From positions 186,001 to 250,000 of the forward strand of contig MPOA01000002.1 of assembly GCA_001899445.1 (NCBI GenBank): DNA of 64,000 bases. Direction: 5' to 3'. Below the pieces are notes generated by a model, which saw nothing but the letters and a program-made list of their open reading frames with translations, had not been told where the DNA came from and ran no database searches. Position 1 is the first letter of the stretch. Every line of letters begins with the position of its first letter. This DNA is from Candidatus Desulfopertinax cowenii. Its GTDB lineage: Bacteria > Bacillota > Desulfotomaculia > Desulfotomaculales > Desulforudaceae. The position numbers and the translations under genes were made by a program. This document shows positions 1-64,000 of this stretch, one piece after another.

Positions 1-369
1 GTGGGAATCGCCGAGTACTACCTCCTGCGGTCTGAACCGCTGGTGGATGCGTTGCACTGGGGCGAGGTGCTGCTTCCGGCTTTGGTGCTCCTGGTCTGTA
101 CGGGGTTCGTGGAGGAGTTTGTTTTCCGGGGGATGATGTTTCGGGCGGCCCGCAGGTACGCGAGCAGGTGGCACGCCCTGATTTACGTCAATGTCGTGTT
201 CGCGGTCCTGCACATCACGCACCTGGTGCCGCTGGACGTTTTCTTCGTGTTCCTGGTGGGCGTGTACTTCACGGTGGTCGTCGTGCGGACCCGCTCGCTG
301 TTCGGGGTGGCTCTAGCCCACGGCCTGGCCAACATTATGCTTTACATTGTTTGGCCGTTTTTCGTCTAG
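1..369 (+). CDS. CPBP-family intramembrane metalloprotease, 5'-truncated
   Basis: The reading frame is open from the first base, so the true start is probably upstream of the window; the GTG at 1 may be only an internal Val codon. The visible 122 residues carry the two signatures of the CPBP (CAAX protease / bacteriocin-processing, Abi) family: EEFVFRG, with the paired glutamates and Arg, and FAVLHITH, with the zinc-type His. Several hydrophobic segments surround them. Such proteins are multi-pass membrane proteases of largely unassigned substrate. Full-length members are usually 200-300 residues, so only the C-terminal half is seen. The family call is firm; the substrate is unknown. Confidence 0.8.
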   Translation: MGIAEYYLLRSEPLVDALHWGEVLLPALVLLVCTGFVEEFVFRGMMFRAARRYASRWHALIYVNVVFAVLHITHLVPLDVFFVFLVGVYFTVVVVRTRSLFGVALAHGLANIMLYIVWPFFV

Positions 370-431
370 AAGTTCGGGCGGTAACGGTCCACGGCTTAAA
401 AAATCCTGGTAAAAAAATTCTGGTAAAAAGG

Positions 432-459
432 GTCACGGCGCTGGCCTGCGGCATACAAT
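432..459 (+). promoter_or_regulatory. possible mother-cell sigma-E/K-like promoter
   Basis: CATACAAT at 452-459 matches the -10 consensus of sporulation sigma-E (CATACAnT). GTCA at 432-435 sits about 16 bases upstream, where the -35 (GTCATATT-like) would be, but only its first half matches. It lies 40 bases ahead of the threonine-rich small membrane protein gene. The match is inferred by eye; the weak -35 keeps confidence low. Confidence 0.3.
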
Positions 460-498
460 GACTGTAGTGGCAAGTGCTGGTAGAGGAGGGAAACGCAA

Positions 499-768
499 TT
501 GATGATTGTCTCCACGGTAACGACCACCACGACTACAACCACCACGGCGCTGGCCTCAGTAGCCACGGTGCTGGGTCTGATTGCGGCGGTGCTTTTGATC
601 GCACTGCTTGGCGCCCGGGAGCTGGCCGCGGCCCGGACGGTGGTGGGCCAGGGCTTGAAAACGTCCTTCGCCTTCGCCTTCAAAAGGTTCCTGACGGTCG
701 CCATCGCACCACTGATCCTCGTATTCGCCGCCATCGTCATTACCGAGATCTTGTTGATCGTTTGCTGA
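499..768 (+). CDS. threonine-rich small membrane protein, unknown function
   Basis: An 89-residue protein opening with a run of nine threonines (TVTTTTTTTTT), followed by a hydrophobic helix, a short basic/polar stretch and a second hydrophobic helix at the C-terminus. GAGGAGGG at 483-490 is well placed for the TTG at 499 or the ATG at 502. I recall Thr-rich N-termini of this type in small uncharacterised proteins of anaerobes but cannot name a family. It stands alone between a possible sporulation promoter and a good terminator, which supports a real monocistronic gene. Two membrane spans are likely; no function can be assigned. Confidence 0.7.
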   Translation: MMIVSTVTTTTTTTTTALASVATVLGLIAAVLLIALLGARELAAARTVVGQGLKTSFAFAFKRFLTVAIAPLILVFAAIVITEILLIVC

Positions 769-790
769 TGGGCAGGTAAGGCATCGGCGG

Positions 791-823
791 AGCCTCCTGT
801 AACCTGGGGCTGTTTGTTTTTTT
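791..823 (+). terminator. rho-independent terminator
   Basis: AGCC-t-CC pairs with GGGGCT (791-811, one bulge), followed by a T-rich run at 812-823 (TTTGTTTTTTT). It lies 22 bases after the stop of the Thr-rich gene and would end that transcript. Confidence 0.7.
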
Positions 824-836
824 AGCCCGACAGTGT

Positions 837-865
837 AAAACAGGCCGGTCCGCTGAGGACCGACC
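837..865 (-). terminator. probable terminator of the small minus-strand gene
   Basis: On the minus strand GGTCGGTCC-TCAGC-GGACCGGCC forms a hairpin, followed by TTTT at 840-837. It lies just beyond the stop of the 59-aa membrane protein. The T tract is short, so strength is uncertain. Confidence 0.5.
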
Positions 866-878
866 CGTTTCACGTTGA

Positions 879-1058
879 TCAGGTCTTTACCATGGGTCTG
901 AATAGGTCGATAATGCCGAGAACGATGAGGGCCAGGCCGAATCCGATCAAGCCGGCGCCAAAGAGACCGGTGACGAAGAGCCAACCTACGGCCGCCACGA
1001 TGACGCCCAGGCCGATCACGATCCAGCTGGTGAGACTGCCACGGTTCGCTTCAGCCAT
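879..1058 (-). CDS. small two-span membrane protein, unknown function
   Basis: A 59-residue protein starting MAEANRG, with two hydrophobic segments (around SWIVIGLGVIVAAVGW and GAGLIGFGLALIVLG) and a short basic tail. AAAGGAGG lies 8 bases before the ATG at 1058-1056, so this start is preferred over the GTG nine bases upstream, which abuts the ribosome site. Glycine-rich helices suggest close packing or oligomerisation. The gene is monocistronic, between two other small-gene units. I do not recognise the family. Confidence 0.65.
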   Translation of the reverse strand: MAEANRGSLTSWIVIGLGVIVAAVGWLFVTGLFGAGLIGFGLALIVLGIIDLFRPMVKT

Positions 1059-1134
1059 GCGGAACACCTCCTTTGGATCTTAGGATGTCCCGCGGGGCAG
1101 AAGAATATTCCACATGTTTTATCGATTGGCAGTT

Positions 1135-1914
1135 TTAGCGGATCATGAGACGGCGCATCAGGTGAACCGCGAAGGGGAGCAGTACGGCGGACACTAAAGC
1201 CAGCCAGAGGGTGCTGTACAGCAAGGTTGGGCTTAAGTCACCGGTAACCAAACCGCGGGTCAGAACCACCACGTGGTAGAGGGGGCTGCACCAGGCCAGC
1301 GTCTAGATGACCGGATGCAGGTCGGACAGGGGGAAGAAAACTCCCGAAAACAGGAACAGCGGGGTGATGATCAGGGAGAAGAAATAGTGAAAGCTGTCGA
1401 TGTTGGGAACCAGGCCGGTCCAGAGCAGGGACAGCAAAGCGAACTGGAAGCCGCCCAGGATCATTGCCAGCGGAATTAGCAGCGCCCAGGCGGACGGGAC
1501 CAGGCCCAGGGCGAAGATCACGAACAGGATGATTGAGCCGTACAGTACACTCTTGAACGTGCCCCAGAGCAACTCGCCCAGCACCACGTCGTCCATGCTC
1601 AGCGGGGTGGCCACCATGGCCTGGAAAGTCTTTTGGTACTTGAAGCGGACAAAGGTGCCGTAGGTGCACTCGTAGGTGGTGGCAAACATGGCCGAGGCGG
1701 CTACCAGGCCGGGGGCGAGGTAGTTCAGGTAGGGAAGCCCCTCCATGGGCCGCACGTAAACCCCGAGGCCGATGCCGAGCGCGGCCAGGTACAGCAGGGG
1801 TTCGACGAAGTTCAGCGCGACACAGGTCTTCCAGGTGCGCGCGAAGACCGTAAGGTGGCGCTGGAACACGCGCACGCTCAGGGGGGAGAAATCAAGGCGC
1901 AGGTTGCCGGTCAT
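1135..1914 (-). pseudogene. ABC-2 type permease (NodJ/DrrB-like) interrupted by in-frame TAG
   Basis: The permease partner of the ATPase gene just upstream, which it overlaps by 4 bases. The first 203 residues are a typical ABC-2 exporter membrane domain (N-terminal RVFQRHLTVFARTWKTC, then several spans) and stop at TAG 1305-1303 after SDLHPVI. The same frame continues without a break for 55 more codons to TAA at 1137-1135, encoding TLAWCSPLYHVVVLTRGL and two last membrane spans. This is the conserved C-terminal end of the family (AxxxPLYHxVxxxR), and the total of about 258 codons equals the usual family length. A single C-to-T change of CAG (Gln) would explain the stop. It could be a true nonsense mutation, a sequencing error, or readthrough; the protein is probably not functional unless read through. 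Confidence 0.8.
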
Positions 1915-2807
1915 GATTCGAAACCCCTTCCGGTAAGTTTCAGGAATACGTCCTCCAGCGTAGCCGGCCGGAGCAGCAGGCGGGAAAACCGGTGTTCCCG
2001 GTCCTGCAACAGGCGCAGCAACGCCTGGCCGTGCCGCGGATAGAGGACCAGGTCGTCGCCCACCACCTGGTGACCATGGATCAGGGGGCCGGCGGCGGCG
2101 ACCAGAACATCGGCCTCGCCGGCGGCCCGGCCCAGCTGCAGCACCTCCGCGCCCACGTACCGGTTAATCAGTTCGCGGGGTGCGCCCTCGGCCAGAATCT
2201 CGCCGTGATTCACGATGGCCAGCCGGTCGCAGAGGTGGCTGGCTTCGTCCATGTAGTGGGTGGTCAGGATCAGAGTCACGCCCTGCTCCTTCAACCGCAA
2301 CAGCCGCTGCCAGACCAGGTGCCGGGCCTGAGGATCCAACCCGGTGGTCGGTTCATCTAGGATCACCAGGTCCGGGTTGTTGATCAGCGCGCGGGCGATA
2401 GTAAGCCGGCGCTTCATTCCGCCCGACAGGTTGTCCACTTTCTCTCCGGCCTTGGCGGTGAGGTCGAAGAACGCCAGCAGGTCCAGGCCGCGAGACCGGG
2501 CCGTTTCCCGCGGGATATTAAAGTAGCTGGCGTAGATTACCAGGTTCTGGATGACGGTCAGGTCGGGGTCTAGGTTGTTTTCCTGGGGGACGATGCCGAG
2601 CCGGCGCTTGATCTGTCGGGCTGCGGTCCGGACGTCCAGGCCGAACACCCGCAGCTCACCGGCGGTAACCGGGGACAGGCCGATGAGCATGTTCACGATC
2701 GAACTCTTGCCGGCGCCGTTCGGTCCCAAGATGCCGAAGCATTCTCGGGCCCGGACGGCGAAGTCGATTCCCTTGACCGCCCGAAAACCGTTGTATTCTT
2801 TAACCAA
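1911..2807 (-). CDS. ABC transporter ATP-binding protein (NodI/DrrA-type)
   Basis: ATPase of a two-component ABC-2 exporter. Visible motifs: Walker A GPNGAGKSS, Q-loop PQENNLD, signature LSGGMKRR, Walker B LVILDEPTTGLDP and the H-loop TTHYMDE, followed by an about 70-residue C-terminal domain as in DrrA/NodI. Its permease lies immediately downstream with a 4-base overlap but contains a stop codon. The start is uncertain: TTG at 2807 has a weak ribosome site, while the frame stays open upstream through LDVVVARQLVKEYN. A CTG at 2831 behind GGGAGAGGA would give the usual N-terminal strand. A minus-strand promoter-like pair (TTGCGG, 17 bases, TAATAC) sits at 2877-2849. The substrate is unknown; lipids, drugs or polysaccharide are usual. 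Confidence 0.88.
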   Translation of the reverse strand: MVKEYNGFRAVKGIDFAVRARECFGILGPNGAGKSSIVNMLIGLSPVTAGELRVFGLDVRTAARQIKRRLGIVPQENNLDPDLTVIQNLVIYASYFNIPRETARSRGLDLLAFFDLTAKAGEKVDNLSGGMKRRLTIARALINNPDLVILDEPTTGLDPQARHLVWQRLLRLKEQGVTLILTTHYMDEASHLCDRLAIVNHGEILAEGAPRELINRYVGAEVLQLGRAAGEADVLVAAAGPLIHGHQVVGDDLVLYPRHGQALLRLLQDREHRFSRLLLRPATLEDVFLKLTGRGFES

Positions 2808-2926
2808 CTGCCTGGCAACGACGACGTCCAGCTTCCATCCTCTCCCTCGTATTAGACAGCCTGTGGTTCCACCGCAATGTTAGCACCAGCGGGATTCCGT
2901 GGTCAAGGCGCGGGTGCCGGGCGCCG

Positions 2927-2956
2927 TTGACGGGTGCCCGGCAAAAGAATTATAGT
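2927..2956 (+). promoter_or_regulatory. sigma-A-type promoter of fetAB
   Basis: TTGACG (2927-2932), an 18-base spacer and TATAGT (2951-2956) resemble a vegetative promoter. It reads into the fetA-like gene and implies a transcript start near 2963. That supports translation from GTG 2997 rather than from any ATG upstream of the -10 box. Confidence 0.6.
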
Positions 2957-2996
2957 GGGGCCGGGCAAGATTTTTCTTATCGGGGGAGGGGTGCGC

Positions 2997-3701
2997 GTGC
3001 CGGCTTGGTTCGAGTTCGCCGGGCTTTCTTTCTTGGTGGGGGTCGAACAGCGGTCCGTCAGTCTTTCGGGGGCGGTGGACCGGGGGCGGGTCATGCTGGT
3101 CCGCGGCCCCTCGGGGGCGGGCAAGACCACCCTGCTCCGCGTGCTGGCGCGCCTGCAGCATGGTACCGGCGACGTCTGGCTGGGCGGCCGGCACTGGCAC
3201 TCCTTTGCCCCGACCGCGTGGCGGGCCGCGGTCTGTTACGTCGCCCAGCAGCCGGCCGTCTTCGAGGGTACGGTCCGCGACAACCTGCGGCGGCCCTTCC
3301 AGCTGACTGCGGTGGGGAGGCGCCGCCGATACGACGCGGCCGCGGCGGAAAGGGGGATGCGCGCCCTGATGCTGCCGCCTGCCCTCCTGGAACAGGATGC
3401 GCGGCTTTTGTCCGGCGGGGAGGCGGTCCGCATCGCGGTGTTGCGAGCGCTGCTGGCCGATCCGGCGGTGCTGCTGCTGGACGAACCGACCGCGGCGCTG
3501 GACCGGCCCACCGCTGCTGGTTTTTGTGATCTGCTCAACCACTGGCTGAGCGAAAAGCCGGACCGCAGGGCGGCGGTGGTGATTACCCACGACGAGTTCG
3601 TGGTGCACCGTTTGCGGGACCCAGTGTTTCTGGAAATGGACGGGGGCGATCCGGGTCGGAAATCTATTTCTGACGTTCCGGATCAGTTAGGTGGTAGGTG
3701 A
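2997..3701 (+). CDS. fetA: ABC transporter ATP-binding protein, FetA (YbbL) family
   Basis: Cytoplasmic ATPase of the FetAB exporter family, implicated in iron or metal homeostasis in E. coli. From GTG 2997, with GGGGGAGGG six bases before it, the protein is 234 residues, the normal size. Walker A GPSGAGKTT lies near residue 37-45, signature LLSGGEAVR near 140, Walker B LLLDEPTAALD near 162, and the H-loop VVITHDE near 198. The signature reads SGGEAVR rather than SGGQ, typical of this family. The permease partner follows with a GTGA overlap. The family call rests mainly on the neighbour; the transported substrate is not visible from sequence. Confidence 0.85.
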   Translation: MPAWFEFAGLSFLVGVEQRSVSLSGAVDRGRVMLVRGPSGAGKTTLLRVLARLQHGTGDVWLGGRHWHSFAPTAWRAAVCYVAQQPAVFEGTVRDNLRRPFQLTAVGRRRRYDAAAAERGMRALMLPPALLEQDARLLSGGEAVRIAVLRALLADPAVLLLDEPTAALDRPTAAGFCDLLNHWLSEKPDRRAAVVITHDEFVVHRLRDPVFLEMDGGDPGRKSISDVPDQLGGR

Positions 3702-4507
3702 AGATGAATCCTTCCGTAATTCCAATTACCGATTTTCAGCTGGCCCTGAGCGTGATCCTGGTGATACTTACCGGGGCGGTGTCGGCGGCGCTACGGCTGG
3801 GGCTTCTGAGGTCGCTGCTCTGGGGTACGGTCCGCACCTTCGGGCAGCTAACCCTGATCGGTTACGTGCTGAATTACGTGTTCGCGCTGAACAACCTACT
3901 CGTGCTAGGGTTGTTACTGCTGCTCATGTGCTATATCGCCGCCCGGACGGCCGTGCGCCGGGTGACCAACGTGCCTCCCGGGACCACCCTGCTGGCCTTC
4001 GGGTCGCTGTTTGCCAGCACCTTCCTGGTGGGGGTGTTGGTGACCCAGTTGATCATCGTTCCCGAGCCCTGGTACAGCGCCCGGATCGTGATCCCGATCT
4101 TCGGCCTGATCCTGGGCAACTCCATGAACGGCATCGCCCTGGCCATCGACCGCATGTACGCCGAAACCCGGGCCCGCCGGGGGGAGGTCGAGGCGCTGCT
4201 GGCTTTCGGAGCCACCCCCTGGGAGGCGGTCCGGGACTGTGTCCGGGAGGCGGTACGCGCCGGGATGACCCCGACCATCAATTCCCTGATGGTGGTCGGG
4301 CTGGTTAGCCTACCCGGAATGATGACTGGCCAAATCCTGGGCGGGGTAGATCCCCAGGAGGCGGTGCGTTACCAGATCGTGGTGATGCTGATGATCGCGG
4401 CGGCGGTGGCCATTGGCTGCCTGATCCTGGTTGGGATGTCCTACCGGCGGATGTTCACCGCGGACGGGGCGCTTAACCTCGAGGTGTACCGCAGCCGGGG
4501 AGTCTGA
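3698..4507 (+). CDS. fetB: ABC transporter permease, FetB (YbbM, UPF0014) family
   Basis: A 269-residue polytopic membrane protein, about seven spans. It has family hallmarks: the FGQLTLIGYVLNYVFAL segment, PIFGLILGNSMNGIALA, the cytoplasmic EVEALLAFGATPWEA coupling region and LPGMMTGQILGG. GTG 3698 overlaps the fetA stop, consistent with translational coupling; ATG 3704 is an alternative start six bases later. FetAB-type pairs are reported to promote iron export and oxidative-stress resistance in enterobacteria; carrying that role to this organism is inference. Nothing suggests damage to the gene. Confidence 0.88.
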   Translation: MKMNPSVIPITDFQLALSVILVILTGAVSAALRLGLLRSLLWGTVRTFGQLTLIGYVLNYVFALNNLLVLGLLLLLMCYIAARTAVRRVTNVPPGTTLLAFGSLFASTFLVGVLVTQLIIVPEPWYSARIVIPIFGLILGNSMNGIALAIDRMYAETRARRGEVEALLAFGATPWEAVRDCVREAVRAGMTPTINSLMVVGLVSLPGMMTGQILGGVDPQEAVRYQIVVMLMIAAAVAIGCLILVGMSYRRMFTADGALNLEVYRSRGV

Positions 4508-4667
4508 AACGGTGGCCCCGTAGACCGCAGGCCAAGTCCGCATATTCCTCGGTCCTGGTAATTTATGTTCGATCCGTATAGAGACGGGGAGCCGGACGCA
4601 AGCTATGAGCGGTGGAGAAACGGTCAACCTTTGCTCCGAGATCGTCCGCGAAAGGAAGTAGCTCCCC

Positions 4668-5300
4668 ATGCTGCGGCAGTTCTTCCCCGTGCTGCTCCTG
4701 CTAGTTCTCCTGGCCCTAGTGTATTTTGGGCTCCTGCACCGGGTGCTGGATCGGATGCGCCTGACCAGGTGGCAGGCGCTGGCTGTGCTCGGGCTGATGC
4801 TGGTGGGCGGCCTGCTGCCGGACATGGTGCTTGGCCGGGGCCTGGCCTTCAACCTCGGCGGGGCGCTGATCCCTCTGGGGGTGTGCGCCTACCTGCTGGC
4901 CACGGCCGACACCCGGCTGGAAAAGGTGCGGGGCCTGCTGGCGGCGGTGATCGCCGCAGCGGTTGTGTGGGGCCTGGAAACCGTCCTGCCGGGCCAGCCG
5001 GGCGCCGGCCGGTTGGACGTCGATCCGCTGTATCTGCCGCCTCTGGTGGCGGGGCTGGCGGCCTATCTGCTGGGGCGTTCCCGCCGGGCGGCTTTCATCG
5101 GCGGGGTGCTCGGCATTCTGCTGCTGGATTTCGGGTACTGGGTACGCAACCTGGCCACCGGGCTGCCTGCGGGCACGGTGGTGCTGGGGGGGGGTGGGGT
5201 GTTCGGCGCCACGGCGGTGGCCGGCGTGTTCGCCGTGCTGCTGGCCGAGGTGGTCGGGGAGATCCGGGAGCGGTTGAAAGGGGGTCCGGCCCATGCCTGA
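4668..5300 (+). CDS. DUF1614-like integral membrane protein
   Basis: A 210-residue, almost wholly hydrophobic protein with six or seven predicted spans. It includes GLMLVGGLLPDMVL, GGALIPLGVCAYLLA and two glycine-rich C-terminal helices, a pattern I associate with DUF1614. GGAAG precedes the ATG by about nine bases. Its last codons overlap the start of spoIIP by 8 bases, so the two are probably co-transcribed and coupled, suggesting a role at the membrane during sporulation. The family assignment is from memory of its pattern; the function is unknown. Confidence 0.7.
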   Translation: MLRQFFPVLLLLVLLALVYFGLLHRVLDRMRLTRWQALAVLGLMLVGGLLPDMVLGRGLAFNLGGALIPLGVCAYLLATADTRLEKVRGLLAAVIAAAVVWGLETVLPGQPGAGRLDVDPLYLPPLVAGLAAYLLGRSRRAAFIGGVLGILLLDFGYWVRNLATGLPAGTVVLGGGGVFGATAVAGVFAVLLAEVVGEIRERLKGGPAHA

Positions 5301-6465
5301 GGGGAGGCGGCGGTTGGCCGTCGTCCTGGCTCTGTTCCTGGCCGCGGCGTTGTTTTCCGGTCCGGCAGTGTCCGGGCCGCTTGCTGGAATACTGGAGGAG
5401 TTCGACGAGCTGGTGGACCGGGAGATCAACGCCGGTCTTTACTACCGCGTGGTCGACGAGGACGGCCGGGAGATCATGCAGACCGGCCGGCGGATCGAGG
5501 TCGGAGACCAGTATTTGGCCGGCGACAACCGGCTCTACGAGGTGGTCAAAGTCGAGGGCCGGGTTGCTTACGCCCGCGGCCTGCAAACGGTTCATCCCAG
5601 GCTCCGGACCGTATCTTCGGCCGCCAGCTGGGGCGCGGCCGCTTCCGGGCCGGTGCCGGTGCAAGGCCTGCCCAACCGGCGGATTGCCATCTACCACACC
5701 CACAACGGCGAGTCCTACGTGCCCGACCGGGGGACTCCGAACGTGAACGGCCAGGGCGACGTGCACCTGGTCGGCGAAGTCTTCCGGGAAACCTTGAAAG
5801 AACAGGGGGTAGAAGTGATCCACGCCGGGGATATTCACCTACCCCACGACCGGGGCGCGTACCGGCGGGCCCGCGATACGGCGCTGGAACTGTTGGCCCA
5901 GGAGCCCGACGCCATCTTCGACATTCACCGGGACGCGGCGCCCTGGTACGCTTACGCTGAAAAGGTGGAAGGCGAGTGGGTGGCCCAGATTATGTTCGTG
6001 GTCGGCCGCCAGAACCCGCACTTCGCAGTAAACCGGAGCTTCGCCTTCGATCTGAAGAACTTCTTGGACGAATTATACCCGGGGCTCATCCGGGGGGTAT
6101 TCATTGCTAACGGCAATTATAACCAGGACCTGCATCCCATGAAACTGCTCCTGGAGGTAGGGGCGCACGAAAACACGCGCCGGGCGGCCAAGGAAGGGAT
6201 CGCCCGGTTCGCCCACGGGGTTGGGGTGTACCTCTACGGACCGAAGCTCGGGCAGCCAGAGCGGGCGCCGGTGCAAGAACAGGACCGGACTCCGGTCTGG
6301 CGAAATATCATCCTGGTGCTGCTGCTGGTGGGCGTGGCCGGGGGCTGGTTCTACTGGCTGAACAACCCCGAAGCCGCAGCCCGGTTCAGCAAGCGGTTCC
6401 GGAAAACGACGGACGAACTGGGAGTCCGGATCAGGGGCTACCTGGACCGGAAAAGGCCCCGGTGA
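5293..6465 (+). CDS. spoIIP: stage II sporulation protein P
   Basis: Peptidoglycan hydrolase (amidase/endopeptidase) of the SpoIIDMP engulfment machine, acting in the septum on the mother-cell side. The N-terminal signal anchor is visible (LAVVLALFLAAALFSG). The catalytic SpoIIP domain holds IYHTHNGESYVP, DIHRDAAP, GNYNQDLHP and LLEVGAHENT, which contain the family's metal-binding and active-site His and Glu residues. Unusually, a second hydrophobic segment (IILVLLLVGVAGGWFYWL) near residue 345 is followed by a basic tail. Length, 390 residues, matches clostridial SpoIIP. It overlaps the upstream membrane gene by 8 bases. In Bacillus it is under sigma-E; no clear promoter was found here. Confidence 0.93.
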   Translation: MPEGRRRLAVVLALFLAAALFSGPAVSGPLAGILEEFDELVDREINAGLYYRVVDEDGREIMQTGRRIEVGDQYLAGDNRLYEVVKVEGRVAYARGLQTVHPRLRTVSSAASWGAAASGPVPVQGLPNRRIAIYHTHNGESYVPDRGTPNVNGQGDVHLVGEVFRETLKEQGVEVIHAGDIHLPHDRGAYRRARDTALELLAQEPDAIFDIHRDAAPWYAYAEKVEGEWVAQIMFVVGRQNPHFAVNRSFAFDLKNFLDELYPGLIRGVFIANGNYNQDLHPMKLLLEVGAHENTRRAAKEGIARFAHGVGVYLYGPKLGQPERAPVQEQDRTPVWRNIILVLLLVGVAGGWFYWLNNPEAAARFSKRFRKTTDELGVRIRGYLDRKRPR

Positions 6466-6666
6466 ACAAAACCTTTATTGCCTGGGCGGGTTGCAGTCCC
6501 GGCACTGCGGGGTCTCGCCGCTGACATTGCCCTTTTGTGGTGCAGCCGCCACAGGTCCGTGTTCAGCACCAACCGTCGGTTTTACGAAATTCGTCGTTCC
6601 GGGGTAAAAACGGCGCGGGTGGGGCAATCTAGCTGGTGGATTCGCGTTTACCGGGGGAGATGTAAT

Positions 6667-7182
6667 GTGGATCTGTCCACCCTCCAGGCGGTCGGCCCGA
6701 CCCTTTCCGCGTTGGCTACCGCCACGCTCGCCTTTCTAACTTTTTTCTCGGTGCGCGCCGCCCGCTCCACGGCCCGGGAAATGTACGAATCGCGGCTGGC
6801 GCATTTCCGGCCCCTTTTGTACGCCGTCCTGAAGTTGCCTGGTTCCGATAGCGATAAGTCTCCCCGCTTGTTTATCCGGAACGTTGGACCGGGGCCAGCC
6901 ATGGATATCAATATCTGCTGCGACGGCGATCTCTACAGCCGCGACCACATCGCCTTTTTCGGACCGGGGCAGAAGGTGGAACTGCCCACCGGCTACAACC
7001 GCGGCGGGCGCCGGCGCGAGCGATACGAGGTACGGGTTTCGGTTCGCTTCAAGGATATTTTCAATAATCCCATCACCATCAACACCTTCTACCAGTATGA
7101 GCCGGGTGCAGCCGAGCGGCTGGTCTTTCCGAAGGATACCACCATGGAAGGGAAAATCACGGGCCGCTACAAACCGGGGTAA
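6667..7182 (+). CDS. hypothetical membrane-anchored protein
   Basis: A 171-residue protein with one N-terminal hydrophobic segment (TLSALATATLAFLTFFSV). A soluble region follows, containing LFIRNVGPGPAMDI, a motif seen in many short membrane-anchored proteins of unknown role, and a C-terminal beta-rich part (FKDIFNNPITINTFYQYE). GTG 6667 is chosen because GGGGGAGA lies 6 bases upstream; the frame is open further upstream but that stretch has no ribosome site and unlike composition. It stands alone downstream of spoIIP. No catalytic motif is evident. Confidence 0.65.
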   Translation: MDLSTLQAVGPTLSALATATLAFLTFFSVRAARSTAREMYESRLAHFRPLLYAVLKLPGSDSDKSPRLFIRNVGPGPAMDINICCDGDLYSRDHIAFFGPGQKVELPTGYNRGGRRRERYEVRVSVRFKDIFNNPITINTFYQYEPGAAERLVFPKDTTMEGKITGRYKPG

Positions 7183-7348
7183 GGGCAAGGTTGCCGGCCG
7201 CGCGAGTAGTTATTTTCTCCTGGATGTGCAGGACCATCCGGTGGTATTGTTGAATCATGTATGTACCATATTTGACAAACTCCATTTGCTTAACCAATAT
7301 TCCAGGTCTGAAATTCGCCAGTGCGTACACCGAGGAGGTTTTCGACTC

Positions 7349-7828
7349 ATGCCCGAAACGGTAACTTTAAAAAAGATCCCGGCTCAGACAGTGGTTTACA
7401 AGCCCGGGAAGGGACCTTACAGCCTGATCCCGGACACGGTGCAGGAACTGAACCTCTGGATCAAGGAAAACGGCTATACCCCGGCGGCCCCCCCGATCGG
7501 TGTGTTTCTGAACAACCCCTACCTGCCTCCCGAGGAGTTGTTGTGGGAGATCCGCATCCCACTCCAGGTTGGGGAGCCCATAGCCCATCCGGACACCGAG
7601 ACTACGCCGGGGGTCAAGGAGATCCCGGAGCGCGAAGTGATGGCCACTGCGCACCAGGGTTCCCTGGACACCATCGGCGGTGTGCTCCAGGGGATGATCC
7701 GGTTTATGGTGACTAACGGCTACCGCCTGGCGGCCGCTCCGGAGCAGGTATTTCTGAAGGACCCGGTATCCACTCCCCCGCACGAAATGGAGGGAGAAGT
7801 TCGACTGCCGGTCGAAAAGCGGGCCTGA
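7349..7828 (+). CDS. GyrI-like effector-binding domain protein
   Basis: A 159-residue cytoplasmic protein with two similar halves. The first has IPAQTVVYKPGKGPY...IGVFLNNPYLPPEELLWEIRIPL and the second EVMATAHQGSL...EQVFLKDPVSTPPHEMEGEVRLPV. This twofold repeat is the SHS2 architecture of the GyrI-like / AraC effector-binding superfamily, which binds small hydrophobic ligands. There is no attached DNA-binding domain. GAGGAGG lies 8-9 bases before the ATG, so longer reading frames upstream are rejected. It is monocistronic. A role in ligand sensing or hydrolysis is inference from the fold. Confidence 0.75.
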   Translation: MPETVTLKKIPAQTVVYKPGKGPYSLIPDTVQELNLWIKENGYTPAAPPIGVFLNNPYLPPEELLWEIRIPLQVGEPIAHPDTETTPGVKEIPEREVMATAHQGSLDTIGGVLQGMIRFMVTNGYRLAAAPEQVFLKDPVSTPPHEMEGEVRLPVEKRA

Positions 7829-8169
7829 TCCGGCCGGACCAAAATTAATCCTAGAAAGGCTTCTTGGTTCCACCTTCGGTTTCATCCTTGTGTACCAATT
7901 CTTCCCTTGACTTTTTCTTCCCTTGACTTTGCCGCCCCATTTTTTTTCCCTGGTCGCTAAGGTGACCCAGCTACTGTCGCGCTAATGACATAAAAAATGA
8001 CTGCAATCTTACCGGACCATGGTCCGGCATTGGGCTGTTAGCCGTTCAGGCTAAAGCTAGCATGATATTAGCCATATTAGTTGTCGTTTCTTGGGGGCAG
8101 TCACTGGTTTGCGGTTGAGCTCGCATGCACAATCGGTCAAATATGCGGGGGAAAGGAGTCGTTGTCGGT
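7829..8169. other. repeat-rich intergenic region
   Basis: No gene is apparent. It holds a perfect 16-base tandem duplication (7899-7930), a 16-base perfect palindrome CCGGACCATGGTCCGG (8012-8027) and an inverted repeat TTAGCC-GTTCA-GGCTAA (8038-8054). TTAGCC recurs at 8074-8079. This density just upstream of the DUF1847 gene suggests regulatory sites, but none matches an operator I can name. Confidence 0.55.
7899..7930. repeat. 16-bp perfect tandem duplication
   Basis: TTCTTCCCTTGACTTT occurs twice head to tail with no mismatch. Each copy contains TTGACT, a possible -35 element. No convincing -10 box lies 16-18 bases downstream of either, so promoter function is not supported. Confidence 0.8.
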
Positions 8170-9291
8170 ATGAAGTGTGCGTATTGTAGCCTGAGGATGG
8201 AATGCAGTTCGCAAGGCCGCGACTGTCACAGCGGTATGTTGGAACTGCCCGAGTATGAGGACCCGGGTGTACGGCCTTATGTTACGTACAGTGCTTTTCT
8301 CCAACACGTTTATGGTAACAACCTGACTCGCCTTCAGGAGTTAATCTTTTTCGGCCTGATGATGAAGTATAGCCGGGTGGGGCTTGTTTACTGTGCCGGA
8401 CTTTACCGCGAGGGCCAGATGATGATCGAGGCCCTATCACCTTACTTTGAGGTCCGGGCCGTGGGTTGTGATTATTGCCGGACGCCGAACGGCCAGTTTG
8501 TGATTGACCATGACCGGAAGTTTCACCTTTTTCAACGCGACGAACGGGTCAAAGTTGAAGCGCTGAACGCTTTTGAACTACCCATGCACATTTCTCTGGG
8601 CCTATGCATTGAACAGGACCTCCTTTTTAACAAACACAGTAAGGTGCCGGTAACCAACTTTGCGGTGCAGGACTGGGTACTGGGCCACAACCCGTTAGCT
8701 GCTGTCTACACCGTGTACCAGCGCAAGAAGTATCTGCAGGGAAAAGGCCTGCCAAGGCCCGAGCAGGTCAGGAGAACCCGGTTACAGGAGTTGATTGTTT
8801 TTGGTCAAAAAGCGGGTTTCAAATCAATCAGCCTGGGATTTTGTAACGGGTTGTTTGAGGAGGCCAGGGTGCTTTCCGACATTCTTTCGCAGTACTTCAT
8901 AGTGTATTCGGTATGCTGCAAGACAAGCGGCATAGATAAAACAGACCAGAATGTCCCGTACATGAATCCCAATGCAAAATTCGAATCCGCGTGTAACCCG
9001 GTTGGTCAGGCAAAAATTAATAACGGGCTGGGTGTTGACTTGTCCGTCCAATTGGGGATTTGCCTTGGTCATGACGTCGCGCTTGAAACGCACACGGTGC
9101 CACCAACGATCACTTTTGCCCCGAAGGACCGCGTATTGGGTCATAATACTTTGGCCGCGCTATATTCCGGAGCGCGCGCCATGGAAGTTGACTATACAGA
9201 TGTACGCCCTTACGAAATAGCCAGGCGTTACGCCGCTACCAAACCGCCAGGTGCCAACCTTGATGATATTGAGGACAAAACGAGCGCTTGA
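8170..9291 (+). CDS. tandem DUF1847 cysteine-rich protein
   Basis: A 373-residue protein beginning with a Cys cluster (MKCAYCSLRMEC, plus Cys18), followed by two DUF1847-like domains. The second, about residues 205-345, is canonical: RLQELIVFGQKAGFKSISLG, VCCKTSGIDK, ESACNPVGQAKINN, LGICLGHDVAL and KDRVLGHNTLAALY. The first, about 55-195, is a diverged copy with LTRLQELIFFGLMM, GLCIEQDLLF and QDWVLGHNPLAAVY that has lost the CNPxxQAxxxN segment. Single-domain relatives are about 200 residues and are presumed metal or Fe-S binding. ATG 8170 is chosen, with AAAGGAG 13 bases upstream; ATG 8125 is an alternative without a ribosome site. The function is unknown. Confidence 0.75.
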   Translation: MKCAYCSLRMECSSQGRDCHSGMLELPEYEDPGVRPYVTYSAFLQHVYGNNLTRLQELIFFGLMMKYSRVGLVYCAGLYREGQMMIEALSPYFEVRAVGCDYCRTPNGQFVIDHDRKFHLFQRDERVKVEALNAFELPMHISLGLCIEQDLLFNKHSKVPVTNFAVQDWVLGHNPLAAVYTVYQRKKYLQGKGLPRPEQVRRTRLQELIVFGQKAGFKSISLGFCNGLFEEARVLSDILSQYFIVYSVCCKTSGIDKTDQNVPYMNPNAKFESACNPVGQAKINNGLGVDLSVQLGICLGHDVALETHTVPPTITFAPKDRVLGHNTLAALYSGARAMEVDYTDVRPYEIARRYAATKPPGANLDDIEDKTSA

Positions 9292-9358
9292 GGGAATGGC
9301 TCAAGCCGCCGAACATTGCTAAGTGGCATTGATGTAGGATAGGCACGGGAGGTGAAAC

Positions 9359-9415
9359 ATGGTTGCGGAGAAAAGAGTTGCTTTGAACCGGCAAGGATAC
9401 AGGTCTGATTATTAG
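9359..9415 (+). CDS. 18-codon ORF upstream of the TauE/ech cluster
   Basis: GGGAGGTG lies four bases before an ATG that opens an 18-residue frame, MVAEKRVALNRQGYRSDY, ending in TAG at 9413-9415, 36 bases before the next start. The strong ribosome site and position at the head of the operon suggest a small protein or leader peptide. It has no regulatory codon run and no terminator between it and the next gene. It may be spurious. Confidence 0.35.
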   Translation: MVAEKRVALNRQGYRSDY

Positions 9416-9451
9416 TTGTTTATTTGTTATTTATTTAAGGAGGTATTTAAA

Positions 9452-10687
9452 TTGGCTAAAGGGCGTTTGCGGAATGCCACTGCGGTTTCCATGCTACTTT
9501 TGCTGTTGGCTTGCCTGATGCTGGGTGCGGGTGGCGTGGGAGCGCAGACGGCCGAACCGGAAGCAGCGGTAGTGGGTGATACCCTAGGAGTGCCGGGGAG
9601 TATAGGCGCGGCTATTGCCGAAACACCGCTAGGGACAGGCAAGGGGGAGATCGACCCGGAGGCACCGAAGGGTTACGCTGGGATTCCGGGGGCACCGCAG
9701 ATAAATCTTTTGGTGGCGTTTTTCTGGTCTATCTGGGTGGGCTGGATATTTTCCACGGTCGGCGCCTTCGGTGGCCTGATGGCCGGTGTCGGGCACATGG
9801 CTATTTTCGGCCTGGGGCCCTACGCCAAGACCTTCAAAGAGACCAGTCCCCAGCTCAACAAGGCGCTCACGGACTCCATCCGCGTATCCAACCAGTTCCT
9901 GGTCGCACTGGCCGCTGCGATTTCCAGTACCAACTACCTCAAAGCAAAACGTTTGGCATGGCCGATTGGGCTGCTCCTCGCCTTGGGTGCAGTCTCAGGC
10001 TCCATCTTGATTCCCTGGCTTACCGGAGGCAAGATCAGTCTGGCTGCGTACCAAGGTTTCTTTGGCCTGTTTGTTCTTCTCGTGGGCGGCTTCCTTTTGT
10101 ACGAAACAACCCCCCGGGGTCTGGCAAGCAGAAAGGCTGCCACCGCGGCGGCTCGGGCTTTTGAGAAGCGTGCTAAGGAGAAAAAGGAGAAGAAAGCAGA
10201 AGGCAAAGCGACAGACGACGAGGGACTGGGCATCAAGATCACCAAGTGGAGTGTGCGAAGGATTCATTTCACCTGGTACGGTGTAGAATTCAGCTTTAAC
10301 CCGGTGCTGCCCGTGCTGGGCGGCGTCACCATCGCGGCCATTGCTTCTTTCCTTGGCGTGGGCGGCGGTTTTCTGTACGTGCCTTTCCTGACCACCATCG
10401 TCGGCTTGCCGATGTTTGTCGTGGCGGGGACTTCGGCGTTGACCGTTTTTATCGGTATGGTGGTTAGTATTACCACCTTTATGACCGTTGCGGGGGCCAC
10501 TGTTTATTGGAGTTATATCGGCCTGGCGATGACCGGTATTTTTGTCGGGGCAATGATCGGGCCGCGTACGCAGAAATACATTCCCGACGTTTGGCTCAAG
10601 CGGTTGTTCGTCGTCCTGGCCTGCTACGTAGGATTCCGGTTCATTGGCCGGGGCTTTGGGTTGGAATGGCTGCAGTGGATACCCTGA
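9452..10687 (+). CDS. TauE/SafE-family sulfite/anion permease with N-terminal extension
   Basis: A 411-residue membrane protein starting at TTG 9452, seven bases after TAAGGAGG. The N-terminus is a cleavable signal or first span (SMLLLLLACLMLGAGGVGAQ) and a Pro/Gly/acidic linker. Two TauE repeats follow: GWIFSTVGAFGGLMAG near 95 and IAAIASFLGVGGGFLYVP near 300, separated by a highly charged lysine-rich cytoplasmic loop (KRAKEKKEKKAEG). TauE/SafE proteins export sulfite, sulfoacetate or related anions, and long forms occur in sulfate reducers. Its place directly before a membrane hydrogenase suggests co-expression in energy metabolism. The substrate is not determinable from sequence. Confidence 0.85.
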   Translation: MAKGRLRNATAVSMLLLLLACLMLGAGGVGAQTAEPEAAVVGDTLGVPGSIGAAIAETPLGTGKGEIDPEAPKGYAGIPGAPQINLLVAFFWSIWVGWIFSTVGAFGGLMAGVGHMAIFGLGPYAKTFKETSPQLNKALTDSIRVSNQFLVALAAAISSTNYLKAKRLAWPIGLLLALGAVSGSILIPWLTGGKISLAAYQGFFGLFVLLVGGFLLYETTPRGLASRKAATAAARAFEKRAKEKKEKKAEGKATDDEGLGIKITKWSVRRIHFTWYGVEFSFNPVLPVLGGVTIAAIASFLGVGGGFLYVPFLTTIVGLPMFVVAGTSALTVFIGMVVSITTFMTVAGATVYWSYIGLAMTGIFVGAMIGPRTQKYIPDVWLKRLFVVLACYVGFRFIGRGFGLEWLQWIP

Positions 10688-10716
10688 GTTGCGCGTTGTG
10701 AGGAGGGGCGGAGACC

Positions 10717-11322
10717 GTGAATCTGGTTGAGGCTGGGAATTACTGGAACGATTTCTTGAGCATGTTGGACAACTTGTTGGTCGTCTTATACGGGATGACG
10801 GGAGATCCGCTATTCGACTATTTTCTGGGTACGTTTCTCGCGGCCCTGTTAGCGGTGATCATCGGCGAATTTACGGTATCCGTTGTTTACTTGGTGAACA
10901 AAGAACATCTTGAGAGGCTCAACGCCAAGATGGCCATGCACCATAACCTCTCCATAGCTGCTTTAAAATCTGGGGATAAGCAGGAGTATCAGGTTCAAAA
11001 CAAACAGGCGAACGACGCCTTCGGGAAGGTTTTTTTCAACTCGATTGCCTTAGGCGCTGCTTATCTCTGGCCGTGTTTCTTCGTTCTGGCATGGATACAA
11101 ACCCGGTTCGTGGATCTCCGGATTCCCGTTCTCTTTACCGACTGGACGGTGAATTACGTATTTGTTTTCCTGGCCTGCTACGTACTGGCCAGAATCCTGT
11201 TCAACATCATGCGTCCCAGGTTGCCTTACTTTAACAAGGTTCAAAAAATGCTTGACGGCTACGGAAAAAGCTTGTCGGACCCGGAAAGCTTTGCCGATCT
11301 CTCGCCCGGTAAAAAAATCTGA
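10717..11322 (+). CDS. membrane protein, distantly EMC3/DUF106-like
   Basis: A 201-residue protein with an N-terminal span (FLGTFLAALLAVIIGEFTV) and an amphipathic charged helical hairpin containing LKSGDKQEYQVQNKQANDAF. Two more spans follow (IALGAAYLWPCFFVLAWI; VNYVFVFLACYVLARILF), then a cytoplasmic tail. One span, a charged coiled hairpin, then two spans resembles the EMC3/TMCO1/DUF106 branch of the YidC superfamily, but the match is by pattern only. GTG 10717 follows GAGGAGGGG at good spacing. It lies between tauE-like and echA, in the same direction with short gaps, so it is likely in one operon. The role is unknown. Confidence 0.6.
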   Translation: MNLVEAGNYWNDFLSMLDNLLVVLYGMTGDPLFDYFLGTFLAALLAVIIGEFTVSVVYLVNKEHLERLNAKMAMHHNLSIAALKSGDKQEYQVQNKQANDAFGKVFFNSIALGAAYLWPCFFVLAWIQTRFVDLRIPVLFTDWTVNYVFVFLACYVLARILFNIMRPRLPYFNKVQKMLDGYGKSLSDPESFADLSPGKKI

Positions 11323-11360
11323 TCCGGTAGGCGTTTTACAACTGAGGAGGAGGTGTACAC

Positions 11361-13301
11361 GTGTTGTCTGGTGAGCAACTTATCACTTTGTTGATTTTTC
11401 TGCCGGCGGTAGTTGCTCTTGGCGGTTTGGTTTTGAAGGGTGCCGCTGCGCAGCGGGTCGTGTTTGTCCCGGCCATGGTGGCGTTGATGGTCGCTGCAGC
11501 GGCACTTGCGTTGCAAGTTTTACCGCGGGAAGCATTAACTTTTACGCCGCCGGTGGGTTGGGAGAACGTGGTTGCGGTTTTGAAGTACGCGCTAATCGCC
11601 TATTTCCTGTACGTGGGTATTACAGCGCGTAACGGCTTGGTTTTGGGTCTTGCCGGTTTTCTCGCTGTGCTGCTACCCGTGGTTCAGTTCGGTGTCCTTG
11701 GGGGGCACGTTGCTGTAGAACCGGTTTTTTACGCGGATGTCCTGGCCGTCATAATGTGCCTCGTGATTTCGGTGGTCGGCGGGTTGATCGTGGTTTACGC
11801 CACGGATTATATGCCCGCGCACGAGGCGCATTTCAAGCTGGCTGAACCGGTGCGTACGCGACAACCGCAGTTTTTCTTCTGGTTCGTCCTCTTCCTGGGG
11901 GCGATGAACGGGCTGGTATTGGCGAACAGTCTGCCGTGGCTGTTTTTCTTCTGGGAAGTCACCACCCTGTGCTGTTACCAACTCATTCGCCATGACCTTA
12001 CCGATGAAGCCAGAGGAAACGCTTTGCGCGCCCTCTGGATGAATTTGATCGGTTCCGTGGCGATGGTGGTCGGCATCGGGTTGGCTTACAACAGTGCTGG
12101 CACGCTATCCATCCAGGATTTGATCTCCGGAGGGTCTGCCCCGCTGGTGCTGCTGCCGCTGGCTCTCTTCTGTCTGACCGGTTTTACTAAGGCGGCGCAG
12201 GTGCCGTTCCAGAGTTGGCTGCTCGGAGCGATGGTTGCGCCCACCCCGGTATCAGCCCTCCTGCACTCCAGCACCATGGTCAAGGCCGGTGTTTACCTAG
12301 TGTTGCGCCTGGCACCGGGTTATGCCGACACCAGCCTGTCGCTGCTGGTAGCGCTTTTCGGGGCTTTCGTCTTTATGGTGACCTCACTGCTGGCTATCGG
12401 GCAAAGTATTTCCAAACGGGTGCTGGCCTACTCCACCATCGCCAGTCTCGGCCTGATTGTTTGCTGTGCGGGGATTAATACCGAACTCGCCCTCGCGGCC
12501 GGCATTGCTTTGATTATCTTCCACGCTGTTTCAAAGGGTATGCTCTTTATGGCCGTGGGCGTGGTTGAGCAGCAGATTGGCAGCCGCGATATCGAAGACA
12601 TGGATGGCTTGGTGGCGCGCATGCCGCTGCTGACTGTGGCCGCCGTGATTGGGATGCTCTCCATGTTGTTCCTGCCCTTCGGGGTGGCCTTCGCCAAGTG
12701 GGCGGCCATCGGGGCTGCAGGGGCGCTGGCCGGAGGATATATCGCCGTGGTTGCCTTCCTGGCGATCGGAAGTGCGGCCGCCCTCGTTTTCTGGTCCAAG
12801 TGGCTGGGACGGATGCTCGGCGAGGTTCCGGTCGTCGCCGACGAGAAGAAGCCTGTTTCGGCTTATGGTTCCGTGCTGTTGCTGGTTGTGGGAGCCGTTG
12901 GCCTCAGTATCTTTGTGGCGCCGCTTGTCGCTGCGCTTATCCAACCGGCACTATCTACCATGGGTTATAGTCAGGCTTTTGACGTGTCCGGGTGGCACCT
13001 GCGCACCGCAATCGGGGTTTTCCCTCCCTGGGCACTGTTTTTAGCCGTCACGGCGGCGGTATTGTTGCCGGCGCTGTTCGCGCGTGGGTACCGGGGAGAC
13101 CTGGATCCGGTTTACCTCTGCGGCGTAAATGTTAACGGTGGATCAGTGCAATTTACGGGGATGGCCGGAAAGCCGGTATTGGTCACAGCCGGAGGAGCAT
13201 ATTGGAAACAATGGTTTGGTGAGAGTCGGTTAACCCCGGCTTCGAACTGGATTGCGGTGCTATTGCTGGTAGCGCTCTTTGCGGGGGTGGTTTTACGATG
13301 A
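11361..13301 (+). CDS. echA: Ech-type hydrogenase membrane subunit A (NuoL/MrpA-like)
   Basis: A 646-residue proton-antiporter-type subunit with about 14-16 spans. The Proton_antipo_M core is visible: FFWEVTTLCCYQLIRHDL, QVPFQSWLLGAMVAPTPVSALLHSSTMVKAGVYLV and LAYSTIASLGLIV. These contain the membrane Glu (WE), the Lys of the discontinuous helix and the conserved HSSTMVKAG loop of ion-pumping subunits. GTG 11361 follows AGGAGGAGG. It overlaps echB by 4 bases (ATGA). In group 4 hydrogenases this subunit is proposed to couple ferredoxin/H2 electron transfer to H+ or Na+ translocation. Confidence 0.88.
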   Translation: MLSGEQLITLLIFLPAVVALGGLVLKGAAAQRVVFVPAMVALMVAAAALALQVLPREALTFTPPVGWENVVAVLKYALIAYFLYVGITARNGLVLGLAGFLAVLLPVVQFGVLGGHVAVEPVFYADVLAVIMCLVISVVGGLIVVYATDYMPAHEAHFKLAEPVRTRQPQFFFWFVLFLGAMNGLVLANSLPWLFFFWEVTTLCCYQLIRHDLTDEARGNALRALWMNLIGSVAMVVGIGLAYNSAGTLSIQDLISGGSAPLVLLPLALFCLTGFTKAAQVPFQSWLLGAMVAPTPVSALLHSSTMVKAGVYLVLRLAPGYADTSLSLLVALFGAFVFMVTSLLAIGQSISKRVLAYSTIASLGLIVCCAGINTELALAAGIALIIFHAVSKGMLFMAVGVVEQQIGSRDIEDMDGLVARMPLLTVAAVIGMLSMLFLPFGVAFAKWAAIGAAGALAGGYIAVVAFLAIGSAAALVFWSKWLGRMLGEVPVVADEKKPVSAYGSVLLLVVGAVGLSIFVAPLVAALIQPALSTMGYSQAFDVSGWHLRTAIGVFPPWALFLAVTAAVLLPALFARGYRGDLDPVYLCGVNVNGGSVQFTGMAGKPVLVTAGGAYWKQWFGESRLTPASNWIAVLLLVALFAGVVLR

Positions 13302-14152
13302 CCTGGCCAATTATTGTAGCGGTTGCCGCAGTGTTATTGGCCCCGCTGGTCGGGGGTCTACTGCGCGGGTTGGACCGGAAAATTACAGCCCGTTTACAGG
13401 GGCGTATAGGGCCACCCGTGGTCCAGCCGTTTTACGATTTCGGCAAACTGGTAGGCAAATCACGTGTCGTCAGCTCCAAGGCAAGCATGGCGTGGGCGTG
13501 GAGTTACTTTCTGTTAACCTTGACGGCCTTTACCCTGTTCTTCATGGGACAGGACCTGTTGGTGGTGTTCCTTATCCTGGCTTTTGCGGGTGGCTCGTTA
13601 GCTTTTGGCGCCCTAAGTGCCCGGTCGCCTTATGCGCGCTTCGGTGCCAACCGTGAGCTGTTGCAGATACTGGCCTGCGAACCAATTTTACTGCTGGCCG
13701 CCGTGGCTGTTTACTTCCAGACGGGTAAGTTTACCGTGTGCAGCATACTGGAGGCGAATCAGCCGCTCTTGCCCTACCTGCCCCTGGTTTTCGTGGCCGT
13801 GCTTATTGTTTTGGGAATCAAGATGCGCAAGTCGCCTTTTGACATTGCGGCCTCCGAACACGCCCACCAGGAGTTGGTGCGTGGTGTCTATACCGAGTAC
13901 TCGGGGCGGTTTCTGGCCCTCATGGAACTGACTCACTGGTACAAAATAGTCCTGCTGTTGGCCTTTATTGCCCTCTTCTGGGCGCAGCCGTTGTGGGTGG
14001 GGGTGCTGATTGCGTTGGGTGCTTATTTTCTCGAACTTTGGCTTGACAACATTGCCGCCCGCCTGCGCTGGTCCTGGATGCTGGGTGTGAGCTGGAGCCT
14101 GGGTGTTGGGTTTGTTGTAGTGAATTTGGTTTTGCTTTCGGTAGTGGTTTAA
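13298..14152 (+). CDS. echB: Ech-type hydrogenase membrane subunit B (NuoH-like)
   Basis: A 284-residue polytopic protein of the NuoH/HycD family, eight spans. GGLLRGLDRKITARLQGRIGPPVVQPFYDF matches the conserved N-terminal RxxARxQxRxGPxxxQxxxD region. SPFDIAASEHAHQELVRGVYTEYSG matches the cytoplasmic loop with acidic residues that contacts the hydrophilic module. It anchors the peripheral arm and forms the proximal part of the ion channel. Start and upstream stop overlap by 4 bases. It is clearly part of the ech operon. Confidence 0.9.
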   Translation: MTWPIIVAVAAVLLAPLVGGLLRGLDRKITARLQGRIGPPVVQPFYDFGKLVGKSRVVSSKASMAWAWSYFLLTLTAFTLFFMGQDLLVVFLILAFAGGSLAFGALSARSPYARFGANRELLQILACEPILLLAAVAVYFQTGKFTVCSILEANQPLLPYLPLVFVAVLIVLGIKMRKSPFDIAASEHAHQELVRGVYTEYSGRFLALMELTHWYKIVLLLAFIALFWAQPLWVGVLIALGAYFLELWLDNIAARLRWSWMLGVSWSLGVGFVVVNLVLLSVVV

Positions 14153-14188
14153 GCCGGTGCAGTTTTGTCCGGAAAGGAGAGTGGCTTG

Positions 14189-14647
14189 ATGGGTTTCCTG
14201 GCCCGCGCACGTGTAAAGTCCCCCTGGATCCTTCACTATTGTACGGGTGGGTGTAACGGTTGTGATATCGAGATCCTGGCTTGCCTGACGCCGCTTTATG
14301 ATGTGGAACGATTTGGGATACTCAATATCGGTAATCCAAAACACGCGGATATCCTGATGATCACCGGGCCGGTGAACTGGAGAAGCCGTCACGTACTGCG
14401 CAACTTGTACGAGCAGACGCCGGACCCCAAGGTGGTTATCGCCATCGGTGTTTGTGCGGCCACCGGTGGGGTATTCCACAACTGTTACAACGTACTGGGC
14501 GGGGTGGACAAGGTGGTTCCGGTTGACGTGTACGTCAGGGGTTGCGCCGCACGACCGGAGGCCATCATTGACGGGGTGGTTATGGCGCTCCAGAAATTAG
14601 AGGCGAAAAAGAGCGGGGGTGTGTCATATGCAGCAGGTGCACGTTGA
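14189..14647 (+). CDS. echC: Ech-type hydrogenase small subunit (NuoB-like)
   Basis: A 152-residue electron-transfer subunit holding one proximal [4Fe-4S] cluster. Ligands are visible in HYCTGGCNGCDIEIL, in AIGVCAATGG and in VRGCAARPEAIIDG, the standard NuoB/HycG pattern. AAAGGAG precedes ATG 14189 by about 11 bases; TTG 14186 and TTG 14165 are less likely starts. The 3' end overlaps the next gene by about 20 bases. It passes electrons between the ferredoxin-like subunit and the [NiFe] site. Confidence 0.9.
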   Translation: MGFLARARVKSPWILHYCTGGCNGCDIEILACLTPLYDVERFGILNIGNPKHADILMITGPVNWRSRHVLRNLYEQTPDPKVVIAIGVCAATGGVFHNCYNVLGGVDKVVPVDVYVRGCAARPEAIIDGVVMALQKLEAKKSGGVSYAAGAR

Positions 14648-15026
14648 GGCGGCTGGTGATGCCGTTGTTGCTCCGGGAGAATTGTTAGCAGAGGTTGAAC
14701 GCCTGGTATCTGCCGGTGCTCGCTTTACCACCATGGTTTGCCTGGATGAGGGCTTGGAATTTGAAATCATCTACCTGTTTCAGAAGCAAACGTTGGAACT
14801 GGTCAATCTAAGGGTGCGCATCGCAAAAGATGAGGAGCTGCCGAGTATTTCCGGGATACTCCTTGGCGCTGTCCTGATGGAAAACGAAATTAAAGAGTTT
14901 TTCGGGGTCAAAATTATAAACCTGGTTATTGATTTTCAGGGCCGGATGCTTTTAGAGGCGGAAAGCCCGAAAACGCCGCTGCTCAAGGTGAAAGCGAATT
15001 CCAAGCAGCCGGGGGGTGGGCAATAA
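14628..15026 (+). CDS. echD: Ech-type hydrogenase subunit D (NuoC-like)
   Basis: A 132-residue protein matching the NuoC/HycE-N 30-kDa subunit fold. GARFTTMVCLDEGLEFEIIYLF begins the alpha/beta core, and ENEIKEFFGVKI corresponds to the conserved ExExxxxFG motif. ATG 14628, with GGGGGTG upstream, is preferred over GTG 14619. It overlaps echC at its start and its TAA overlaps the echE ATG. In this family the subunit is structural, packing against the large subunit. Confidence 0.82.
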   Translation: MQQVHVEAAGDAVVAPGELLAEVERLVSAGARFTTMVCLDEGLEFEIIYLFQKQTLELVNLRVRIAKDEELPSISGILLGAVLMENEIKEFFGVKIINLVIDFQGRMLLEAESPKTPLLKVKANSKQPGGGQ

Positions 15027-16102
15027 TGGCGCGGGTAACCTTTCCTTTCGGTCCGCAACATCCGGTGTTACCCGAGGCTATTCAACTGCAACTGACCTGT
15101 GAGGACGAACGGGTCGTGGAAGTTCTTCCTGTTGTTGGATATATGCACCGGGGCATTGAAAAGGCGGCCGAGCGCAATCCTTACTCCCACAATGTTTTTC
15201 TATGCGAGCGCATCTGCGGTATTTGTAGTTTCATCCATGCGCTCTGTTACTGTGAGCTTGTTGAGAGCATGACAAAGATCAAGGCTCCGCCGCGGGCGAA
15301 GTATTTGCGGACTATTTGGAGTGAACTCTCGCGTATTCACAGCCATATGCTTTGGTTGGGTCTTTTGGCCGATTCATTTGGTTTTGAAAGCCTGTTTATG
15401 CAGTGCTGGCGGGCACGCGAAATCATTCTGGACACCCTGGAAATGACCACGGGGCAGCGCGTGATTCAGTCTACATGTACCATCGGCGGCGTCAGGTGTG
15501 ATATCGATTCGGAGATGAAACCCGAGGTACACCGCCAGATGAAAGCCTTCAAAAAAGAACTGGAGGCCATCTATCCGGTATTCGCCAGGGACTACACGGT
15601 GAAAGCCCGTCTGGTGGGCAAGGGCGTTTTGCCCAAAGAACAGGCCTGGAGTTTGGGGACGGTGGGTCCCGTGCTGCGCGGCAGTGGATGGGCTTATGAC
15701 GCCCGCATGCTTGGGTATGCTGCATACGACGAGCTTGAATTCGAACCGGTGGTGGAAAACGGGTGTGACGCGTATGCCCGGATGATGGTGCGCTTGCGTG
15801 AGGTGGTTCAATCGGTGGAACTGGTCGTGAAAGCCCTTGACCGGATGCCTGACGGGGAATTAGCCGTGACGGCCAGGCGCTTCCCCGAAGGAGAGGGGAT
15901 TATCCGGGTGGAGCAGCCGCGCGGCGAACTGGTTGAATATGCCCGTGGAAACGGCACAGTGCGCCTGGAGCGCCTCAAAGTCCGCACGCCTACTTTTTCC
16001 AATATTCCGGCGCTACTGTTGATGTTGCCCGGGTGTGAGGTGGCGGACGTACCGGTAATCACTCTTTCCATTGACCCGTGCATTGCCTGCACGGAACGCT
16101 GA
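15026..16102 (+). CDS. echE: Ech-type [NiFe] hydrogenase large subunit (NuoD-like)
   Basis: A 358-residue catalytic subunit. Both nickel-binding motifs of a true [NiFe] hydrogenase are intact: RICGICSFIHA near residue 62 (RxCGxCxxxH) and DPCIACTER at the extreme C-terminus (DPCxxCxxR). This separates it from complex I NuoD, which lacks them. There is no C-terminal extension past the final Arg, so maturation by an endopeptidase is probably not needed, as in many Ech enzymes. It reversibly couples reduced ferredoxin oxidation to H2 formation. Tight overlaps place it in the ech operon. Confidence 0.95.
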   Translation: MARVTFPFGPQHPVLPEAIQLQLTCEDERVVEVLPVVGYMHRGIEKAAERNPYSHNVFLCERICGICSFIHALCYCELVESMTKIKAPPRAKYLRTIWSELSRIHSHMLWLGLLADSFGFESLFMQCWRAREIILDTLEMTTGQRVIQSTCTIGGVRCDIDSEMKPEVHRQMKAFKKELEAIYPVFARDYTVKARLVGKGVLPKEQAWSLGTVGPVLRGSGWAYDARMLGYAAYDELEFEPVVENGCDAYARMMVRLREVVQSVELVVKALDRMPDGELAVTARRFPEGEGIIRVEQPRGELVEYARGNGTVRLERLKVRTPTFSNIPALLLMLPGCEVADVPVITLSIDPCIACTER

Positions 16103-16128
16103 TAGCTGATATGGGAGGTGTTTAGGGA

Positions 16129-16476
16129 ATGCCGTTGATGAGCGGAAACCTGATCAAGAATCTCTTTGCCGGCCCGGTCACCCGCCCTTACCCGGTTGCC
16201 AAAAGGCGATCTTTTCCCCGGGCCCGGGCGCAGTTGCTTTACAATCCTACCGGGTGTACGTACTGCGGAATATGTGCTAATATTTGTCCCGCCAACGCAA
16301 TCCAGATGAAGGAGGATCGGGAAAGCCTGCGCATCAATCGCACTTATGATTCCTTTGCCTGTATTTACTGTGCCCGGTGTATCGAATTTTGTCCGAACGG
16401 AGCGCTAAAAATGGGTGTTGAGCACCTTGAGCCCACTGACCGCAAGGCGGTGATGCGCACAGCAGGTAGGGCTTAA
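16129..16476 (+). CDS. echF: Ech-type hydrogenase ferredoxin-like subunit F (NuoI-like)
   Basis: A 115-residue polyferredoxin with two [4Fe-4S] motifs: CTYCGICANICP near residue 42 and CIYCARCIEFCP near 84, each CxxCxxCxxxCP. GGGAGGTG precedes the ATG. It is the entry point for electrons from soluble ferredoxin and the last gene of the six-subunit ech set. No terminator separates it clearly from the following regulator gene. Confidence 0.92.
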   Translation: MPLMSGNLIKNLFAGPVTRPYPVAKRRSFPRARAQLLYNPTGCTYCGICANICPANAIQMKEDRESLRINRTYDSFACIYCARCIEFCPNGALKMGVEHLEPTDRKAVMRTAGRA

Positions 16477-16562
16477 TTGAAAATCGGGCTTAAGCAGGAG
16501 TTCAACATCCTTTTGCGAATTATCTGTATATTGGACTTGCTCGGCAAAGGGAGGGCGGGCGA

Positions 16563-17252
16563 ATGGTCAGCGCTCCAGATACTGAGTCCGGATTGCCGGG
16601 TGTTCTGGTGATTAGCGGCGAGGAAAGGGAACTGATCCGGGGGATCGGGACGCAGGTGCGCTATCCCCGCGGCCAGATCCTCTGGTCGCCCGGCGAGGTG
16701 GCCGACAGGGTGTACCTCATCGAAAGTGGCTACGTGCGGATTTATAAAATGACCGCCGAAGGACAGGAAGTGACGGTGGGTGCCATCCGTAACCCGGGCG
16801 AAATGATCGGTCTGGCGGAGACAATTTATCACGGGAAACGCATCTGCTATGCCGGTGCCATTCGGGATGTTTCCCTGGTGGTGCTAACCAAGGAACAATT
16901 TTTGAAATTGCTGGCTTCTGAATACCACTTGGCAATGAAAACATCAGCACTTCTGGCGGCACGGATGCGGGCGGCGGAATCGAAGGTTTTCGAGTTGGTG
17001 TGTTGGCAGGCCGCCGCGCGTCTTGCTTTCTTCCTGCTCAAAGTAGGTGAAAGTTGCGGCATTCAAACCCCAAAGGGCACCAAAATCAAGTTATCATTTA
17101 CGCATAATGAAATCGCGTCAATGATCGGGACCAGCCGGCAGACGGTGACGACGTTTATGAGCGTGTTTCGCCGAGAAAAGAGTATTATTGTAAACGGGCG
17201 AGAGATCATTATCACTGATCCCCAAAAGTTGGCCGCTTGGGTAAATGAGTAA
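16563..17252 (+). CDS. Crp/Fnr-family transcriptional regulator
   Basis: A 229-residue regulator with an N-terminal cyclic-nucleotide-binding-type beta-barrel (QILWSPGEVADRVYLIESGYVRIYK), a long dimerisation helix (LLAARMRAAESKVFELVCW) and a C-terminal winged helix-turn-helix (SFTHNEIASMIGTSRQTVTTFMSVFR). The Fnr N-terminal Cys cluster and the CooA heme-ligand pattern are absent; scattered cysteines (RICYAG, FELVCW, ESCGIQ) give no recognisable cluster. GGGAGGG lies 7-8 bases before the ATG. Being 86 bases downstream of echF in the same direction, it may regulate the hydrogenase; the signal is unknown. Confidence 0.88.
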   Translation: MVSAPDTESGLPGVLVISGEERELIRGIGTQVRYPRGQILWSPGEVADRVYLIESGYVRIYKMTAEGQEVTVGAIRNPGEMIGLAETIYHGKRICYAGAIRDVSLVVLTKEQFLKLLASEYHLAMKTSALLAARMRAAESKVFELVCWQAAARLAFFLLKVGESCGIQTPKGTKIKLSFTHNEIASMIGTSRQTVTTFMSVFRREKSIIVNGREIIITDPQKLAAWVNE

Positions 17253-17391
17253 ATACCTCCTAAATTTTCTGATCATCCTCCTAAATTTATTCTATGTATT
17301 TATTATTATCAGGAATTAGGAACCTTGTCGTTAGCCCAGTTCCAGGGCTCGGGTTGGATGGGTAGGGTCGATTTTTTATTGTTGATTGGCA

Positions 17392-18759
17392 TTAGCCGAT
17401 GAGGATCTGCTCCTCGGGGCGTTTTAACTTGGCCTTCTTCGGCGGCCTGGCCAGCGCCAGGGCGACGGTAAGCGGGCCGAGGCGGCCGATGAACATGCAG
17501 ACCGTGATGATCAGCTTCCCGGCCGGAGACAGCTCCGGGGTAAGGCCCATGGAAAGGCCCACGATGCCGACGGCCGAGGTGGCCTCGAACAGCGTGGTCA
17601 GGAAATCGGCCTGTTCGGTGACGGACAGGATCAGGGTGACCAGGAAAACGAAATTGAACAGGATGATGGTCAGAACGACCGCCCTCCAAACCAGCAGCTG
17701 CGGGATCCGGCGGTTGGTTACCTCGACGACTTCCTTGCCGCGGGACAGGCTCCAGACTGCCAGGACCAGAATGGCGAGGGTGGTGACCTTGATGCCGCCG
17801 GTGACCGAATTCGGACCGGCCCCGATGAACATCAGCCCGATGGTGAAAAACTGGGTGGCCGAGTGCAGGGTGTCGGTGGCCATCGTGCTGAATCCGGCCG
17901 AGCGCGGGGTCACCGCCTGGAAAAAGGCGGCCAGAACCTTTCCCGGACCGCTCAGGTCGGCGAAGGCACGGTTGTATTCTAATAACAGGATTATCAGGGT
18001 GCTGAATACCAGGAGCACAGCGGTGACCACGAGGACTACCTTGCTGTGCAGGGAGAGCTTGCGGAAACGCCGTTGTTGGCAAACGTCGCTGATGACGACG
18101 AACCCCAGGCCGCCGATAATCACGGGAAAGGCTATGCCGAGGGTGACAATTGTGTCCTCGGTGTAGGCGGTAAAGCTGCGAAAACCCCCGAAAAGGTCGA
18201 AACCGGCGTTATTGAAAGCGGAGATGCTGTGAAATATGCTCATCCACAGACCCTGGCCCCAACCGAACTCGGGCACGAACCGGGTGGCGAGCCAAACCGT
18301 GAAAAAGGCTTCGACCGCCAGGGTGATGACAACCACCTGGATAGCCAGGCGCACCATGCCGCCAACGCCGGTCTGGCCCATTGATTCCTGGATCAGCAGG
18401 CGCTGGCGCAGCCCGATCCGGCGGCCTATTAGCACAAAGAGCATGGTGGCCACAACCACGAAACCTATGCCCCCAATCTGGATCAGGCCCAGGATCACCA
18501 CGTGCCCGAAAGTGGACCAGTTGGTGCCGGTATCTACTACCACCAGGCCGACGACACAGGTCGCCGAGGTGGCGGTGAACAACGCGACCAGAAAGCTGTT
18601 ATTCCCTCCCGGGTTGACGGCTACCGGCAGGCTCAGGAGGAAGGTGCCAAGGGCAATAATTACGGCAAAGCCCAGCAGGAGGCTCCTTTGGGGAGTGAAC
18701 AGACTCCAATAGTTCCTGGGTCGGGCGGAAAGCACTTCCTGCCCCGTGTCCGTATCCAT
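17392..18759 (-). CDS. ktrB: KtrB/TrkH-family potassium translocating subunit (copy 1)
   Basis: A 455-residue membrane protein with four M1-P-M2 repeats. The four filter segments are visible: TSATCVVGL, FNNAGFDLF, TPRSAGFST and TSAVGIVGLS, each with the key glycine. The intracellular-gate region GPNSVTGGIK is present. KtrB takes up K+ (or Na+/K+) when bound to a KtrA/TrkA-type RCK subunit, but none is encoded in this window. It is highly similar to copy 3, with near-identical stretches such as GPGKVLAAFFQAVTPRSAGFST, suggesting recent duplication. It follows copy 2 with a 48-base gap. Confidence 0.92.
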   Translation of the reverse strand: MDTDTGQEVLSARPRNYWSLFTPQRSLLLGFAVIIALGTFLLSLPVAVNPGGNNSFLVALFTATSATCVVGLVVVDTGTNWSTFGHVVILGLIQIGGIGFVVVATMLFVLIGRRIGLRQRLLIQESMGQTGVGGMVRLAIQVVVITLAVEAFFTVWLATRFVPEFGWGQGLWMSIFHSISAFNNAGFDLFGGFRSFTAYTEDTIVTLGIAFPVIIGGLGFVVISDVCQQRRFRKLSLHSKVVLVVTAVLLVFSTLIILLLEYNRAFADLSGPGKVLAAFFQAVTPRSAGFSTMATDTLHSATQFFTIGLMFIGAGPNSVTGGIKVTTLAILVLAVWSLSRGKEVVEVTNRRIPQLLVWRAVVLTIILFNFVFLVTLILSVTEQADFLTTLFEATSAVGIVGLSMGLTPELSPAGKLIITVCMFIGRLGPLTVALALARPPKKAKLKRPEEQILIG

Positions 18760-18807
18760 GCGTACAGGTATTCTACCTGGGTGGTTCTTTCCCCTGCCAC
18801 TACAGGG

Positions 18808-20178
18808 CTAGTGGCCGACAATCAACCTTTCCTTGGGGTAGTGGATGATGTGTTTCTTGGGGTGGGCCGGCTGGGAAAAGAGGACCAGTGCCAGGATGCC
18901 GATACGCCCGATGAACATGAGGATAATGAGTACGACCTTCGATACCGGGCTTAGGTCGGGAGTGATGCCCATGGAGAGTCCGGTAGTGCCGAAGGCCGAG
19001 CAGACCTCGAACAGGATCGGGATCGCCCCAAACGGTTCGATTTCCATCAGAATTACCGCTCCGGTGAAAACGAGCAACCCGGCGATTACGAGAATCGAGT
19101 AGGCTTGCTGAACGTCTTCGGGATGCAGTTCCCGCCCCAAAACCTGAACAGTGCTCCGGCCTCTGAACAGGGCGCAGATGCTTAGCAGGATCACCGCGAA
19201 GGTGGTGGTCCGGATTCCGCCCCCGCAACTGCTGGGTGAGCAGCCGATAAACATCAGCAGGCACATGATCAGTAGGGTAGCATTACGGAATTCAGCGACC
19301 TCGAAGGTTGAAAACCCGCCGCTCCGGGTGGTCAGGGATTGGAATAGCGCCACCGACACCTTTTCGGATGCGGACAGATTGGCTAGCGAGCCGTTATGCT
19401 CTCCGGCCAGGATTAACACGAACCCGAATATGATCAACCCGGCGAAGGTTAGTCCGGTTAGCTTGCAAAAGAGAGAAAGCCGCTTACGGGTACGCACGTA
19501 CTCAATGATCTCCAGGAATACCGGGAAGCCGATGCCTCCAGCGATTAACAAGAGTCCGATGATCAACTGGAAAGGGATGTCCTGGCGAAAGCTCCGGAGG
19601 CTGTCTCCGAACAGGTCGAACCCGGCGTTCGTAAAACCGGAGACGGCGTGGAACACGCTTAGGCTTAGGGCCTCCGGAGCCGGAAGTTGATACTTCACTG
19701 CGAAATAGCCGAACATCACCACAGCGGCCGCCAGCTCGGTCAGCAGGGCCAACTTGAGGATGAACAGCATCAGCCGCACCAATCCCTGCAGGTGCGGGCT
19801 GTTCTGATCGACCTTCATCATCATCCGGGCACCAAGGTTTAACCGGCGGCCCATCAGGACAAACATCAGCGTGCCCAGGGTCATTACCCCGATTCCGCCG
19901 AACTGGATGAGGACCAGAAGCACGGCCCGGCCGAAGGCGTCGAAGGTGTCGGGGGTGCTGACCACGGTAAGGCCGGTGACGCTTACCGCGCTGGTGGCCG
20001 TGAACAGGGCGTCGATAAAGCTGATCTCGACTCCGGGCCGGAGAGAAACCGGAAGCATAAGCAAAGCCGTTCCAGCCAGGGCAAAGGCCAGGTAAGCCAG
20101 GACAATCAGGTGGACCGGGGTCAGGCGTAGCTTCCGGAACCAGATCCGAACAGTCGCCACCGTATCCCTGCTCTCCAA
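18808..20178 (-). CDS. KtrB/TrkH-family potassium translocating subunit (copy 2, divergent)
   Basis: A 456-residue paralogue with the same fourfold architecture: TSAVSVTGLTV, FTNAGFDLF, TTRSGGFST and CSAFGTTGLS filter segments. The gate loop reads SPSSCGGGIRTTT instead of GPNSVTGGIK. It is clearly more diverged than copies 1 and 3 are from each other, so it is an older paralogue, perhaps with different affinity or RCK partner. The minus-strand order is copy 3, copy 2, copy 1. No separate promoter was identified for it. Confidence 0.9.
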   Translation of the reverse strand: MESRDTVATVRIWFRKLRLTPVHLIVLAYLAFALAGTALLMLPVSLRPGVEISFIDALFTATSAVSVTGLTVVSTPDTFDAFGRAVLLVLIQFGGIGVMTLGTLMFVLMGRRLNLGARMMMKVDQNSPHLQGLVRLMLFILKLALLTELAAAVVMFGYFAVKYQLPAPEALSLSVFHAVSGFTNAGFDLFGDSLRSFRQDIPFQLIIGLLLIAGGIGFPVFLEIIEYVRTRKRLSLFCKLTGLTFAGLIIFGFVLILAGEHNGSLANLSASEKVSVALFQSLTTRSGGFSTFEVAEFRNATLLIMCLLMFIGCSPSSCGGGIRTTTFAVILLSICALFRGRSTVQVLGRELHPEDVQQAYSILVIAGLLVFTGAVILMEIEPFGAIPILFEVCSAFGTTGLSMGITPDLSPVSKVVLIILMFIGRIGILALVLFSQPAHPKKHIIHYPKERLIVGH

Positions 20179-20367
20179 GCAGCTGATAAGCTAGTGTAAC
20201 TCCGAAATCCCGTGATCACAATTCCCGGCTTAAGCGTTTTCCCCGCGCCTTAGCCGGAATAGACCGGTATAGGCCCGATTATTGGCCGTGTCTCATTCTG
20301 TCGACCTGTGGATTGATCACCGGTGAAACTGTAAATCGGTCTGTTTAGTGCAACCCGAAGCCTGGGA

Positions 20368-21753
20368 TCAGCCGATGATGATGTTTTCTTCCGGGTACTT
20401 CAGATGGGATTTCCGGCGTGGCCGGGCCAGGGCGAAGGCCACGGTAAGCGGGCCGACGCGGCCGATGAGCATGCAGGCGGCCACTACCAGTTTTCCGATC
20501 GGGGACAGGTCCGGCGTGAGACCCATGGAGAGACCCACGATCCCCACCGCCGAAGTGGCCTCGAACAGCGTGGTCAGAAAGTCGGCCCGTTCGGTGATGG
20601 AGAGGATCAGGGTAACCACAAAGATGAGGCTGAACAGGATGATGGTCAGGGTGACCGCCTTGTAAATCAGGAGCTGGGGAATCCGGCGGTCGGCCACCTC
20701 AATGGTGTCCCGGCCGCGGGACAGCGCCCAGACGGCCAGGATCAGGATGGCGAAGGTGGAGATCTTGATGCCGCCGGTGACCGAGTTGGGCCCGCCGCCG
20801 ATGAACATCAACCCGACGGTGAAAAACTGGCTGGCCGGGTGCAAGGCGTCGGTGGCTACCGTGCTGAACCCGGCCGAGCGCGGGGTCACCGCCTGGAAAA
20901 AGGCGGCCAGAACCTTCCCCGGGCCGCTGAGGTCGGCGAAGGCGCGGTTGTGTTCCAGGAGCAGGAAGACCAGCGTGCTGAACACCAGGGCCACGGCGGT
21001 GGCCACGATCACCACCTTGCTGTGCAGGGAAAGTCGCGCGAAGCGGCGCTGCCGGTATACGTCGACGATGATGATGAATCCCAGGCCGCCCAGGATCACT
21101 GGAATGGCGACGCCGAGGTTGACGATCGCGTCCCCGGTGTAGGCGGTGAGACTGCGAAAACCCCCGAAAAGGTCGAAACCGGCGTTATTGAAAGCAGAAA
21201 TGCTGTGAAACACGCTCATCCAGACGCCCGTGTTCCAACCGAACTCGGGGATGAAGCGGGTGGCCAGCACGACGGCGAAAAAGACCTCTACCACCAGGGT
21301 GATGATGATCACCTGGATGACCAGGCGCACCACGCCCCCGACCCGCGTGTGGCTCAAGGACTCCTGGATCAACAGGCGCTGGCGGAGCCCGATCCGCCGC
21401 CCCATCAGTACCATGATCAAGGTGGCCACCGCCATGAACCCCATGCCCCCGATCTGGATCAGGCCGAGAATCACCACGTGCCCGAAAGTGGACCAGTTGG
21501 TGCCGGTATCTACCACTACCAGGCCCACCACGCAGGCCGCCGAAGTGGCGGTGAACAGGGCGGTGAGAAAGTCATTTTGGCCGCCCGGGTTGACGGCCAC
21601 CGGCAGGCTCAACAAAAGCGTGCCGATGACAATGAGCAAACCGAAGCCCCCGAGGAGGATCCGCTGGGGGGTGAACAGTCTGTTGATGATCTGTCGGCCG
21701 TGTTGTTTTCCGGGCCGGGTGGGGGAAGCCGGTTCCTGTTTTGCCGTACTCAT
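20368..21753 (-). CDS. KtrB/TrkH-family potassium translocating subunit (copy 3)
   Basis: A 461-residue protein, the first of three consecutive ktrB-like genes on this strand. Filter segments TSAACVVGL, FNNAGFDLF, TPRSAGFST and TSAVGIVGLS and the gate GPNSVTGGIK are all intact. The N-terminus has a polar, basic extension (KQEPASPTRPGKQHGRQI) longer than in copy 1. Near identity with copy 1 in long blocks points to duplication with the diverged copy 2 between them. K+ uptake is the expected role. A 189-base gap to copy 2 could hold a promoter or terminator; none was convincing. Confidence 0.92.
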   Translation of the reverse strand: MSTAKQEPASPTRPGKQHGRQIINRLFTPQRILLGGFGLLIVIGTLLLSLPVAVNPGGQNDFLTALFTATSAACVVGLVVVDTGTNWSTFGHVVILGLIQIGGMGFMAVATLIMVLMGRRIGLRQRLLIQESLSHTRVGGVVRLVIQVIIITLVVEVFFAVVLATRFIPEFGWNTGVWMSVFHSISAFNNAGFDLFGGFRSLTAYTGDAIVNLGVAIPVILGGLGFIIIVDVYRQRRFARLSLHSKVVIVATAVALVFSTLVFLLLEHNRAFADLSGPGKVLAAFFQAVTPRSAGFSTVATDALHPASQFFTVGLMFIGGGPNSVTGGIKISTFAILILAVWALSRGRDTIEVADRRIPQLLIYKAVTLTIILFSLIFVVTLILSITERADFLTTLFEATSAVGIVGLSMGLTPDLSPIGKLVVAACMLIGRVGPLTVAFALARPRRKSHLKYPEENIIIG

Positions 21754-21880
21754 GATCTAATAGATAGTCTGCCCGCGGGGCGTTTTGCTTACATCTTTTT
21801 CTCCATAACCGGGATGCGGTTATGGCGGTGTGAGTGGACCGGCTTCGCGGTCAGCCCGGCCGGCAGTCCGCTTTGGCTCC

Positions 21881-21916
21881 GAAAAAGACGAAACTTCGCA
21901 GCCGGCAGCTGCGAAG
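21881..21916 (-). terminator. rho-independent terminator of the coat gene pair
   Basis: On the minus strand CTTCGCAG-CTGCCGG-CTGCGAAG (21916-21894) forms an 8-bp perfect stem, followed by TTTCGTCTTTTT (21893-21882). It lies 15 bases past the stop of the CotF-like gene. Confidence 0.75.
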
Positions 21917-21931
21917 TCGTGCGGATGCGGG

Positions 21932-22252
21932 TTAGAAGCCGGGATGGTTGGGGTTCGCGCCCTGGTAATGCTGCATCTCCGGCCGGTAGTGGTGCGGGGT
22001 CTGGTGTTGTTGCATCTGGGGCTGCATTTGCGGCTGAACCCTGGTGGCCGGCTCCACCTGGTACCAGCCCCGCTGGTGCATAATGTCGAACAACGTCTTG
22101 TTCATCATCATGATGTCGTTGTGCATCCGGAAAAAAGTGTTCCTGATATTGTCGTTGGATGCCTCCAGAATCGCCTTGTGGAAACTGGTGGACGAATATT
22201 TGGTGGCCTCCAGGCAGTCGGTGATGATATCCCGGTCATCCAATCTGGCCAA
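21932..22252 (-). CDS. CotF-domain spore coat protein
   Basis: A 106-residue protein. The first 75 residues form a four-helix coat F/ferritin-like domain (RDIITDCLEATKYSSTSFHK, NDIMMMNKTLFDIMHQRGWYQV). The tail is rich in Gln, His, Pro and Met (QPQMQPQMQQHQ), as in many clostridial spore-coat proteins. AAAGGAGGG lies 6 bases before TTG 22252, so this start is used rather than the TTG 21 bases upstream. It forms an operon with the upstream coat gene, 24 bases away. It is expected in the spore coat, under mother-cell control. Confidence 0.82.
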   Translation of the reverse strand: MARLDDRDIITDCLEATKYSSTSFHKAILEASNDNIRNTFFRMHNDIMMMNKTLFDIMHQRGWYQVEPATRVQPQMQPQMQQHQTPHHYRPEMQHYQGANPNHPGF

Positions 22253-22276
22253 AGTGATCCCTCCTTTGCTCAATCT

Positions 22277-22546
22277 TTAAGCCATTGGTCCACCTATTGG
22301 TCCGCCCATGGGTGCCTGCATTTGTCCGGCCATTTGCTCGCCGGTCTGTCCGGCCTGCTGCATCAAATTGTTGAGCACGTTCACGTGCTGCTGGCACATG
22401 TTCTGGTACTGGCTGAGCGCCGATCTGATCTGGGGGTCCTGCACCTGGTTCACGTAGGCCGACAGCTTCTTGGCGCACAGGTTTTCGTAACGCAAAAGTT
22501 CGGTGATGCTGAGTTTTTCCTGCTGGCTCATCTGATTGAAATGCAT
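22277..22546 (-). CDS. spore coat-associated protein, CotF-like
   Basis: An 89-residue, mainly helical protein with two helices (LLRYENLCAKKLSAYVNQV and SQYQNMCQQHVNVLNNLMQQ) and a Gly/Met/Pro tail (GGPIGGPMA). This is the pattern of small coat proteins paired with CotF in clostridia. GGGAGGAGGTG precedes the ATG. It is the first gene of a two-gene unit. The upstream minus-strand sequence contains GTATAATTT and CATAATAG separated by about 15 bases, possibly a sporulation-sigma promoter, but the match is weak. Confidence 0.72.
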   Translation of the reverse strand: MHFNQMSQQEKLSITELLRYENLCAKKLSAYVNQVQDPQIRSALSQYQNMCQQHVNVLNNLMQQAGQTGEQMAGQMQAPMGGPIGGPMA

Positions 22547-22879
22547 TTTTTCACCTCCTCCCGTTTAGGGGCTGATTTGCGTTCTATTATGTGAACCGGG
22601 CGGAAAATTATACAAATTTTCTTTTTTAGTAAAAACAAATGGGGCACATGTAGATTTGACTAGACTATTAGCGCTGTTTTAGTTGTTTGACAAGTTATGA
22701 TACAATATGGAAGCGGGTTCATACCCGCGTACGCGAACTTCCGCGCTTGAAACTCCCAGACCGGGTTGCTTCCCAGTATGCCAATAGCCGCAAAGGCCCG
22801 TGACGGATGGCAGGCGGCCCAATGAATACAGAGTCCTACTCGATTGCTCTGGTTGCGAAGGAAAGTGAGGCAGGTGCAG

Positions 22880-24040
22880 ATGGCGAAGATTCTGGTGGAA
22901 AATCTGTACAAGATTTTCGGCGATCATCCGGAACAAGCGCTGAAGCTGCTGCGGGAAGGGTGCAGCAAGGATGAAATCCTTGAGAAGACCAAGCAGACGG
23001 TGGGCATCAACAACGTCAGCTTGGCGGTCAACGAGGGTGAAATATTCGTGCTGATGGGCCTTTCCGGAAGCGGCAAGTCGACCCTGCTCCGGTGCTTGAA
23101 CCGTTTGATCGAGCCGACTAGCGGCCGGATCGTCCTGGACGGGAGAGAAATCACCCACGTTGACGAGGCCGAACTGCGGGAGATCCGCCGCAAACGGCTG
23201 GGGATGGTGTTTCAGCGGTTTGCGCTGTTTCCGCACCGCACGGTGCTGGACAACGTGGCCTATGGCCTAGAGGTCCAGGGTGTGAACCGGCAGGAGCGAT
23301 CCGAGAAGGCGCGTGCGGTTCTGGAACTGGTTGGCCTCAAGGGCTGGGAGGACTACTACCCCGCCAATTTGAGCGGCGGTATGCAGCAGCGGGTCGGCTT
23401 GGCTCGGGCGTTGGTTTCGGACCCGGACGTACTGCTGATGGACGAGCCCTTCAGCGCCCTGGACCCGCTGATCCGGCGGGATATGCAGGATGAACTCCTG
23501 TCCCTGCAGAGCCAGGTGAACAAGACGATTGTGTTCGTTACACACGACCTGGACGAGGCGCTGAAACTGGGCGACCGGATCGCACTGATGAAAGACGGAG
23601 CCATCGTGCAGCTGGGCACCCCGGAGGAGATTTTAACGCGTCCAGCCGACGACTACGTCCGGCGGTTCGTGGAGGACGTCGATATGCCCCGGGTGCTAAC
23701 CGTCGAAGAGGTGATGAAGCCGGCGGAGGCGGTGGCGTTGAGAGACGACCCCGGAGTCGCCCTGCGCCGGATGCGGGAACTGGGGTTGTCCTCCGTGTTT
23801 GTAGTCACCCGTGACCGGAAGCTGGCCGGACTCGTCACGGCTGATGACGCCCTGGTCGCGGCGGGCCGCAACGAAGAGGACCTTTCCGGGATTCTTATCC
23901 AGGATTTCCCACGGACCGCTCCCGGCACTTCGGTATCCGAGATTATCCTGGTACTGGCCGATTCTCGGTTTCCGGTGGCGGTTGTTCATGAGGACGGCAG
24001 GCTGCTCGGGACGGTGGGTCAAGTCCAAGCCTGCCTGTAA
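22880..24040 (+). CDS. opuAA: glycine betaine/proline ABC transporter ATPase (ProV/OpuAA)
   Basis: A 386-residue cytoplasmic ATPase. The N-terminal helix typical of ProV (LVENLYKIFGDHPEQALKLL) precedes Walker A GLSGSGKSTLL, signature NLSGGMQQRVG, Walker B VLLMDEPFSALDP and the H-loop THDLDEA. Two CBS domains follow residue 275 (LTVEEVMKPAEAVALRDD and ILIQDFPRTAPGTSVSE), which sense ionic strength in OpuA. ATG 22880 is preferred, with GTGAGG upstream, over an in-frame TTG 36 bases earlier. No permease or binding-protein gene is adjacent, so the partners must lie elsewhere. Confidence 0.88.
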   Translation: MAKILVENLYKIFGDHPEQALKLLREGCSKDEILEKTKQTVGINNVSLAVNEGEIFVLMGLSGSGKSTLLRCLNRLIEPTSGRIVLDGREITHVDEAELREIRRKRLGMVFQRFALFPHRTVLDNVAYGLEVQGVNRQERSEKARAVLELVGLKGWEDYYPANLSGGMQQRVGLARALVSDPDVLLMDEPFSALDPLIRRDMQDELLSLQSQVNKTIVFVTHDLDEALKLGDRIALMKDGAIVQLGTPEEILTRPADDYVRRFVEDVDMPRVLTVEEVMKPAEAVALRDDPGVALRRMRELGLSSVFVVTRDRKLAGLVTADDALVAAGRNEEDLSGILIQDFPRTAPGTSVSEIILVLADSRFPVAVVHEDGRLLGTVGQVQACL

Positions 24041-24072
24041 AACCGTTCCCCTGGCAGGTGGATAAAAACGAT

Positions 24073-24861
24073 TTAATCAGGTTGATTTCCAAGGTGGCGC
24101 TCAAGGAAGCTCAGTACCGCGCGGTTGAACTCTTCAACATTAGTAAGCGGCGAGGGGTCACAGGCGTTTGGGATGACCTGCAATTCGCTGTGCGGAATGG
24201 CCTGGTGGATGATCCGGGCGTACTTGATCATCATCGGCCAGCGGCTTCCCACCAACACCAGGGTGGGACACTGCACCGCCGTCAATCTGTCGGTCAGGTG
24301 CATCCGGTTGATTAGGGCGCGCAGCCGGGCGACGTCCGCCGGCCGGGTACTGAGTGCCGTCCGGGTCAGTTCTTCCCGGGCCAATCGCCAGCGCTTTTTC
24401 GGGTAGGCGGTGGCGATCATCTTAGCTAGGATGGGGCGCGGTAGGATCCGGAGCACAGGCACCTGCAGCCAGGAACCGAGCACGTCCGGAAAGTGGACCT
24501 CGGAGAAGGTGTCGGAAAGGATCAGCGCCCGGCAGCGGGCCGGGTAGGATATGGCGAACTGTTGGGCGACGATACCGCCGAAGGATACCCCGCACAGGCA
24601 TGCCCGTTTGATTTTCAAACCGTCGAGTAAGCGGGCGAGGTCCTTGGCGAGGTCGGTGAGGGCGTATCCGGGGGGTACCCCGGACGAGGCGCCGTGTCCC
24701 CGGCAATCGTAGGCGATGACGTGGTAGCGTGCCGCGAACGGCTCAAACTGCGGGGTCCACATGCGGTGGTCCGACCCCAGGCCGTGAATCAGAACCAGGG
24801 GGTCGCCATGGCCAAAACTCTGGTAATACAGGCGGCAGCCCTTGGCCGAAACGTAATGCAC
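24073..24861 (-). CDS. alpha/beta hydrolase with substituted catalytic His
   Basis: A 262-residue cytoplasmic hydrolase-fold protein. The oxyanion region LIHGLGSD, strand and turn AYDCRGHG, and nucleophile elbow GVSFGG (Ser) are canonical. At the C-terminus, where relatives have GH followed by the final helix, this protein reads NACDPSPLTNVEEFN, putting Asp (GAC) where His (CAC) is expected. GTG 24861, 8 bases after GGGAGGG, is the likely start; a TTG 39 bases upstream is less likely. If the His is truly absent, activity may be altered, or another His may serve. The substrate is unknown. It is convergent with the opuAA-like gene. Confidence 0.8.
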   Translation of the reverse strand: MHYVSAKGCRLYYQSFGHGDPLVLIHGLGSDHRMWTPQFEPFAARYHVIAYDCRGHGASSGVPPGYALTDLAKDLARLLDGLKIKRACLCGVSFGGIVAQQFAISYPARCRALILSDTFSEVHFPDVLGSWLQVPVLRILPRPILAKMIATAYPKKRWRLAREELTRTALSTRPADVARLRALINRMHLTDRLTAVQCPTLVLVGSRWPMMIKYARIIHQAIPHSELQVIPNACDPSPLTNVEEFNRAVLSFLERHLGNQPD

Positions 24862-24971
24862 CTTGTGATCCCTCCCGGAGTCGGAATTTGCCCCTTCCAA
24901 AACTTCGGCACCCGGGGGCCAAATCCTCCACCTCCGGGAAAAGGCATGGACGTTGTTTATTTGTTACCCGA

Positions 24972-25115
24972 TTACTCCTTGTTGAAGGGTACCCGGTAGC
25001 CGGTCAGGTCTTCGGTTACGTAGTCGGGAGCGATGTCGGCGCCGATCGGCTGTTTTCCTACCATTTCACGATCCTTGCCCTTTTTCTTGTTTTTCCCCTT
25101 TTTCTTTGGAACCAA
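24972..25115 (-). CDS. small lysine-rich protein, unknown function
   Basis: A 47-residue protein from TTG 25115, 7 bases after AAGGAGGG. The N-terminal third is almost all Lys/Gly (PKKKGKNKKKGKDR); the rest is acidic and mixed (GADIAPDYVTEDLTGYRVPF). The basic head suggests nucleic-acid or spore-DNA association, but that is inference. It lies 28 bases downstream of another tiny gene on the same strand, probably one transcript. No family is recognised. Confidence 0.55.
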   Translation of the reverse strand: MVPKKKGKNKKKGKDREMVGKQPIGADIAPDYVTEDLTGYRVPFNKE

Positions 25116-25143
25116 GGACAATCCCTCCTTCCTCCAGCACAAG

Positions 25144-25383
25144 CTATCCGGGGAGGCGCTGGCGTGAGCCGTTTGGGGCTCGAAACCGCCCAACAGCCGG
25201 GGGGGTACGTGGCGTTTCGGGGCTGAGTTCCGCGGGGCTGCGGACCACGCCCTCAATCACCTCATCGGCGCTCCCCCGGGTGGCCTCGTCGGGATCGTAC
25301 ACCGGCATATTGATCACTGCCGGGCCGGTTTCCTTCCGGGCCACCAGGTGTTCGTCGTCTTGGTTGTCCCTGCTGGGCCACAT
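25144..25383 (-). CDS. small acidic hypothetical protein
   Basis: A 79-residue, hydrophilic protein starting MWPSRDNQDDEHLV, with acidic stretches (YDPDEATRGSADEVIEGV) and a basic, Pro-rich C-terminus (RFRAPNGSRQRLPG). AAAGGAG lies about 10 bases before the ATG. The TAG stop is followed after 28 bases by the lysine-rich gene. Low complexity and no known motif leave the function open; coding status is supported only by ribosome site and context. Confidence 0.45.
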   Translation of the reverse strand: MWPSRDNQDDEHLVARKETGPAVINMPVYDPDEATRGSADEVIEGVVRSPAELSPETPRTPPAVGRFRAPNGSRQRLPG

Positions 25384-25390
25384 GGCATCC

Positions 25391-25700
25391 TTACTCCTTT
25401 AACAGGTTCGTTTCGCGCTCCGGCACCGGTAGTAATATCTTTCCCCCGGTGGCCGGACCTATACGTGGTGCGCTCATTACTCCCAACAGGCCGACGGCCA
25501 GCAGGGTGGCCGCCAGCGGTTTGCATAGGGTAGCGATCGCGGCGGAGGTAGCCGTGGTCTGGCGGAGACCAAGGCTGTAAATGGTATCCGGGAGAGCACA
25601 GCGACCAGCACGGACGCGGAACAAATGACGATCAGGGTGGCGGTGGCGACCAGTGTTTCCCGGACGGCGTGAAAGGCAGATTGTCTGGGGTCTCAAGAAA
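25391..25700 (-). pseudogene. decayed membrane-protein ORF
   Basis: No intact gene fits this gap. One minus-strand frame encodes a membrane-like segment (ETLVATATLIVICSASVLVA) near 25665-25600. Another frame encodes a second (LAATLLAVGLLGVMSAP) near 25510-25465, separated by a frame change around 25560-25580. The pair looks like the remnant of a small two-span protein, broken by a frameshift, just upstream of the two tiny genes. No family can be named, and chance hydrophobicity is possible. Confidence 0.3.
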
Positions 25701-25727
25701 GGGTAAGATAACGTTGAGGTGTCTAAG

Positions 25728-27065
25728 ATGGCTAGAGAACCAAAACGGGCGCACATTGTGACTTTCGGCTGCCAGATGAATGAGTACGACAGCGAATTGA
25801 TGGCGGGACTGCTGGAAGGCATGGGTTATCAACTTACGGAATCCCTTCCGGAGGCCGACGTGGTGCTGCTCAACACCTGCTGTGTGCGGGAAAGCGCGGA
25901 AAACAAGGTCTGGGGGTTGTTGGGCACCCTGAAGCGTTACAAGCGCAAAAAGCCCGACCTGATCGTCGGTGTTTCCGGGTGTTTGCCGCAGCAGAATGGG
26001 GTGGCGGAGGAGATTAAAAAGCGTTTTCCCGTTGTCGACCTCGTGCTGGGCACCCACAACCGCCACGAGCTGCCCCGTCTGATCGACGAGGTCCGGGAGG
26101 GGCGCGGCCCGGTGGATGCGGTTTTGCGCGAAGCCGGGGATATCCCCGAGGGGCTGCCGGTGCGGCGGAAAAGCGGGCTGCGGGCTTGGGTGCCGGTGAT
26201 CCACGGCTGCAACAATTTCTGTACCTACTGCGTCGTGCCTTACGTCCGGGGCCGGGAGCGCAGCCGGCGGCCCGAGGATATTCTGAAGGAGGTGTGCGGG
26301 CTGGTCGCGGCGGGTTACCGGGAAGTAACCCTGCTGGGACAAAACGTTAATTCTTATGGACGGGACCTGGGCGCAGGGACGGACTTCGCCGACCTGCTGT
26401 CGGATCTGGACCGGGTGGATGGGTTATGGCGCATACGGTTTACCACGTCTCACCCCCGGGACTTTTCCGAAAAGCTCATCGACACGATCGCGCGGGCGGC
26501 AAAGGTTTGCGAACACGTTCACCTGCCGGCCCAGGCCGGTTCAAACCGGGTCTTACGGCGGATGAACCGGGGCTACACCCGGGAGTATTACCTGGAACTG
26601 GTGGAGAAGATCCGGGCGGCGATTCCCGGCGTGGCGCTCAGTACCGACCTGATGGTCGGTTTTCCCGGCGAGACCGGGGATGATTTTGAGGACACCCTGG
26701 ACCTGGTGCGCCGGGTCAGGTACGATCAGGCTTTCACTTTCGTTTACAACCCCCGCCGGGGCACGCCGGCGGCCGGCTGGCCCGACCAAGTGCCGGCCGC
26801 CGAAAAATCGGCGCGCATCCAGGAGTTGATCCGGGTGCAAAAGGAAATCGGCCTCGCCCGAAACCGGGCTGAGGAGGGACGGGTGCTGGAGGTGCTGGTC
26901 GAAGGGCCGAGCGCCACCAGGCCGGAGTTGCTGGCCGGGCGCAGCCGAACGAACAAGACCGTGGTTTTCCCAGGTGATCCGAAACTGGTGGGCAAGCTGG
27001 TGTGGGTGCGGATTGAGCAGGGACAACTCACTCACCTGGTGGGCCGCCTGCAGCCAGAGTCCTAA
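25728..27065 (+). CDS. miaB: tRNA-2-methylthio-N6-dimethylallyladenosine synthase
   Basis: Radical-SAM methylthiotransferase that adds the 2-methylthio group to i6A37 of tRNA. The UPF0004 N-domain has [17 protein letters not shown] and GVSGCLPQQ, supplying three cysteines for the auxiliary [4Fe-4S] cluster. The radical-SAM motif is [23 protein letters not shown]-terminal TRAM domain follows (about 375-440). ATG 28 bases after the upstream run, behind GAGGTG, is preferred; GTG 25719 is an in-frame alternative. At 445 residues it is normal length. It acts after MiaA, encoded 8 kb downstream in the mutSL-miaA-hfq cluster. Confidence 0.95.
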
Positions 27066-27095
27066 ATGTGTTATCCGGCATCAAAAATTAAGATG

Positions 27096-27142
27096 CTAAT
27101 CTTATGATTAGTTCGCAGGATAAGCGCGTAATGTGATAGAAT
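27096..27142 (+). promoter_or_regulatory. inverted repeat and promoter-like site ahead of nfnAB
   Basis: CTAATC-TTAT-GATTAG (27096-27111) is a perfect 6-bp inverted repeat. It is followed by TTCGCA (27112-27117) and TAGAAT (27137-27142) with a rather long 19-base spacing. About 150 bases of leader remain before nfnA. An operator overlapping a weak promoter is plausible but unproven. Confidence 0.3.
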
Positions 27143-27292
27143 ATTAAGCCATAACAAGAAGATCGTAGCACATAGTTCCTTCGGTGTTCCCTCGATCGAG
27201 CTGCCCGAAACGCCTTTTGCCGTATCGGACGGTGCGGGGGGGCGAAAGTGTAACGTCCAGGGACGAGATCTTGCTGGGGGGGTTGAGAGCAT

Positions 27293-28132
27293 TTGTTCAG
27301 GATTCTAAAGAAGGAGGTTCTGTCTCCGTCCGTTAAGCTGCTGGAGATCGAGGCGCCCCGGATTGCCCAAAAGGCCCGCGCAGGCCAGTTTTTGATTTTG
27401 CGGGTCAACAAACAGGGGGAACGCATCCCGCTTACCGTGGCGGACTGCAACCGAGAACGGGGCTCTGTTACCATTGTGTTCCTGGAGGTCGGCAAGACCA
27501 CCCGCCTGCTGGGTAACCTGGAACAGGGGGAAGCGATTCGGGACGTGGTCGGACCGTTGGGCAACCCGACGGAGATCGAGAATTTCGGGCGGGTGGCCTG
27601 TGTCGCTGGGGGTGTGGGTGTGGCCTGCATTTACCCGATCTGCCGGGCCTTCAAGGAGGCCGGCAACGAAGTGATCGGAATCGTGGGCGCTCGGACCAAG
27701 GAATTCCTGTTTTGGGAGGACCGGTTACGGGCAGTGGTCGACGAACTGTTGATCACTACCGACGATGGCTCCTACGGGCGCCAGGGTTTTGTGACCGACG
27801 TGCTGCGGGAGGTGGCCGAACGCTCCTCCCCCCCCGACCGGGTGGTGGCCGTAGGCCCGCTGCCCATGATGCGGGCGGTGTGCAGAGTGACGAAGGATTA
27901 CGGCTTGAAAACCATTGTTAGCCTGAATCCGATCATGGTGGACGGCATCGGGATGTGCGGTGCCTGCCGGGTGACGGTGGCCGGTCAAACCCGGGTGGCT
28001 TGTGTGGAAGGACCGGAGTTCGACGGGCACGACGTTGATTTTGACGAACTGGCACAGCGGCTCCGGCGGTATCAGGACCAGGAACGGGAGGCACTGGCCC
28101 GGTTTGAGGCGGAGTGTGATGGCCGATGCTAG
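27293..28132 (+). CDS. nfnA: NfnA: NADH-dependent reduced ferredoxin:NADP+ oxidoreductase, alpha subunit
   Basis: A 279-residue FAD/NAD(H)-binding subunit of the ferredoxin-NADP reductase fold. The flavin domain (residues 1-95: GQFLILRVNKQGERIPLTV) precedes a nucleotide domain (CVAGGVGVACIYPI; GVTG-like GIVGARTK). A C-terminal [2Fe-2S] loop reads GIGMCGACRVTV followed by RVACVEGPEFDGH. The start is TTG 27293 after a G-rich ribosome site. It overlaps nfnB by 7 bases. With NfnB it performs flavin-based electron bifurcation/confurcation between NADH, NADPH and ferredoxin. The older name is sulfide dehydrogenase beta. Confidence 0.9.
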   Translation: MFRILKKEVLSPSVKLLEIEAPRIAQKARAGQFLILRVNKQGERIPLTVADCNRERGSVTIVFLEVGKTTRLLGNLEQGEAIRDVVGPLGNPTEIENFGRVACVAGGVGVACIYPICRAFKEAGNEVIGIVGARTKEFLFWEDRLRAVVDELLITTDDGSYGRQGFVTDVLREVAERSSPPDRVVAVGPLPMMRAVCRVTKDYGLKTIVSLNPIMVDGIGMCGACRVTVAGQTRVACVEGPEFDGHDVDFDELAQRLRRYQDQEREALARFEAECDGRC

Positions 28133-29583
28133 AGAACGGGGGCAACAGCGCGGAGCGGAAAAGGATCATCCCGCGGCGGGTACCCGTGTCTCGGCGGGAG
28201 CCGAAGGAGCGGATCAAGGATTTCGAAGAGGTGGTTCGCGGGTACACGCCCGAGGAGGCGATGGCCGAGGCGGACCGGTGCCTGCAGTGCAAGCAGCCGC
28301 ACTGCCGGGAAGGTTGTCCGGTGGGGCTGGATATTCCGGCCTTCATTGCTCTGATCCGGGAAGGCCGGTTTGACGAAGCCGCGGCGAAGGTGCGGGAGGA
28401 AAACCTGCTCCCGTCCATCTGCGGCCGGGTCTGTCCACAGGAGAACCAGTGCGAGGAACGGTGCACCTTGGGTAAAAAGTACGAGCCGGTCGCCATCGGC
28501 CGCCTGGAACGGTTCCTGGGCGACTACGAACTGGACCGGGGCAAGGATGTGCCGGAGCCCGCGCCTCCCAGCGGACGGCGCGTGGCCGTGGTGGGCTCGG
28601 GCCCCGGCGGATTAACCTGCGCGGCCGATCTGGCGCGCCTGGGACACGCGGTAAAACTTTTCGAGTCGCTGCACATGCCCGGGGGTGTGCTGGTTTACGG
28701 GATTCCCGAATTCCGGCTGCCCAAACGGATCGTGCACGCTGAAATCGACACCATCCACCGCATGGGGGTGGACATCGAGTGCAACGTGGTGGTGGGCCAG
28801 ACCGTCACTATTGATGAACTTTTTAGTGAGGGTTTCGATGCCGTGTTCGTCGGCACGGGTGCTGGTTCGCCCCGTTTTCCGGGTATCGCCGGCCAGAACC
28901 TGCCGGGGGTACAGTCGGCCAACGGGTTCCTGACCCGGGTGAACCTCATGCGGGCCTATCGCTTTCCCGAATACGATACGCCGGTGCGGATCGGACGCCG
29001 GGTGGTGGTATTGGGCGGCGGGAACGTGGCCATGGACGCGGCGCGCACCGCTCTCCGCCTGGGCGCGGAAGAGGTACGGATCGTTTACCGCCGTTCCCGC
29101 GAGGAATTGCCGGCCCGGCAGGAAGAAGTGCACCACGCGGAGGAGGAGGGAGTGAAGTTCACGTTCCTGGCTGCGCCGGTCCGGTGCCTGGCGGGGGAGG
29201 ACGGCCGCGTGGGCCGAATCGAGTGCCAGCGTTACGAGTTGGGAGCTCCCGATGCGTCCGGACGGCGGCGTCCGGTGCCCATTCCGGGTTCCGAGTTCAT
29301 TATGGAAGTCGATAACGTCATCGTTGCCATCGGACAGGGACCGAACCCGTTGATTCAAAAGACCACGCCCGACCTTGAAATCGGGCCGAAGGGAACGATC
29401 GTGGTGGATCCCGTAACCGGGGCGACCTCCAAGCGCGGGGTGTTCGCCGGGGGAGACATCGTGGTCGGGACGGCCACGGTAATAATGGCTATGGGTGCCG
29501 GGCGGACTGCGGCCCGGGCGATAGACGCCTACTTGCGGGGCGAGGCCGACCCCTGGGCGAATTGGAAGGTAAAAGTCCGGTAA
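28126..29583 (+). CDS. nfnB: NfnB: NADPH-binding beta subunit (GltD-like)
   Basis: A 485-residue GltD-type flavoprotein. The N-terminal Fe-S domain has CLQCKQPHCREGCPV and SICGRVCPQENQCEERC. Two Rossmann motifs follow: VVGSGPGGLTCAADL (FAD) and VVLGGGNVAMDAARTA (NADPH). The C-terminal GGDIVVGTATVIMAMGAGR is the conserved FAD-contact end. It houses the bifurcating FAD and two [4Fe-4S] clusters. It is not a glutamate synthase small subunit here because no GltB accompanies it and the partner is NfnA. It overlaps nfnA. Confidence 0.92.
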   Translation: MLENGGNSAERKRIIPRRVPVSRREPKERIKDFEEVVRGYTPEEAMAEADRCLQCKQPHCREGCPVGLDIPAFIALIREGRFDEAAAKVREENLLPSICGRVCPQENQCEERCTLGKKYEPVAIGRLERFLGDYELDRGKDVPEPAPPSGRRVAVVGSGPGGLTCAADLARLGHAVKLFESLHMPGGVLVYGIPEFRLPKRIVHAEIDTIHRMGVDIECNVVVGQTVTIDELFSEGFDAVFVGTGAGSPRFPGIAGQNLPGVQSANGFLTRVNLMRAYRFPEYDTPVRIGRRVVVLGGGNVAMDAARTALRLGAEEVRIVYRRSREELPARQEEVHHAEEEGVKFTFLAAPVRCLAGEDGRVGRIECQRYELGAPDASGRRRPVPIPGSEFIMEVDNVIVAIGQGPNPLIQKTTPDLEIGPKGTIVVDPVTGATSKRGVFAGGDIVVGTATVIMAMGAGRTAARAIDAYLRGEADPWANWKVKVR

Positions 29584-29594
29584 TTGTTCCCGGG

Positions 29595-29623
29595 TTGTAT
29601 TTGGGCGCCACTTTCGTTATAAT
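29595..29623 (+). promoter_or_regulatory. sigma-A-type promoter of the ylbF/ymcA-like gene
   Basis: TATAAT at 29618-29623 is perfect, 17 bases after TTGTAT (29595-29600), whose first half matches the -35 consensus. It drives a leader of about 90 bases to the ATG at 29720. Confidence 0.6.
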
Positions 29624-29719
29624 AGGGCGGTAATTCGCCAAAGAATCCTGAGGTTTCTTCTCACGTGAAGGGTTTCGTCCTTTATTCCTTGTTGTATTCA
29701 GTTTTCGAGGGAGGTGATA

Positions 29720-30070
29720 ATGTTGTCCATCATCGCCAAAGCAATAGAATTGGGCCAGGAAATCGCTAACTCTCCGGAGTTGAAAAACTGGCGGGAAGCG
29801 GAGCAGGCCGTGCAGGCCGATCCCACGGCGTCGAGTATGATCCGGGAGTTTGAACTCAAGCAGCAGGCCTTTCAACGGGCGCGGTCTGAGGGTCGGAAAA
29901 TCACCACCGAGGAACAGGAGGCGCTGATCGATCTGCACCAGCGGATGAACGCCGATCCGAAGATCAAGGAGTTCCTTGAGACCAAGCGTCAGTTTCAGCA
30001 GATCCTGAACGACATCAACCAGATCCTTTACCAGGCTATTCATGGCAGTGCCTGTACACCCAGCGGGTGA
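29720..30070 (+). CDS. YlbF/YmcA-family protein
   Basis: A 116-residue, nearly all-helical protein (AIELGQEIANSPELKNWREAEQAV, DPTASSMIREFELKQQAFQRA). It has the SxELxxyxxAExxvxxDpxxxxLlxxFxxkqxxxq pattern of the YlbF/YmcA family, which in Bacillus joins YaaT to promote RNase Y-dependent mRNA processing and biofilm and competence regulation. AGGGAGGTGATA places the start at ATG 29720. In Bacillus ymcA lies between miaB and mutS; the same neighbourhood here, though with nfnAB inserted, supports the call. The only Cys is near the C-terminus. A terminator follows. Confidence 0.8.
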   Translation: MLSIIAKAIELGQEIANSPELKNWREAEQAVQADPTASSMIREFELKQQAFQRARSEGRKITTEEQEALIDLHQRMNADPKIKEFLETKRQFQQILNDINQILYQAIHGSACTPSG

Positions 30071-30121
30071 GCTTCGTGTGGGCCCTCCGGGTGTGGGCCG
30101 ACGTCTTAGGCCTAGGACCAG

Positions 30122-30150
30122 ACCCTGGGAGCATCCCAGGGTTTTCCTTT
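30122..30150 (+). terminator. rho-independent terminator
   Basis: ACCCTGGGA-GCA-TCCCAGGGT (30122-30142) is a perfect 9-bp stem with a 3-base loop, followed by TTTCCTTT. It separates the ylbF-like gene from mutS. Confidence 0.85.
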
Positions 30151-30176
30151 TGGGGCGTGGGTGGACGTGTTATAAT
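30148..30176 (+). promoter_or_regulatory. promoter of the mutS-mutL cluster
   Basis: A perfect TATAAT (30171-30176) lies 34 bases before the mutS start. The best -35 at 17-base spacing is TTTTGG (30148-30153), which is weak. It sits directly after the preceding terminator, as expected for a new unit. Confidence 0.5.
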
Positions 30177-30209
30177 GGCCCCGAGGTTTCACGCGGTGGA
30201 GGTATGCGC

Positions 30210-32807
30210 ATGGCGCTCACGCCGATGATGCGGCAGTACCAGGAAATCAAGAAAGCCTATCCGGATACCATCCTGTTTTTCCAGATGGGTGACTTTTTCG
30301 AGATGTTTTTCGAGGACGCTCAGGTGGCCGCACCGATTCTGGAGATCGCCCTGACCGGCCGGGACGCCGGGGAACTGGGGCGGGTACCCATGTGCGGGGT
30401 GCCCGTGCACGCCGTGGAAAGCTACCTAGCGCGCCTGGTGGAGAAGGGCTACCGGGTGGCCATCTGCGAACAGGTAGGGGATCCCGGGACGGCCCGGGGG
30501 GTAGTGCGCCGCGCGGTGACCCGGGTGGTCACTCCGGGTACCGTGATCGAAAACCGGCTCTTGGACGAGCGGCGAAACAACTACCTGGCGGTGGTGGAAA
30601 AGGCGGGGCACGGCTACGGTCTGGCGGCGGCCGACGTGAGCACCGGCGACTTCCTGATCGGCACCTATGCCGGAGAGACGGCCTGGGAGCGGGTGGTGGA
30701 GGAACTGGCGCGGCTGGCGCCCAGCGAGGTGCTTTTGTCCGGGGTGCCGGGGGACGGGGAGCTGCCTGGGAGCTTTGGGGGTCATGTGCCCGCTGCTGTG
30801 GCGCCTGTACCGGAATCCTACCGGGAATTGGCCGCGGTGGCCCTGGAAGATCACTTCGGGGCCGAAGCCTTGGCTGCGGCACCTTGGGCGCGGCACTTGG
30901 CGGCGGCCCGGGCTGCCGGCGTGCTCTTGGTTTACCTGCGGGAGACTCAGAAACGGGTGCTTGCCCACCTGCAGCAGGTGCGCACCCCGGTTCCGGGCCG
31001 ACACATGGTCCTGGACGGGGCGACCAGGCGGAACCTGGAGCTGACCGCCGCGCGTGACGGCGGGCGCCGCAACACGCTGCTGTCCGTACTGGACCACACG
31101 GTCACGGCCATGGGCGGACGACGGCTGCGCCACTGGCTGGAACAGCCGCTTCTGGAACTGGACGAAATCCGTGCCCGGCTGGCGGCGGTGGGGGAACTGG
31201 CCGCCGACCGGGTGCTGCGGGACGAGGTGCGGGGGCATTTGAAACGGATGTACGACGTAGAGCGCCTGGCGGGGCGGGTGGCCTACGGGACGGCGCACGC
31301 GCGGGATCTGCTGGCGCTCCGGTCGTCTCTCGAGGCCATGTTCCCGCTCCGGGAGCGGCTGCGGGAGCGGGGCGGGCTTTTGGGCCGCCTGGCGGGCGAA
31401 CTTGATCCGCCGGAAGAACTCCTGGACCTATTAACGCGGGCGTTGAACGAGGACCCGCCGGTCGGCCTGCGGGAGGGGAACCTGATCCGAGAAGGCTTCC
31501 ATGCGGAGGTGGACCGGCTGCGGGAAGCGGCCACCCGGGCGCGGGAGTGGCTGGCCGGCTTGGAGGCTAGGGAGCGGGAGCGTACCGGTATCCGTTCGCT
31601 TAAAGTGGGATACAACCGGGTTTTCGGTTACTATATAGAAATAACCAAGGCCAACCAGCACCTGGTCCCGGAGGACTACCGGCGGCGGCAGACCCTGGTG
31701 AACGCCGAGCGGTACATCACGCCCGAACTCAAGGAATACGAGAATCTGATCCTGGGCGCCCGGGAGCGGCTGGTGGAACTGGAGTACCGCCTGTTTCTCG
31801 AGTTGCGGGACCGGGTGCACGCCCAACTGTTGCGCCTCCAGCGGTCGGCCCGGGCGGTCGCCCGGCTGGACGCGCTGGCCTCGCTGGCCGAGGTAGCCGT
31901 CCGCGAGCGTTACACCGCGCCGGTGGTGAACAACGGCGACCGGATTGTAATCAAAGCCGGCCGCCACCCGGTGGTGGAGCGCGTGCTGGGTCCCGGACGG
32001 TTCGTGCCCAACGACGTCCGACTGGACGGGGAACAGCGGCTCCTGATCCTGACCGGGCCGAACATGGCCGGCAAGAGCACTTACCTGCGCCAAGTGGCGC
32101 TGATTGTGCTAATGGCCCAGATGGGCAGTTTCGTGCCGGCCGAAGCGGCCGAGATCGGGGTGGTGGACCGGATTTTCACCCGCGTGGGCGCGGCCGACAA
32201 CCTGGCCGGCGGCGAGAGCACCTTCATGGTGGAAATGAACGAGTGCCGGGCGATCCTGGAGCACGCCACCCCCAGAAGTCTAATCGTCATGGACGAGGTA
32301 GGGCGGGGAACCAGCACCTACGACGGCATGAGCCTGGCCCGGGCGCTGATTGAATATCTGCACCAGCAGGTGGGGGCCAAGACCCTGTTTTCCACGCACT
32401 ACCACGAATTGACCGCCCTGGAAGCGATTCCCGGGGTGGTGAACCATACGGTGGCGGTGGCCGAAGAGGGCGAGGAGATCGTATTCCTGCACCGGGTGGT
32501 GCCGGGAAAAGCCGACAAGAGCTACGGCATCCAGGTGGCCCGCCTGGCCGGGTTGCCCGCCGCGGTTATCGCCCGGGCACGGGAGATCCTGCTCCAGCTG
32601 GAGAACAGGCGGGCAACCGACCGCAAGCGGCGGGACAACTTGATCCAGGTGGAATTGTTCCCCCGTGGGGAGGAGCACCCGGTGCTGGCCGAAATCCGGA
32701 AGCTCGACATTTTGAATCTCACCCCGCTGGAAGCCCTGGCTAAACTGGATGAGTGGCAAAGAAAGCTGGCGGCTGCTAATAAAGGCGCCGCCGGCGGCAG
32801 AGGGTAG
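30210..32807 (+). CDS. mutS: DNA mismatch repair ATPase MutS
   Basis: An 865-residue MutS1 protein. The mismatch-contact motif GDFFEMF is near residue 25. The connector, lever and clamp regions follow, then the ATPase with Walker A GPNMAGKSTYLRQ, Walker B region LIVMDEVGRGTSTYDG and STHYHEL. ATG 30210, 7 bases after GGTGGAGG, is the best start; the ATG six bases earlier is too close to the ribosome site. It scans DNA for mismatches and recruits MutL, encoded 10 bases downstream. All key residues are present. Confidence 0.97.
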   Translation: MALTPMMRQYQEIKKAYPDTILFFQMGDFFEMFFEDAQVAAPILEIALTGRDAGELGRVPMCGVPVHAVESYLARLVEKGYRVAICEQVGDPGTARGVVRRAVTRVVTPGTVIENRLLDERRNNYLAVVEKAGHGYGLAAADVSTGDFLIGTYAGETAWERVVEELARLAPSEVLLSGVPGDGELPGSFGGHVPAAVAPVPESYRELAAVALEDHFGAEALAAAPWARHLAAARAAGVLLVYLRETQKRVLAHLQQVRTPVPGRHMVLDGATRRNLELTAARDGGRRNTLLSVLDHTVTAMGGRRLRHWLEQPLLELDEIRARLAAVGELAADRVLRDEVRGHLKRMYDVERLAGRVAYGTAHARDLLALRSSLEAMFPLRERLRERGGLLGRLAGELDPPEELLDLLTRALNEDPPVGLREGNLIREGFHAEVDRLREAATRAREWLAGLEARERERTGIRSLKVGYNRVFGYYIEITKANQHLVPEDYRRRQTLVNAERYITPELKEYENLILGARERLVELEYRLFLELRDRVHAQLLRLQRSARAVARLDALASLAEVAVRERYTAPVVNNGDRIVIKAGRHPVVERVLGPGRFVPNDVRLDGEQRLLILTGPNMAGKSTYLRQVALIVLMAQMGSFVPAEAAEIGVVDRIFTRVGAADNLAGGESTFMVEMNECRAILEHATPRSLIVMDEVGRGTSTYDGMSLARALIEYLHQQVGAKTLFSTHYHELTALEAIPGVVNHTVAVAEEGEEIVFLHRVVPGKADKSYGIQVARLAGLPAAVIARAREILLQLENRRATDRKRRDNLIQVELFPRGEEHPVLAEIRKLDILNLTPLEALAKLDEWQRKLAAANKGAAGGRG

Positions 32808-32817
32808 GTAAGCGGCC

Positions 32818-34524
32818 TTGGCACGGATACGGATCCTAGATGAGACGATTGCTCTCCGGATCGCCGCCGGCGAGGTCGTGGAGCGGCCGGCCTCGGTGGT
32901 CAAGGAACTGGTGGAAAACGCGCTGGATGCGGGGGCCGGCGTTGTCCGCGTCGAGGTGACCGGCGGCGGCCTGGAACGGATCACGGTTCTCGACGACGGT
33001 TGCGGCATGGATCGAGACGACGCTGAACTGGCGCTGCAAAGGCACGCTACCAGCAAGATCGCCGCGGCGGCAGACCTGGAAGCCATCCGGACGTTGGGTT
33101 TCCGGGGAGAGGCTCTGCCGAGCATCGCGGCCGTTTCCCGGCTGGTGCTGCGGACGCGCCCGGCGGACAGCGCCACGGGCACCGAGCTGGAGGCGGAGGG
33201 CGGCCGAATCCTGGCGGTCCGCGTCGCCGGTGGACCCCCGGGAACGGTCGTGACGGTCAGCGACCTGTTTTACAACACTCCGGTACGGAAAAAATTCCTC
33301 CGGAACGCTTCCCAGGAACGGGCCTTGGTTTCCGAAACGGTGGGCCGGCTGGCGCTTTCCCGGCCCGACGTCGTCTTTCGGTTGACCAGTAACGGCCGGG
33401 AGGTGTTGAACACGTCCGGGACGGGTGATCTTCTGGATACCATCGCCGCCGTGTTCGGGGGCGGCGTGGCCCGCGAGATGCTCCCGGTAGAATTGGCGCT
33501 GCCGGGATTGGAGGTGTCTGGGTACATCGGCCGCCCCGGGGTGTCCCGGAGCAGCCGGCGCCACCAGGTTTTCTTCGTCAACGGCCGGTATATCAAGAGC
33601 GCCTACCTGGCGGCAGCGGCGGAGGAAGCGCTACGGGGGATGGGACCGGCGGGGAGGCACCCGATCCTGGTGCTGAACCTCACGCTGGACCCGGCCCTGG
33701 TGGACGTGAACGTACATCCGGCCAAGCACGAGGTCCGGTTCAGCCGGGCCTCGGAGATCTACGCCTTAGTACACCGGGCGGTACGCCGGGCCGTTGGCCG
33801 CGGGCTGGGGGTTGGGGCGGCCGGTATCCCGGGGCCGAAATCGGCGGTCCCCGCTTCCCAGCGTGAAGCACCCGCTAAAGACCCGTCACCGGCGTTTCAG
33901 GTGGCGCTTTCTCTGGTGGCGGAAATGGGCGAGGAGCCTGAAGATTATTCCGTTTTCCCCGCGTTGCGGCCCCTGGGTTTGCTGCCCCCAGCGTACCTCC
34001 TGTTCCGCGGCCCGGACGGGTTATACTTGGTGGACCAACACGCTGCCCACGAGCGTATCTTGTACGAGAAGTTTCTCGGCGTTCTTGGGACGTCCCCGGG
34101 CCGGCAGCTGGTAGTCCCGGTCACCGTGGAGATCCGGGGGCGGGAGGCCGAAGTGCTGAACGAGTGCCGCCTGCTTTTGCAACGGACCGGTTTCGAGGTG
34201 GAGCCGTTTGGCGAAGAAACCTTCGTGGTTCGCGCGGTACCAGCGTTTCTGGAGCCGGGCGGTGAGGAAGCCCTGCTGCGCGATATCCTGGAGCGGCTGG
34301 CTGGGGAGAAGCCGCTGGACGACGAAGCCTTCGGCCGGGTACTGGCGGCGGCCCTGGCCTGTCGCCGGGCGGTGCGCGCCGGCCAAACCCTGGCGGCGGA
34401 AGAGATGGAAGGACTGGTTGCGGAGCTGGCCCGCACCCGCGAGCCTTACACCTGTCCGCACGGGCGTCCCACGCTGATCAAGATCAGTTACCAGGAGCTG
34501 GCGCGGAGGTTCGGCCGGGAATGA
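32818..34524 (+). CDS. mutL: DNA mismatch repair endonuclease MutL
   Basis: A 568-residue GHKL ATPase with a C-terminal nuclease domain. Motifs: ERPASVVKELVENALDAG, LDDGCGMD, GFRGEALPSIAAV and NVHPAKHEVRF. The DQHAAHERILYEKF stretch is the DQHAx2Ex4E endonuclease signature of methyl-independent MutL, and CPHGRPT near the C-terminus completes the metal site. It starts at TTG 32818. Its stop overlaps the next gene by 4 bases. It nicks the daughter strand after MutS recognition. Confidence 0.96.
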   Translation: MARIRILDETIALRIAAGEVVERPASVVKELVENALDAGAGVVRVEVTGGGLERITVLDDGCGMDRDDAELALQRHATSKIAAAADLEAIRTLGFRGEALPSIAAVSRLVLRTRPADSATGTELEAEGGRILAVRVAGGPPGTVVTVSDLFYNTPVRKKFLRNASQERALVSETVGRLALSRPDVVFRLTSNGREVLNTSGTGDLLDTIAAVFGGGVAREMLPVELALPGLEVSGYIGRPGVSRSSRRHQVFFVNGRYIKSAYLAAAAEEALRGMGPAGRHPILVLNLTLDPALVDVNVHPAKHEVRFSRASEIYALVHRAVRRAVGRGLGVGAAGIPGPKSAVPASQREAPAKDPSPAFQVALSLVAEMGEEPEDYSVFPALRPLGLLPPAYLLFRGPDGLYLVDQHAAHERILYEKFLGVLGTSPGRQLVVPVTVEIRGREAEVLNECRLLLQRTGFEVEPFGEETFVVRAVPAFLEPGGEEALLRDILERLAGEKPLDDEAFGRVLAAALACRRAVRAGQTLAAEEMEGLVAELARTREPYTCPHGRPTLIKISYQELARRFGRE

Positions 34525-35327
34525 CGGCAACCGGAAGTTTTGCAGTCACCACCGCCATCCGGGCCGGGCGGGCGGAAAAGGAGCGGGCGGCGGCGCTGGC
34601 TGAAAGCCTGGATTGCCCGTACGTGAAGCGGGGTCGGCTGAACCTGGGCGAAGTCTGCCGGCAGGCGGGCACAGCGGGGGTGTTGGTTGTTTCCCGGGAA
34701 CGGGTGAAGCTGGTGTACGCCGGGCGGGAGTTTTTCTTTCACCCCGGACTGGCAAAACTGCGTATAAGAGAGATTATCGCTGGGAAAACTGACCAAATGG
34801 TGAAGGCCATGGACTTACGGGCCGGGGACCACGTACTGGACTGTACGCTCGGCCTGGCTGCCGACGCCTTGGTAGCCGGACACGTGGTCGGGGATAGCGG
34901 CCGGGTGACTGGGCTGGAGGCCGTACCCGTGGTGGCCATGCTGGTACGCTGGGGCCTGGAACAACACCGGACGGGCGGCGGTCCGCTGGCGGCGGCCATG
35001 CGGCGGGTGGAGGTTCTGGCGGCCGACCACCGGGAATACCTGCCGGTCGTGGCAGACGGCAGTTTTGACGTTGTCTACTTCGACCCCATGTTCCGGGTGC
35101 CCCGGCGGGCTTCCAGCGTCATGGAACCGCTGCGGCCGCTGGCCGAAAGCGCGCCGCTCGACCCGGGGGCGGTCGCCGAGGCTGTCCGGGTCGCCCGCCG
35201 GCGGGTGGTGCTGAAGGAGAGGCGGGACAGCCCGGAATTCCGGCGGCTTGGCTTCGAGCGGGTCGTGGGCGGCCGGTACTCGCCCGTCGCCTACGGGGTG
35301 ATCGAGAAGGGTGGGGAACGAGTGTGA
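34521..35327 (+). CDS. class I SAM-dependent methyltransferase, RsmJ/DUF548-like
   Basis: A 268-residue methyltransferase. An N-terminal about 90-residue domain precedes the Rossmann core: VLDCTLGLAADALVAG is the SAM-binding motif I region, TGLEAVPVVAMLV follows, and DVVYFDPMFRVP is a motif IV-like DPMF as in the DUF548/RsmJ family, which methylates 16S rRNA at G1516 in E. coli. The target in this organism is not proven, so no gene symbol is given. ATGA overlap with mutL and a 4-base overlap with miaA make it part of the cluster. Confidence 0.8.
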   Translation: MTATGSFAVTTAIRAGRAEKERAAALAESLDCPYVKRGRLNLGEVCRQAGTAGVLVVSRERVKLVYAGREFFFHPGLAKLRIREIIAGKTDQMVKAMDLRAGDHVLDCTLGLAADALVAGHVVGDSGRVTGLEAVPVVAMLVRWGLEQHRTGGGPLAAAMRRVEVLAADHREYLPVVADGSFDVVYFDPMFRVPRRASSVMEPLRPLAESAPLDPGAVAEAVRVARRRVVLKERRDSPEFRRLGFERVVGGRYSPVAYGVIEKGGERV

Positions 35328-36280
35328 CCGGGCGGCCGCTGCTGGTGGTGATCACCGGCCCTACGGCCGTGGGGAAAACCGGCGTGGGGATCGACGTGGC
35401 CGTGGCCGTCGGCGGGGAGGTGGTCTCGGCTGATTCCATGATGGTTTACCGCGGGATGGACATTGGGACGGCCAAGCCGACGGTTGAAGAGATGCAGGGG
35501 GTGCCGCACCATCTGATCGACGTAGTGGACCCGGACGAGGAGTTCAGCGTGGCCCGTTACCAAAAACTGGCCACCGCCGCCATTGCGGATATCCACCGCC
35601 GGAAACGGGTGCCTCTCCTGGTCGGGGGTACCGGGCTGTACATCCGGGCGTTGACTGACCAGTACCGGTTTCCGGCGCGGTCTGACCCGCAGCTGCGGCG
35701 CCGGCTGCAGGATGATGCCCGGCGGTTCGGAAGTGCCCGGCTGCACCGCCACCTGGCGGCGGTGGACCCCACTACAGCCGGGCGGCTGCACCCGAATGAC
35801 CAGCGGCGGATCACCCGGGCGCTGGAGGTTTACTACCAGACCGGGAAACCGTTCAGCTGGTTCCTGGAACAGGGCCGTCGGGAGTCCAGGTACCGGTTGG
35901 TCATGTTCGGGTTGACCATGGACCGGGCCCGGCTTTACCGGAGGATTGGGGAGCGGGTGGACGAGCTCATCCGGGCCGGGCTGGTCGCGGAGGTCCAAAA
36001 CCTATTGGCGCGGGGCTATAGCCCGGAACTGACGGCGATGAAGGGCCTGGGTTACAAGGAAATCGCCAACTACCTCCGGGAGCAGACAACACTGGCGGAG
36101 GCGATTAATATATTGAAGAGAAACACCCGCCGGTTCGCCAAGCGACAGCTTACCTGGTTCCGACGGGACGAACGGATCCGGTGGCTCGATATGGACGAAT
36201 GCGGCGGCAGAAAAGGGGCGGCCCAAGAAATTGTGGCGTTTCTGGCAGGAGTAGTCCCGCCACCAGCGAATCATAAATAA
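35324..36280 (+). CDS. miaA: tRNA dimethylallyltransferase
   Basis: A 318-residue P-loop enzyme that transfers dimethylallyl to A37 of tRNA, preparing the substrate for MiaB. Visible are P-loop [61 protein letters not shown] and [14 protein letters not shown]. The C-terminal KGLGYKEI and [13 protein letters not shown] are also conserved. The start is GTG 35324, overlapping the methyltransferase gene by 4 bases. It is followed by hfq after 26 bases, the classic miaA-hfq order. Confidence 0.97.
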
Positions 36281-36306
36281 TATTTTACCATTATGGAGGT
36301 ACCCCG

Positions 36307-36558
36307 ATGAGCAAAACGCAAATCAACCTTCAAGACGCTTTTTTAAACCAGTTACGGAAGGAAAACATTCCGGTAACGATTTTTTTGATAAACGGTTTTC
36401 AGCTCAAGGGTACGGTCAGGGGGTTTGACAACTTTACCGTGATCTTGGACAGCGACGGCAAACAATTGATGGTATACAAGCACGCGATCTCTACGGTGAG
36501 TCCTACCCGGCCGGTGAACACCAGCGCGGCGCCCGAACACAGGAATTCTGGACAGTAG
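36307..36558 (+). CDS. hfq: RNA chaperone Hfq
   Basis: An 83-residue Sm-like protein forming a hexameric RNA-binding ring. The Sm1 region ([39 protein letters not shown]) and Sm2 region ([16 protein letters not shown], with the YKH motif) are intact. A short polar tail follows, as in Gram-positive Hfq. A ribosome site GGAGG precedes the ATG. The gene ends before a terminator hairpin at 36561. Confidence 0.97.
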
Positions 36559-36560
36559 CG

Positions 36561-36587
36561 GCCCTTCGGAGGAAGGGCTTCCTTTCT
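36561..36587 (+). terminator. terminator or attenuator after hfq
   Basis: GCCCTTC-GGAG-GAAGGGC (36561-36578) plus TTCCTTTCT forms a 7-bp stem with a moderately T-rich tail. The loop and 3' arm contain GGAGGAAGGG, the only Shine-Dalgarno-like sequence before the next start, so the element may also mask translation of that gene. Confidence 0.55.
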
Positions 36588-36591
36588 GAAT

Positions 36592-37842
36592 GTGGCGATG
36601 AAGAACCGGTTACCGGCGTTGGTTGACGAGGTGGAGCGGGAGATCGCGGAAGTTTACCGCCGCATTGAAGCAGTGGCACTTGCCAATCATCGAAAGGTTC
36701 TAGATGCATTCCACGCTTACCGGGTTAGTGAGTTTCATTTTCGGGGGAGCACCGGTTACGGTTACGGCGATGCGGGCCGGGAAGTGTTGGACCGGGTCTT
36801 TGCCCGGGTCTTCGGAACCGAATTAGCCCTGGTACGCGTACAGATCGTTTCGGGTACCCACGCGCTGGCCCTGGCGCTTTTTGGGCTGTGCCGCCCGGGC
36901 GACGAACTGGTGGCGGTGGGGAAACCTTACGATACCCTGGAACAGGTGATCGGGATCCGGGGCCGGGTTCCGGGTTCTCTCACCGGCTTGGGGGTAAAAT
37001 ACCGCCAGGTGGCGCTGGGTGCGGACGGAAAACCGGACCCGGCCGCCCTCCTGGCGGCGCTGGGACCAAAGACGAGGGTGGTCCTGGTGCAGCGTTCCGG
37101 TGGCTATGCGTGGCGGCCGGCGCTTGACCTGGAAACCATGGCGCGCCTGATCGGCTTGGTGAAAGCGCGTTTTCCCCACGTCCGAGTGGTGGTGGACAAC
37201 TGTTACGGTGAGTTTACCGAAACTCGGGAACCGGGGGAAGTTGGTGCCGACCTGGTGTGTGGGTCGCTGATCAAGAATCCCGGCGGGGGCCTGGCACCCA
37301 CCGGGGGTTACGTAGCTGGGTGTGCGGAGTGCGTAGAGCTGGCGGCTGCCCGGCTCACCGCCCCGGGGTTGGGCCGGGAGGTGGGTGCGACCCTGAACAG
37401 CCTGCGCCTCCTCTATCAGGGCCTTTACCTGGCGCCACACTTCGTGGCCGAGGCGTTAAAGGGAGCTGTTTTCGCCGCTCGGTTGCTGGAACGGCTTGGT
37501 TACCAGGTTTTACCCGGTTACGCGGACCGGCGTTCTGATATTATCCAGGCCGTGCGTCTGGGCACCCCCGAGCGGGTACTCGCCTTCTGCCGGGGGATCC
37601 AGAAAGCCTCGCCGGTGGATGCCCACGCCTACCCGGAACCCGTTCCGCTGCCCGGTTACGGGGATGGGGTGGTCATGGCTGCGGGCACCTTTGTGCAGGG
37701 AGCTTCGCTGGAACTGACGGCCGACGCCCCGATGCGGAACCCCTTCGCTGTTTTCCTGCAGGGGGGGCTGTCCCGGGAGTACGTAAAGCTGGGCGTGTTG
37801 TCCGCCATCCGGGAACTTGAGGAATTGGATAGAGACAAATAA
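36592..37842 (+). CDS. PLP-dependent methionine gamma-lyase family protein (YnbB-like)
   Basis: A 416-residue fold-type I PLP enzyme of the family once annotated as aluminium resistance protein. It has VRVQIVSGTHALALALFG, VVVDNCYGEFTE (Asp for the pyridine nitrogen) and GSLIKNPGGGLAPTGGY, with the Schiff-base Lys. Position after hfq matches the ynbB neighbourhood in Bacillus and many clostridia. The start is unclear: GTG 36592 or ATG 36598, with the only ribosome site inside a hairpin 14 or more bases upstream. The substrate is uncertain; C-S lyase activity is inference from the family. Confidence 0.88.
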   Translation: MAMKNRLPALVDEVEREIAEVYRRIEAVALANHRKVLDAFHAYRVSEFHFRGSTGYGYGDAGREVLDRVFARVFGTELALVRVQIVSGTHALALALFGLCRPGDELVAVGKPYDTLEQVIGIRGRVPGSLTGLGVKYRQVALGADGKPDPAALLAALGPKTRVVLVQRSGGYAWRPALDLETMARLIGLVKARFPHVRVVVDNCYGEFTETREPGEVGADLVCGSLIKNPGGGLAPTGGYVAGCAECVELAAARLTAPGLGREVGATLNSLRLLYQGLYLAPHFVAEALKGAVFAARLLERLGYQVLPGYADRRSDIIQAVRLGTPERVLAFCRGIQKASPVDAHAYPEPVPLPGYGDGVVMAAGTFVQGASLELTADAPMRNPFAVFLQGGLSREYVKLGVLSAIRELEELDRDK

Positions 37843-37863
37843 GCGAGCGAGGTGTTTTATTTT

Positions 37864-38781
37864 ATGAAGGACGTAGTCATCATTGGTGGCGGTCCCGGGG
37901 GGTTAACCGCTGGGATTTACGCGGTGCGGTCGGGACTGGATGTCGTGTTGTATGAACGCGGCGCCCTGGGGGGCAGTGTACTGAACGCCGAAAAAGTCGA
38001 AAATTATCCGGGGTTTCCCGGTGGCATCAGCGGCGTGGAACTGATCGGCCGGATGGAGGAACACGCCCGGCAGGTCGGGCTGTCCGTTGAGTACAACGAG
38101 GTGCACGAGGTGACTCCCAACAATGGTTGTTTCCTCCTGCGCACCCGGGACGGCGAGGTGCTGACCCGGACGGTGGTGATTGCCACCGGCACCGGCCCCC
38201 GCCCCCTCGGGGTGGAGGGCGAGGAGCGCCTGCGCGGGCGCGGCGTTTCTTACTGCGCGGTCTGTGACGGTGCCTTTTTCCGGGATCAGCCGGTGGCCGT
38301 GGTCGGGGGTGGGGACGCGGCCGTAGAGGAGGCGCACTATCTCGCCCGTTTTGCTTCCAAGGTTTACCTGGTTCATCCCCGGGAGAGTATCCGGCGTCTC
38401 CGTCTGAACCGGAAGCGGATCGAGGAGAATCCGAAAATCGAAGTGATTCCCAACACCGAGGTGACCGGGATCAAAGGCGACAAGGCGGTCGAGGGCCTAG
38501 TCCTGAAAAACCGTGAAACCGGGCAAACCTGGGACCTCCAGGTGAAGGGGATGTTCGTGTACGTGGGGATCAAGCCTAACAGCTACCTGGTGGAGAAGTT
38601 GGTTGACCTGGATGACCGCGGCTTTATCATCACCGATGAGCGGATGCGGACCTCGTGGCCGGGAATCTTTGCGGCGGGAGATGTCCGGCGGACCCCCTTG
38701 CGCCAGATCGCCACGGCGGTGGCTGATGGCGCGGTGGCTGCCATCTGGGCCGAAAAGCACATCGCCACCCTTGCCTGCTAA
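37864..38781 (+). CDS. trxB: thioredoxin-disulfide reductase
   Basis: A 305-residue low-molecular-weight flavoprotein. FAD motif VVIIGGGPGGLTAGIYA at the N-terminus, redox-active CAVC in GVSYCAVCDGAFF near residue 138, NADPH motif VAVVGGGDAAVEEAHYLARF, and C-terminal GIFAAGDVRRTPLRQIATA. ATG 37864 is used, with GAGG 11 bases upstream; GTG 37852 is an alternative four codons earlier. It transfers reducing equivalents to thioredoxin or a related dithiol protein. No thioredoxin gene is adjacent. Confidence 0.92.
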   Translation: MKDVVIIGGGPGGLTAGIYAVRSGLDVVLYERGALGGSVLNAEKVENYPGFPGGISGVELIGRMEEHARQVGLSVEYNEVHEVTPNNGCFLLRTRDGEVLTRTVVIATGTGPRPLGVEGEERLRGRGVSYCAVCDGAFFRDQPVAVVGGGDAAVEEAHYLARFASKVYLVHPRESIRRLRLNRKRIEENPKIEVIPNTEVTGIKGDKAVEGLVLKNRETGQTWDLQVKGMFVYVGIKPNSYLVEKLVDLDDRGFIITDERMRTSWPGIFAAGDVRRTPLRQIATAVADGAVAAIWAEKHIATLAC

Positions 38782-38809
38782 AAAAAGGGCTGTACCGCGG
38801 AGGTACAGC
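38780..38809 (-). terminator. minus-strand terminator of the nitrilase-family gene
   Basis: GCTGTACC-TCCGC-GGTACAGC (38809-38789 on the minus strand) is a perfect 8-bp stem, followed by CCC and a run of seven Ts (38786-38780). The T run lies only on the minus strand, about 160 bases beyond the stop of the gene at 38968. On the plus strand it is a hairpin without a tail just after trxB. Confidence 0.65.
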
Positions 38810-38967
38810 AGAAAGGGAGAGGAGTTAGGTTGTTACTGGGTCCGGTAGAATTATAACCAGGATTGGATTATAAAATACATTTTCCCTAAAAATTTATTAT
38901 TAATGCCAAATATGCATCCCAATCCGCTAAAGAATCAACTCTAGAAAGGTTTACCGCTTTTAGTGGA

Positions 38968-39789
38968 TTAAACCTCCAACCAGGCTAGATCGCGGCGCCG
39001 GGCTCGGAGCAGCGGCAGTTCGTTGCGGATCCGGTCGATCAAACCGAGGTCGATTTCGGCCTGGAGCAGCGTCTCCCGCTCGTCTGCCGCTGCGGCCACT
39101 TCGGACCAGGGGTTCACTACCATGGAGTGCCCGTAGTAGGCGTAGTAGCTTCCCGTTTCGCGGGCCGGGCTGGCCCCTACCGTGAACACCTGATTGTCCA
39201 CGGCGCGGGTTCGGAGCAGCAGTTCCCAGTGAATGGGACCGGTGATGGTGTTGAACGCGGCCGGAACTATAATGACCTGGGCCCCTTTGAGGGTCAACGC
39301 CCGGAACAGTTCCGGAAAGCGGACGTCGAAACAGATTGCCACCCCGAAAGTGGCCAGCGGCGTGGGGAATACCTGGATTTCGGTTCCCGGAGACAGGGTA
39401 TCGGACTCCCGGAAAACCAGCGATTCAAGCTCCACGTCAAACAGATGGACCTTGCGCTGGCGGCCCAGCAGCCGGCCGTCGGGGCCGTACACGAAACAGG
39501 TGTTGTAAACGTGCCCGTTTTCCCGTTCGGGGATCGACCCACCGATCAGGTAAACGCCGCCGTCCCGCGCCGCGTTTTCTAACATGGCGAAGGTTTCCCC
39601 GTGCGGATAGGCTTCGGCGAAGCGGACGAAGAACTCGTGGGCATAGGGACAGTTGAACATCTCCGGGAGCACCACGGCCCGGCATCCGGAGCGGGCGGCT
39701 TCTAGCACCATGCTGCGGGCCCGGGCCAGGTTTTCCCGCTTTTCCCCGGTGACTCTCATCTGACAAATCCCGATCTTGAATTTGTCCAC
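38968..39789 (-). CDS. nitrilase-superfamily carbon-nitrogen hydrolase (omega-amidase-like)
   Basis: A 273-residue C-N hydrolase with the complete Glu-Lys-Cys triad: VVLPEMFNCPY (Glu), RKVHLFDVE (Lys) and VAICFDVRFPELFR (Cys). The sequence style, including GGSIPER and NTCFVYGPDG, is closest to the omega-amidase/Nit2 branch, which hydrolyses alpha-ketoglutaramate or related amides. The exact substrate is inferred. GTG 39789 lies 6 bases after GGAGG, so this start is preferred to the ATG 18 bases upstream that would overlap the ribosome site. A TATAAT at 39829-39824 on this strand may be its promoter. Confidence 0.87.
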   Translation of the reverse strand: MDKFKIGICQMRVTGEKRENLARARSMVLEAARSGCRAVVLPEMFNCPYAHEFFVRFAEAYPHGETFAMLENAARDGGVYLIGGSIPERENGHVYNTCFVYGPDGRLLGRQRKVHLFDVELESLVFRESDTLSPGTEIQVFPTPLATFGVAICFDVRFPELFRALTLKGAQVIIVPAAFNTITGPIHWELLLRTRAVDNQVFTVGASPARETGSYYAYYGHSMVVNPWSEVAAAADERETLLQAEIDLGLIDRIRNELPLLRARRRDLAWLEV

Positions 39790-39885
39790 AATCCACCTCC
39801 GCCGCATAGATGTGGTAAAATCTATTATACCGTTTAAGCTGGCCCGGCGGGAGGCGGTTTATTCTGAAGTAATTTGGAAAGGGGA

Positions 39886-40278
39886 ATGGGGCAGGTGCAG
39901 CTGTATCTTTTCTTCGGGCTTCTGTTTGCGCTCGTAGTGGCCATCTTTACGGTTCAGAACGTTGCGCCGGTGGACATCGATTTTCTGTTCTGGGAACTAA
40001 AAGGAGTTTCTCTTTCCCTGGTGGTGCTGGGTTCGGTATTTGCCGGTGCCGGAATTGCCCTGGTACTTGGTTTGACCCGGCAATTCCAGCTCTCCCGGCG
40101 AATCAGAGAACTGGCCGCCAAACTGGCCGAGTACGAAATGGGGGCGAAATCCGGCAACGGTGAACAGGTCGGGCCGAACGGTGGGGAACAGGTGGACGGC
40201 AAAGGCCCGCGCCCGAAGGGCGACGGGGAAACTGCCGTGAAAAACGGCTCCCCGAAGCGTTATGAGAGTCACTCATGA
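39886..40278 (+). CDS. LapA/DUF1049-family membrane protein
   Basis: A 130-residue protein with two N-terminal spans separated by a short loop: YLFFGLLFALVVAIFTVQNVAPVDIDFLFWELKG and SLVVLGSVFAGAGIALVLG. This is the characteristic LapA_dom pattern (xxFxxQNxxxVxxxFL). A cytoplasmic helix (RRIRELAAKLAEYE) and a hydrophilic Gly/Lys tail follow. The start is uncertain among ATG 39886, GTG 39895 and a TTG 12 bases upstream. In enterobacteria LapA helps regulate envelope lipid synthesis; here only the fold can be claimed. Confidence 0.8.
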   Translation: MGQVQLYLFFGLLFALVVAIFTVQNVAPVDIDFLFWELKGVSLSLVVLGSVFAGAGIALVLGLTRQFQLSRRIRELAAKLAEYEMGAKSGNGEQVGPNGGEQVDGKGPRPKGDGETAVKNGSPKRYESHS

Positions 40279-40404
40279 CGCTTCCGCGTCGCCACCGGGA
40301 ACGAAAACAGAGGTGTGCTTGTTTTTGGAGAGTGGGAAACCGGACGCCTCACTGGCCGAGAGCCGGAAGCAGGGCTGAAGGGTGCCGGAACGAGGGGGTT
40401 AGCC

Positions 40405-43191
40405 GTGGCCGAAACTTACGTGGTTGTTGACTTGGAGACCACCGGCCTGGACCCGCAGGCCGACGAGATTATTGAGATCGGGATGGTGCGCATCGAGGAC
40501 GGGCGGATCGGGGCGTCTTTTCATACCCTGGTGCGCCCGTCGCGGTCCCTGCCGCCGCGAATAAGGGCCCTGACCGGGCTGGACGACCGCGAACTGGCCG
40601 ACCAGCCTGCTTGGTCCGAGGTGCGGGCGGCGGTGCTGGAATTCCTCGGGGAGGCGCCGGTGGTCGGACATCACGTGAGTTTCGATCTGACCTTCCTGCA
40701 GCGGTACGTTGGGTACCGGGAACCCCGCGCCTACGACACCGCCGACCTGGCGCGGCTGGTATTGCCGGGGCTTCCTTCTTACCGGCTGGACGCCTTGTGC
40801 GACTGGTTGGAGATTCCCTACCGCCCGGAGCACCGGGCGCTGGCGGATGCCCGGGCGGCGGCCGCGCTGTTTATAGCGCTGTGTAAGCGGTTCCAACGGC
40901 TGGAGTGGAACGTCCAGGCCGCCGTCCACCGGATCCTGTCCCAAACCCCCGGTTCGCCGTGGTTTTCGCTGGTGGACCGGCTGGTGCGGTCCGGGACCGG
41001 GGAGCTTTCGGGCACCGCGTGGGAGTCCGCGGGCGACGAGAAGTGGCCCGCCGGGACGGCGTCCGGACCGGAGGCGCGGGACGTTAAATTCGGGCCGGAC
41101 GCGATGGTGAGCGTCCTGGGTCACGACGGCCGGCTGGCCGCCCACCTTCCGGATTTCGAGTACCGGCCGCAGCAGCTGCAGGTGGCGCGGGCGGTAGCCG
41201 ATGCCCTGGACGGGGGAAAATGCCTCCTGGTGGAGGCAGGCACCGGGACCGGCAAATCCCTCGCCTACCTGGTGCCGGCCGCGCTCTGGGCGCTGGCCGG
41301 AGGGCGGCGGGTGGTCGTGTCCACCCACACCGTTAACCTGCAGAACCAGTTAATTGAAAAGGATATTCCTTTCCTGCGCCGGGTTTTGGACGATTTCCTC
41401 AAGGCCGTCCTGTTAAAAGGACGGGGCCATTACCTCTGCCGGCGGCGCTGGAGTGCCGTGATGAACGAGGCGGGTTTCCGGGAAGAGGAAGGTTTCCTTT
41501 ATGCCCGGATCACGGTCTGGCTTGCGGATACCCGCACCGGCGACCGGGCGGAGTTGAACCTGCGGCCGTTGGAACGGGTCTATTGGGACGGGGTGGCCGC
41601 CGGGAACTGGGGCTGCGCCGGCGGGAGATGCCCGTTTCACCATGCCTGTTTTCTGCAGCGCGCCCGGCGGGCGGCCGAGCAGGCCCACCTGGTGATCACT
41701 AATCACTCCCTGTTACTTTCGGACCTGCGCACCGAAAACCGGATCCTGCCGTCCTACGACGCCCTGGTGATCGATGAGGCCCATCACCTGGAGGAGGTGG
41801 CTACTCGACAGCTGGGTACCAATATTTCGGCCGCCGCGTTTGCCCAGTGGGTGGACGGGGTCAACAAGCTGACCGGGAAGCTCGGCGGGGTTTACCCGGA
41901 CGATCGCGGCGCGCTGCTGCGGGACGGGGAGGAGCTGGTGGCGGCGGCCCGGAATTTTTTCGCCCTGGTCGGGAAGCGGATCCGGCAATTGGAAGGACCG
42001 GAGGAGGACTATCCGGCGGTACGATTGGCGCCCGGGGCGGCCAACCTGGACGAAACCCCGGAGTTGTCCGGGCGTTACCAGGAGTTCTCCATTCGGCTGG
42101 ACGGTTACCGGCGGCGCTTCACGCGGGCGGCGGAACGGCTGGTGAACGGGTCCGGTCCGGCCCTCCGGGAAGACCTGAAGGCGGGGCTGGAACTGGAAGT
42201 GGCGGCCGGTGCGCGCCTGGCCGCTGACCTGGAGTTCGTTTTCGAGGCCGGCGACTCGGACTACGTATTCTGGGCCGAGGGCGGCGGTGGCCGGGCCGGG
42301 GACGGTGTGCTGTGCGCGGCGCCGGTCCACGTGGGCGGAATGCTGCATGCAGGTTTGTTCCGTGCTGGCCGGCCGGTGATCCTTACTTCGGCTACCCTGG
42401 CGGTTCGGAACTCACTTTCCTTTTTCGCCGAACGCACCGGCATTTCCCGGGTGCCCCGGGAATATCGGGAGAGCCTGATCGTGGGCTCCCCTTTTGCTTA
42501 CGAACGGCAGGCGCGGCTCTACGTGGTAAACGACCTGCCGGGTCCGGGGGACCGGGGTGGGACGTACCTGGACGGCGTGGTGCATGCCCTGGAGAGAATC
42601 GTCCAGATTACCCGTGGCCGCACCCTCGCCCTATTTACTGCACATAAAGCGTTGCAAGCTGCATATAGAAGACTGAAGCCAGTTTATGCAGATCAAGGGA
42701 TTGAATTACTGGGCCACGGTATTGACGGGGGGCGGGCCCGGCTGCTGCAGTATTTCCGGACCACGCCGCAAGCGGTGCTCTTCGGGGCAGCCAGTTTTTG
42801 GGAAGGAGTGGACCTTCCGGGGGATGCTCTGACCTGCCTGGTGATAGTGAAACTCCCGTTCCAACCTCCCAATCACCCGGTGTTCCAGGCGCGGCGCGAG
42901 GAGATCCGCCGGCAGGGTGGTAACGACTTCACCCAGTTGTCCTTGCCCCAGGCCGTACTCCGGCTGAAACAGGGGTTCGGGCGGTTGATTCGCACCACCA
43001 GGGACCGGGGTATCGTGATCATCCTGGATAGCCGGCTGGTGGAGAAAAAATACGGGGTGGTGTTTCTGGACTCCCTGCCGGTGGTTCCCGCCCACGGCCC
43101 CCTGGCTGAAGCTCTGACGGCCCTAGCCGGCTTCGTCGGGGCGGAAGGTGCCGGTCTGGCGCAAGACACACTTAAGGCACCCTCTCAATAG
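40405..43191 (+). CDS. dinG: DinG-family helicase with N-terminal DnaQ-like exonuclease domain
   Basis: A 928-residue two-domain protein. Residues 1-170 form a DEDDh 3'-5' exonuclease (VVVDLETTGLDPQADEIIEI, VGHHVSFDLTFLQ, HRALADARAAA), with all acidic residues and the His visible. The XPD-like helicase follows: Walker A EAGTGTGKSLAY, four Cys that could hold an Fe-S cluster (HYLCRRRW and WGCAGGRCPFHHACF), VIDEAHHLEE, and motif VI QGFGRLIRTTRDRG. The domain fusion is usual in Firmicutes. GTG 40405, 6 bases after GAGGGGG, is chosen over an open upstream frame. DNA repair or recombination helicase. Confidence 0.92.
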   Translation: MAETYVVVDLETTGLDPQADEIIEIGMVRIEDGRIGASFHTLVRPSRSLPPRIRALTGLDDRELADQPAWSEVRAAVLEFLGEAPVVGHHVSFDLTFLQRYVGYREPRAYDTADLARLVLPGLPSYRLDALCDWLEIPYRPEHRALADARAAAALFIALCKRFQRLEWNVQAAVHRILSQTPGSPWFSLVDRLVRSGTGELSGTAWESAGDEKWPAGTASGPEARDVKFGPDAMVSVLGHDGRLAAHLPDFEYRPQQLQVARAVADALDGGKCLLVEAGTGTGKSLAYLVPAALWALAGGRRVVVSTHTVNLQNQLIEKDIPFLRRVLDDFLKAVLLKGRGHYLCRRRWSAVMNEAGFREEEGFLYARITVWLADTRTGDRAELNLRPLERVYWDGVAAGNWGCAGGRCPFHHACFLQRARRAAEQAHLVITNHSLLLSDLRTENRILPSYDALVIDEAHHLEEVATRQLGTNISAAAFAQWVDGVNKLTGKLGGVYPDDRGALLRDGEELVAAARNFFALVGKRIRQLEGPEEDYPAVRLAPGAANLDETPELSGRYQEFSIRLDGYRRRFTRAAERLVNGSGPALREDLKAGLELEVAAGARLAADLEFVFEAGDSDYVFWAEGGGGRAGDGVLCAAPVHVGGMLHAGLFRAGRPVILTSATLAVRNSLSFFAERTGISRVPREYRESLIVGSPFAYERQARLYVVNDLPGPGDRGGTYLDGVVHALERIVQITRGRTLALFTAHKALQAAYRRLKPVYADQGIELLGHGIDGGRARLLQYFRTTPQAVLFGAASFWEGVDLPGDALTCLVIVKLPFQPPNHPVFQARREEIRRQGGNDFTQLSLPQAVLRLKQGFGRLIRTTRDRGIVIILDSRLVEKKYGVVFLDSLPVVPAHGPLAEALTALAGFVGAEGAGLAQDTLKAPSQ

Positions 43192-43234
43192 AATGTTACG
43201 TGAGATTACCTTGCTACCGGAGGAGGGAAAAGTC

Positions 43235-43300
43235 TTGCGGGTTTATTACTTTCGTCTGCCGGGCTTTCTGAAAGCGATTCTGGCCAGGTTCATCAAGTAG
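43235..43300 (+). CDS. spoVM: stage V sporulation protein M (SpoVM), 21 aa
   Basis: GGAGGAGGG, 7 bases, then TTG 43235 opens a 21-residue frame beginning MRVYYFRLPGFLKAI and ending in TAG. It aligns without gaps to B. subtilis SpoVM (starts MKFYTIKLPKF), sharing Tyr4, Leu8, the helix-breaking Pro9 and Phe11, followed by an amphipathic basic helix. SpoVM inserts in the outer forespore membrane, recognises its curvature and recruits SpoIVA to nucleate the spore coat. The B. subtilis protein has 26 residues; this one lacks the last five. At 22 codons it falls below usual gene-calling limits. It lies 44 bases after dinG. Confidence 0.85.
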   Translation: MRVYYFRLPGFLKAILARFIK

Positions 43301-43634
43301 AACGTCGGGTCGCGGGCATATTCCCGGTGCTGGTCGTTTCGGGCTATGCGGGTTGGGATGGGCTTCCCCGGATGTTGCTCCGTTCACCGGCCGCGTGGCG
43401 CGGTGGGTCCGCGCGGCCGGTTCCAACTTTCCTCTCCCCTTTTTTTGAATTGCCAAAGATGGAAAAGGGCTGCGCCGCTCTTGACGGCAGGCGTATTTTT
43501 GACGTGCGCGGTACACCGCCCTAATGTATAATGTATTATGTATTATGACGGGTCGCCGGTGGGTCGTTGCGTTGTAGTAAACACGGCGGGCCGGGTTTTC
43601 AGCTCGGTTGGCTGATCAGGGAGGACTTAGGCCG
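43301..43634. other. intergenic region between spoVM and the hdr-flx operon
   Basis: I see no convincing gene in these 334 bases. They contain a T-run at 43440-43446 and an AT-rich block of imperfect repeats (TGTATAATGTATTATG) at 43526-43546. No clear terminator for spoVM was found. Confidence 0.5.
43499..43532 (+). promoter_or_regulatory. possible promoter of the hdr-flx operon
   Basis: A perfect TATAAT (43527-43532) inside an AT-rich block lies about 170 bases before hdrC. TTGACG at 43499-43504 is a good -35 but 22 bases away, which is too long; with 17-base spacing it would pair with TAATGT (43522-43527). The AT-rich island in GC-rich surroundings makes a promoter here likely, exact boxes uncertain. 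Confidence 0.4.
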
Positions 43635-43712
43635 GTGACCGGCGAAATGTACCTTTTGGAACAAGCGCTGGCTGACCCTCAAGAACGGGAAGTGATGTTT
43701 CCATGCGGTTGA
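43635..43712 (+). CDS. 25-codon ORF overlapping the start of hdrC
   Basis: AGGGAGGA (43617-43624) precedes GTG 43635, which opens a 25-residue frame, MTGEMYLLEQALADPQEREV and five more residues, ending at 43712 inside hdrC (overlap 10 bases). Its translation would bring ribosomes to the hdrC start, so it could be a coupling leader. No homologue is known to me. It could be chance. Confidence 0.3.
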   Translation: MTGEMYLLEQALADPQEREVMFPCG

Positions 43713-44272
43713 ACCTTACCGTGGCCACCCGGGACGGCACCGAATTTGTCCGGCGGGTGGAGGCCGAAAGCGGGCAAAAGGTGGCGGACTGTTACCAGTG
43801 CGGCAAGTGCACGGCGGGGTGTCCCGTGACCTTCGCCATGGACCTGATGCCCCACCAAGTGGTGCGCCTGCTCCAGCTGGGCCTGGGGGACGAAATACTG
43901 GAAAGCAAGACCATCTGGCTATGTTCGACCTGCGCTACTTGCACCACCCGGTGTCCCCGAAATATCGACCTGGCCCGGTTGATGGACACCTTAAGGAGCA
44001 CGGCTCGGAGTGCGGGACGGACGAAGGCGGGGAAGGGTATCGCGCAGTTCAACGAAGTATTCCTGGATTCGGTCCGCCGTTACGGGCGCGCCCACGAACT
44101 GGGCATCGGGCTGCGATATAACCTGAAAACCGGCAAGTTGTTCAAGGACAGCGACCTGGCCCGGGGCTGGTTCCTGCGGGGACGGCTCAAGGTAGCCGTA
44201 CCGAAGATCCGGGGCGTGGCCGAGATCGACCGCATCTTTAACGAGATCAAGCGGATGGAAGGCGGTAAGTGA
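43703..44272 (+). CDS. hdrC: heterodisulfide reductase-like subunit C
   Basis: A 189-residue ferredoxin-type subunit with two [4Fe-4S] motifs, CYQCGKCTAGCP near residue 30 and CSTCATCTTRCP near 73, then a helical C-terminal half. It relays electrons between HdrA and the catalytic HdrB. GGAAGTGA precedes the ATG. It is the first long gene of a seven-gene set hdrCBA-flxDCBA. Its 3' end (26 bases) is repeated 60 bases downstream, just before hdrB. Confidence 0.93.
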   Translation: MRLNLTVATRDGTEFVRRVEAESGQKVADCYQCGKCTAGCPVTFAMDLMPHQVVRLLQLGLGDEILESKTIWLCSTCATCTTRCPRNIDLARLMDTLRSTARSAGRTKAGKGIAQFNEVFLDSVRRYGRAHELGIGLRYNLKTGKLFKDSDLARGWFLRGRLKVAVPKIRGVAEIDRIFNEIKRMEGGK

Positions 44273-44332
44273 ATGTTGGATTCTGGTGGGGGCATCTATT
44301 CCAGGCTCAAGCGGATGGATGACGGCAAGTGA
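44247..44332. repeat. tandem duplication of the hdrC 3' end
   Basis: 44247-44272 and 44307-44332 are 26-base copies, 23 identical, with a period of 60 bases (20 codons). The first encodes the hdrC C-terminus IKRMEGGK and its stop; the second encodes LKRMDDGK and a stop that overlaps the hdrB GTG. The duplication separated the two genes. Confidence 0.75.
44273..44332 (+). CDS. 19-codon ORF created by the hdrC-end duplication
   Basis: ATG 44273 directly follows the hdrC stop and opens a 19-residue frame, MLDSGGGIYSRLKRMDDGK, whose end mirrors the hdrC C-terminus and whose TGA overlaps the hdrB start (GTGA). It probably has no own function, but reinitiation through it would preserve translational coupling from hdrC to hdrB. 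Confidence 0.35.
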   Translation: MLDSGGGIYSRLKRMDDGK

Positions 44333-45189
44333 GGTACAGTTATTATTCGGGCTGTTCGCTGCACGCAACCGCCAGGGAATTCGACCTTTCCACGCGGGCG
44401 GTCTGCCGCCGGCTGGGCATCGAACTGGCCGAGATTCCGGACTGGAACTGCTGCGGGGCGACCGCCGCCCACAGCACCAGCCATCTCCTAGGCGTGGCCC
44501 TGGCTGCCCGCAACCTGGCGCTGGCCGGGGAGCAGGGTCTGGATGTGCTTGTGCCTTGTGCCGCCTGTTACCAAAGACTGGCTGTTGCGCGGAAGGAAAT
44601 GGACCAAAACTCGGAACTCTGGAAACGGGTGGTCCGAATCACCGGGCGGGATTACACGGATCGGGTCGGCATAAAGTCCCTGCTGGAGGTGCTTGCCGGA
44701 CTGGATTCGGAACAGCTGGCCGCGCAAGTGGTCCGGCCCCTGGAAGGGTTGAAGGTGGCCTGCTACTATGGGTGCCTGCTGGTGCGGCCCCCGGCGGTCA
44801 CCGGGTTCGACGACCCCGAGCATCCCCGGACAATGGACAGGCTGGTGCGCCTGGCCGGTGCCGAGTCGGTGGACTGGGATTACAAGACCGAGTGCTGCGG
44901 GGCGGCCCAGGGCGTTTCTAACGAACCGGTGGCGCTGAAACTGGCGCGGGACATCCTGGAGGTGGCCTCCCGCGCGGGCGCGGACTGCCTGGTCTGCGCC
45001 TGTCCGCTGTGCCAGAGCAATCTGGACGCCCGGCAGGGGCACGTCAACCGGGCTTACGGCACCAGCCTGAAGCTGCCGGTGATGTATTTCACCCAGCTGC
45101 TCGGCCTGGCTTTCGGGTTTGACGAGCGGGAACTGGGGTTGGACACCCTCTTCGTTGATCCGCGCCCAGTTATCCGGGCGCTGGGTTAA
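44329..45189 (+). CDS. hdrB: heterodisulfide reductase-like subunit B
   Basis: A 286-residue catalytic subunit with two CCG domains: DWNCCGATAAH with VPCAACYQRL, and TECCGAAQG with VCACPLCQSN. Each motif supplies cysteines for the noncubane [4Fe-4S] clusters that cleave disulfides in methanogen HdrB. In bacteria lacking CoM/CoB the physiological disulfide is unsettled; DsrC is one proposal for sulfate reducers. GTG 44329 overlaps the small upstream ORF. The last residues of each CCG motif look complete, so the site should be functional. Confidence 0.93.
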   Translation: MRYSYYSGCSLHATAREFDLSTRAVCRRLGIELAEIPDWNCCGATAAHSTSHLLGVALAARNLALAGEQGLDVLVPCAACYQRLAVARKEMDQNSELWKRVVRITGRDYTDRVGIKSLLEVLAGLDSEQLAAQVVRPLEGLKVACYYGCLLVRPPAVTGFDDPEHPRTMDRLVRLAGAESVDWDYKTECCGAAQGVSNEPVALKLARDILEVASRAGADCLVCACPLCQSNLDARQGHVNRAYGTSLKLPVMYFTQLLGLAFGFDERELGLDTLFVDPRPVIRALG

Positions 45190-45226
45190 ATTTTCGCTGA
45201 GGATTTGCAGAAGGAGTAGCGAGTGA

Positions 45227-47212
45227 ATGCCCAGAACAGGCGTTTTTGTTTGCTGGTGCGGTTCTAACATCGGCGGGGTGATCGACTGCCCGGGTATTGC
45301 CGCCCAGGCGGCCGGCTTTCCCGCTGTGGTGCACAGTGTGGACTACAAGTACTTGTGTAGTGAACCGGGGCAGAATATGATCATTCAGGCCGTCCGCGAG
45401 CACCGGCTGGACCGGGTGGTGGTGGCGTCCTGCTCCCCGCGGCTGCACGAGGAGACTTTCCGCAAAGTGCTGGCCCGGGCCGGACTGAACCCGTACCTGG
45501 TGGAAATGGCCAATATCCGCGAACATTGCACATGGGTGCACGGGGCGGAGAAAGAACAGGCCCAAGCAAAGGCGCTCGCCCTGGTCCGCCGCGCCGTGGC
45601 GAAGGCGAACCGGCTGGAACCGCTGTTCGAGTCCACCATCCCGGTTACCAAGCGCTGCCTGATTGTTGGGGGCGGAATCGCCGGCATCCAAACCGCCCTG
45701 GACGTGGCGGACGCCGGGCACGAGGTAGTTCTGGTGGAGCGGGAACCGACCATCGGCGGGAACATGGTCAAGCTGGACAAAACTTTCCCTACTCTGGACT
45801 GCTCCGCCTGCATCAGCACGCCGAAGATGGCGGCCGTCGCCGCCCACCCCGATATCCGGCTGTACACGTGCGCCGAGATTGAGAAAGTGACTGGCTACAT
45901 AGGTAACTTCGAAGTGACCATCCGGCGGAAGGCCCGTTACGTGGACCACGAAAAGTGCACGGGCTGCGGTACCTGCTGGGAGAAGTGCCCCATGCAGGTG
46001 CCCAGCGAGTTCAACGCCGGCCTCGGCCAGCGGAAAGCGATTTACATCCCGTTTCCGCAGGCGGTGCCCAACAAGCCGGTGATCGACCGGGAGCACTGCC
46101 GTTATTTCACCACCGGGAAATGCCAGGTCTGCGCCAAGCTTTGTCCGGCCGGCGCGGTGGACTACGAACAGGAAGACGAGGTGTTCACCGAAAAAGTAGG
46201 GGCGTTGGTGGCGGCCACCGGCTTCCAACTGTTTAACTGGTCCCGGGTTTACGGGGAGTACGGTTACGGCAGGTACCCGGACGTGATCACCGGGCTGCAG
46301 TTCGAGCGGCTGGTGAACGCAGCCGGCCCGACCGGGGGGAAGATCCTGCGGCCGTCCGACGGGAGCGCTCCGCGAACGGTGGTGTTTATTAAGTGCGTCG
46401 GGTCCCGGGACGAGTCCAAGGGCCGGAGTTATTGCTCCCGGATCTGTTGCATGTACACGGCGAAGCACGCGCTCCAGGTGTTGGAAAAGGTGCCGGGGGC
46501 GCAGGTGTACGTGTTCTACATGGACGTCCGCACGGCGGGCAAGGGTTACGAGGAGTTTTACCAGCGTGCCGTCCGGGAGGGCGTCGTTTACGTTCGCGGG
46601 CGGGTCTCGAAGGTCTACCGGGACGGCGAACGGCTGGTGGTCCGGGGAGTGGACACACTCCTGGGCCGCCCGGTGGAGGTAGACGCCGACCTGGTGGTGC
46701 TGGCCACGGCGGTGGAACCGGCGGCCGGCGCCGGGGAAACCGCCCGCCTGCTGGGGATCAACGCCGACCGGGACGGGTTTTTCCAGGAGGCGCACCCGAA
46801 GCTGCGGCCGGTGGAAACCCACACCGGTGGGGTGTTCCTGGCCGGGGCCTGTTCATCACCCAAGGACATCCCCGACACGGTCGCCCAGGCGAGCGGCGCG
46901 GCGGCCAAAGTGGTGGGGCTCCTGTCGCGCGAACAGCTGTCCACCAACCCCATGATCGCGCAGGTGAACGAGACCCTGTGCACTGGGTGTTTCCTTTGCG
47001 TGCCGGTCTGTCCGTACAAGGCCCTGGAACGGAGGAAGATTACCGAGTTGCTGCCCGGCCACCCGCCGCGGGAGCGGGAGGTGGCCGGCGTGAACCCCGG
47101 CCTGTGCCAGGGCTGCGGGGCGTGCAACGCCGTTTGCCGGGCCGGGGCGGTGGAGGTGCGCGGATTCACTAACGAGCAACTGCTGGCGGAGGTGGACGCC
47201 TTATGTCTGTAG
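45227..47212 (+). CDS. hdrA: heterodisulfide reductase-like subunit A
   Basis: A 661-residue flavoprotein with several Fe-S clusters. The N-terminal domain reads [16 protein letters not shown]. The FAD motif [25 protein letters not shown] lies near 145, followed by [13 protein letters not shown], with Cys where some relatives have Sec. Ferredoxin motifs are [23 protein letters not shown], and at the C-terminus [12 protein letters not shown] and [11 protein letters not shown]. HdrA carries the bifurcating FAD and is the probable ferredoxin-reducing site. AAGGAG precedes the ATG. It overlaps flxD by 10 bases. Confidence 0.95.
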
Positions 47213-47658
47213 ACGGTGCCCGGGATTGGCAACCGAAAATCCTGGCCGTTTTCTGCAACTGGTGCAGCTACGCCGGGGCCGACCTGGCCGGGGTAAGCCG
47301 GATGAGCTACCCCCCGAACGTAAGGATCATGCGGGTGCCTTGTTCCAGCCGGGTGGACCCGGCCTTCATCCTGCGGGCCTTTCTTAAGGGTGCGGACGGG
47401 GTGCTGATTTCCGGGTGACACCCCGGCGACTGCCACTATGTTAGTGGCAATTACCACACCCGGCGCCGCTTTCTACTGGTCAAGCGGCTGCTGGAGTACG
47501 TGGGGCTGGAACCGGGCCGGTTCGAGGTGCGCTGGATCTCCGGTTCCGAGGGTGGCAAGGTGGCCGATGCGGTGCGCGAGATGACCGACCGGATTCGCCG
47601 GCTGGGTCCAAACAGGAAGATGAGGGATGCCGCCGGCTGGGCCCGAACCGGAAGATGA
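47203..47658 (+). CDS. flxD: FlxD/MvhD-like subunit, selenoprotein with in-frame UGA (Sec72)
   Basis: A 151-residue [2Fe-2S] electron-transfer protein of the MvhD/FrhD family linking HdrA to its electron donor. The frame starts at ATG 47203 after GGAGGTGG and meets TGA at 47416-47418. It continues uninterrupted to TGA 47656-47658 through [17 protein letters not shown], the conserved active region in which MvhD has Cys or Sec at the position of this UGA ([17 protein letters not shown]). A perfect hairpin follows 12 bases later. Earlier cysteines ([18 protein letters not shown]) complete the ligand set. The last about 20 residues derive from a 35-bp tandem repeat. Selenocysteine is strongly inferred, not proven. 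Confidence 0.9.
47416..47449 (+). promoter_or_regulatory. bacterial SECIS-like element in flxD
   Basis: UGA 47416-47418 is followed by TGCCACTA-TGT-TAGTGGCA (47431-47449), a perfect 8-bp stem with a three-base loop whose second base is G. The loop lies 20 bases after the UGA. Bacterial SECIS elements need a hairpin 16-37 bases downstream with G among the first two loop bases; both are met. Confidence 0.85.
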
Positions 47659-47690
47659 GGGATGCCGCCGGCTGGGCCCGAACCGGAAGA
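47601..47690. repeat. 35-bp tandem repeat, about 2.6 copies
   Basis: Units begin at 47601, 47636 and 47671 (partial). Each reads GCTGGG, then a CCNAAC- or CCGAAC-type core, then GGAAGATGAGGGATGCCGCC. Unit 1 has a few mismatches; units 2 and 3 match over the shared part. Since 35 is not a multiple of three, each unit shifts frame. The repeat forms the flxD C-terminus, its stop codon, and the spacer before flxC. Confidence 0.85.
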
Positions 47691-47705
47691 GATGGAGGAT
47701 GTTTG

Positions 47706-48692
47706 GTGAAAAGTACCTTGGAAACCTTGCGGAAAGAAGCCGCTCATTTGCTGAAGGAAGAGCGGGTGAAGTTCGTGATCGGGTACGCCCAGGGCACCGA
47801 CCTAGCCCGGACTACCCCCTTTTTCGCGGCTAACGTCCGCCAGGCCGGGATGCTGACCTGGACGCCCTTCTGCGTTTACAGCCTGGTGAAGTACCTGCTG
47901 GACTTCCGGTACGACGACATTCGGCTGGCGGTGGTGGTCAAGGGCTGTGACAGCCGGGCGGTCAACCGCCTGGTGCAGGACAACCAGTTCGCGCGGGAGC
48001 GGGTAGTGGTGCTCGGCATTCCGTGCGGCGGGATGCTGGATCGGGAGAAGGTGCTGCGGGTGGTGGAGCCGGCGGCTGCGCTGCTGGAGGCGGAGGACCG
48101 GGGGACGGAGTACCTGCTAAAGACGGACTGTGGTGAGTTCTGCTTCGAGAAACAAGAAACGCTGCTGGCCAAGTGCCTGGAGTGTGAGCACAACGTGCCG
48201 GTGGTGGCCGACCGAATGGTGGGGCCAAAGGTGCCGTCGCCGGCCCGACCCGGGATGGACCGGTTTGCCGGGGTGCGGGAACTGGAGGCGCTGGACACGG
48301 CGGCTCGGAGCGCGTTCTGGGACCGGCACTTCGCCCGCTGCCTGCGCTGCTTCGCTTGCCGCAATGTCTGTCCGGCCTGCAACTGCAAGGAATGTTCCCT
48401 GGAACGAGCCGTGCCGGGTTGGCAGCAAGGGGTTTGCTGGTTGTCCAAACGTACCAGTCTGGGCCTGAACCACATGTTCCACCTGATCCGGATGTACCAC
48501 GTGACCGGCCGGTGTATCGATTGCGGCGAGTGTGCCCGGGTCTGCCCGGTAAACATACCCCTCCGGGAATTGTACCGTAAGGTGGCCAAAGACGCCAACG
48601 AACTGCTTGGAATGTCGTTACCCGGGCTGGATCCGGAGGAGAAACCGCTTTTGACTACTTACCAGGCTACCGATCCAGATGAATTCATGTAG
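47706..48692 (+). CDS. flxC: FlxC-like ferredoxin-type subunit of the flavin oxidoreductase module
   Basis: A 328-residue protein. The N-terminal 190 residues resemble the FrhB/coenzyme F420 hydrogenase beta-like domain (VVVKGCDSRAVNRLVQDN, VLGIPCGGMLDREK, TDCGEFCFEK). The C-terminal part has two [4Fe-4S] motifs, CLRCFACRNVCP with an additional CNCKEC, and CIDCGECARVCP. GGAGG lies 7 bases before GTG 47706. A longer reading through the upstream repeat (adding [11 protein letters not shown]) is rejected as it lacks a ribosome site. Within FlxABCD this subunit is thought to relay electrons from FlxA to FlxD and HdrABC. Confidence 0.85.
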   Translation: MKSTLETLRKEAAHLLKEERVKFVIGYAQGTDLARTTPFFAANVRQAGMLTWTPFCVYSLVKYLLDFRYDDIRLAVVVKGCDSRAVNRLVQDNQFARERVVVLGIPCGGMLDREKVLRVVEPAAALLEAEDRGTEYLLKTDCGEFCFEKQETLLAKCLECEHNVPVVADRMVGPKVPSPARPGMDRFAGVRELEALDTAARSAFWDRHFARCLRCFACRNVCPACNCKECSLERAVPGWQQGVCWLSKRTSLGLNHMFHLIRMYHVTGRCIDCGECARVCPVNIPLRELYRKVAKDANELLGMSLPGLDPEEKPLLTTYQATDPDEFM

Positions 48693-48705
48693 TGAGGTGT
48701 GCGGA

Positions 48706-49728
48706 TTGTCGGAGCGGGTGATGGAGCGCGACCGGCTGGCCGCGTTTTTGGATCAGATAGCAACACGTTACCACCTGGTGGCACCGGTTGCAGAGGACGG
48801 CGTGGTCGACTACCGGCGGGTGGATGACGCCCGAAGGGTGGTCCTGGACGAATTGTCCACCGTGCCCCCGAAAACGCACTTCTTTCCCCAGACCGAGGAA
48901 CTGTACAGTTATTCCACGGTGACCGGGCTGGAGATCAAAGAAACCGTAGGCACACCGGCGGCTGTGCTGTTCGGCGTCCGGCCCTGCGACTTGAAGGGGT
49001 TTCTGGCGTTGGACCCGGTGTTTGCGGGTCGCTTTCGGGATCCTTACTACTGGAGTAAGCGTGAGCGAACTATTATTATCGGTCTTAGCTGTACAACCGT
49101 GCAGTCCACCTGCTTCTGCCAGGCGTTCGATGGTTCCCCGGTGAACGGGGAAGGGGCGGACGTGCTGTTTACACCGCTGGAGGCGGTGTACCTGGTGGAG
49201 ATACTGACTTCCAAAGGCGAGCAGTTGGCGGCGGAGTTCAGCACGTTTTTGGGAACTGAAGGCGTTGAAGAGGCGCTCCGGGGGAAAGAAGCCCTGGCCC
49301 GGGAGTTGGATGGGCGGTTCATACGACAGGTGGACCTGGAAGGGGTGAAGGAAAAGGCCGACCGGATGTTCGACCATCCGTACTGGCGGAGACTGGCCCG
49401 GAGATGTCTGGGTTGCGGCATCTGCACTTTCCTGTGTCCCACCTGCCACTGTTTCGATGTGGTGGACGAGAACCGTGGGGACCGCACCGGCTTGCGGGTG
49501 CGTTGCTGGGATTCCTGTATGTTCACCGATTTCACCCTGCACACCAGCGGCCACAACCCCCGACCTTCGAAGACCGAGCGGTTGCGCAACCGGATTTTGC
49601 ACAAACTGAAGTACCACCTGGACCGCTACGGTCTGCACGGTTGCGTCGGCTGCGGGCGTTGTGTGGCCAAGTGCCCGGTTAACATTGACCTCACCAAGGT
49701 GATCGCCGAGATCAGGGAGGTGGACTAG
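48706..49728 (+). CDS. flxB: FlxB-like [4Fe-4S] subunit (sulfhydrogenase beta-like)
   Basis: A 340-residue protein of the sulfhydrogenase-beta/AsrA-like type. The N-terminal domain (FPQTEELYSY, VLFGVRPCDLKGFLALD, SCTTVQSTCFC) precedes two ferredoxin motifs, CLGCGICTFLCPTCHC near 228 and CVGCGRCVAKCP near the C-terminus. The start is chosen as TTG 48706 behind GAGGTG; GTG 48718 and ATG 48721 are in frame and possible. It abuts flxA with no gap. It is expected to carry electrons from the NADH-oxidising FlxA. Confidence 0.88.
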   Translation: MSERVMERDRLAAFLDQIATRYHLVAPVAEDGVVDYRRVDDARRVVLDELSTVPPKTHFFPQTEELYSYSTVTGLEIKETVGTPAAVLFGVRPCDLKGFLALDPVFAGRFRDPYYWSKRERTIIIGLSCTTVQSTCFCQAFDGSPVNGEGADVLFTPLEAVYLVEILTSKGEQLAAEFSTFLGTEGVEEALRGKEALARELDGRFIRQVDLEGVKEKADRMFDHPYWRRLARRCLGCGICTFLCPTCHCFDVVDENRGDRTGLRVRCWDSCMFTDFTLHTSGHNPRPSKTERLRNRILHKLKYHLDRYGLHGCVGCGRCVAKCPVNIDLTKVIAEIREVD

Positions 49729-50571
49729 GTGAGCCACGAAAACCCCTTGCTGCCACGCCCGGCCACCATCCAGAAGATCATCCCCGAAACCGGGGACGTG
49801 AAGACCTTCCGACTGACCCTGGACGACGCTGAGGCCATGGCCGCCTGGCATCACGAACCGGGGCAACTGGGCATGCTGTCGGTGTTCGGTGTGGGGGAGG
49901 CCATGTTCTCCATCAGTTCGTCTCCCACCAAGCGGGAATACATTGAATTCAGTATCAAGCGCATGGGCAAGGTCACCCGGGCGCTACACGAGCTGGAGGC
50001 CGGCTGCCAGGTGGGCTTGCGCGGACCGTACGGAAACCATTTTCCTTATGAAAAGTTCAAAGGTAAAGATCTTTTGTTCGTGGGCGGTGGAATCGGGCTG
50101 GCTCCGTTGCGCTCGCTGATCGACTTCGTGTTGGCCGAGGAGAATCGTGGTGACTACGGACGGGTGGAGATCCTTTACGGGGCTCGCTCCTACGATGACT
50201 TGTGTTTTAAGGACGACGTGTTGGACGGCTGGGTCCGACAGCCCGGTACCGTGGTTTACACTACCATTGACCAGGCAGAAGAGCGGTGGACCGGACACGT
50301 TGGGTTTGTGCCGGCTTATCTAAAGGAAGTCGCCCCCACCCCGGAGAACAAGTACGCCCTGATTTGCGGACCGCCGGTTATGATCAAATTCGTAATGCAG
50401 GCGCTGCAAAAGCTGGGTTTTCGGGAAGAACAGATTTATTCCACGCTGGAGCTGCGCATGAAGTGCGGCATCGGCAAGTGCGGCCGTTGCAACATCGGCA
50501 GCAAGTTTGTCTGCCTGGAGGGCCCGGTGTTCAACATGGTGGAGATCGGCCAGCTGCCGCCGGAGTTCTAG
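49729..50571 (+). CDS. flxA: FlxA-like FAD/NAD(H)-binding subunit (sulfhydrogenase gamma-like)
   Basis: A 280-residue ferredoxin-reductase-fold protein. The FAD domain has MFSISSSPTKREYIEFSIK and LRGPYGNHFP. The pyridine-nucleotide domain has LLFVGGGIGLAPLRSLI and CGPPVMIKFVMQALQKLG. A C-terminal [2Fe-2S] loop reads KCGIGKCGRCNIGSKFVC. It is the probable NADH entry site of the Flx-Hdr complex, which in Desulfovibrio is proposed to couple NADH to ferredoxin and disulfide reduction. GTG 49729 follows the flxB stop directly. It is the last gene of the operon, followed by a strong terminator. Confidence 0.9.
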   Translation: MSHENPLLPRPATIQKIIPETGDVKTFRLTLDDAEAMAAWHHEPGQLGMLSVFGVGEAMFSISSSPTKREYIEFSIKRMGKVTRALHELEAGCQVGLRGPYGNHFPYEKFKGKDLLFVGGGIGLAPLRSLIDFVLAEENRGDYGRVEILYGARSYDDLCFKDDVLDGWVRQPGTVVYTTIDQAEERWTGHVGFVPAYLKEVAPTPENKYALICGPPVMIKFVMQALQKLGFREEQIYSTLELRMKCGIGKCGRCNIGSKFVCLEGPVFNMVEIGQLPPEF

Positions 50572-50594
50572 AAAAGGCGCCAAAGGCGCCTTTT
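50572..50594 (+). terminator. rho-independent terminator of hdr-flx
   Basis: AAAAGGCGCC-AAA-GGCGCCTTTT (50572-50594) is a perfect GC stem with flanking A and T runs, directly after the flxA stop. The A run makes it potentially bidirectional, serving the convergent ABC operon as well. Confidence 0.9.
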
Positions 50595-50643
50595 CAGCGC
50601 AAAAGTTGCGGGCGGAAAGACTCCGGCTCATCCCGGGGGTGCT

Positions 50644-51702
50644 TTACGTCACCCGGCGCCATTCCAGCAGGTAGTTGGTGAGGAACCAGGTGACACCGCC
50701 GGCCAGGAGGTAGCACAGGCTCAGGGGCAAAGCCCCCGAACGGTGCACGCCGGCCAAGGCGGGCAGCAGCGGGCCTCCTAGCAGGGCGAAACAGACCACC
50801 ACCCCCAGCTTGAAGATTCCTTCCAGCCGTTCGAATACCAGGACCTCGCCGTTATTTTCCAATGGGTTGCGGGTGAACAGGAACTGGGCCAGGACGTAGG
50901 TCCCGGCGGACAGGGTGATTAGGGCGCTGTAAAGGTAAACCGGGTTGTACTTAGTTAGATCGAAACCAAGGATCCAGGAGGGTACCATCAGCAAGCTTGC
51001 GATTTCACCAAAGGAATCACGCCCATACCAGTATAAATCGCCGTGGTCCTGCCCAAAAATGGATATCCAGTAGTGGATGTTTATATCCAATAACACGTAC
51101 AATCCCCCGGGGAAGAACAGGAAGATCAGGGCCAGGGTGGCGTTCCCCAGGGTGGTGCCGCTGACGGTGGCGATCAACACGGTGAAGCAGAAGATGAACG
51201 CCAGGACCAATAAGTTGTGCAGCGCCCATTTCCAAATATCCAGGATGTTGAACGGGAACGGGAGGCCGGAGTTGGCCCAGACCAGCAGGGTCATCAGGAC
51301 GGCGTTCGCTCCGAAGATGATCAGGATCTGCCCCAGGCCCACCACCACTTTGCTGAACAGGATGTCCCGCCGGGTATAGGGCATGGCCAGCAGTAAACTC
51401 AGAGTCTCTGTCTCCCGCTCCCGGCCTACGGTCGTGGCGGCCAACGCTACTGCGAAGAAAATCGAGATCATACCTGCCACGGCGTCTGCGGACAATAGGC
51501 GGTCGTTGAAGGAGTGGAATCCGTACCAATACTGCCCGAAGGACGACATTTCCCCGGCTTTTGAGTAGGCCGTGATTTCGTGCTGCAGGGTAAGAGTGGT
51601 CAGGTAGGTCAAAAACCCGAAGAACAGGGCGAAAAGCAACCAGCTGTTCTTCCAGTCCTTCCAGATCAACGTCTTATTGGGCCACAATCTTTTTAAGCTC
51701 AT
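50644..51702 (-). CDS. ABC-2 type transporter permease (YtrC/D-like)
   Basis: A 352-residue permease with about eight spans. Features are WKDWKNSWLLFALFFGFLTYL, the extracytoplasmic loop after residue 40, VGRERETETLSLLLAMPYTRRDI (the cytoplasmic coupling helix typical of ABC-2 permeases) and a series of C-terminal spans. GGGAGG places the start at ATG 51702. It is the third gene of a GntR-ATPase-permease operon, overlapping the ATPase gene by 29 bases. Because the ATPase is frameshifted the transporter may be inactive. Confidence 0.85.
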   Translation of the reverse strand: MSLKRLWPNKTLIWKDWKNSWLLFALFFGFLTYLTTLTLQHEITAYSKAGEMSSFGQYWYGFHSFNDRLLSADAVAGMISIFFAVALAATTVGRERETETLSLLLAMPYTRRDILFSKVVVGLGQILIIFGANAVLMTLLVWANSGLPFPFNILDIWKWALHNLLVLAFIFCFTVLIATVSGTTLGNATLALIFLFFPGGLYVLLDINIHYWISIFGQDHGDLYWYGRDSFGEIASLLMVPSWILGFDLTKYNPVYLYSALITLSAGTYVLAQFLFTRNPLENNGEVLVFERLEGIFKLGVVVCFALLGGPLLPALAGVHRSGALPLSLCYLLAGGVTWFLTNYLLEWRRVT

Positions 51703-52577
51703 AGCCTTCGCCTCCCATCCGGTGAATGAAGATTTCTTCGAGGGATATGTCCACGAAGTCCAGGAAAATGGGCTGGAGCTTTTGCAATTCGGCTGTAATC
51801 TCGTCGGCGCTGCCCTGGACGATGATGTTATAAACCCGGCCCTGCTGCTCGACATTCAGGATGCCGGTTTTTTGCCACACTTCTGCGGGAAGGGGGTTCT
51901 TGAACGCCGCCTGGATTTTGCGCACCTTGTGCTTCAGGTCTTCCAGCCTTTCGTTGAACAGCAACCGGCCCCGGTGGATGATGGCGATGTGGTCACAAAT
52001 ACGCTCCAGTTCATGCAGGTTGTGCGTGGAGATAAAAACGGTGGTGCCGTTTTCGGCCACTTCGTCCATCAGGATGGTCAGGAACTGCCGGCGCAGCACT
52101 GGATCCAGTCCAGGTGGGTTCGTCCAAAACCAGCAGGGCCGGCCTCACAGCTAGATTCAGGATGATCGCCAACTGGGTGCGCATTCCTTTGGACAGGTTT
52201 TTAACCTTGGCGTTTTCCGGAAGGTTAAAAACCTGGTACAGTTCTTTGAATCGTTCCGGACTCCACGTTTCATAGGACTTCCGGTACAGTCTGAACATGT
52301 CTCCCACTTTGAAATTGGGGTAGTAGTTCTGGTAGTCGGACAGGTATCCGATCCTTGATTTTACTTTGGGATCCTGGTGCACGGAACGCCCGTCAATTAA
52401 GACCCAGCCCCGGGTGGGCAGCAGAATGCCCATGATGATCTTGATTAAAGTGGTCTTGCCGGCACCGTTGGGTCCCACCAGGCCGAAGATGCCGCCTTGC
52501 GGTACTTCGAGGCTGATGTTCTCCAGTACCGTGTGTTCCCGAAAGGTTTTGGTCAGTTTGTCAACGACGATGTTCAC
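51674..52577 (-). pseudogene. ABC transporter ATPase (YtrB-like) split by a frameshift
   Basis: Two overlapping frames together make one normal ATPase of about 300 residues. The 5' frame, from ATG 52577, carries Walker A GPNGAGKTTLIKI, Q-loop YLSDYQN and signature NLSKGMRTQLA, and reaches Walker B LLVLDEPT. The 3' frame resumes with GLDPVLRRQFL, followed by STHNLHELE (H-loop) and the C-terminal domain. Between DEPT and GLDP only one base (T, 52112) remains of a codon, so two bases are missing (or one is extra). Mutation, sequencing error, or slippage at this spot would each explain it. It is downstream of the GntR gene with a 4-base overlap. Confidence 0.85.
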
Positions 52578-52966
52578 TCCAAACCCTCCCCGATTCCAAG
52601 CTCTTGCATCAGTTGCCTTACCAACTTCACGATCCTCTTCTGGTCCAGTCCTAGGTAGTGCGCCTCAACCAGGGTTTTGCGCAGGTTTTCTTTTAGCTCA
52701 CGCATCTTCTCCTCGTCCTCCCGCGCCTGATAAGCCAGGCACACGAAGGTGCCCTTGCCCCGCAGCGTTTCGATGACCTTCTGCCGCTCCAATTCCTGGT
52801 ATGATTTCTGGATGGTGTTCGGGTTGATGGTCAACCGGCTCGCCAGATCCCGGACCGAAGGCAGCTTGTCTCCCGGTTGCAGCACGCCCCGCAGGATGGC
52901 CTCCTTGATTTCCTGCACCAGCTGTTGGTAGATGGGGGTGCTGCTGCGCTGGTCGATATTAAACAA
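52574..52966 (-). CDS. GntR-family transcriptional regulator, YtrA subfamily
   Basis: A 130-residue repressor. The winged helix-turn-helix is at the N-terminus (PIYQQLVQEIKEAIL, GDKLPSVRDLASRLTINPNTIQKSYQELE, RGKGTFV). Only a short helical dimerisation tail follows, which defines the YtrA subfamily of GntR. The start is TTG 52966 behind AGGTGATC. It heads an operon with the ABC ATPase and permease, as in ytrABCDEF of Bacillus, which responds to cell-wall antibiotics. An inverted repeat just upstream is the likely operator. Autoregulation is inferred. Confidence 0.9.
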   Translation of the reverse strand: MFNIDQRSSTPIYQQLVQEIKEAILRGVLQPGDKLPSVRDLASRLTINPNTIQKSYQELERQKVIETLRGKGTFVCLAYQAREDEEKMRELKENLRKTLVEAHYLGLDQKRIVKLVRQLMQELGIGEGLE

Positions 52967-52997
52967 AACCGATCACCTGCCTTCCGGGGTGTCTGCA

Positions 52998-53048
52998 GTG
53001 CACTATACCAACTAGTACACATGTAACATGGTTTGCCGGACCTGTCAA
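52998..53048 (-). promoter_or_regulatory. promoter and GntR operator of the ABC operon
   Basis: Reading the minus strand, TTGACA (53048-53043), 17 bases, TACATG (53025-53020) form a promoter. Directly after it lies the inverted repeat GTGTACTA-GTTGGTA-TAGTGCAC (53020-52998), arms 7 of 8 matching. A repressor bound here would block initiation, as expected for a YtrA-type regulator. Confidence 0.6.
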
Positions 53049-53144
53049 GGAAGTATTTTGGGTTTAAAGGCATTTTTGCCCCAGCCTTGATTATTGGCGA
53101 TCAGGGTTATACATTTAAGTAGGAAAAGACGGGGGGCATTAAAT

Positions 53145-54548
53145 TTGGCTGCAAAGCTCCTGTTTGCTATCTCCTGCGGCAAGGCGGCCGGCCGGGGCAG
53201 CCGGATGCTGGGCCGGCCCGGATCGTCCTTACCGGGGAAAGTGGCGCTGAAGGTTTATCCCTGGACGCTTCGCGATCTGGCCGCGCGGGCGCAGCAGGGC
53301 ACAATCTTAGTCACCGGGACCAACGGGAAAACCACCACGAACAACATGCTGGCCCGGATTTTGCAGCAGGCGGGCGCACGGGTGATCTGTAACCGGGAGG
53401 GGGCCAACCTGATCACCGGGGTTACCACCGCCTTTCTCCGCGAGACCACTCTTTTCGGTCAAATAGAGTTTGACTGGGCGGTGCTGGAGGTGGACGAGGC
53501 CAGTTTCCCCGGGGTCGCCGCCCAAGTTGATCCCCGGCTGGTGGTGGTGACCAATTTCTTCCGCGACCAGTTGGACCGGTACGGGGAACTGGACAGAACG
53601 GTGGCGGTGATCCGGGACGCCCTGGGGCGGCTGCCGCGGGCGCAGTTGGTATTGAACGCCGACGACCCACTGGTGGCCCAGTTCGGGGAGTTGGGCCCCT
53701 CGGCGGTTTACTACGGTCTGGCGCCACACGCCCGGGTGGTAGAGAGGCGTTTCCGGGTGCGGGAGGCGCGATTTTGTCCGCTCTGCGGCGCCACGCTGAA
53801 CTACGCCTTTTACCATTACAGCCAGCTGGGGCTGTTCCGCTGTCCCAACTGCGGATTCCGGCGGCCCGCACCGGAGGTGGAGGGACTACAGGCTCGTTAC
53901 CAGGGTGAAAGGGTGGCGTGCACCATCCGTTTTGGGGAAAAGGAGTTTCCACTGGAGTTACCGACGCAAGGCTTCTACAACCTCTACAACGCCCTGGCCG
54001 CCTTTGCCGCCGGAATGACGTTGGGGCTGGAGCCTGGTCAGGTGGTGCCGAGCCTGGAGACTTACGAGCCGGCGACTGGAAGACTGCAGCGTTTCCGTTA
54101 CCGGGACAAGCCTGTGTACCTGAACCTGGTGAAAAACCCGGCCGGTTTTAACGAGGCGCTGAACCTTTTGTATACCAACGAGGGCGCCAAGAACGTGTTC
54201 ATCGCCGTGAACGATAACGTGGCCGACGGACGGGACATTTCCTGGCTGTGGGACGTGGATTTCGAGATGTTGGAGACGCTGCAGGGCGAAATACCCGGTT
54301 TTGTGTGCAGCGGGTTGCGGGCGGAAGAGATGGGGGTGCGCCTGAAGTACGCCGGCGTGGAACCGGATAAGATCGTTGTCGAACCGAATCTTAAGGCGGC
54401 TGTAAGTCACACCCTGGAAGGCGCGGGCCGCACGGCTTATTTCTTCGCCACTTATACGGCGCTCTGGCCGGTGGAAAGGATCCTCCGGTCCCAGGTGGCG
54501 CCGGACAGGAGGTACACGAATGCTGGTGGCGGGCCATCTCTATCCTGA
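53145..54548 (+). CDS. murT: lipid II isoglutaminyl synthase subunit MurT
   Basis: A 467-residue Mur-ligase-like protein that, with GatD, amidates D-Glu of lipid II at the inner membrane face. The ATP motif is TGTNGKTTTNNML, followed by EVDEASFP and NFFRDQLDRYGELD. An inserted Cys4 zinc ribbon (CPLCGATL, CPNCGFRR) lies near 206-232, and the DUF1727 C-terminal domain begins about 310 (NLVKNPAGFNEAL). The start is TTG 53145, eight bases after GGGGGG. It overlaps gatD by 29 bases. Confidence 0.93.
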   Translation: MAAKLLFAISCGKAAGRGSRMLGRPGSSLPGKVALKVYPWTLRDLAARAQQGTILVTGTNGKTTTNNMLARILQQAGARVICNREGANLITGVTTAFLRETTLFGQIEFDWAVLEVDEASFPGVAAQVDPRLVVVTNFFRDQLDRYGELDRTVAVIRDALGRLPRAQLVLNADDPLVAQFGELGPSAVYYGLAPHARVVERRFRVREARFCPLCGATLNYAFYHYSQLGLFRCPNCGFRRPAPEVEGLQARYQGERVACTIRFGEKEFPLELPTQGFYNLYNALAAFAAGMTLGLEPGQVVPSLETYEPATGRLQRFRYRDKPVYLNLVKNPAGFNEALNLLYTNEGAKNVFIAVNDNVADGRDISWLWDVDFEMLETLQGEIPGFVCSGLRAEEMGVRLKYAGVEPDKIVVEPNLKAAVSHTLEGAGRTAYFFATYTALWPVERILRSQVAPDRRYTNAGGGPSLS

Positions 54549-55251
54549 CCTGTTGAATCTTTACGGGGACCGGGGGAACCTGATCGCCTTCGCCCGCCGG
54601 TGTGCGTGGCGGGGGATACCGGTCACCGTACGGGAGATACTTCTGGGTGATCCGGTGGACTTCCGGGAACTGGATTTTCTGTTCATCGGCGGGGGCTCGG
54701 ACCGTGAACAGGGTATCCTGGCCGAAGACCTGCGGCGGCACCGGGATAATCTCCGGGAGGCCATTGAAGGCGGCCTGGTGGTGTTGGCCATCTGCGGCGG
54801 CTACCAGATTCTGGGACATCATTACCAGCCTGCCGGGGAACAGGTAATTCCCGGCCTGGGACTTTTGGACTTCTACACCCAGGCCGGATCCAAGCGCTTG
54901 ATCGGGAACTGTGCCGTGGAGGTGGAGCTGGACGGCCGGCCGGTGCGGGTGGCCGGCTTTGAAAACCATTCCGGGCAGACTTTTCTGGGCCGGGTCGAGC
55001 CGTTGGGCCGGGTGCTGGCCGGTTACGGGAACAACGGGGTGGATGGGCTGGAAGGTGCGCGTTACAAGAACGTTTTCTGTTCCTACCTGCACGGTCCGCT
55101 GCTGCCTAAGAATCCCCGCATGACCGACCACCTAATCTCCCTGGCTCTCGGCCGGAGCGGCCAGGATCCGACCCTGACGCCGCTGGATGACCGCCTGGAG
55201 GAACGCGCCGGTGCGGCCGCCCTGGCGCGTTTGGGCGTGTCGGGCACTTAA
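54520..55251 (+). CDS. gatD: lipid II isoglutaminyl synthase glutamine amidotransferase subunit GatD
   Basis: A 243-residue class I, CobQ-like glutaminase that supplies ammonia to MurT. LYPDLLNLYGDRGNLIAF at the N-terminus is typical. The nucleophile is Cys in LAICGGYQILG near residue 91; the catalytic His is in FCSYLHGPLLPKNP near 190. ATG 54520 after ACAGGAGG-like sequence overlaps the murT end. The full length and intact motifs predict an active amidation complex. Confidence 0.93.
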   Translation: MLVAGHLYPDLLNLYGDRGNLIAFARRCAWRGIPVTVREILLGDPVDFRELDFLFIGGGSDREQGILAEDLRRHRDNLREAIEGGLVVLAICGGYQILGHHYQPAGEQVIPGLGLLDFYTQAGSKRLIGNCAVEVELDGRPVRVAGFENHSGQTFLGRVEPLGRVLAGYGNNGVDGLEGARYKNVFCSYLHGPLLPKNPRMTDHLISLALGRSGQDPTLTPLDDRLEERAGAAALARLGVSGT

Positions 55252-55275
55252 CTTCATTATTTTTTCCAAAACGCC

Positions 55276-55304
55276 TTGCCGACAGCGCGAATATCTGCTA
55301 GAAT
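55276..55304 (+). promoter_or_regulatory. sigma-A-type promoter
   Basis: TTGCCG (55276-55281), 17 bases, TAGAAT (55299-55304). It lies 60 bases before the 39-codon gene and near the end of gatD. Match is 4/6 and 5/6 to the consensus. Confidence 0.5.
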
Positions 55305-55363
55305 ACCGTGTAAATATACTGTATACACCATACACCATTTCGCGTCAGGGGGAGGCGAAGTTG

Positions 55364-55483
55364 ATGAAATACCTCGTAACCTGGGTCGAGGGTGATGAGG
55401 TCGAGTACCGGATTATCCCGGCGGAAGCACTTGCGGAAGTGGTGGAAGCGGAAAAGGGTTATATCGTGGTTCCCCTGCAATGA
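55364..55483 (+). CDS. 39-aa acidic small protein, unknown function
   Basis: GGGGGAGG lies about 8 bases before ATG 55364. The 39-residue product begins MKYLVTWVEGDEVEYRIIP and is acidic, with alternating hydrophobic residues suggesting a small beta sheet plus a helix (AEALAEVVEAEKGY). It has its own promoter-like sequence and is followed by a terminator, which makes it a self-contained gene. I do not recognise the family. Confidence 0.65.
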   Translation: MKYLVTWVEGDEVEYRIIPAEALAEVVEAEKGYIVVPLQ

Positions 55484-55524
55484 TTAAGGCCCAATCAGCG
55501 CTTCTTAACTGTTGATATCCCTGA

Positions 55525-55550
55525 AGCCGTCGAACAGACGGTCTTTTTGT
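55525..55550 (+). terminator. rho-independent terminator
   Basis: GCCGTC-GAACA-GACGGT (55526-55542) followed by CTTTTTGTTTT. It ends the 39-codon gene and separates it from prkA. Confidence 0.75.
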
Positions 55551-55639
55551 TTTCTGAGGCTCCTTCTTTTTCACCGTCGCCCGGGCATATACTGGTACCG
55601 TCAAGATCTCTACTAGACCAGGGGGACGGGAGGCCGGAA

Positions 55640-57535
55640 ATGAGTTTTCTCCATGACCTGAATGGGTACCGCTCAGCCCGCCACCACCAGAGGTGGACGG
55701 GGACCTTTGCCGAGTACTTGGAACTGGTGCGCCAGCGGCCGTGGATCTGCCAAACCAGCCACTCCCGGATCTACCGGATGATCATCGCGGCCGGGGTAGA
55801 GAAGTGTAAAACCGGCAAAAGATACAAGTTCTTCAGCCGGGAATTGTTCGGCCTGGACGACACCCTGGAAAAGTTGGTGGAGGAATACTTTCACCCGGCG
55901 GCCCACCGGCTGGACGTGCGCAAGCGGATCCTGCTCCTGGTGGGACCGGTGAGCGGCGGGAAATCCACTCTGGTCAACCTCCTGAAGCGGGGACTGGAAC
56001 GTTACAGCCGGACGGAGGAGGGGGCGGTTTACGCCATCAAGGGCTGCCCGATGCACGAGGAGCCCCTGCACTTGATTCCGCAGGAGCTACGGGAGGCGTT
56101 CGCCAGGGAGTACAACGTGACCGTAGAAGGAGAATTGTGCCCCTTGTGCCGCCTTCGCCTGGACACTGATTACGGCGGCCGAATCGAGGAGGTGCCGGTG
56201 GAGCGCGTTTTCCTGTCGGAGGAACGGCGGGTGGGGATCGGCACTTTTTCCCCGTCCGATCCGAAGTCCCAGGACATCGCCGAACTCACCGGGAGCATAG
56301 ACTTCTCCACCATCGCCGAGTACGGGACCGAATCGGACCCGCGCGCCTACCGTTTCGACGGCGAGCTGAACATCGCCAACCGCGGCCTCATGGAGTTCCA
56401 GGAGATGCTCAAGTGCGACGAAAAGTTCCTGTGGAACCTGCTCAGCCTTTCGCAGGAGGGGAATTTCAAAGCCGGCCGATTCGCCTTGATTTCCGCTGAC
56501 GAAGTTGTGATCGCCCACACGAACGAGGCGGAGTACCGGGCGTTTATCAGCAACCGGAAAAATGAGGCGCTGATCTCCCGGCTATTCGTGCTGCGGGTCC
56601 CCTATAACCTCAGCGTTTCGGAGGAGGTCCGGATCTACGAGAAGCTGATCCGGCAAAGCGACCTTCAGAACGTGCATTTGGCGCCCTTCGCGCTGCGCGC
56701 GGCCGCCGTGTTCTCGGTGCTTTCCCGGCTGCGCGAGTCCTGCAAGCCCGGAATGGACCTCGTCAAAAAGATGAAACTGTACGACGGCGGAGAGGTGGAC
56801 GGCGCCTGCCTAAAAGACCTGGCTGAACTCCGGAGCGAGCACCCGGACGAGGAGATGAGCGGCGTCGATCCCCGCTACGTGATCAACCGGCTGTCCTTGG
56901 TACTGATCCGCAGCGAGACCGGGTGCGTAAACGCCCTGGATGTGTTGCGCGCCTTGCGGGACGGGCTGGACCACCACCCGTCCATCGGGCGGGAGGAAAG
57001 GGAACGCCTGCTGAACCTCATCACCGTGGCGCGCCGGGAGTACGACGAGTTCGCGCGGCGGGAGGTGCAGTGCGCGTTCGTGCACTCCTACGAGGAATCG
57101 GCGCGGATCCTCTTTGAAAACTACCTGGACAACGTAGAAGCCTATTGTGCGGGCGTCACGGTCCGCGATCCGGTCACCGGTGAGGAGTTGAAGCCGGACG
57201 AAAAGCTCATGCGTTCCATCGAGGAACAGATCGGCGTTACCGAAAACGCCAAGAAGACGTTCCGCGAGGAGATCCTGATCCGGATTTCCACCTACGCCCG
57301 CAAGGGCAAGAAATTCGATTACACCCGCCACCAACTGCTCCGGGAGGCGATCGAGAAAAAACTGTTTTCCGATTTGAAGGATGTGATCAAGATCACCACC
57401 TCTGCCCGCAACCCCGACACCGCGCAGCTGAACCGGATCGAAGAAGTGAAGGCCCGCCTGATCGCCGACCGGGGATTCTGCCGGGTTTGTGCCGGGGAAC
57501 TGTTGCGTTACGTGGGCAGTTTGCTGAACCGGTAG
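55640..57535 (+). CDS. prkA: PrkA-family serine protein kinase / AAA+ protein
   Basis: A 631-residue AAA+ protein with a kinase-like C-terminal domain. P-loop GPVSGGKSTL lies near residue 102, CPMHEEPLHLIP near 144, a Cys pair ELCPLCRLR near 172, and GSIDFSTIAEYGTESDPRAYRFDGELNIANRG follows. The sensor segments (NEAEYRAFISNRKNEALISRLFVLRVPYNL) are typical of PrkA/YeaG. GGGAGG lies 6 bases before ATG 55640; an open upstream frame is rejected. In Bacillus PrkA promotes sporulation in the mother cell. It forms a set with yhbH and spoVR. Confidence 0.93.
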   Translation: MSFLHDLNGYRSARHHQRWTGTFAEYLELVRQRPWICQTSHSRIYRMIIAAGVEKCKTGKRYKFFSRELFGLDDTLEKLVEEYFHPAAHRLDVRKRILLLVGPVSGGKSTLVNLLKRGLERYSRTEEGAVYAIKGCPMHEEPLHLIPQELREAFAREYNVTVEGELCPLCRLRLDTDYGGRIEEVPVERVFLSEERRVGIGTFSPSDPKSQDIAELTGSIDFSTIAEYGTESDPRAYRFDGELNIANRGLMEFQEMLKCDEKFLWNLLSLSQEGNFKAGRFALISADEVVIAHTNEAEYRAFISNRKNEALISRLFVLRVPYNLSVSEEVRIYEKLIRQSDLQNVHLAPFALRAAAVFSVLSRLRESCKPGMDLVKKMKLYDGGEVDGACLKDLAELRSEHPDEEMSGVDPRYVINRLSLVLIRSETGCVNALDVLRALRDGLDHHPSIGREERERLLNLITVARREYDEFARREVQCAFVHSYEESARILFENYLDNVEAYCAGVTVRDPVTGEELKPDEKLMRSIEEQIGVTENAKKTFREEILIRISTYARKGKKFDYTRHQLLREAIEKKLFSDLKDVIKITTSARNPDTAQLNRIEEVKARLIADRGFCRVCAGELLRYVGSLLNR

Positions 57536-57558
57536 TGCTTGAGACGGGGGTTTGATCC

Positions 57559-58698
57559 ATGACCACGCGGTTCACAGTTTGTCGCGAGGACTGGTCCCTG
57601 CACCGCAAGGGGCGTCTCGACCAGCAGCGGCACCGGGAAAAGGTGCGCCAAGCCATCCGTGACAACCTGGCGGATATCATCAGTGAGGAGCAAATCATTG
57701 TTTCCGACGAGAACCGGCTGGTGAAGATTCCGGTGCGGTCCATCCGGGAGTTTCGTTTCCGGTTCGACGGGCACAAGCAGAAGCGGGTCGGCCACGATGA
57801 CCGGGGAGTCGCGGTGGGGGACGTGGTGGCGGGCGAACGCCCGCCGCTCCTGAGGGGTAAGTCGGCCGGACGGGAGCCGGGCGTGGACTACTACGAGGCT
57901 GAGGTTTCCATAGAAGAGCTTTCCGAACTGTTGTTCGAAGAGCTGGATCTCCCTGATTTGCGGGAGAAAACAGAATCGCAACTGGTCAGCGAAGGCGTCG
58001 AATTCCGGGACGTGCGCCGGCACGGGGTGACCGGCAATCTGGATCGCCGCCGGACCATAATGGAGGCGTTCCGCAGAAACGCGCTTCGCGGGCGCCCGGG
58101 TTTCCACGGCGTGTCGCCTGAAGACCTGCGCTACCGCACCTGGGTGCCGGTACACCGGCCGGAGTCGGCGGCCTTGGTCCTGGCCATGATGGACACCTCC
58201 GGTTCTATGGGCCCGTTTGAGAAGCACATCGCCCGCAGTTTCTTTTTCTGGATGGTGCGGTTTTTACGCTCCAAGTACGACAACGTGGAAATCGTGTTCC
58301 TGGCGCACCATACAGAGGCCCGGGAAACCACCCAGGAGGAGTTCTTCTCCAGGGGCGAAAGCGGCGGCACCCGCTGCTCCTCGGTATACCGGCTGGCTTT
58401 GGACATCGTGCGGGAACGTTACCCTCCGGAGCACCACAACATTTACGCCTTTCACTTTTCGGACGGCGACAACCTGACCTCCGATAACGACCTGTGTGTC
58501 GCCTTGGCCGAAAAACTGGTTAAGGTGTCCAACCTGGTGGGCTACGGGGAGATCGAGGGACCCTACTACTATACCAGCACGTTGCGCGCCACCTTCCGCA
58601 GGATCACCGATCCCCGGTTCGTGAGCCTCGTAATCCGGGACAAGGATGAGGTTTACAAGGCCCTGCGAACTTTTTTCCGGTCGAGCGCGCGCGGTTGA
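57559..58698 (+). CDS. yhbH: YhbH-family sporulation protein (DUF444, VWA-like)
   Basis: A 379-residue DUF444 protein. The acidic/basic N-terminus has the conserved RVGHDDRGVAVGDVV-type segment, and the C-terminal half is a von Willebrand A-like domain with the MIDAS motif MMDTSGSMGPFEKHIA and HTEARE. It is the Gram-positive counterpart of YeaH and is always near prkA and spoVR. A gap of 23 bases from prkA suggests one transcript. The biochemical role is unknown; in Bacillus its loss impairs sporulation. Confidence 0.9.
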   Translation: MTTRFTVCREDWSLHRKGRLDQQRHREKVRQAIRDNLADIISEEQIIVSDENRLVKIPVRSIREFRFRFDGHKQKRVGHDDRGVAVGDVVAGERPPLLRGKSAGREPGVDYYEAEVSIEELSELLFEELDLPDLREKTESQLVSEGVEFRDVRRHGVTGNLDRRRTIMEAFRRNALRGRPGFHGVSPEDLRYRTWVPVHRPESAALVLAMMDTSGSMGPFEKHIARSFFFWMVRFLRSKYDNVEIVFLAHHTEARETTQEEFFSRGESGGTRCSSVYRLALDIVRERYPPEHHNIYAFHFSDGDNLTSDNDLCVALAEKLVKVSNLVGYGEIEGPYYYTSTLRATFRRITDPRFVSLVIRDKDEVYKALRTFFRSSARG

Positions 58699-58746
58699 CG
58701 AAAACATTAAATATTATTGCCCAACTGGTTCAAGGAGTTGAGGTAG

Positions 58747-60033
58747 GTGAGCGACCTGGCGCAGCTGGAGCGGGACGTCGAAGAGATTCTGGCGGTGGCC
58801 CGGTGGTACGGCCTGGATCATTTCGAGATGCGTTTTGAGATCTGCCCTCCCGAGATGCTGTACAGTTTCGGCGCCTACGGTATGCCGTCGCGTTTCGCTC
58901 ACTGGAGCTTCGGCAAGGCATTCCAGCGGATCAAGATGGAACACGACCACCAGTTGAGCCGGATCTACGAGATGGTGATCAATACCGACCCCTGCTACGC
59001 CTTTTTGCTCCGGAACAACACCCGGGTGCAGAACCGCCTGGTGGCCGCGCACGTCCTGGCCCACAGCGATTTTTTCAAACACAACATCCACTTCGCGGGC
59101 ACCCCCAGGAACATGCTGGAAACCATGGCAGCCTCCGCCCGCCGGATCCGGGATTACGAAAGGGTTTATGGGCGGGAGCAGGTGGAGGGTTTTCTGGACG
59201 CCGTACTCGCGATCCAGGAACACGTTGATCCTCACGGTTACCGCTTTGCCGTCCGCGAGCGCGGCCCCGGCGGCCCGGAACCGGCGGCCGGGGCCGGTGT
59301 TCAAGCGCCGCTACTTCCGGATAAAGACCTGCTGGGGTTCATCCTGCGCCATGGGCGGGGATTGGCGGACTGGCAGCGGGACGTCATCGCCATCGTCCGG
59401 GACGAAGCGCTGTACTTTTGGCCGCAGTTCGCCACCAAAATCTGCAACGAGGGCTGGGCTACCTACTGGCACCTGAAAATAATGCGCAGCCTGGATTTGA
59501 ACGAGGCTGAAACCATCGAATTCGCCCGGATGCATGCGGAGTTGATCCAGCCCGCCCGCACCCACGTTAACCCCTACCTTTTGGGGTTGCGGGTTTTTAT
59601 GGACATTGAACAGCGGTTCGGGGAGGAAGCAGTTTTCGAGGTGCGGACGGCCTGTGATGACGTGAGCTTCCTGCGGAGCTACCTGACCGCAGAACTGGTT
59701 CAGGAATTGGGCCTCTACGTTTTCCGCCGGATCGGCTACGAATGGCGGGTGGGCGAAAGGGACTGGCGGGCGGTACGGGACACCCTGATCCAGAACCTGT
59801 TCAACTGCGGCCATCCATACATCATGGTCGAAAACGGGGATTTCCACCGGCAGGGGGAGCTGTACCTGAAACACTATTACGAGGGGGTGGAGCTGGACGT
59901 TCCCTACTTGGAAAAAACCCTGCCCTTGGTGCACCGGCTCTGGGGCCGCCCGGTACACCTGGAGACCGTGCTGGACGACAAGGCGGTGGTTTTCTCCTTC
60001 TATGGCGGCAAGGTAAGCAAGCGGTTTCTGTGA
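58747..60033 (+). CDS. spoVR: SpoVR-family protein
   Basis: A 428-residue SpoVR protein (E. coli YcgB counterpart). HFEMRFEICPPEMLYSFGAYGMPSRFAHWSFGK at the N-terminus and VLAHSDFFKHNIHF, NEGWATYWHLKIM and DIEQRFGEE further on are family signatures. They contain several conserved His and Glu residues suggestive of a metal site. The start is GTG 58747 after AAGGAGTTGAGG. It completes the prkA-yhbH-spoVR set. In Bacillus it is needed for proper spore cortex formation. Confidence 0.93.
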   Translation: MSDLAQLERDVEEILAVARWYGLDHFEMRFEICPPEMLYSFGAYGMPSRFAHWSFGKAFQRIKMEHDHQLSRIYEMVINTDPCYAFLLRNNTRVQNRLVAAHVLAHSDFFKHNIHFAGTPRNMLETMAASARRIRDYERVYGREQVEGFLDAVLAIQEHVDPHGYRFAVRERGPGGPEPAAGAGVQAPLLPDKDLLGFILRHGRGLADWQRDVIAIVRDEALYFWPQFATKICNEGWATYWHLKIMRSLDLNEAETIEFARMHAELIQPARTHVNPYLLGLRVFMDIEQRFGEEAVFEVRTACDDVSFLRSYLTAELVQELGLYVFRRIGYEWRVGERDWRAVRDTLIQNLFNCGHPYIMVENGDFHRQGELYLKHYYEGVELDVPYLEKTLPLVHRLWGRPVHLETVLDDKAVVFSFYGGKVSKRFL

Positions 60034-60098
60034 CGCTTATAATCCCGGCCGGGTGCAGACAAACTAAGCACATCAATGCAAGCAACGGAAGTGATACC

Positions 60099-60953
60099 GT
60101 GCGCCCGATCTGGAAGGGGGCCGTGACCTTCGGCCTGGTGTACATCCCGGTGAAGCTCTACGCGGCCACCGAGCGCCGGGATGTGAAGTTCAACTACCTC
60201 CATAGCCGCTGCCACACCCGGATCCAGTACCGGAAGTTCTGCCCCTACTGTCGGGAAGAGGTCGGCGAGGACGAAATAGTGCGGGGCTACGAGTACGAGA
60301 AAGGCCGGTACGTGGTGCTGGACGAGGGCGAACTGGAAAATCTGCCCGGCGACAGTGCCCGGAACATCGCCCTGCTGGATTTCGTAGATCTGGAAGAAAT
60401 CGATCCCATTTACTACGACAAATCTTATTACCTGGCGCCCGCGGACGGCGGGGAAAAAGTGTATGCCCTGCTGCGGGAGGCGCTGTTTCAAAGCGGTAAG
60501 GTCGGCGTGGCGCGGGTGTCTATCCGGACGAAGGAATCGCTGGCAGTGGTCCGGGTAAGCGGGCCAGCGCTCCTGATGAACACCATGTACTATCCGGACG
60601 AGGTGCGACCGGCCGCCCACCTGCCGGAGTTGAATTACCGGGCCGACCTGCACCAGAAAGAGGTTAGGATGGCGTTAAGCCTGGTGGAAAGCCTTGCGGG
60701 TCCGTTTGACCCCGGGAAGTACCGGGATGAGCGGCGGGAGGCCGTACTCGAACTGATCCGAGCCAAGGCGGCGGGCGAGACCGCCGTGATTACGCCTCCG
60801 CCGCGACCCGAAAAAGTGGTGGACCTGATGGAGGCACTCCAGGCCAGCATCGAACAGGTGAAGAAAGAACGCGGCGCCCAGAAGGGCGCCGGCAAAACCG
60901 CAAGCAAAAAGTGGGCGAAGGTCGAACCAGCCGGTGACGCTGTCCACCCTTAG
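60099..60953 (+). CDS. ku: bacterial Ku DNA end-binding protein
   Basis: A 284-residue homodimeric Ku that binds double-strand ends in non-homologous end joining. The N-terminus RPIWKGAVTFGLVYIPVKLY and RRDVKFNYLHSRCHTRIQYRKFCPYC are diagnostic. The beta-barrel core and arm follow, then a Lys-rich C-terminus (QKGAGKTASKKWAK) that usually aids DNA binding. GTG 60099 follows GGAAGTGA; the frame is open upstream through spoVR, which is rejected. No ligD lies in the window. Location after spore genes fits a role in spore DNA repair, as in Bacillus ykoV. Confidence 0.92.
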   Translation: MRPIWKGAVTFGLVYIPVKLYAATERRDVKFNYLHSRCHTRIQYRKFCPYCREEVGEDEIVRGYEYEKGRYVVLDEGELENLPGDSARNIALLDFVDLEEIDPIYYDKSYYLAPADGGEKVYALLREALFQSGKVGVARVSIRTKESLAVVRVSGPALLMNTMYYPDEVRPAAHLPELNYRADLHQKEVRMALSLVESLAGPFDPGKYRDERREAVLELIRAKAAGETAVITPPPRPEKVVDLMEALQASIEQVKKERGAQKGAGKTASKKWAKVEPAGDAVHP

Positions 60954-60962
60954 GAGACTGTG

Positions 60963-61865
60963 TTATTCCGTGTATTTGATGTCTGCCTTGGCGCGCAGGC
61001 TGTCCACCCACGAGGGGTAGAGCAGTTGCATCTCCTGTTCCCGCAGTAGGCGGTAAACTTTTTCCTCAACGTCTTCGAAAGAAGGGTCTTCGGCCGGAAG
61101 CTTCTCCAGCACTTCGACCACGTGGAAGCCGGACGGGCTTTCTAGGACGTTGCTGAGGGCACCTTCATCCAGATCGAACAGCACCCGCTGCCAGGACGGC
61201 AGGTCCGTTCCGTAATTGATTACCCCCAGGTTACCCCCGGCGCCGGCGGTAAGGGAGTCTTTCGATTTTTCCCTGGCCAGTTCCGCGAATTCGGCGCCGG
61301 CTGCCAGCGCGGCCCGCACGGATTCGGCTTCCTCGCGGGTTTCGACCAGGATGTGCCGTGCCTTGAGGCGTTCGGGCTGCCCGAACTGGTCCCGGTGGGT
61401 TTCGAAGTAGGCGCGGGCCTCGTCCTCGTCCACCGTGATCTGGTCGGCCAAGAGCCTTTCCGCGGTGAGCTGGACTCTAATTTGCCGTTCGATGTCCTCC
61501 AATTTCAGGCGGTGGGCCTGCAGGAAATCCATGAAGTTATCCCGGGAGGTGAAGCCGCGCTGAATTACTTCGTCCAGTCGGGCTTCGATCTCCGCGCCGG
61601 TGATTTCAATGTTGTTCTCCCGTCCTTCCTGGAGAATCAGCGCTTGGGTGATCAGCATCTCCAGGGTTTCGTGTCCCGCTTGGGCATACATTTCCTGGTA
61701 CAGGTCTTCTTTGGTGATCGATTCCCCGTTTACGATGGCCAGGACCTCGGGTTTGCCGAACCGCTCCCACCCGTAAAGCGCTGCGGCCGCCAGAAAGAAC
61801 ACGGCGGCCAGCAGCGCGATAACGATAATCAGCCGGGAACGCCGCCGAGTTGCCGGTTGTTGCAT
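60963..61865 (-). CDS. PrsA/SurA-like peptidyl-prolyl isomerase (foldase)
   Basis: A 300-residue extracytoplasmic protein with one N-terminal membrane anchor (LIIVIALLAAVFFLAAAALYG) and no lipobox Cys. The SurA_N-like helical domain occupies 35-185, and the parvulin domain starts at KARHILVETREEAESVRAAL, with GAEFAELAREKSKDSLTAGAGGNLGVI near 210 and GALSNVLESPSGFHVVEVLE. The chaperone assists folding of secreted proteins. AAGGGAG precedes ATG 61865. It is convergent with ku and only 9 bases separate the stops. Confidence 0.88.
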   Translation of the reverse strand: MQQPATRRRSRLIIVIALLAAVFFLAAAALYGWERFGKPEVLAIVNGESITKEDLYQEMYAQAGHETLEMLITQALILQEGRENNIEITGAEIEARLDEVIQRGFTSRDNFMDFLQAHRLKLEDIERQIRVQLTAERLLADQITVDEDEARAYFETHRDQFGQPERLKARHILVETREEAESVRAALAAGAEFAELAREKSKDSLTAGAGGNLGVINYGTDLPSWQRVLFDLDEGALSNVLESPSGFHVVEVLEKLPAEDPSFEDVEEKVYRLLREQEMQLLYPSWVDSLRAKADIKYTE

Positions 61866-61968
61866 TGTTATTAGCTCCCTTCTTGAACTGAGTGGTTCAG
61901 CTGCCATTATACATGTTACAGCCCGACCTCTCAACGGCGTGGCACCCCGAGCCGGAAATTACCACGGA

Positions 61969-62538
61969 CTAATGGGCGTGGGGTTCCGCGTATTCCCTGA
62001 CGTCCCGTGGTTCGACGGCCGTTCTGTCTGCGCTGACAATCTGCATATCGAATTCCCAGGCGAAGTGCTCGGTGAACACGATGTAGGTACCGGATTCAGG
62101 AACGTGGAGCTCGTAGGTGGTCCCTTCCGGTTCCAGGGTCAGGTTGTAGCAGGCTTGATCGGCCACTTTGAGGCGTGTTCCCGGGGCCACGAGAGGCGGT
62201 TCCGCTTCCATCAGGTGCAGAGCTGCGTGATGGGCCACCAGGTCGTCACCCTCTTCGAGATAACCGCTTTTGTCGAGGAAAGTCACCATAATCGAAGGAT
62301 CGTGGCTGCTTTTCCCAAAGATGAGGGAATAGGTTCCCGCTTCAAGCTCATATACGCCGCTCCATTCGACCAGACCCTCGTCGTGCTCGTGGCCGGGTTT
62401 GTGCGCCGGTTTAGATTGGTGTTGCGGTTCCGGTGACGAGGTGGCCTGATCGGTTTGGCCGCAGCCGGCGAGCGCGACGGCCAGCAGGATCACTGCCACC
62501 AGAACGAGCCACCGGTGCGGTTTACGGATTGAAACCAC
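61969..62538 (-). CDS. His-rich lipoprotein, unknown function
   Basis: A 189-residue lipoprotein precursor: signal WLVLVAVILLAVALAGC with lipobox LAGC. A His/Lys/Pro-rich linker follows (PQHQSKPAHKPGHEHDEG), then a beta-rich domain (VYELEAGTYSLIFG, TYELHVPESGTYIVFTEHFAWEF) and a His-ended tail (YAEPHAH). The His-rich linker suggests binding of a divalent metal, and the next genes upstream on this strand are in the opposite functional unit (a cobalt/nickel-type ECF transporter), which fits. The start is GTG 62538 after AGGGGGAA. No family is recognised. Confidence 0.75.
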   Translation of the reverse strand: MVSIRKPHRWLVLVAVILLAVALAGCGQTDQATSSPEPQHQSKPAHKPGHEHDEGLVEWSGVYELEAGTYSLIFGKSSHDPSIMVTFLDKSGYLEEGDDLVAHHAALHLMEAEPPLVAPGTRLKVADQACYNLTLEPEGTTYELHVPESGTYIVFTEHFAWEFDMQIVSADRTAVEPRDVREYAEPHAH

Positions 62539-62604
62539 AAAGCATTCCCCCTTGTTAGGTTAAGATTAGTTGCCCAAAGCGTATAAGCCGTTCTGGTCTG
62601 GTTT

Positions 62605-62702
62605 GCCGGTTCCGTTCCGGCCGCGCGGAAATAAAATTCCGTGGTTTGTCGGACGCGTTTTCCCCCCTTTATCATGTGATTAAAAGCCGGTTCCGTTCCG
62701 GC
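62605..62702. repeat. 17-bp direct repeat with inverted-repeat core
   Basis: GCCGGTTCCGTTCCGGC occurs at 62605-62621 and again at 62686-62702, 81 bases apart. Each copy can fold (GCCGG/CCGGC). The second copy encodes the last codons of the adjacent ATPase gene on the minus strand. Confidence 0.7.
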
Positions 62703-63519
62703 GTTTATTTTCGGCAATTATGCGCTGCACCCATTCTGCGGCTTCGTCTGGGTGACGCGGGAAGAAACCGGTGTTCCGGAAGACGCGCAGCAGCACAGGC
62801 GGTTCCAGGGAGGCGCGGTGCATCAATTCCTCGTCACGCAGCAGTTCCGTCGCGCCGGCGACTGCCAGGAGCCGGCCCTCGGAAAGCACGGCCACCCGGT
62901 CGGCCCAGGCGTAGGCCAGGTCCACGTCGTGGGTAGCCATAATGATGGTTCGGCCCCGGGCGTGCAACAGTTCCAGGATCGCCATTAGCCGCCGGACCGC
63001 AGCCGGGTCCAGGCTGGCGGTGGGCTCATCCAGCACCAGCAACTCCGGTTCCATGGCCAGCACGCCGGCGATGGCGGCGCGTTTCTTCTGCCCCAGGCTG
63101 AGATGGTGCGGGGGGCGGTGGGCCAGTTCCTGAATGCCGGTCAGTTCCAGCGCCCGGGCCACCCGGCGCGCGACCTCCCCGGGGTCGAGTCCCAGGTTCC
63201 GGGGACCGAAAGCGACGTCCTCCGTGACCGAGGTAGAGAAGAGCTGGTCGTCCGGGTTTTGGAAAACCATTCCCCCCCGCCGCCGCACCTCGGCAAGATT
63301 CCTCTTGCCGACGGGGCGGCCGAACACCCGGACCGACCCGCGTTGCGTGACCAGCAGGCCGTTAAGGTGCAGCAGAAGGGTGCTCTTCCCGCTGCCGTTG
63401 GCTCCGAGAACGACCATCCGGGCTTTAAGCGGTACTTCCAGAGATATCCCCCGTAGGGCCGGGGTGCCGTCGGGATAAGTGTAGTCCAGGTTTTCGATCT
63501 CCAGCGCCTTCAACTTCAA
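62680..63519 (-). CDS. ECF/cobalt-type ABC transporter ATP-binding protein (CbiO/EcfA-like)
   Basis: A 279-residue ATPase. Walker A LGANGSGKSTLLLHLNGLL, Q-loop FQNPDDQLFSTSVTEDVAFGPRNLGL (strongly diagnostic of CbiO/EcfA), signature HLSLGQKKRAAIAGVL, Walker B LLVLDEPTASLDP and MATHDVDLAYAW. The start is TTG 63519 behind GGGGGA; longer frames upstream belong to the overlapping permease gene. The stop of the permease gene overlaps by 4 bases. It probably energises cobalt, nickel or vitamin uptake, the S component being outside the window. Confidence 0.92.
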   Translation of the reverse strand: MKLKALEIENLDYTYPDGTPALRGISLEVPLKARMVVLGANGSGKSTLLLHLNGLLVTQRGSVRVFGRPVGKRNLAEVRRRGGMVFQNPDDQLFSTSVTEDVAFGPRNLGLDPGEVARRVARALELTGIQELAHRPPHHLSLGQKKRAAIAGVLAMEPELLVLDEPTASLDPAAVRRLMAILELLHARGRTIIMATHDVDLAYAWADRVAVLSEGRLLAVAGATELLRDEELMHRASLEPPVLLRVFRNTGFFPRHPDEAAEWVQRIIAENKRRNGTGF

Positions 63520-64000
63520 AACAGAATCCCCCGGTCCAGTAGTATCAGCACGGCGATGGTGGCCACCGAGGCTAGGCTTTTGCAGACGTCCGGGGTGTTC
63601 ACTACCCGCGGCTCCTCCACGTGGGGCTGCCCGTTGAACCCCCGTGCGGTCATCGCCCGGTGCACCCGTTCGGACCGGTCGAGGACGTTCAAGAGCAGCG
63701 TACCCATCAACTCGCCGAAGACGCGTAGGGAGTGCCGGTTGAGACCGGGGCGAAAGGCCCGGGCTGTCAGGGACCGCTGCGTGGCGTGCAGTTCGTCCCG
63801 GAAAAGGAATATATACCGGTAGGCCAGAAACAGGGCCAGCACGGGCAGGGAGGGGAGCCGCAGGTGAGCCAGGGCGTTCAAGGAGGCCTGTAAGGTTTGT
63901 GTCCCCAGGAGGGTTATCATCACCGTTAGGGCGGTTAAAGCCTTCAGGGAAACCAGCCCGGCGAAAACGAGGCCCGCGGCGGACGGCGGCCATCCGTTGC
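63516..64000 (-). CDS. ECF transporter transmembrane subunit (CbiQ/EcfT-like), 5' end beyond window
   Basis: The frame is open to the window edge, so the N-terminal part is missing. The visible about 160 residues include GLVSLKALTALTVMITLLGTQT, PVLALFLAYRYIFLFRDELH and two cytoplasmic coupling signatures (AFRPGLNRHSL; HRAMTARGFNG with the conserved MxxRGF). A last span SVATIAVLILLDRGIL ends the protein. The Ala-Arg-Gly motifs contact the ATPase encoded by the overlapping next gene. Typical proteins are about 260 residues. Confidence 0.88.
   Translation of the reverse strand, partial: NGWPPSAAGLVFAGLVSLKALTALTVMITLLGTQTLQASLNALAHLRLPSLPVLALFLAYRYIFLFRDELHATQRSLTARAFRPGLNRHSLRVFGELMGTLLLNVLDRSERVHRAMTARGFNGQPHVEEPRVVNTPDVCKSLASVATIAVLILLDRGILF

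Follow-up and report, generated by a model that had tools for sequence, protein, structure and literature searches.

Our analysis of a 64,000-nucleotide stretch of the Candidatus Desulfopertinax cowenii genome (the window) uncovered a 21-codon ORF located after dinG that is very probably the spoVM gene of this host, coding for a short version of SpoVM, the amphipathic spore-coat anchor, and equipped with a putative mother-cell promoter of its own. It is most aptly classed as a short SpoVM variant that the present curated model does not recognize. SpoVM serves as a model for how a tiny peptide can sense curved membranes and set off the assembly of the spore coat, and has been reported to be missing from many clostridia. 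The main-text passages of Galperin et al. 2012 that we compared (PMC3533761) record spoVM in all bacilli and in only some clostridia, remark that it is rarely annotated and anticipate that distant versions of it had been missed in some clostridia. These passages do not mention a 21-residue dinG-linked form; nor did we find a 21-residue or a dinG-linked SpoVM described in the papers that we searched.

The ORF and the elements around it are collected in Table 1. The TTG start, the strong ribosome-binding site and the 21 residues reported in an earlier note on this DNA were recovered with exactly the same coordinates and product, and the placement of the ORF after dinG agrees with the domain composition of the upstream neighbor. 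That note had also described the product as shorter than the 26-residue model; this is true, and the length of 21 residues proves to be a lineage-wide property, not the result of a truncation. A simple scan of the window found neither a sigma-70 promoter nor an intrinsic terminator. A terminator-like hairpin lies directly 3′ of the ORF in 53 of 100 relatives (versus 6 in shuffled sequence), and the host, whose genome comprises 1.78 Mb in six contigs (99.96% complete), differs from this half of its relatives in that no terminator was found after the gene.

Table 1. Features of the short spoVM locus (positions within the window)
Feature	Coordinates	Strand	Remarks
Short spoVM gene	43235..43300	+	21 codons plus stop; TTG start at 43235, stop codon at 43298-43300; product MRVYYFRLPGFLKAILARFIK; conserved start, length, frame and Pro9; reciprocal profile match
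Ribosome-binding site GGAGGAGGG	43219..43227	+	7 nt upstream of the TTG
Putative -10 element AATAGAATG	43187..43195	+	SigE/SigK-type (mother-cell); overlaps the dinG stop codon; from a de novo motif
Putative -35 element GACACAC	43165..43171	+	Inside the end of dinG; consensus of relatives GGCACAT, with SigK-type C
dinG (exonuclease plus DinG-type helicase)	40315..43191	+	Conserved upstream neighbor; RNase_T, DEAD and Helicase_C_2 domains; plays no part in how SpoVM works

The short spoVM is a real gene under strong codon-level purifying selection. All 31 nearest genomes match the 21-residue query, with a single strong match apiece that nearly always lies a few dozen bases after dinG. A profile built from 29 of these 31 homologs finds a match in 106 of the 113 genomes of the class Desulfotomaculia, and at least 100 of the 113 carry a full-length homolog, with one strong match per genome. 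Among 100 extracted loci from this class, 88 have exactly 21 codons and eight have 22, the position of the start codon is conserved throughout (TTG in 77, ATG in 16 and GTG in 7), and in nearly all relatives a purine-rich stretch stands at the place of the ribosome-binding site. Named carriers include Desulforamulus aeronauticus together with metagenome-assembled genomes of Peptococcaceae, Syntrophomonadaceae and Desulfitobacteriaceae. The pooled dN/dS is 0.13 in frame and rises to 1.3 and 3.1 when the frame is shifted, ten synonymous changes and one non-synonymous change separate the host gene from that of its nearest congener, and column conservation is bounded by the start and stop codons. 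The homologs in relatives and the in-frame dN/dS thus rule out a chance ORF. An alternative in-frame start at 43148, which overlaps dinG and would yield a 50-aa product, is ruled out as well: conservation sets in at the TTG, and all 100 genomes share this start position. As a separate observation, a TTG share of 77% is far above what is usual for start codons, as if selected for low translation.

The NCBIfam model NF033436 (SpoVM_broad) aligns residues 1-12 of the ORF with model positions 1-12 at 14 bits (E 0.037), short of its curated cut-off of 31 bits. Among 29 members of the short-form family, 22 match this model, all below the cut-off (best E 2e-4), and none of the short forms from 60 relatives passes it. 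The cut-off is missed because the model was built on canonical forms, which is a limit of sensitivity rather than a conflict of residues; the view that such a gene is easily overlooked by annotation therefore holds, at least at the naming step. To go beyond this model, we used a canonical-only profile of 30 model-detected SpoVMs, with about 11,900 unrelated start-anchored ORFs as the null. It gives the present ORF 13.9 bits, as against 10.1 for the best null, and places 84 of 149 short forms over that best null. Conversely, a short-form profile confined to Desulfotomaculia scores 18 of 25 canonical SpoVMs above all nulls, and in five genomes (G140, G184, G233, G305 and G352) the short-form and canonical models match the same ORF. 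The gap-free alignment to Bacillus subtilis SpoVM that the earlier note had proposed is reproduced with PDB 2mvh: residues 1-12 align without gaps, and Leu12 is kept in addition to the Tyr4, Leu8, Pro9 and Phe11 already listed there. A better SpoVM elsewhere in the genome, together with a lack of conservation of the ORF in close relatives, had been named as what would speak against the assignment. Neither was found: NF033436 detects nothing genome-wide in the host and each of the 31 nearest genomes has kept the ORF, so that its identity as spoVM is upheld.

One could object that any pairwise similarity is weak at 21 residues (13.4 bits, E 0.57 against 2mvh) and that convergence on an amphipathic helix is easy, in which case the ORF would code for some other conserved membrane peptide, such as a type I toxin-like peptide or a membrane sensor, with a converged sequence. 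We regard this as improbable in view of the reciprocal recognition by the profiles, the presence of one copy per genome, the mother-cell-type promoter motif, the link to SpoIVA and the mutual exclusion with canonical forms considered below, and the position-specific agreement of the short and canonical forms at M1, K/R2, Y4, hydrophobic 6, K/R7, L8, P9, F11 and L12. Pro9, the only completely conserved residue of SpoVM (PMC5607322), is invariant in 100 of 100 Desulfotomaculia sequences, 49 of 49 other short forms and 30 of 30 canonical forms. K/R2, hydrophobic 6, L8, F11, L12 and hydrophobic 15 are largely kept across these three groups, and essentially all Desulfotomaculia have R/K at 2 and hydrophobic residues at 6 and 15; the corresponding K2, I6 and I15 of B. 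subtilis SpoVM are functionally critical (PMC5607322). Counted against the SpoVM reading are the wide margin by which the ORF falls below the curated NCBI cut-off, the absence of the last approximately five canonical residues, the S/G in place of K at position 10 and the differences at positions 13 and 14.

On a helical wheel of residues 10-21, F11, L12, I15, L16, F19 and I20 fall on one half and G10, K13, A14, A17, R18 and K21 on the other, a perfect partition in this ORF, though borderline by permutation (p ~0.05 on a binary scale). The mean hydrophobic moment of the short-form family peaks at 80-100 degrees. The Eisenberg moment of the ORF itself is not significant by permutation (p 0.30) and was dropped as proof of amphipathicity. 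Twelve short SpoVMs outside Desulfotomaculia (L185, L274, L278, L279, L282, L285, L288, L292, L293, L294, L297 and L298) display, besides Pro9, a Pro7 in an IPLP or IPVP context, so that another proline, which was not expected, precedes the kink.

Beyond the claims of the earlier note, the comparison of gene neighborhoods reveals that spoVM has two separate genomic homes. The canonical SpoVMs detected by the model (23-29 aa) are encoded beside rpmB in 30 of 30 cases. The short forms, mostly of 21-23 aa, are instead linked to dinG: in Desulfotomaculia, 87 of 100 loci have it upstream in the same orientation, in 66 of them at a distance of 27-116 nt, and 24 of 49 short forms outside the class are likewise beside dinG. 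Nothing SpoVM-like was found near rpmB in 30 Desulfotomaculia genomes, the host included. A short intergenic ORF with a strong ribosome site could also be a leader peptide, the translation of which regulates downstream genes. This is most improbable, given that amino-acid selection extends over the entire ORF, that the ORF lacks a stretch of regulatory codons, that the terminator-like hairpin follows right after the ORF in more than half of the relatives and that the gene is also found away from dinG, which implies no fixed downstream target.

The SpoVM reading draws further on the distribution of its partner SpoIVA. The host genome codes for SpoIVA, SigE and SigK. Its SpoIVA (836 bits) ends in NDGSGGLICIII, compared with NEGSGGLIAIIL in Bacilli, and keeps the conserved C-terminal GSGG segment, which includes the SpoVM-contact region (PMC5607322). 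SpoIVA occurs in 30 of the 31 nearest genomes, among them the host, and in 91 of 93 short-form genomes versus 159 of 206 others (p = 1e-6, with kinship ignored). Across 299 genomes of the phylum, a full canonical form and a short form are never found together at separate loci, although chance alone would lead one to expect about 15 such cases among the SpoIVA-bearing genomes; such phyletic p-values ignore shared ancestry, which inflates that for exclusion. This mutual exclusion fits a single function that is served by one of two forms. In the same sample, more than 100 SpoIVA-bearing genomes match neither SpoVM profile and might harbor further divergent forms or represent real losses.

A second feature that goes beyond the earlier note is a putative conserved mother-cell promoter with a SigK-type C in its -35 element. 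De novo motif discovery in 83 non-redundant upstream regions recovered GGCACAT-N15-[AC]ATAnnATA, which scores 16.0 bits where shuffled controls reach ~8 and is in most cases located 31-40 nt upstream of the short spoVM start codon, and the pattern occurs once in the window when both strands are scanned. A single -35 base separates SigE promoters (T, read by Gln) from SigK promoters (C, read by Arg), although recognition by the two factors overlaps (Eichenberger et al. 2004, PMC517825). The host factors have the corresponding residues, namely Gln in SigE (ISQSYISR) and Arg in SigK (ISRSYVSR). C stands at -35 position 4 in 66 of 69 short spoVM promoters, and also before the host sigK (GCACATT-N14-CATAACATT), whereas the upstream regions of spoIVA read T (GTATATT-N13-CATATATAT). 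A SigE/SigK promoter scan of 18 host-genome stretches plus the window (424 kb), which holds too few genes to calibrate the promoter class, returned a perfect C-type site before sigK. No clear site was seen in the 110 nt scanned upstream of canonical spoVM. The difference between the C of short spoVM and the T of spoIVA predicts SigK or dual SigE/SigK control and, to the extent that one base can indicate it, suggests that the short spoVM might be switched on after spoIVA, or be under the control of both factors. The spoIVA loci of Desulfotomaculia (L108-L137, e.g., L118) also display a strongly conserved leader with GGGGGGATGCG, which is situated about 50-100 nt upstream of spoIVA and downstream of the promoter-like GTATATT-N13-CATATATAT.

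By analogy with B. subtilis and C. difficile, the short peptide would localize by membrane curvature and bind SpoIVA, and its homology to SpoVM suggests that it anchors SpoIVA to the forespore membrane. Under this proposal, the peptide would be made in the mother cell and its helix (residues ~10-21, past the Pro9 kink) would insert into the convex outer forespore membrane, where the peptide would hold or recruit the SpoIVA ATPase, which would polymerize as the base layer of the coat. The promoter raises an alternative that is compatible with the ORF being SpoVM and competes solely with this early-anchor role: a homolog of SpoVM whose role has shifted, so that it acts late, at the SigK stage, on the coat or cortex and is no longer required when SpoIVA is first recruited. 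The distribution of the -35 C, shared with the host sigK but not with spoIVA, would accord with such a role, as would the finding that in C. difficile the encasement of the forespore by SpoIVA proceeds largely in the absence of SpoVM (PMC5607322). However, the promoter class is read from a single base and SigE and SigK overlap in promoter recognition (PMC517825), and we consider the shifted role a possibility of somewhat less than even weight. In a similarly tentative vein, we propose that there might be two SpoVM lineages, namely a 25-29 aa, rpmB-linked form under SigE and a form of ~21 aa, often dinG-linked, that in Desulfotomaculia would be transcribed by SigK after the assembly of SpoIVA. 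If this were true, the late SigK-driven anchor would help to retain or mature the base of the coat rather than initiate encasement.

The likeness to the 26-residue B. subtilis SpoVM (PDB 2mvh; NF033436) extends to the N-terminal core M-[KR]-x-Y-x-h-[KR]-L-P-x-F-L with its invariant Pro9, the net charge of +5, a second half that is probably amphipathic, the single copy and the co-occurrence with SpoIVA. The short form differs in having 21 rather than 26 residues, a TTG start and 14 bits against the 31-bit cut-off; in its S/G in place of K10, K/R at 13 and L at 16; and in its location beside dinG instead of rpmB with a putative SigK-type -35 in place of SigE control. The length of about 26 residues, which the short form does not reach, is a descriptive rather than a mechanistic property. 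With the SpoVM of C. difficile (PMC5607322) the short form shares an anaerobic spore-forming host, conserved key residues and co-occurrence with SpoIVA. The C. difficile gene is SigE-dependent, co-transcribed with a gene for a 50-aa product and largely dispensable (PMC5607322), and hence the role might be minor in the present host too; unlike it, the short form is preceded by a conserved promoter-like motif of its own and evolves under strong purifying selection.

An order-wide, single-copy form of 21 residues under strong selection shows that the reported absence of SpoVM from many clostridia is at least in part a failure of detection, and the short-form profile is ready for use in annotating SpoVM. 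With its second genomic home and its putative SigK-type promoter, the case goes beyond a simple missed annotation. Because its promoter carries the SigK-type base, the short spoVM also lends itself to testing, in a natural setting, at what stage SpoVM acts. It also suggests how little of SpoVM suffices, the last five residues being dispensed with in nature. In three genomes (L084, L243 and L252; family f14), the short SpoVM bears a C-terminal tail that brings it to 34, 39 and 28 aa, respectively, indicating that this end of the peptide can be extended.
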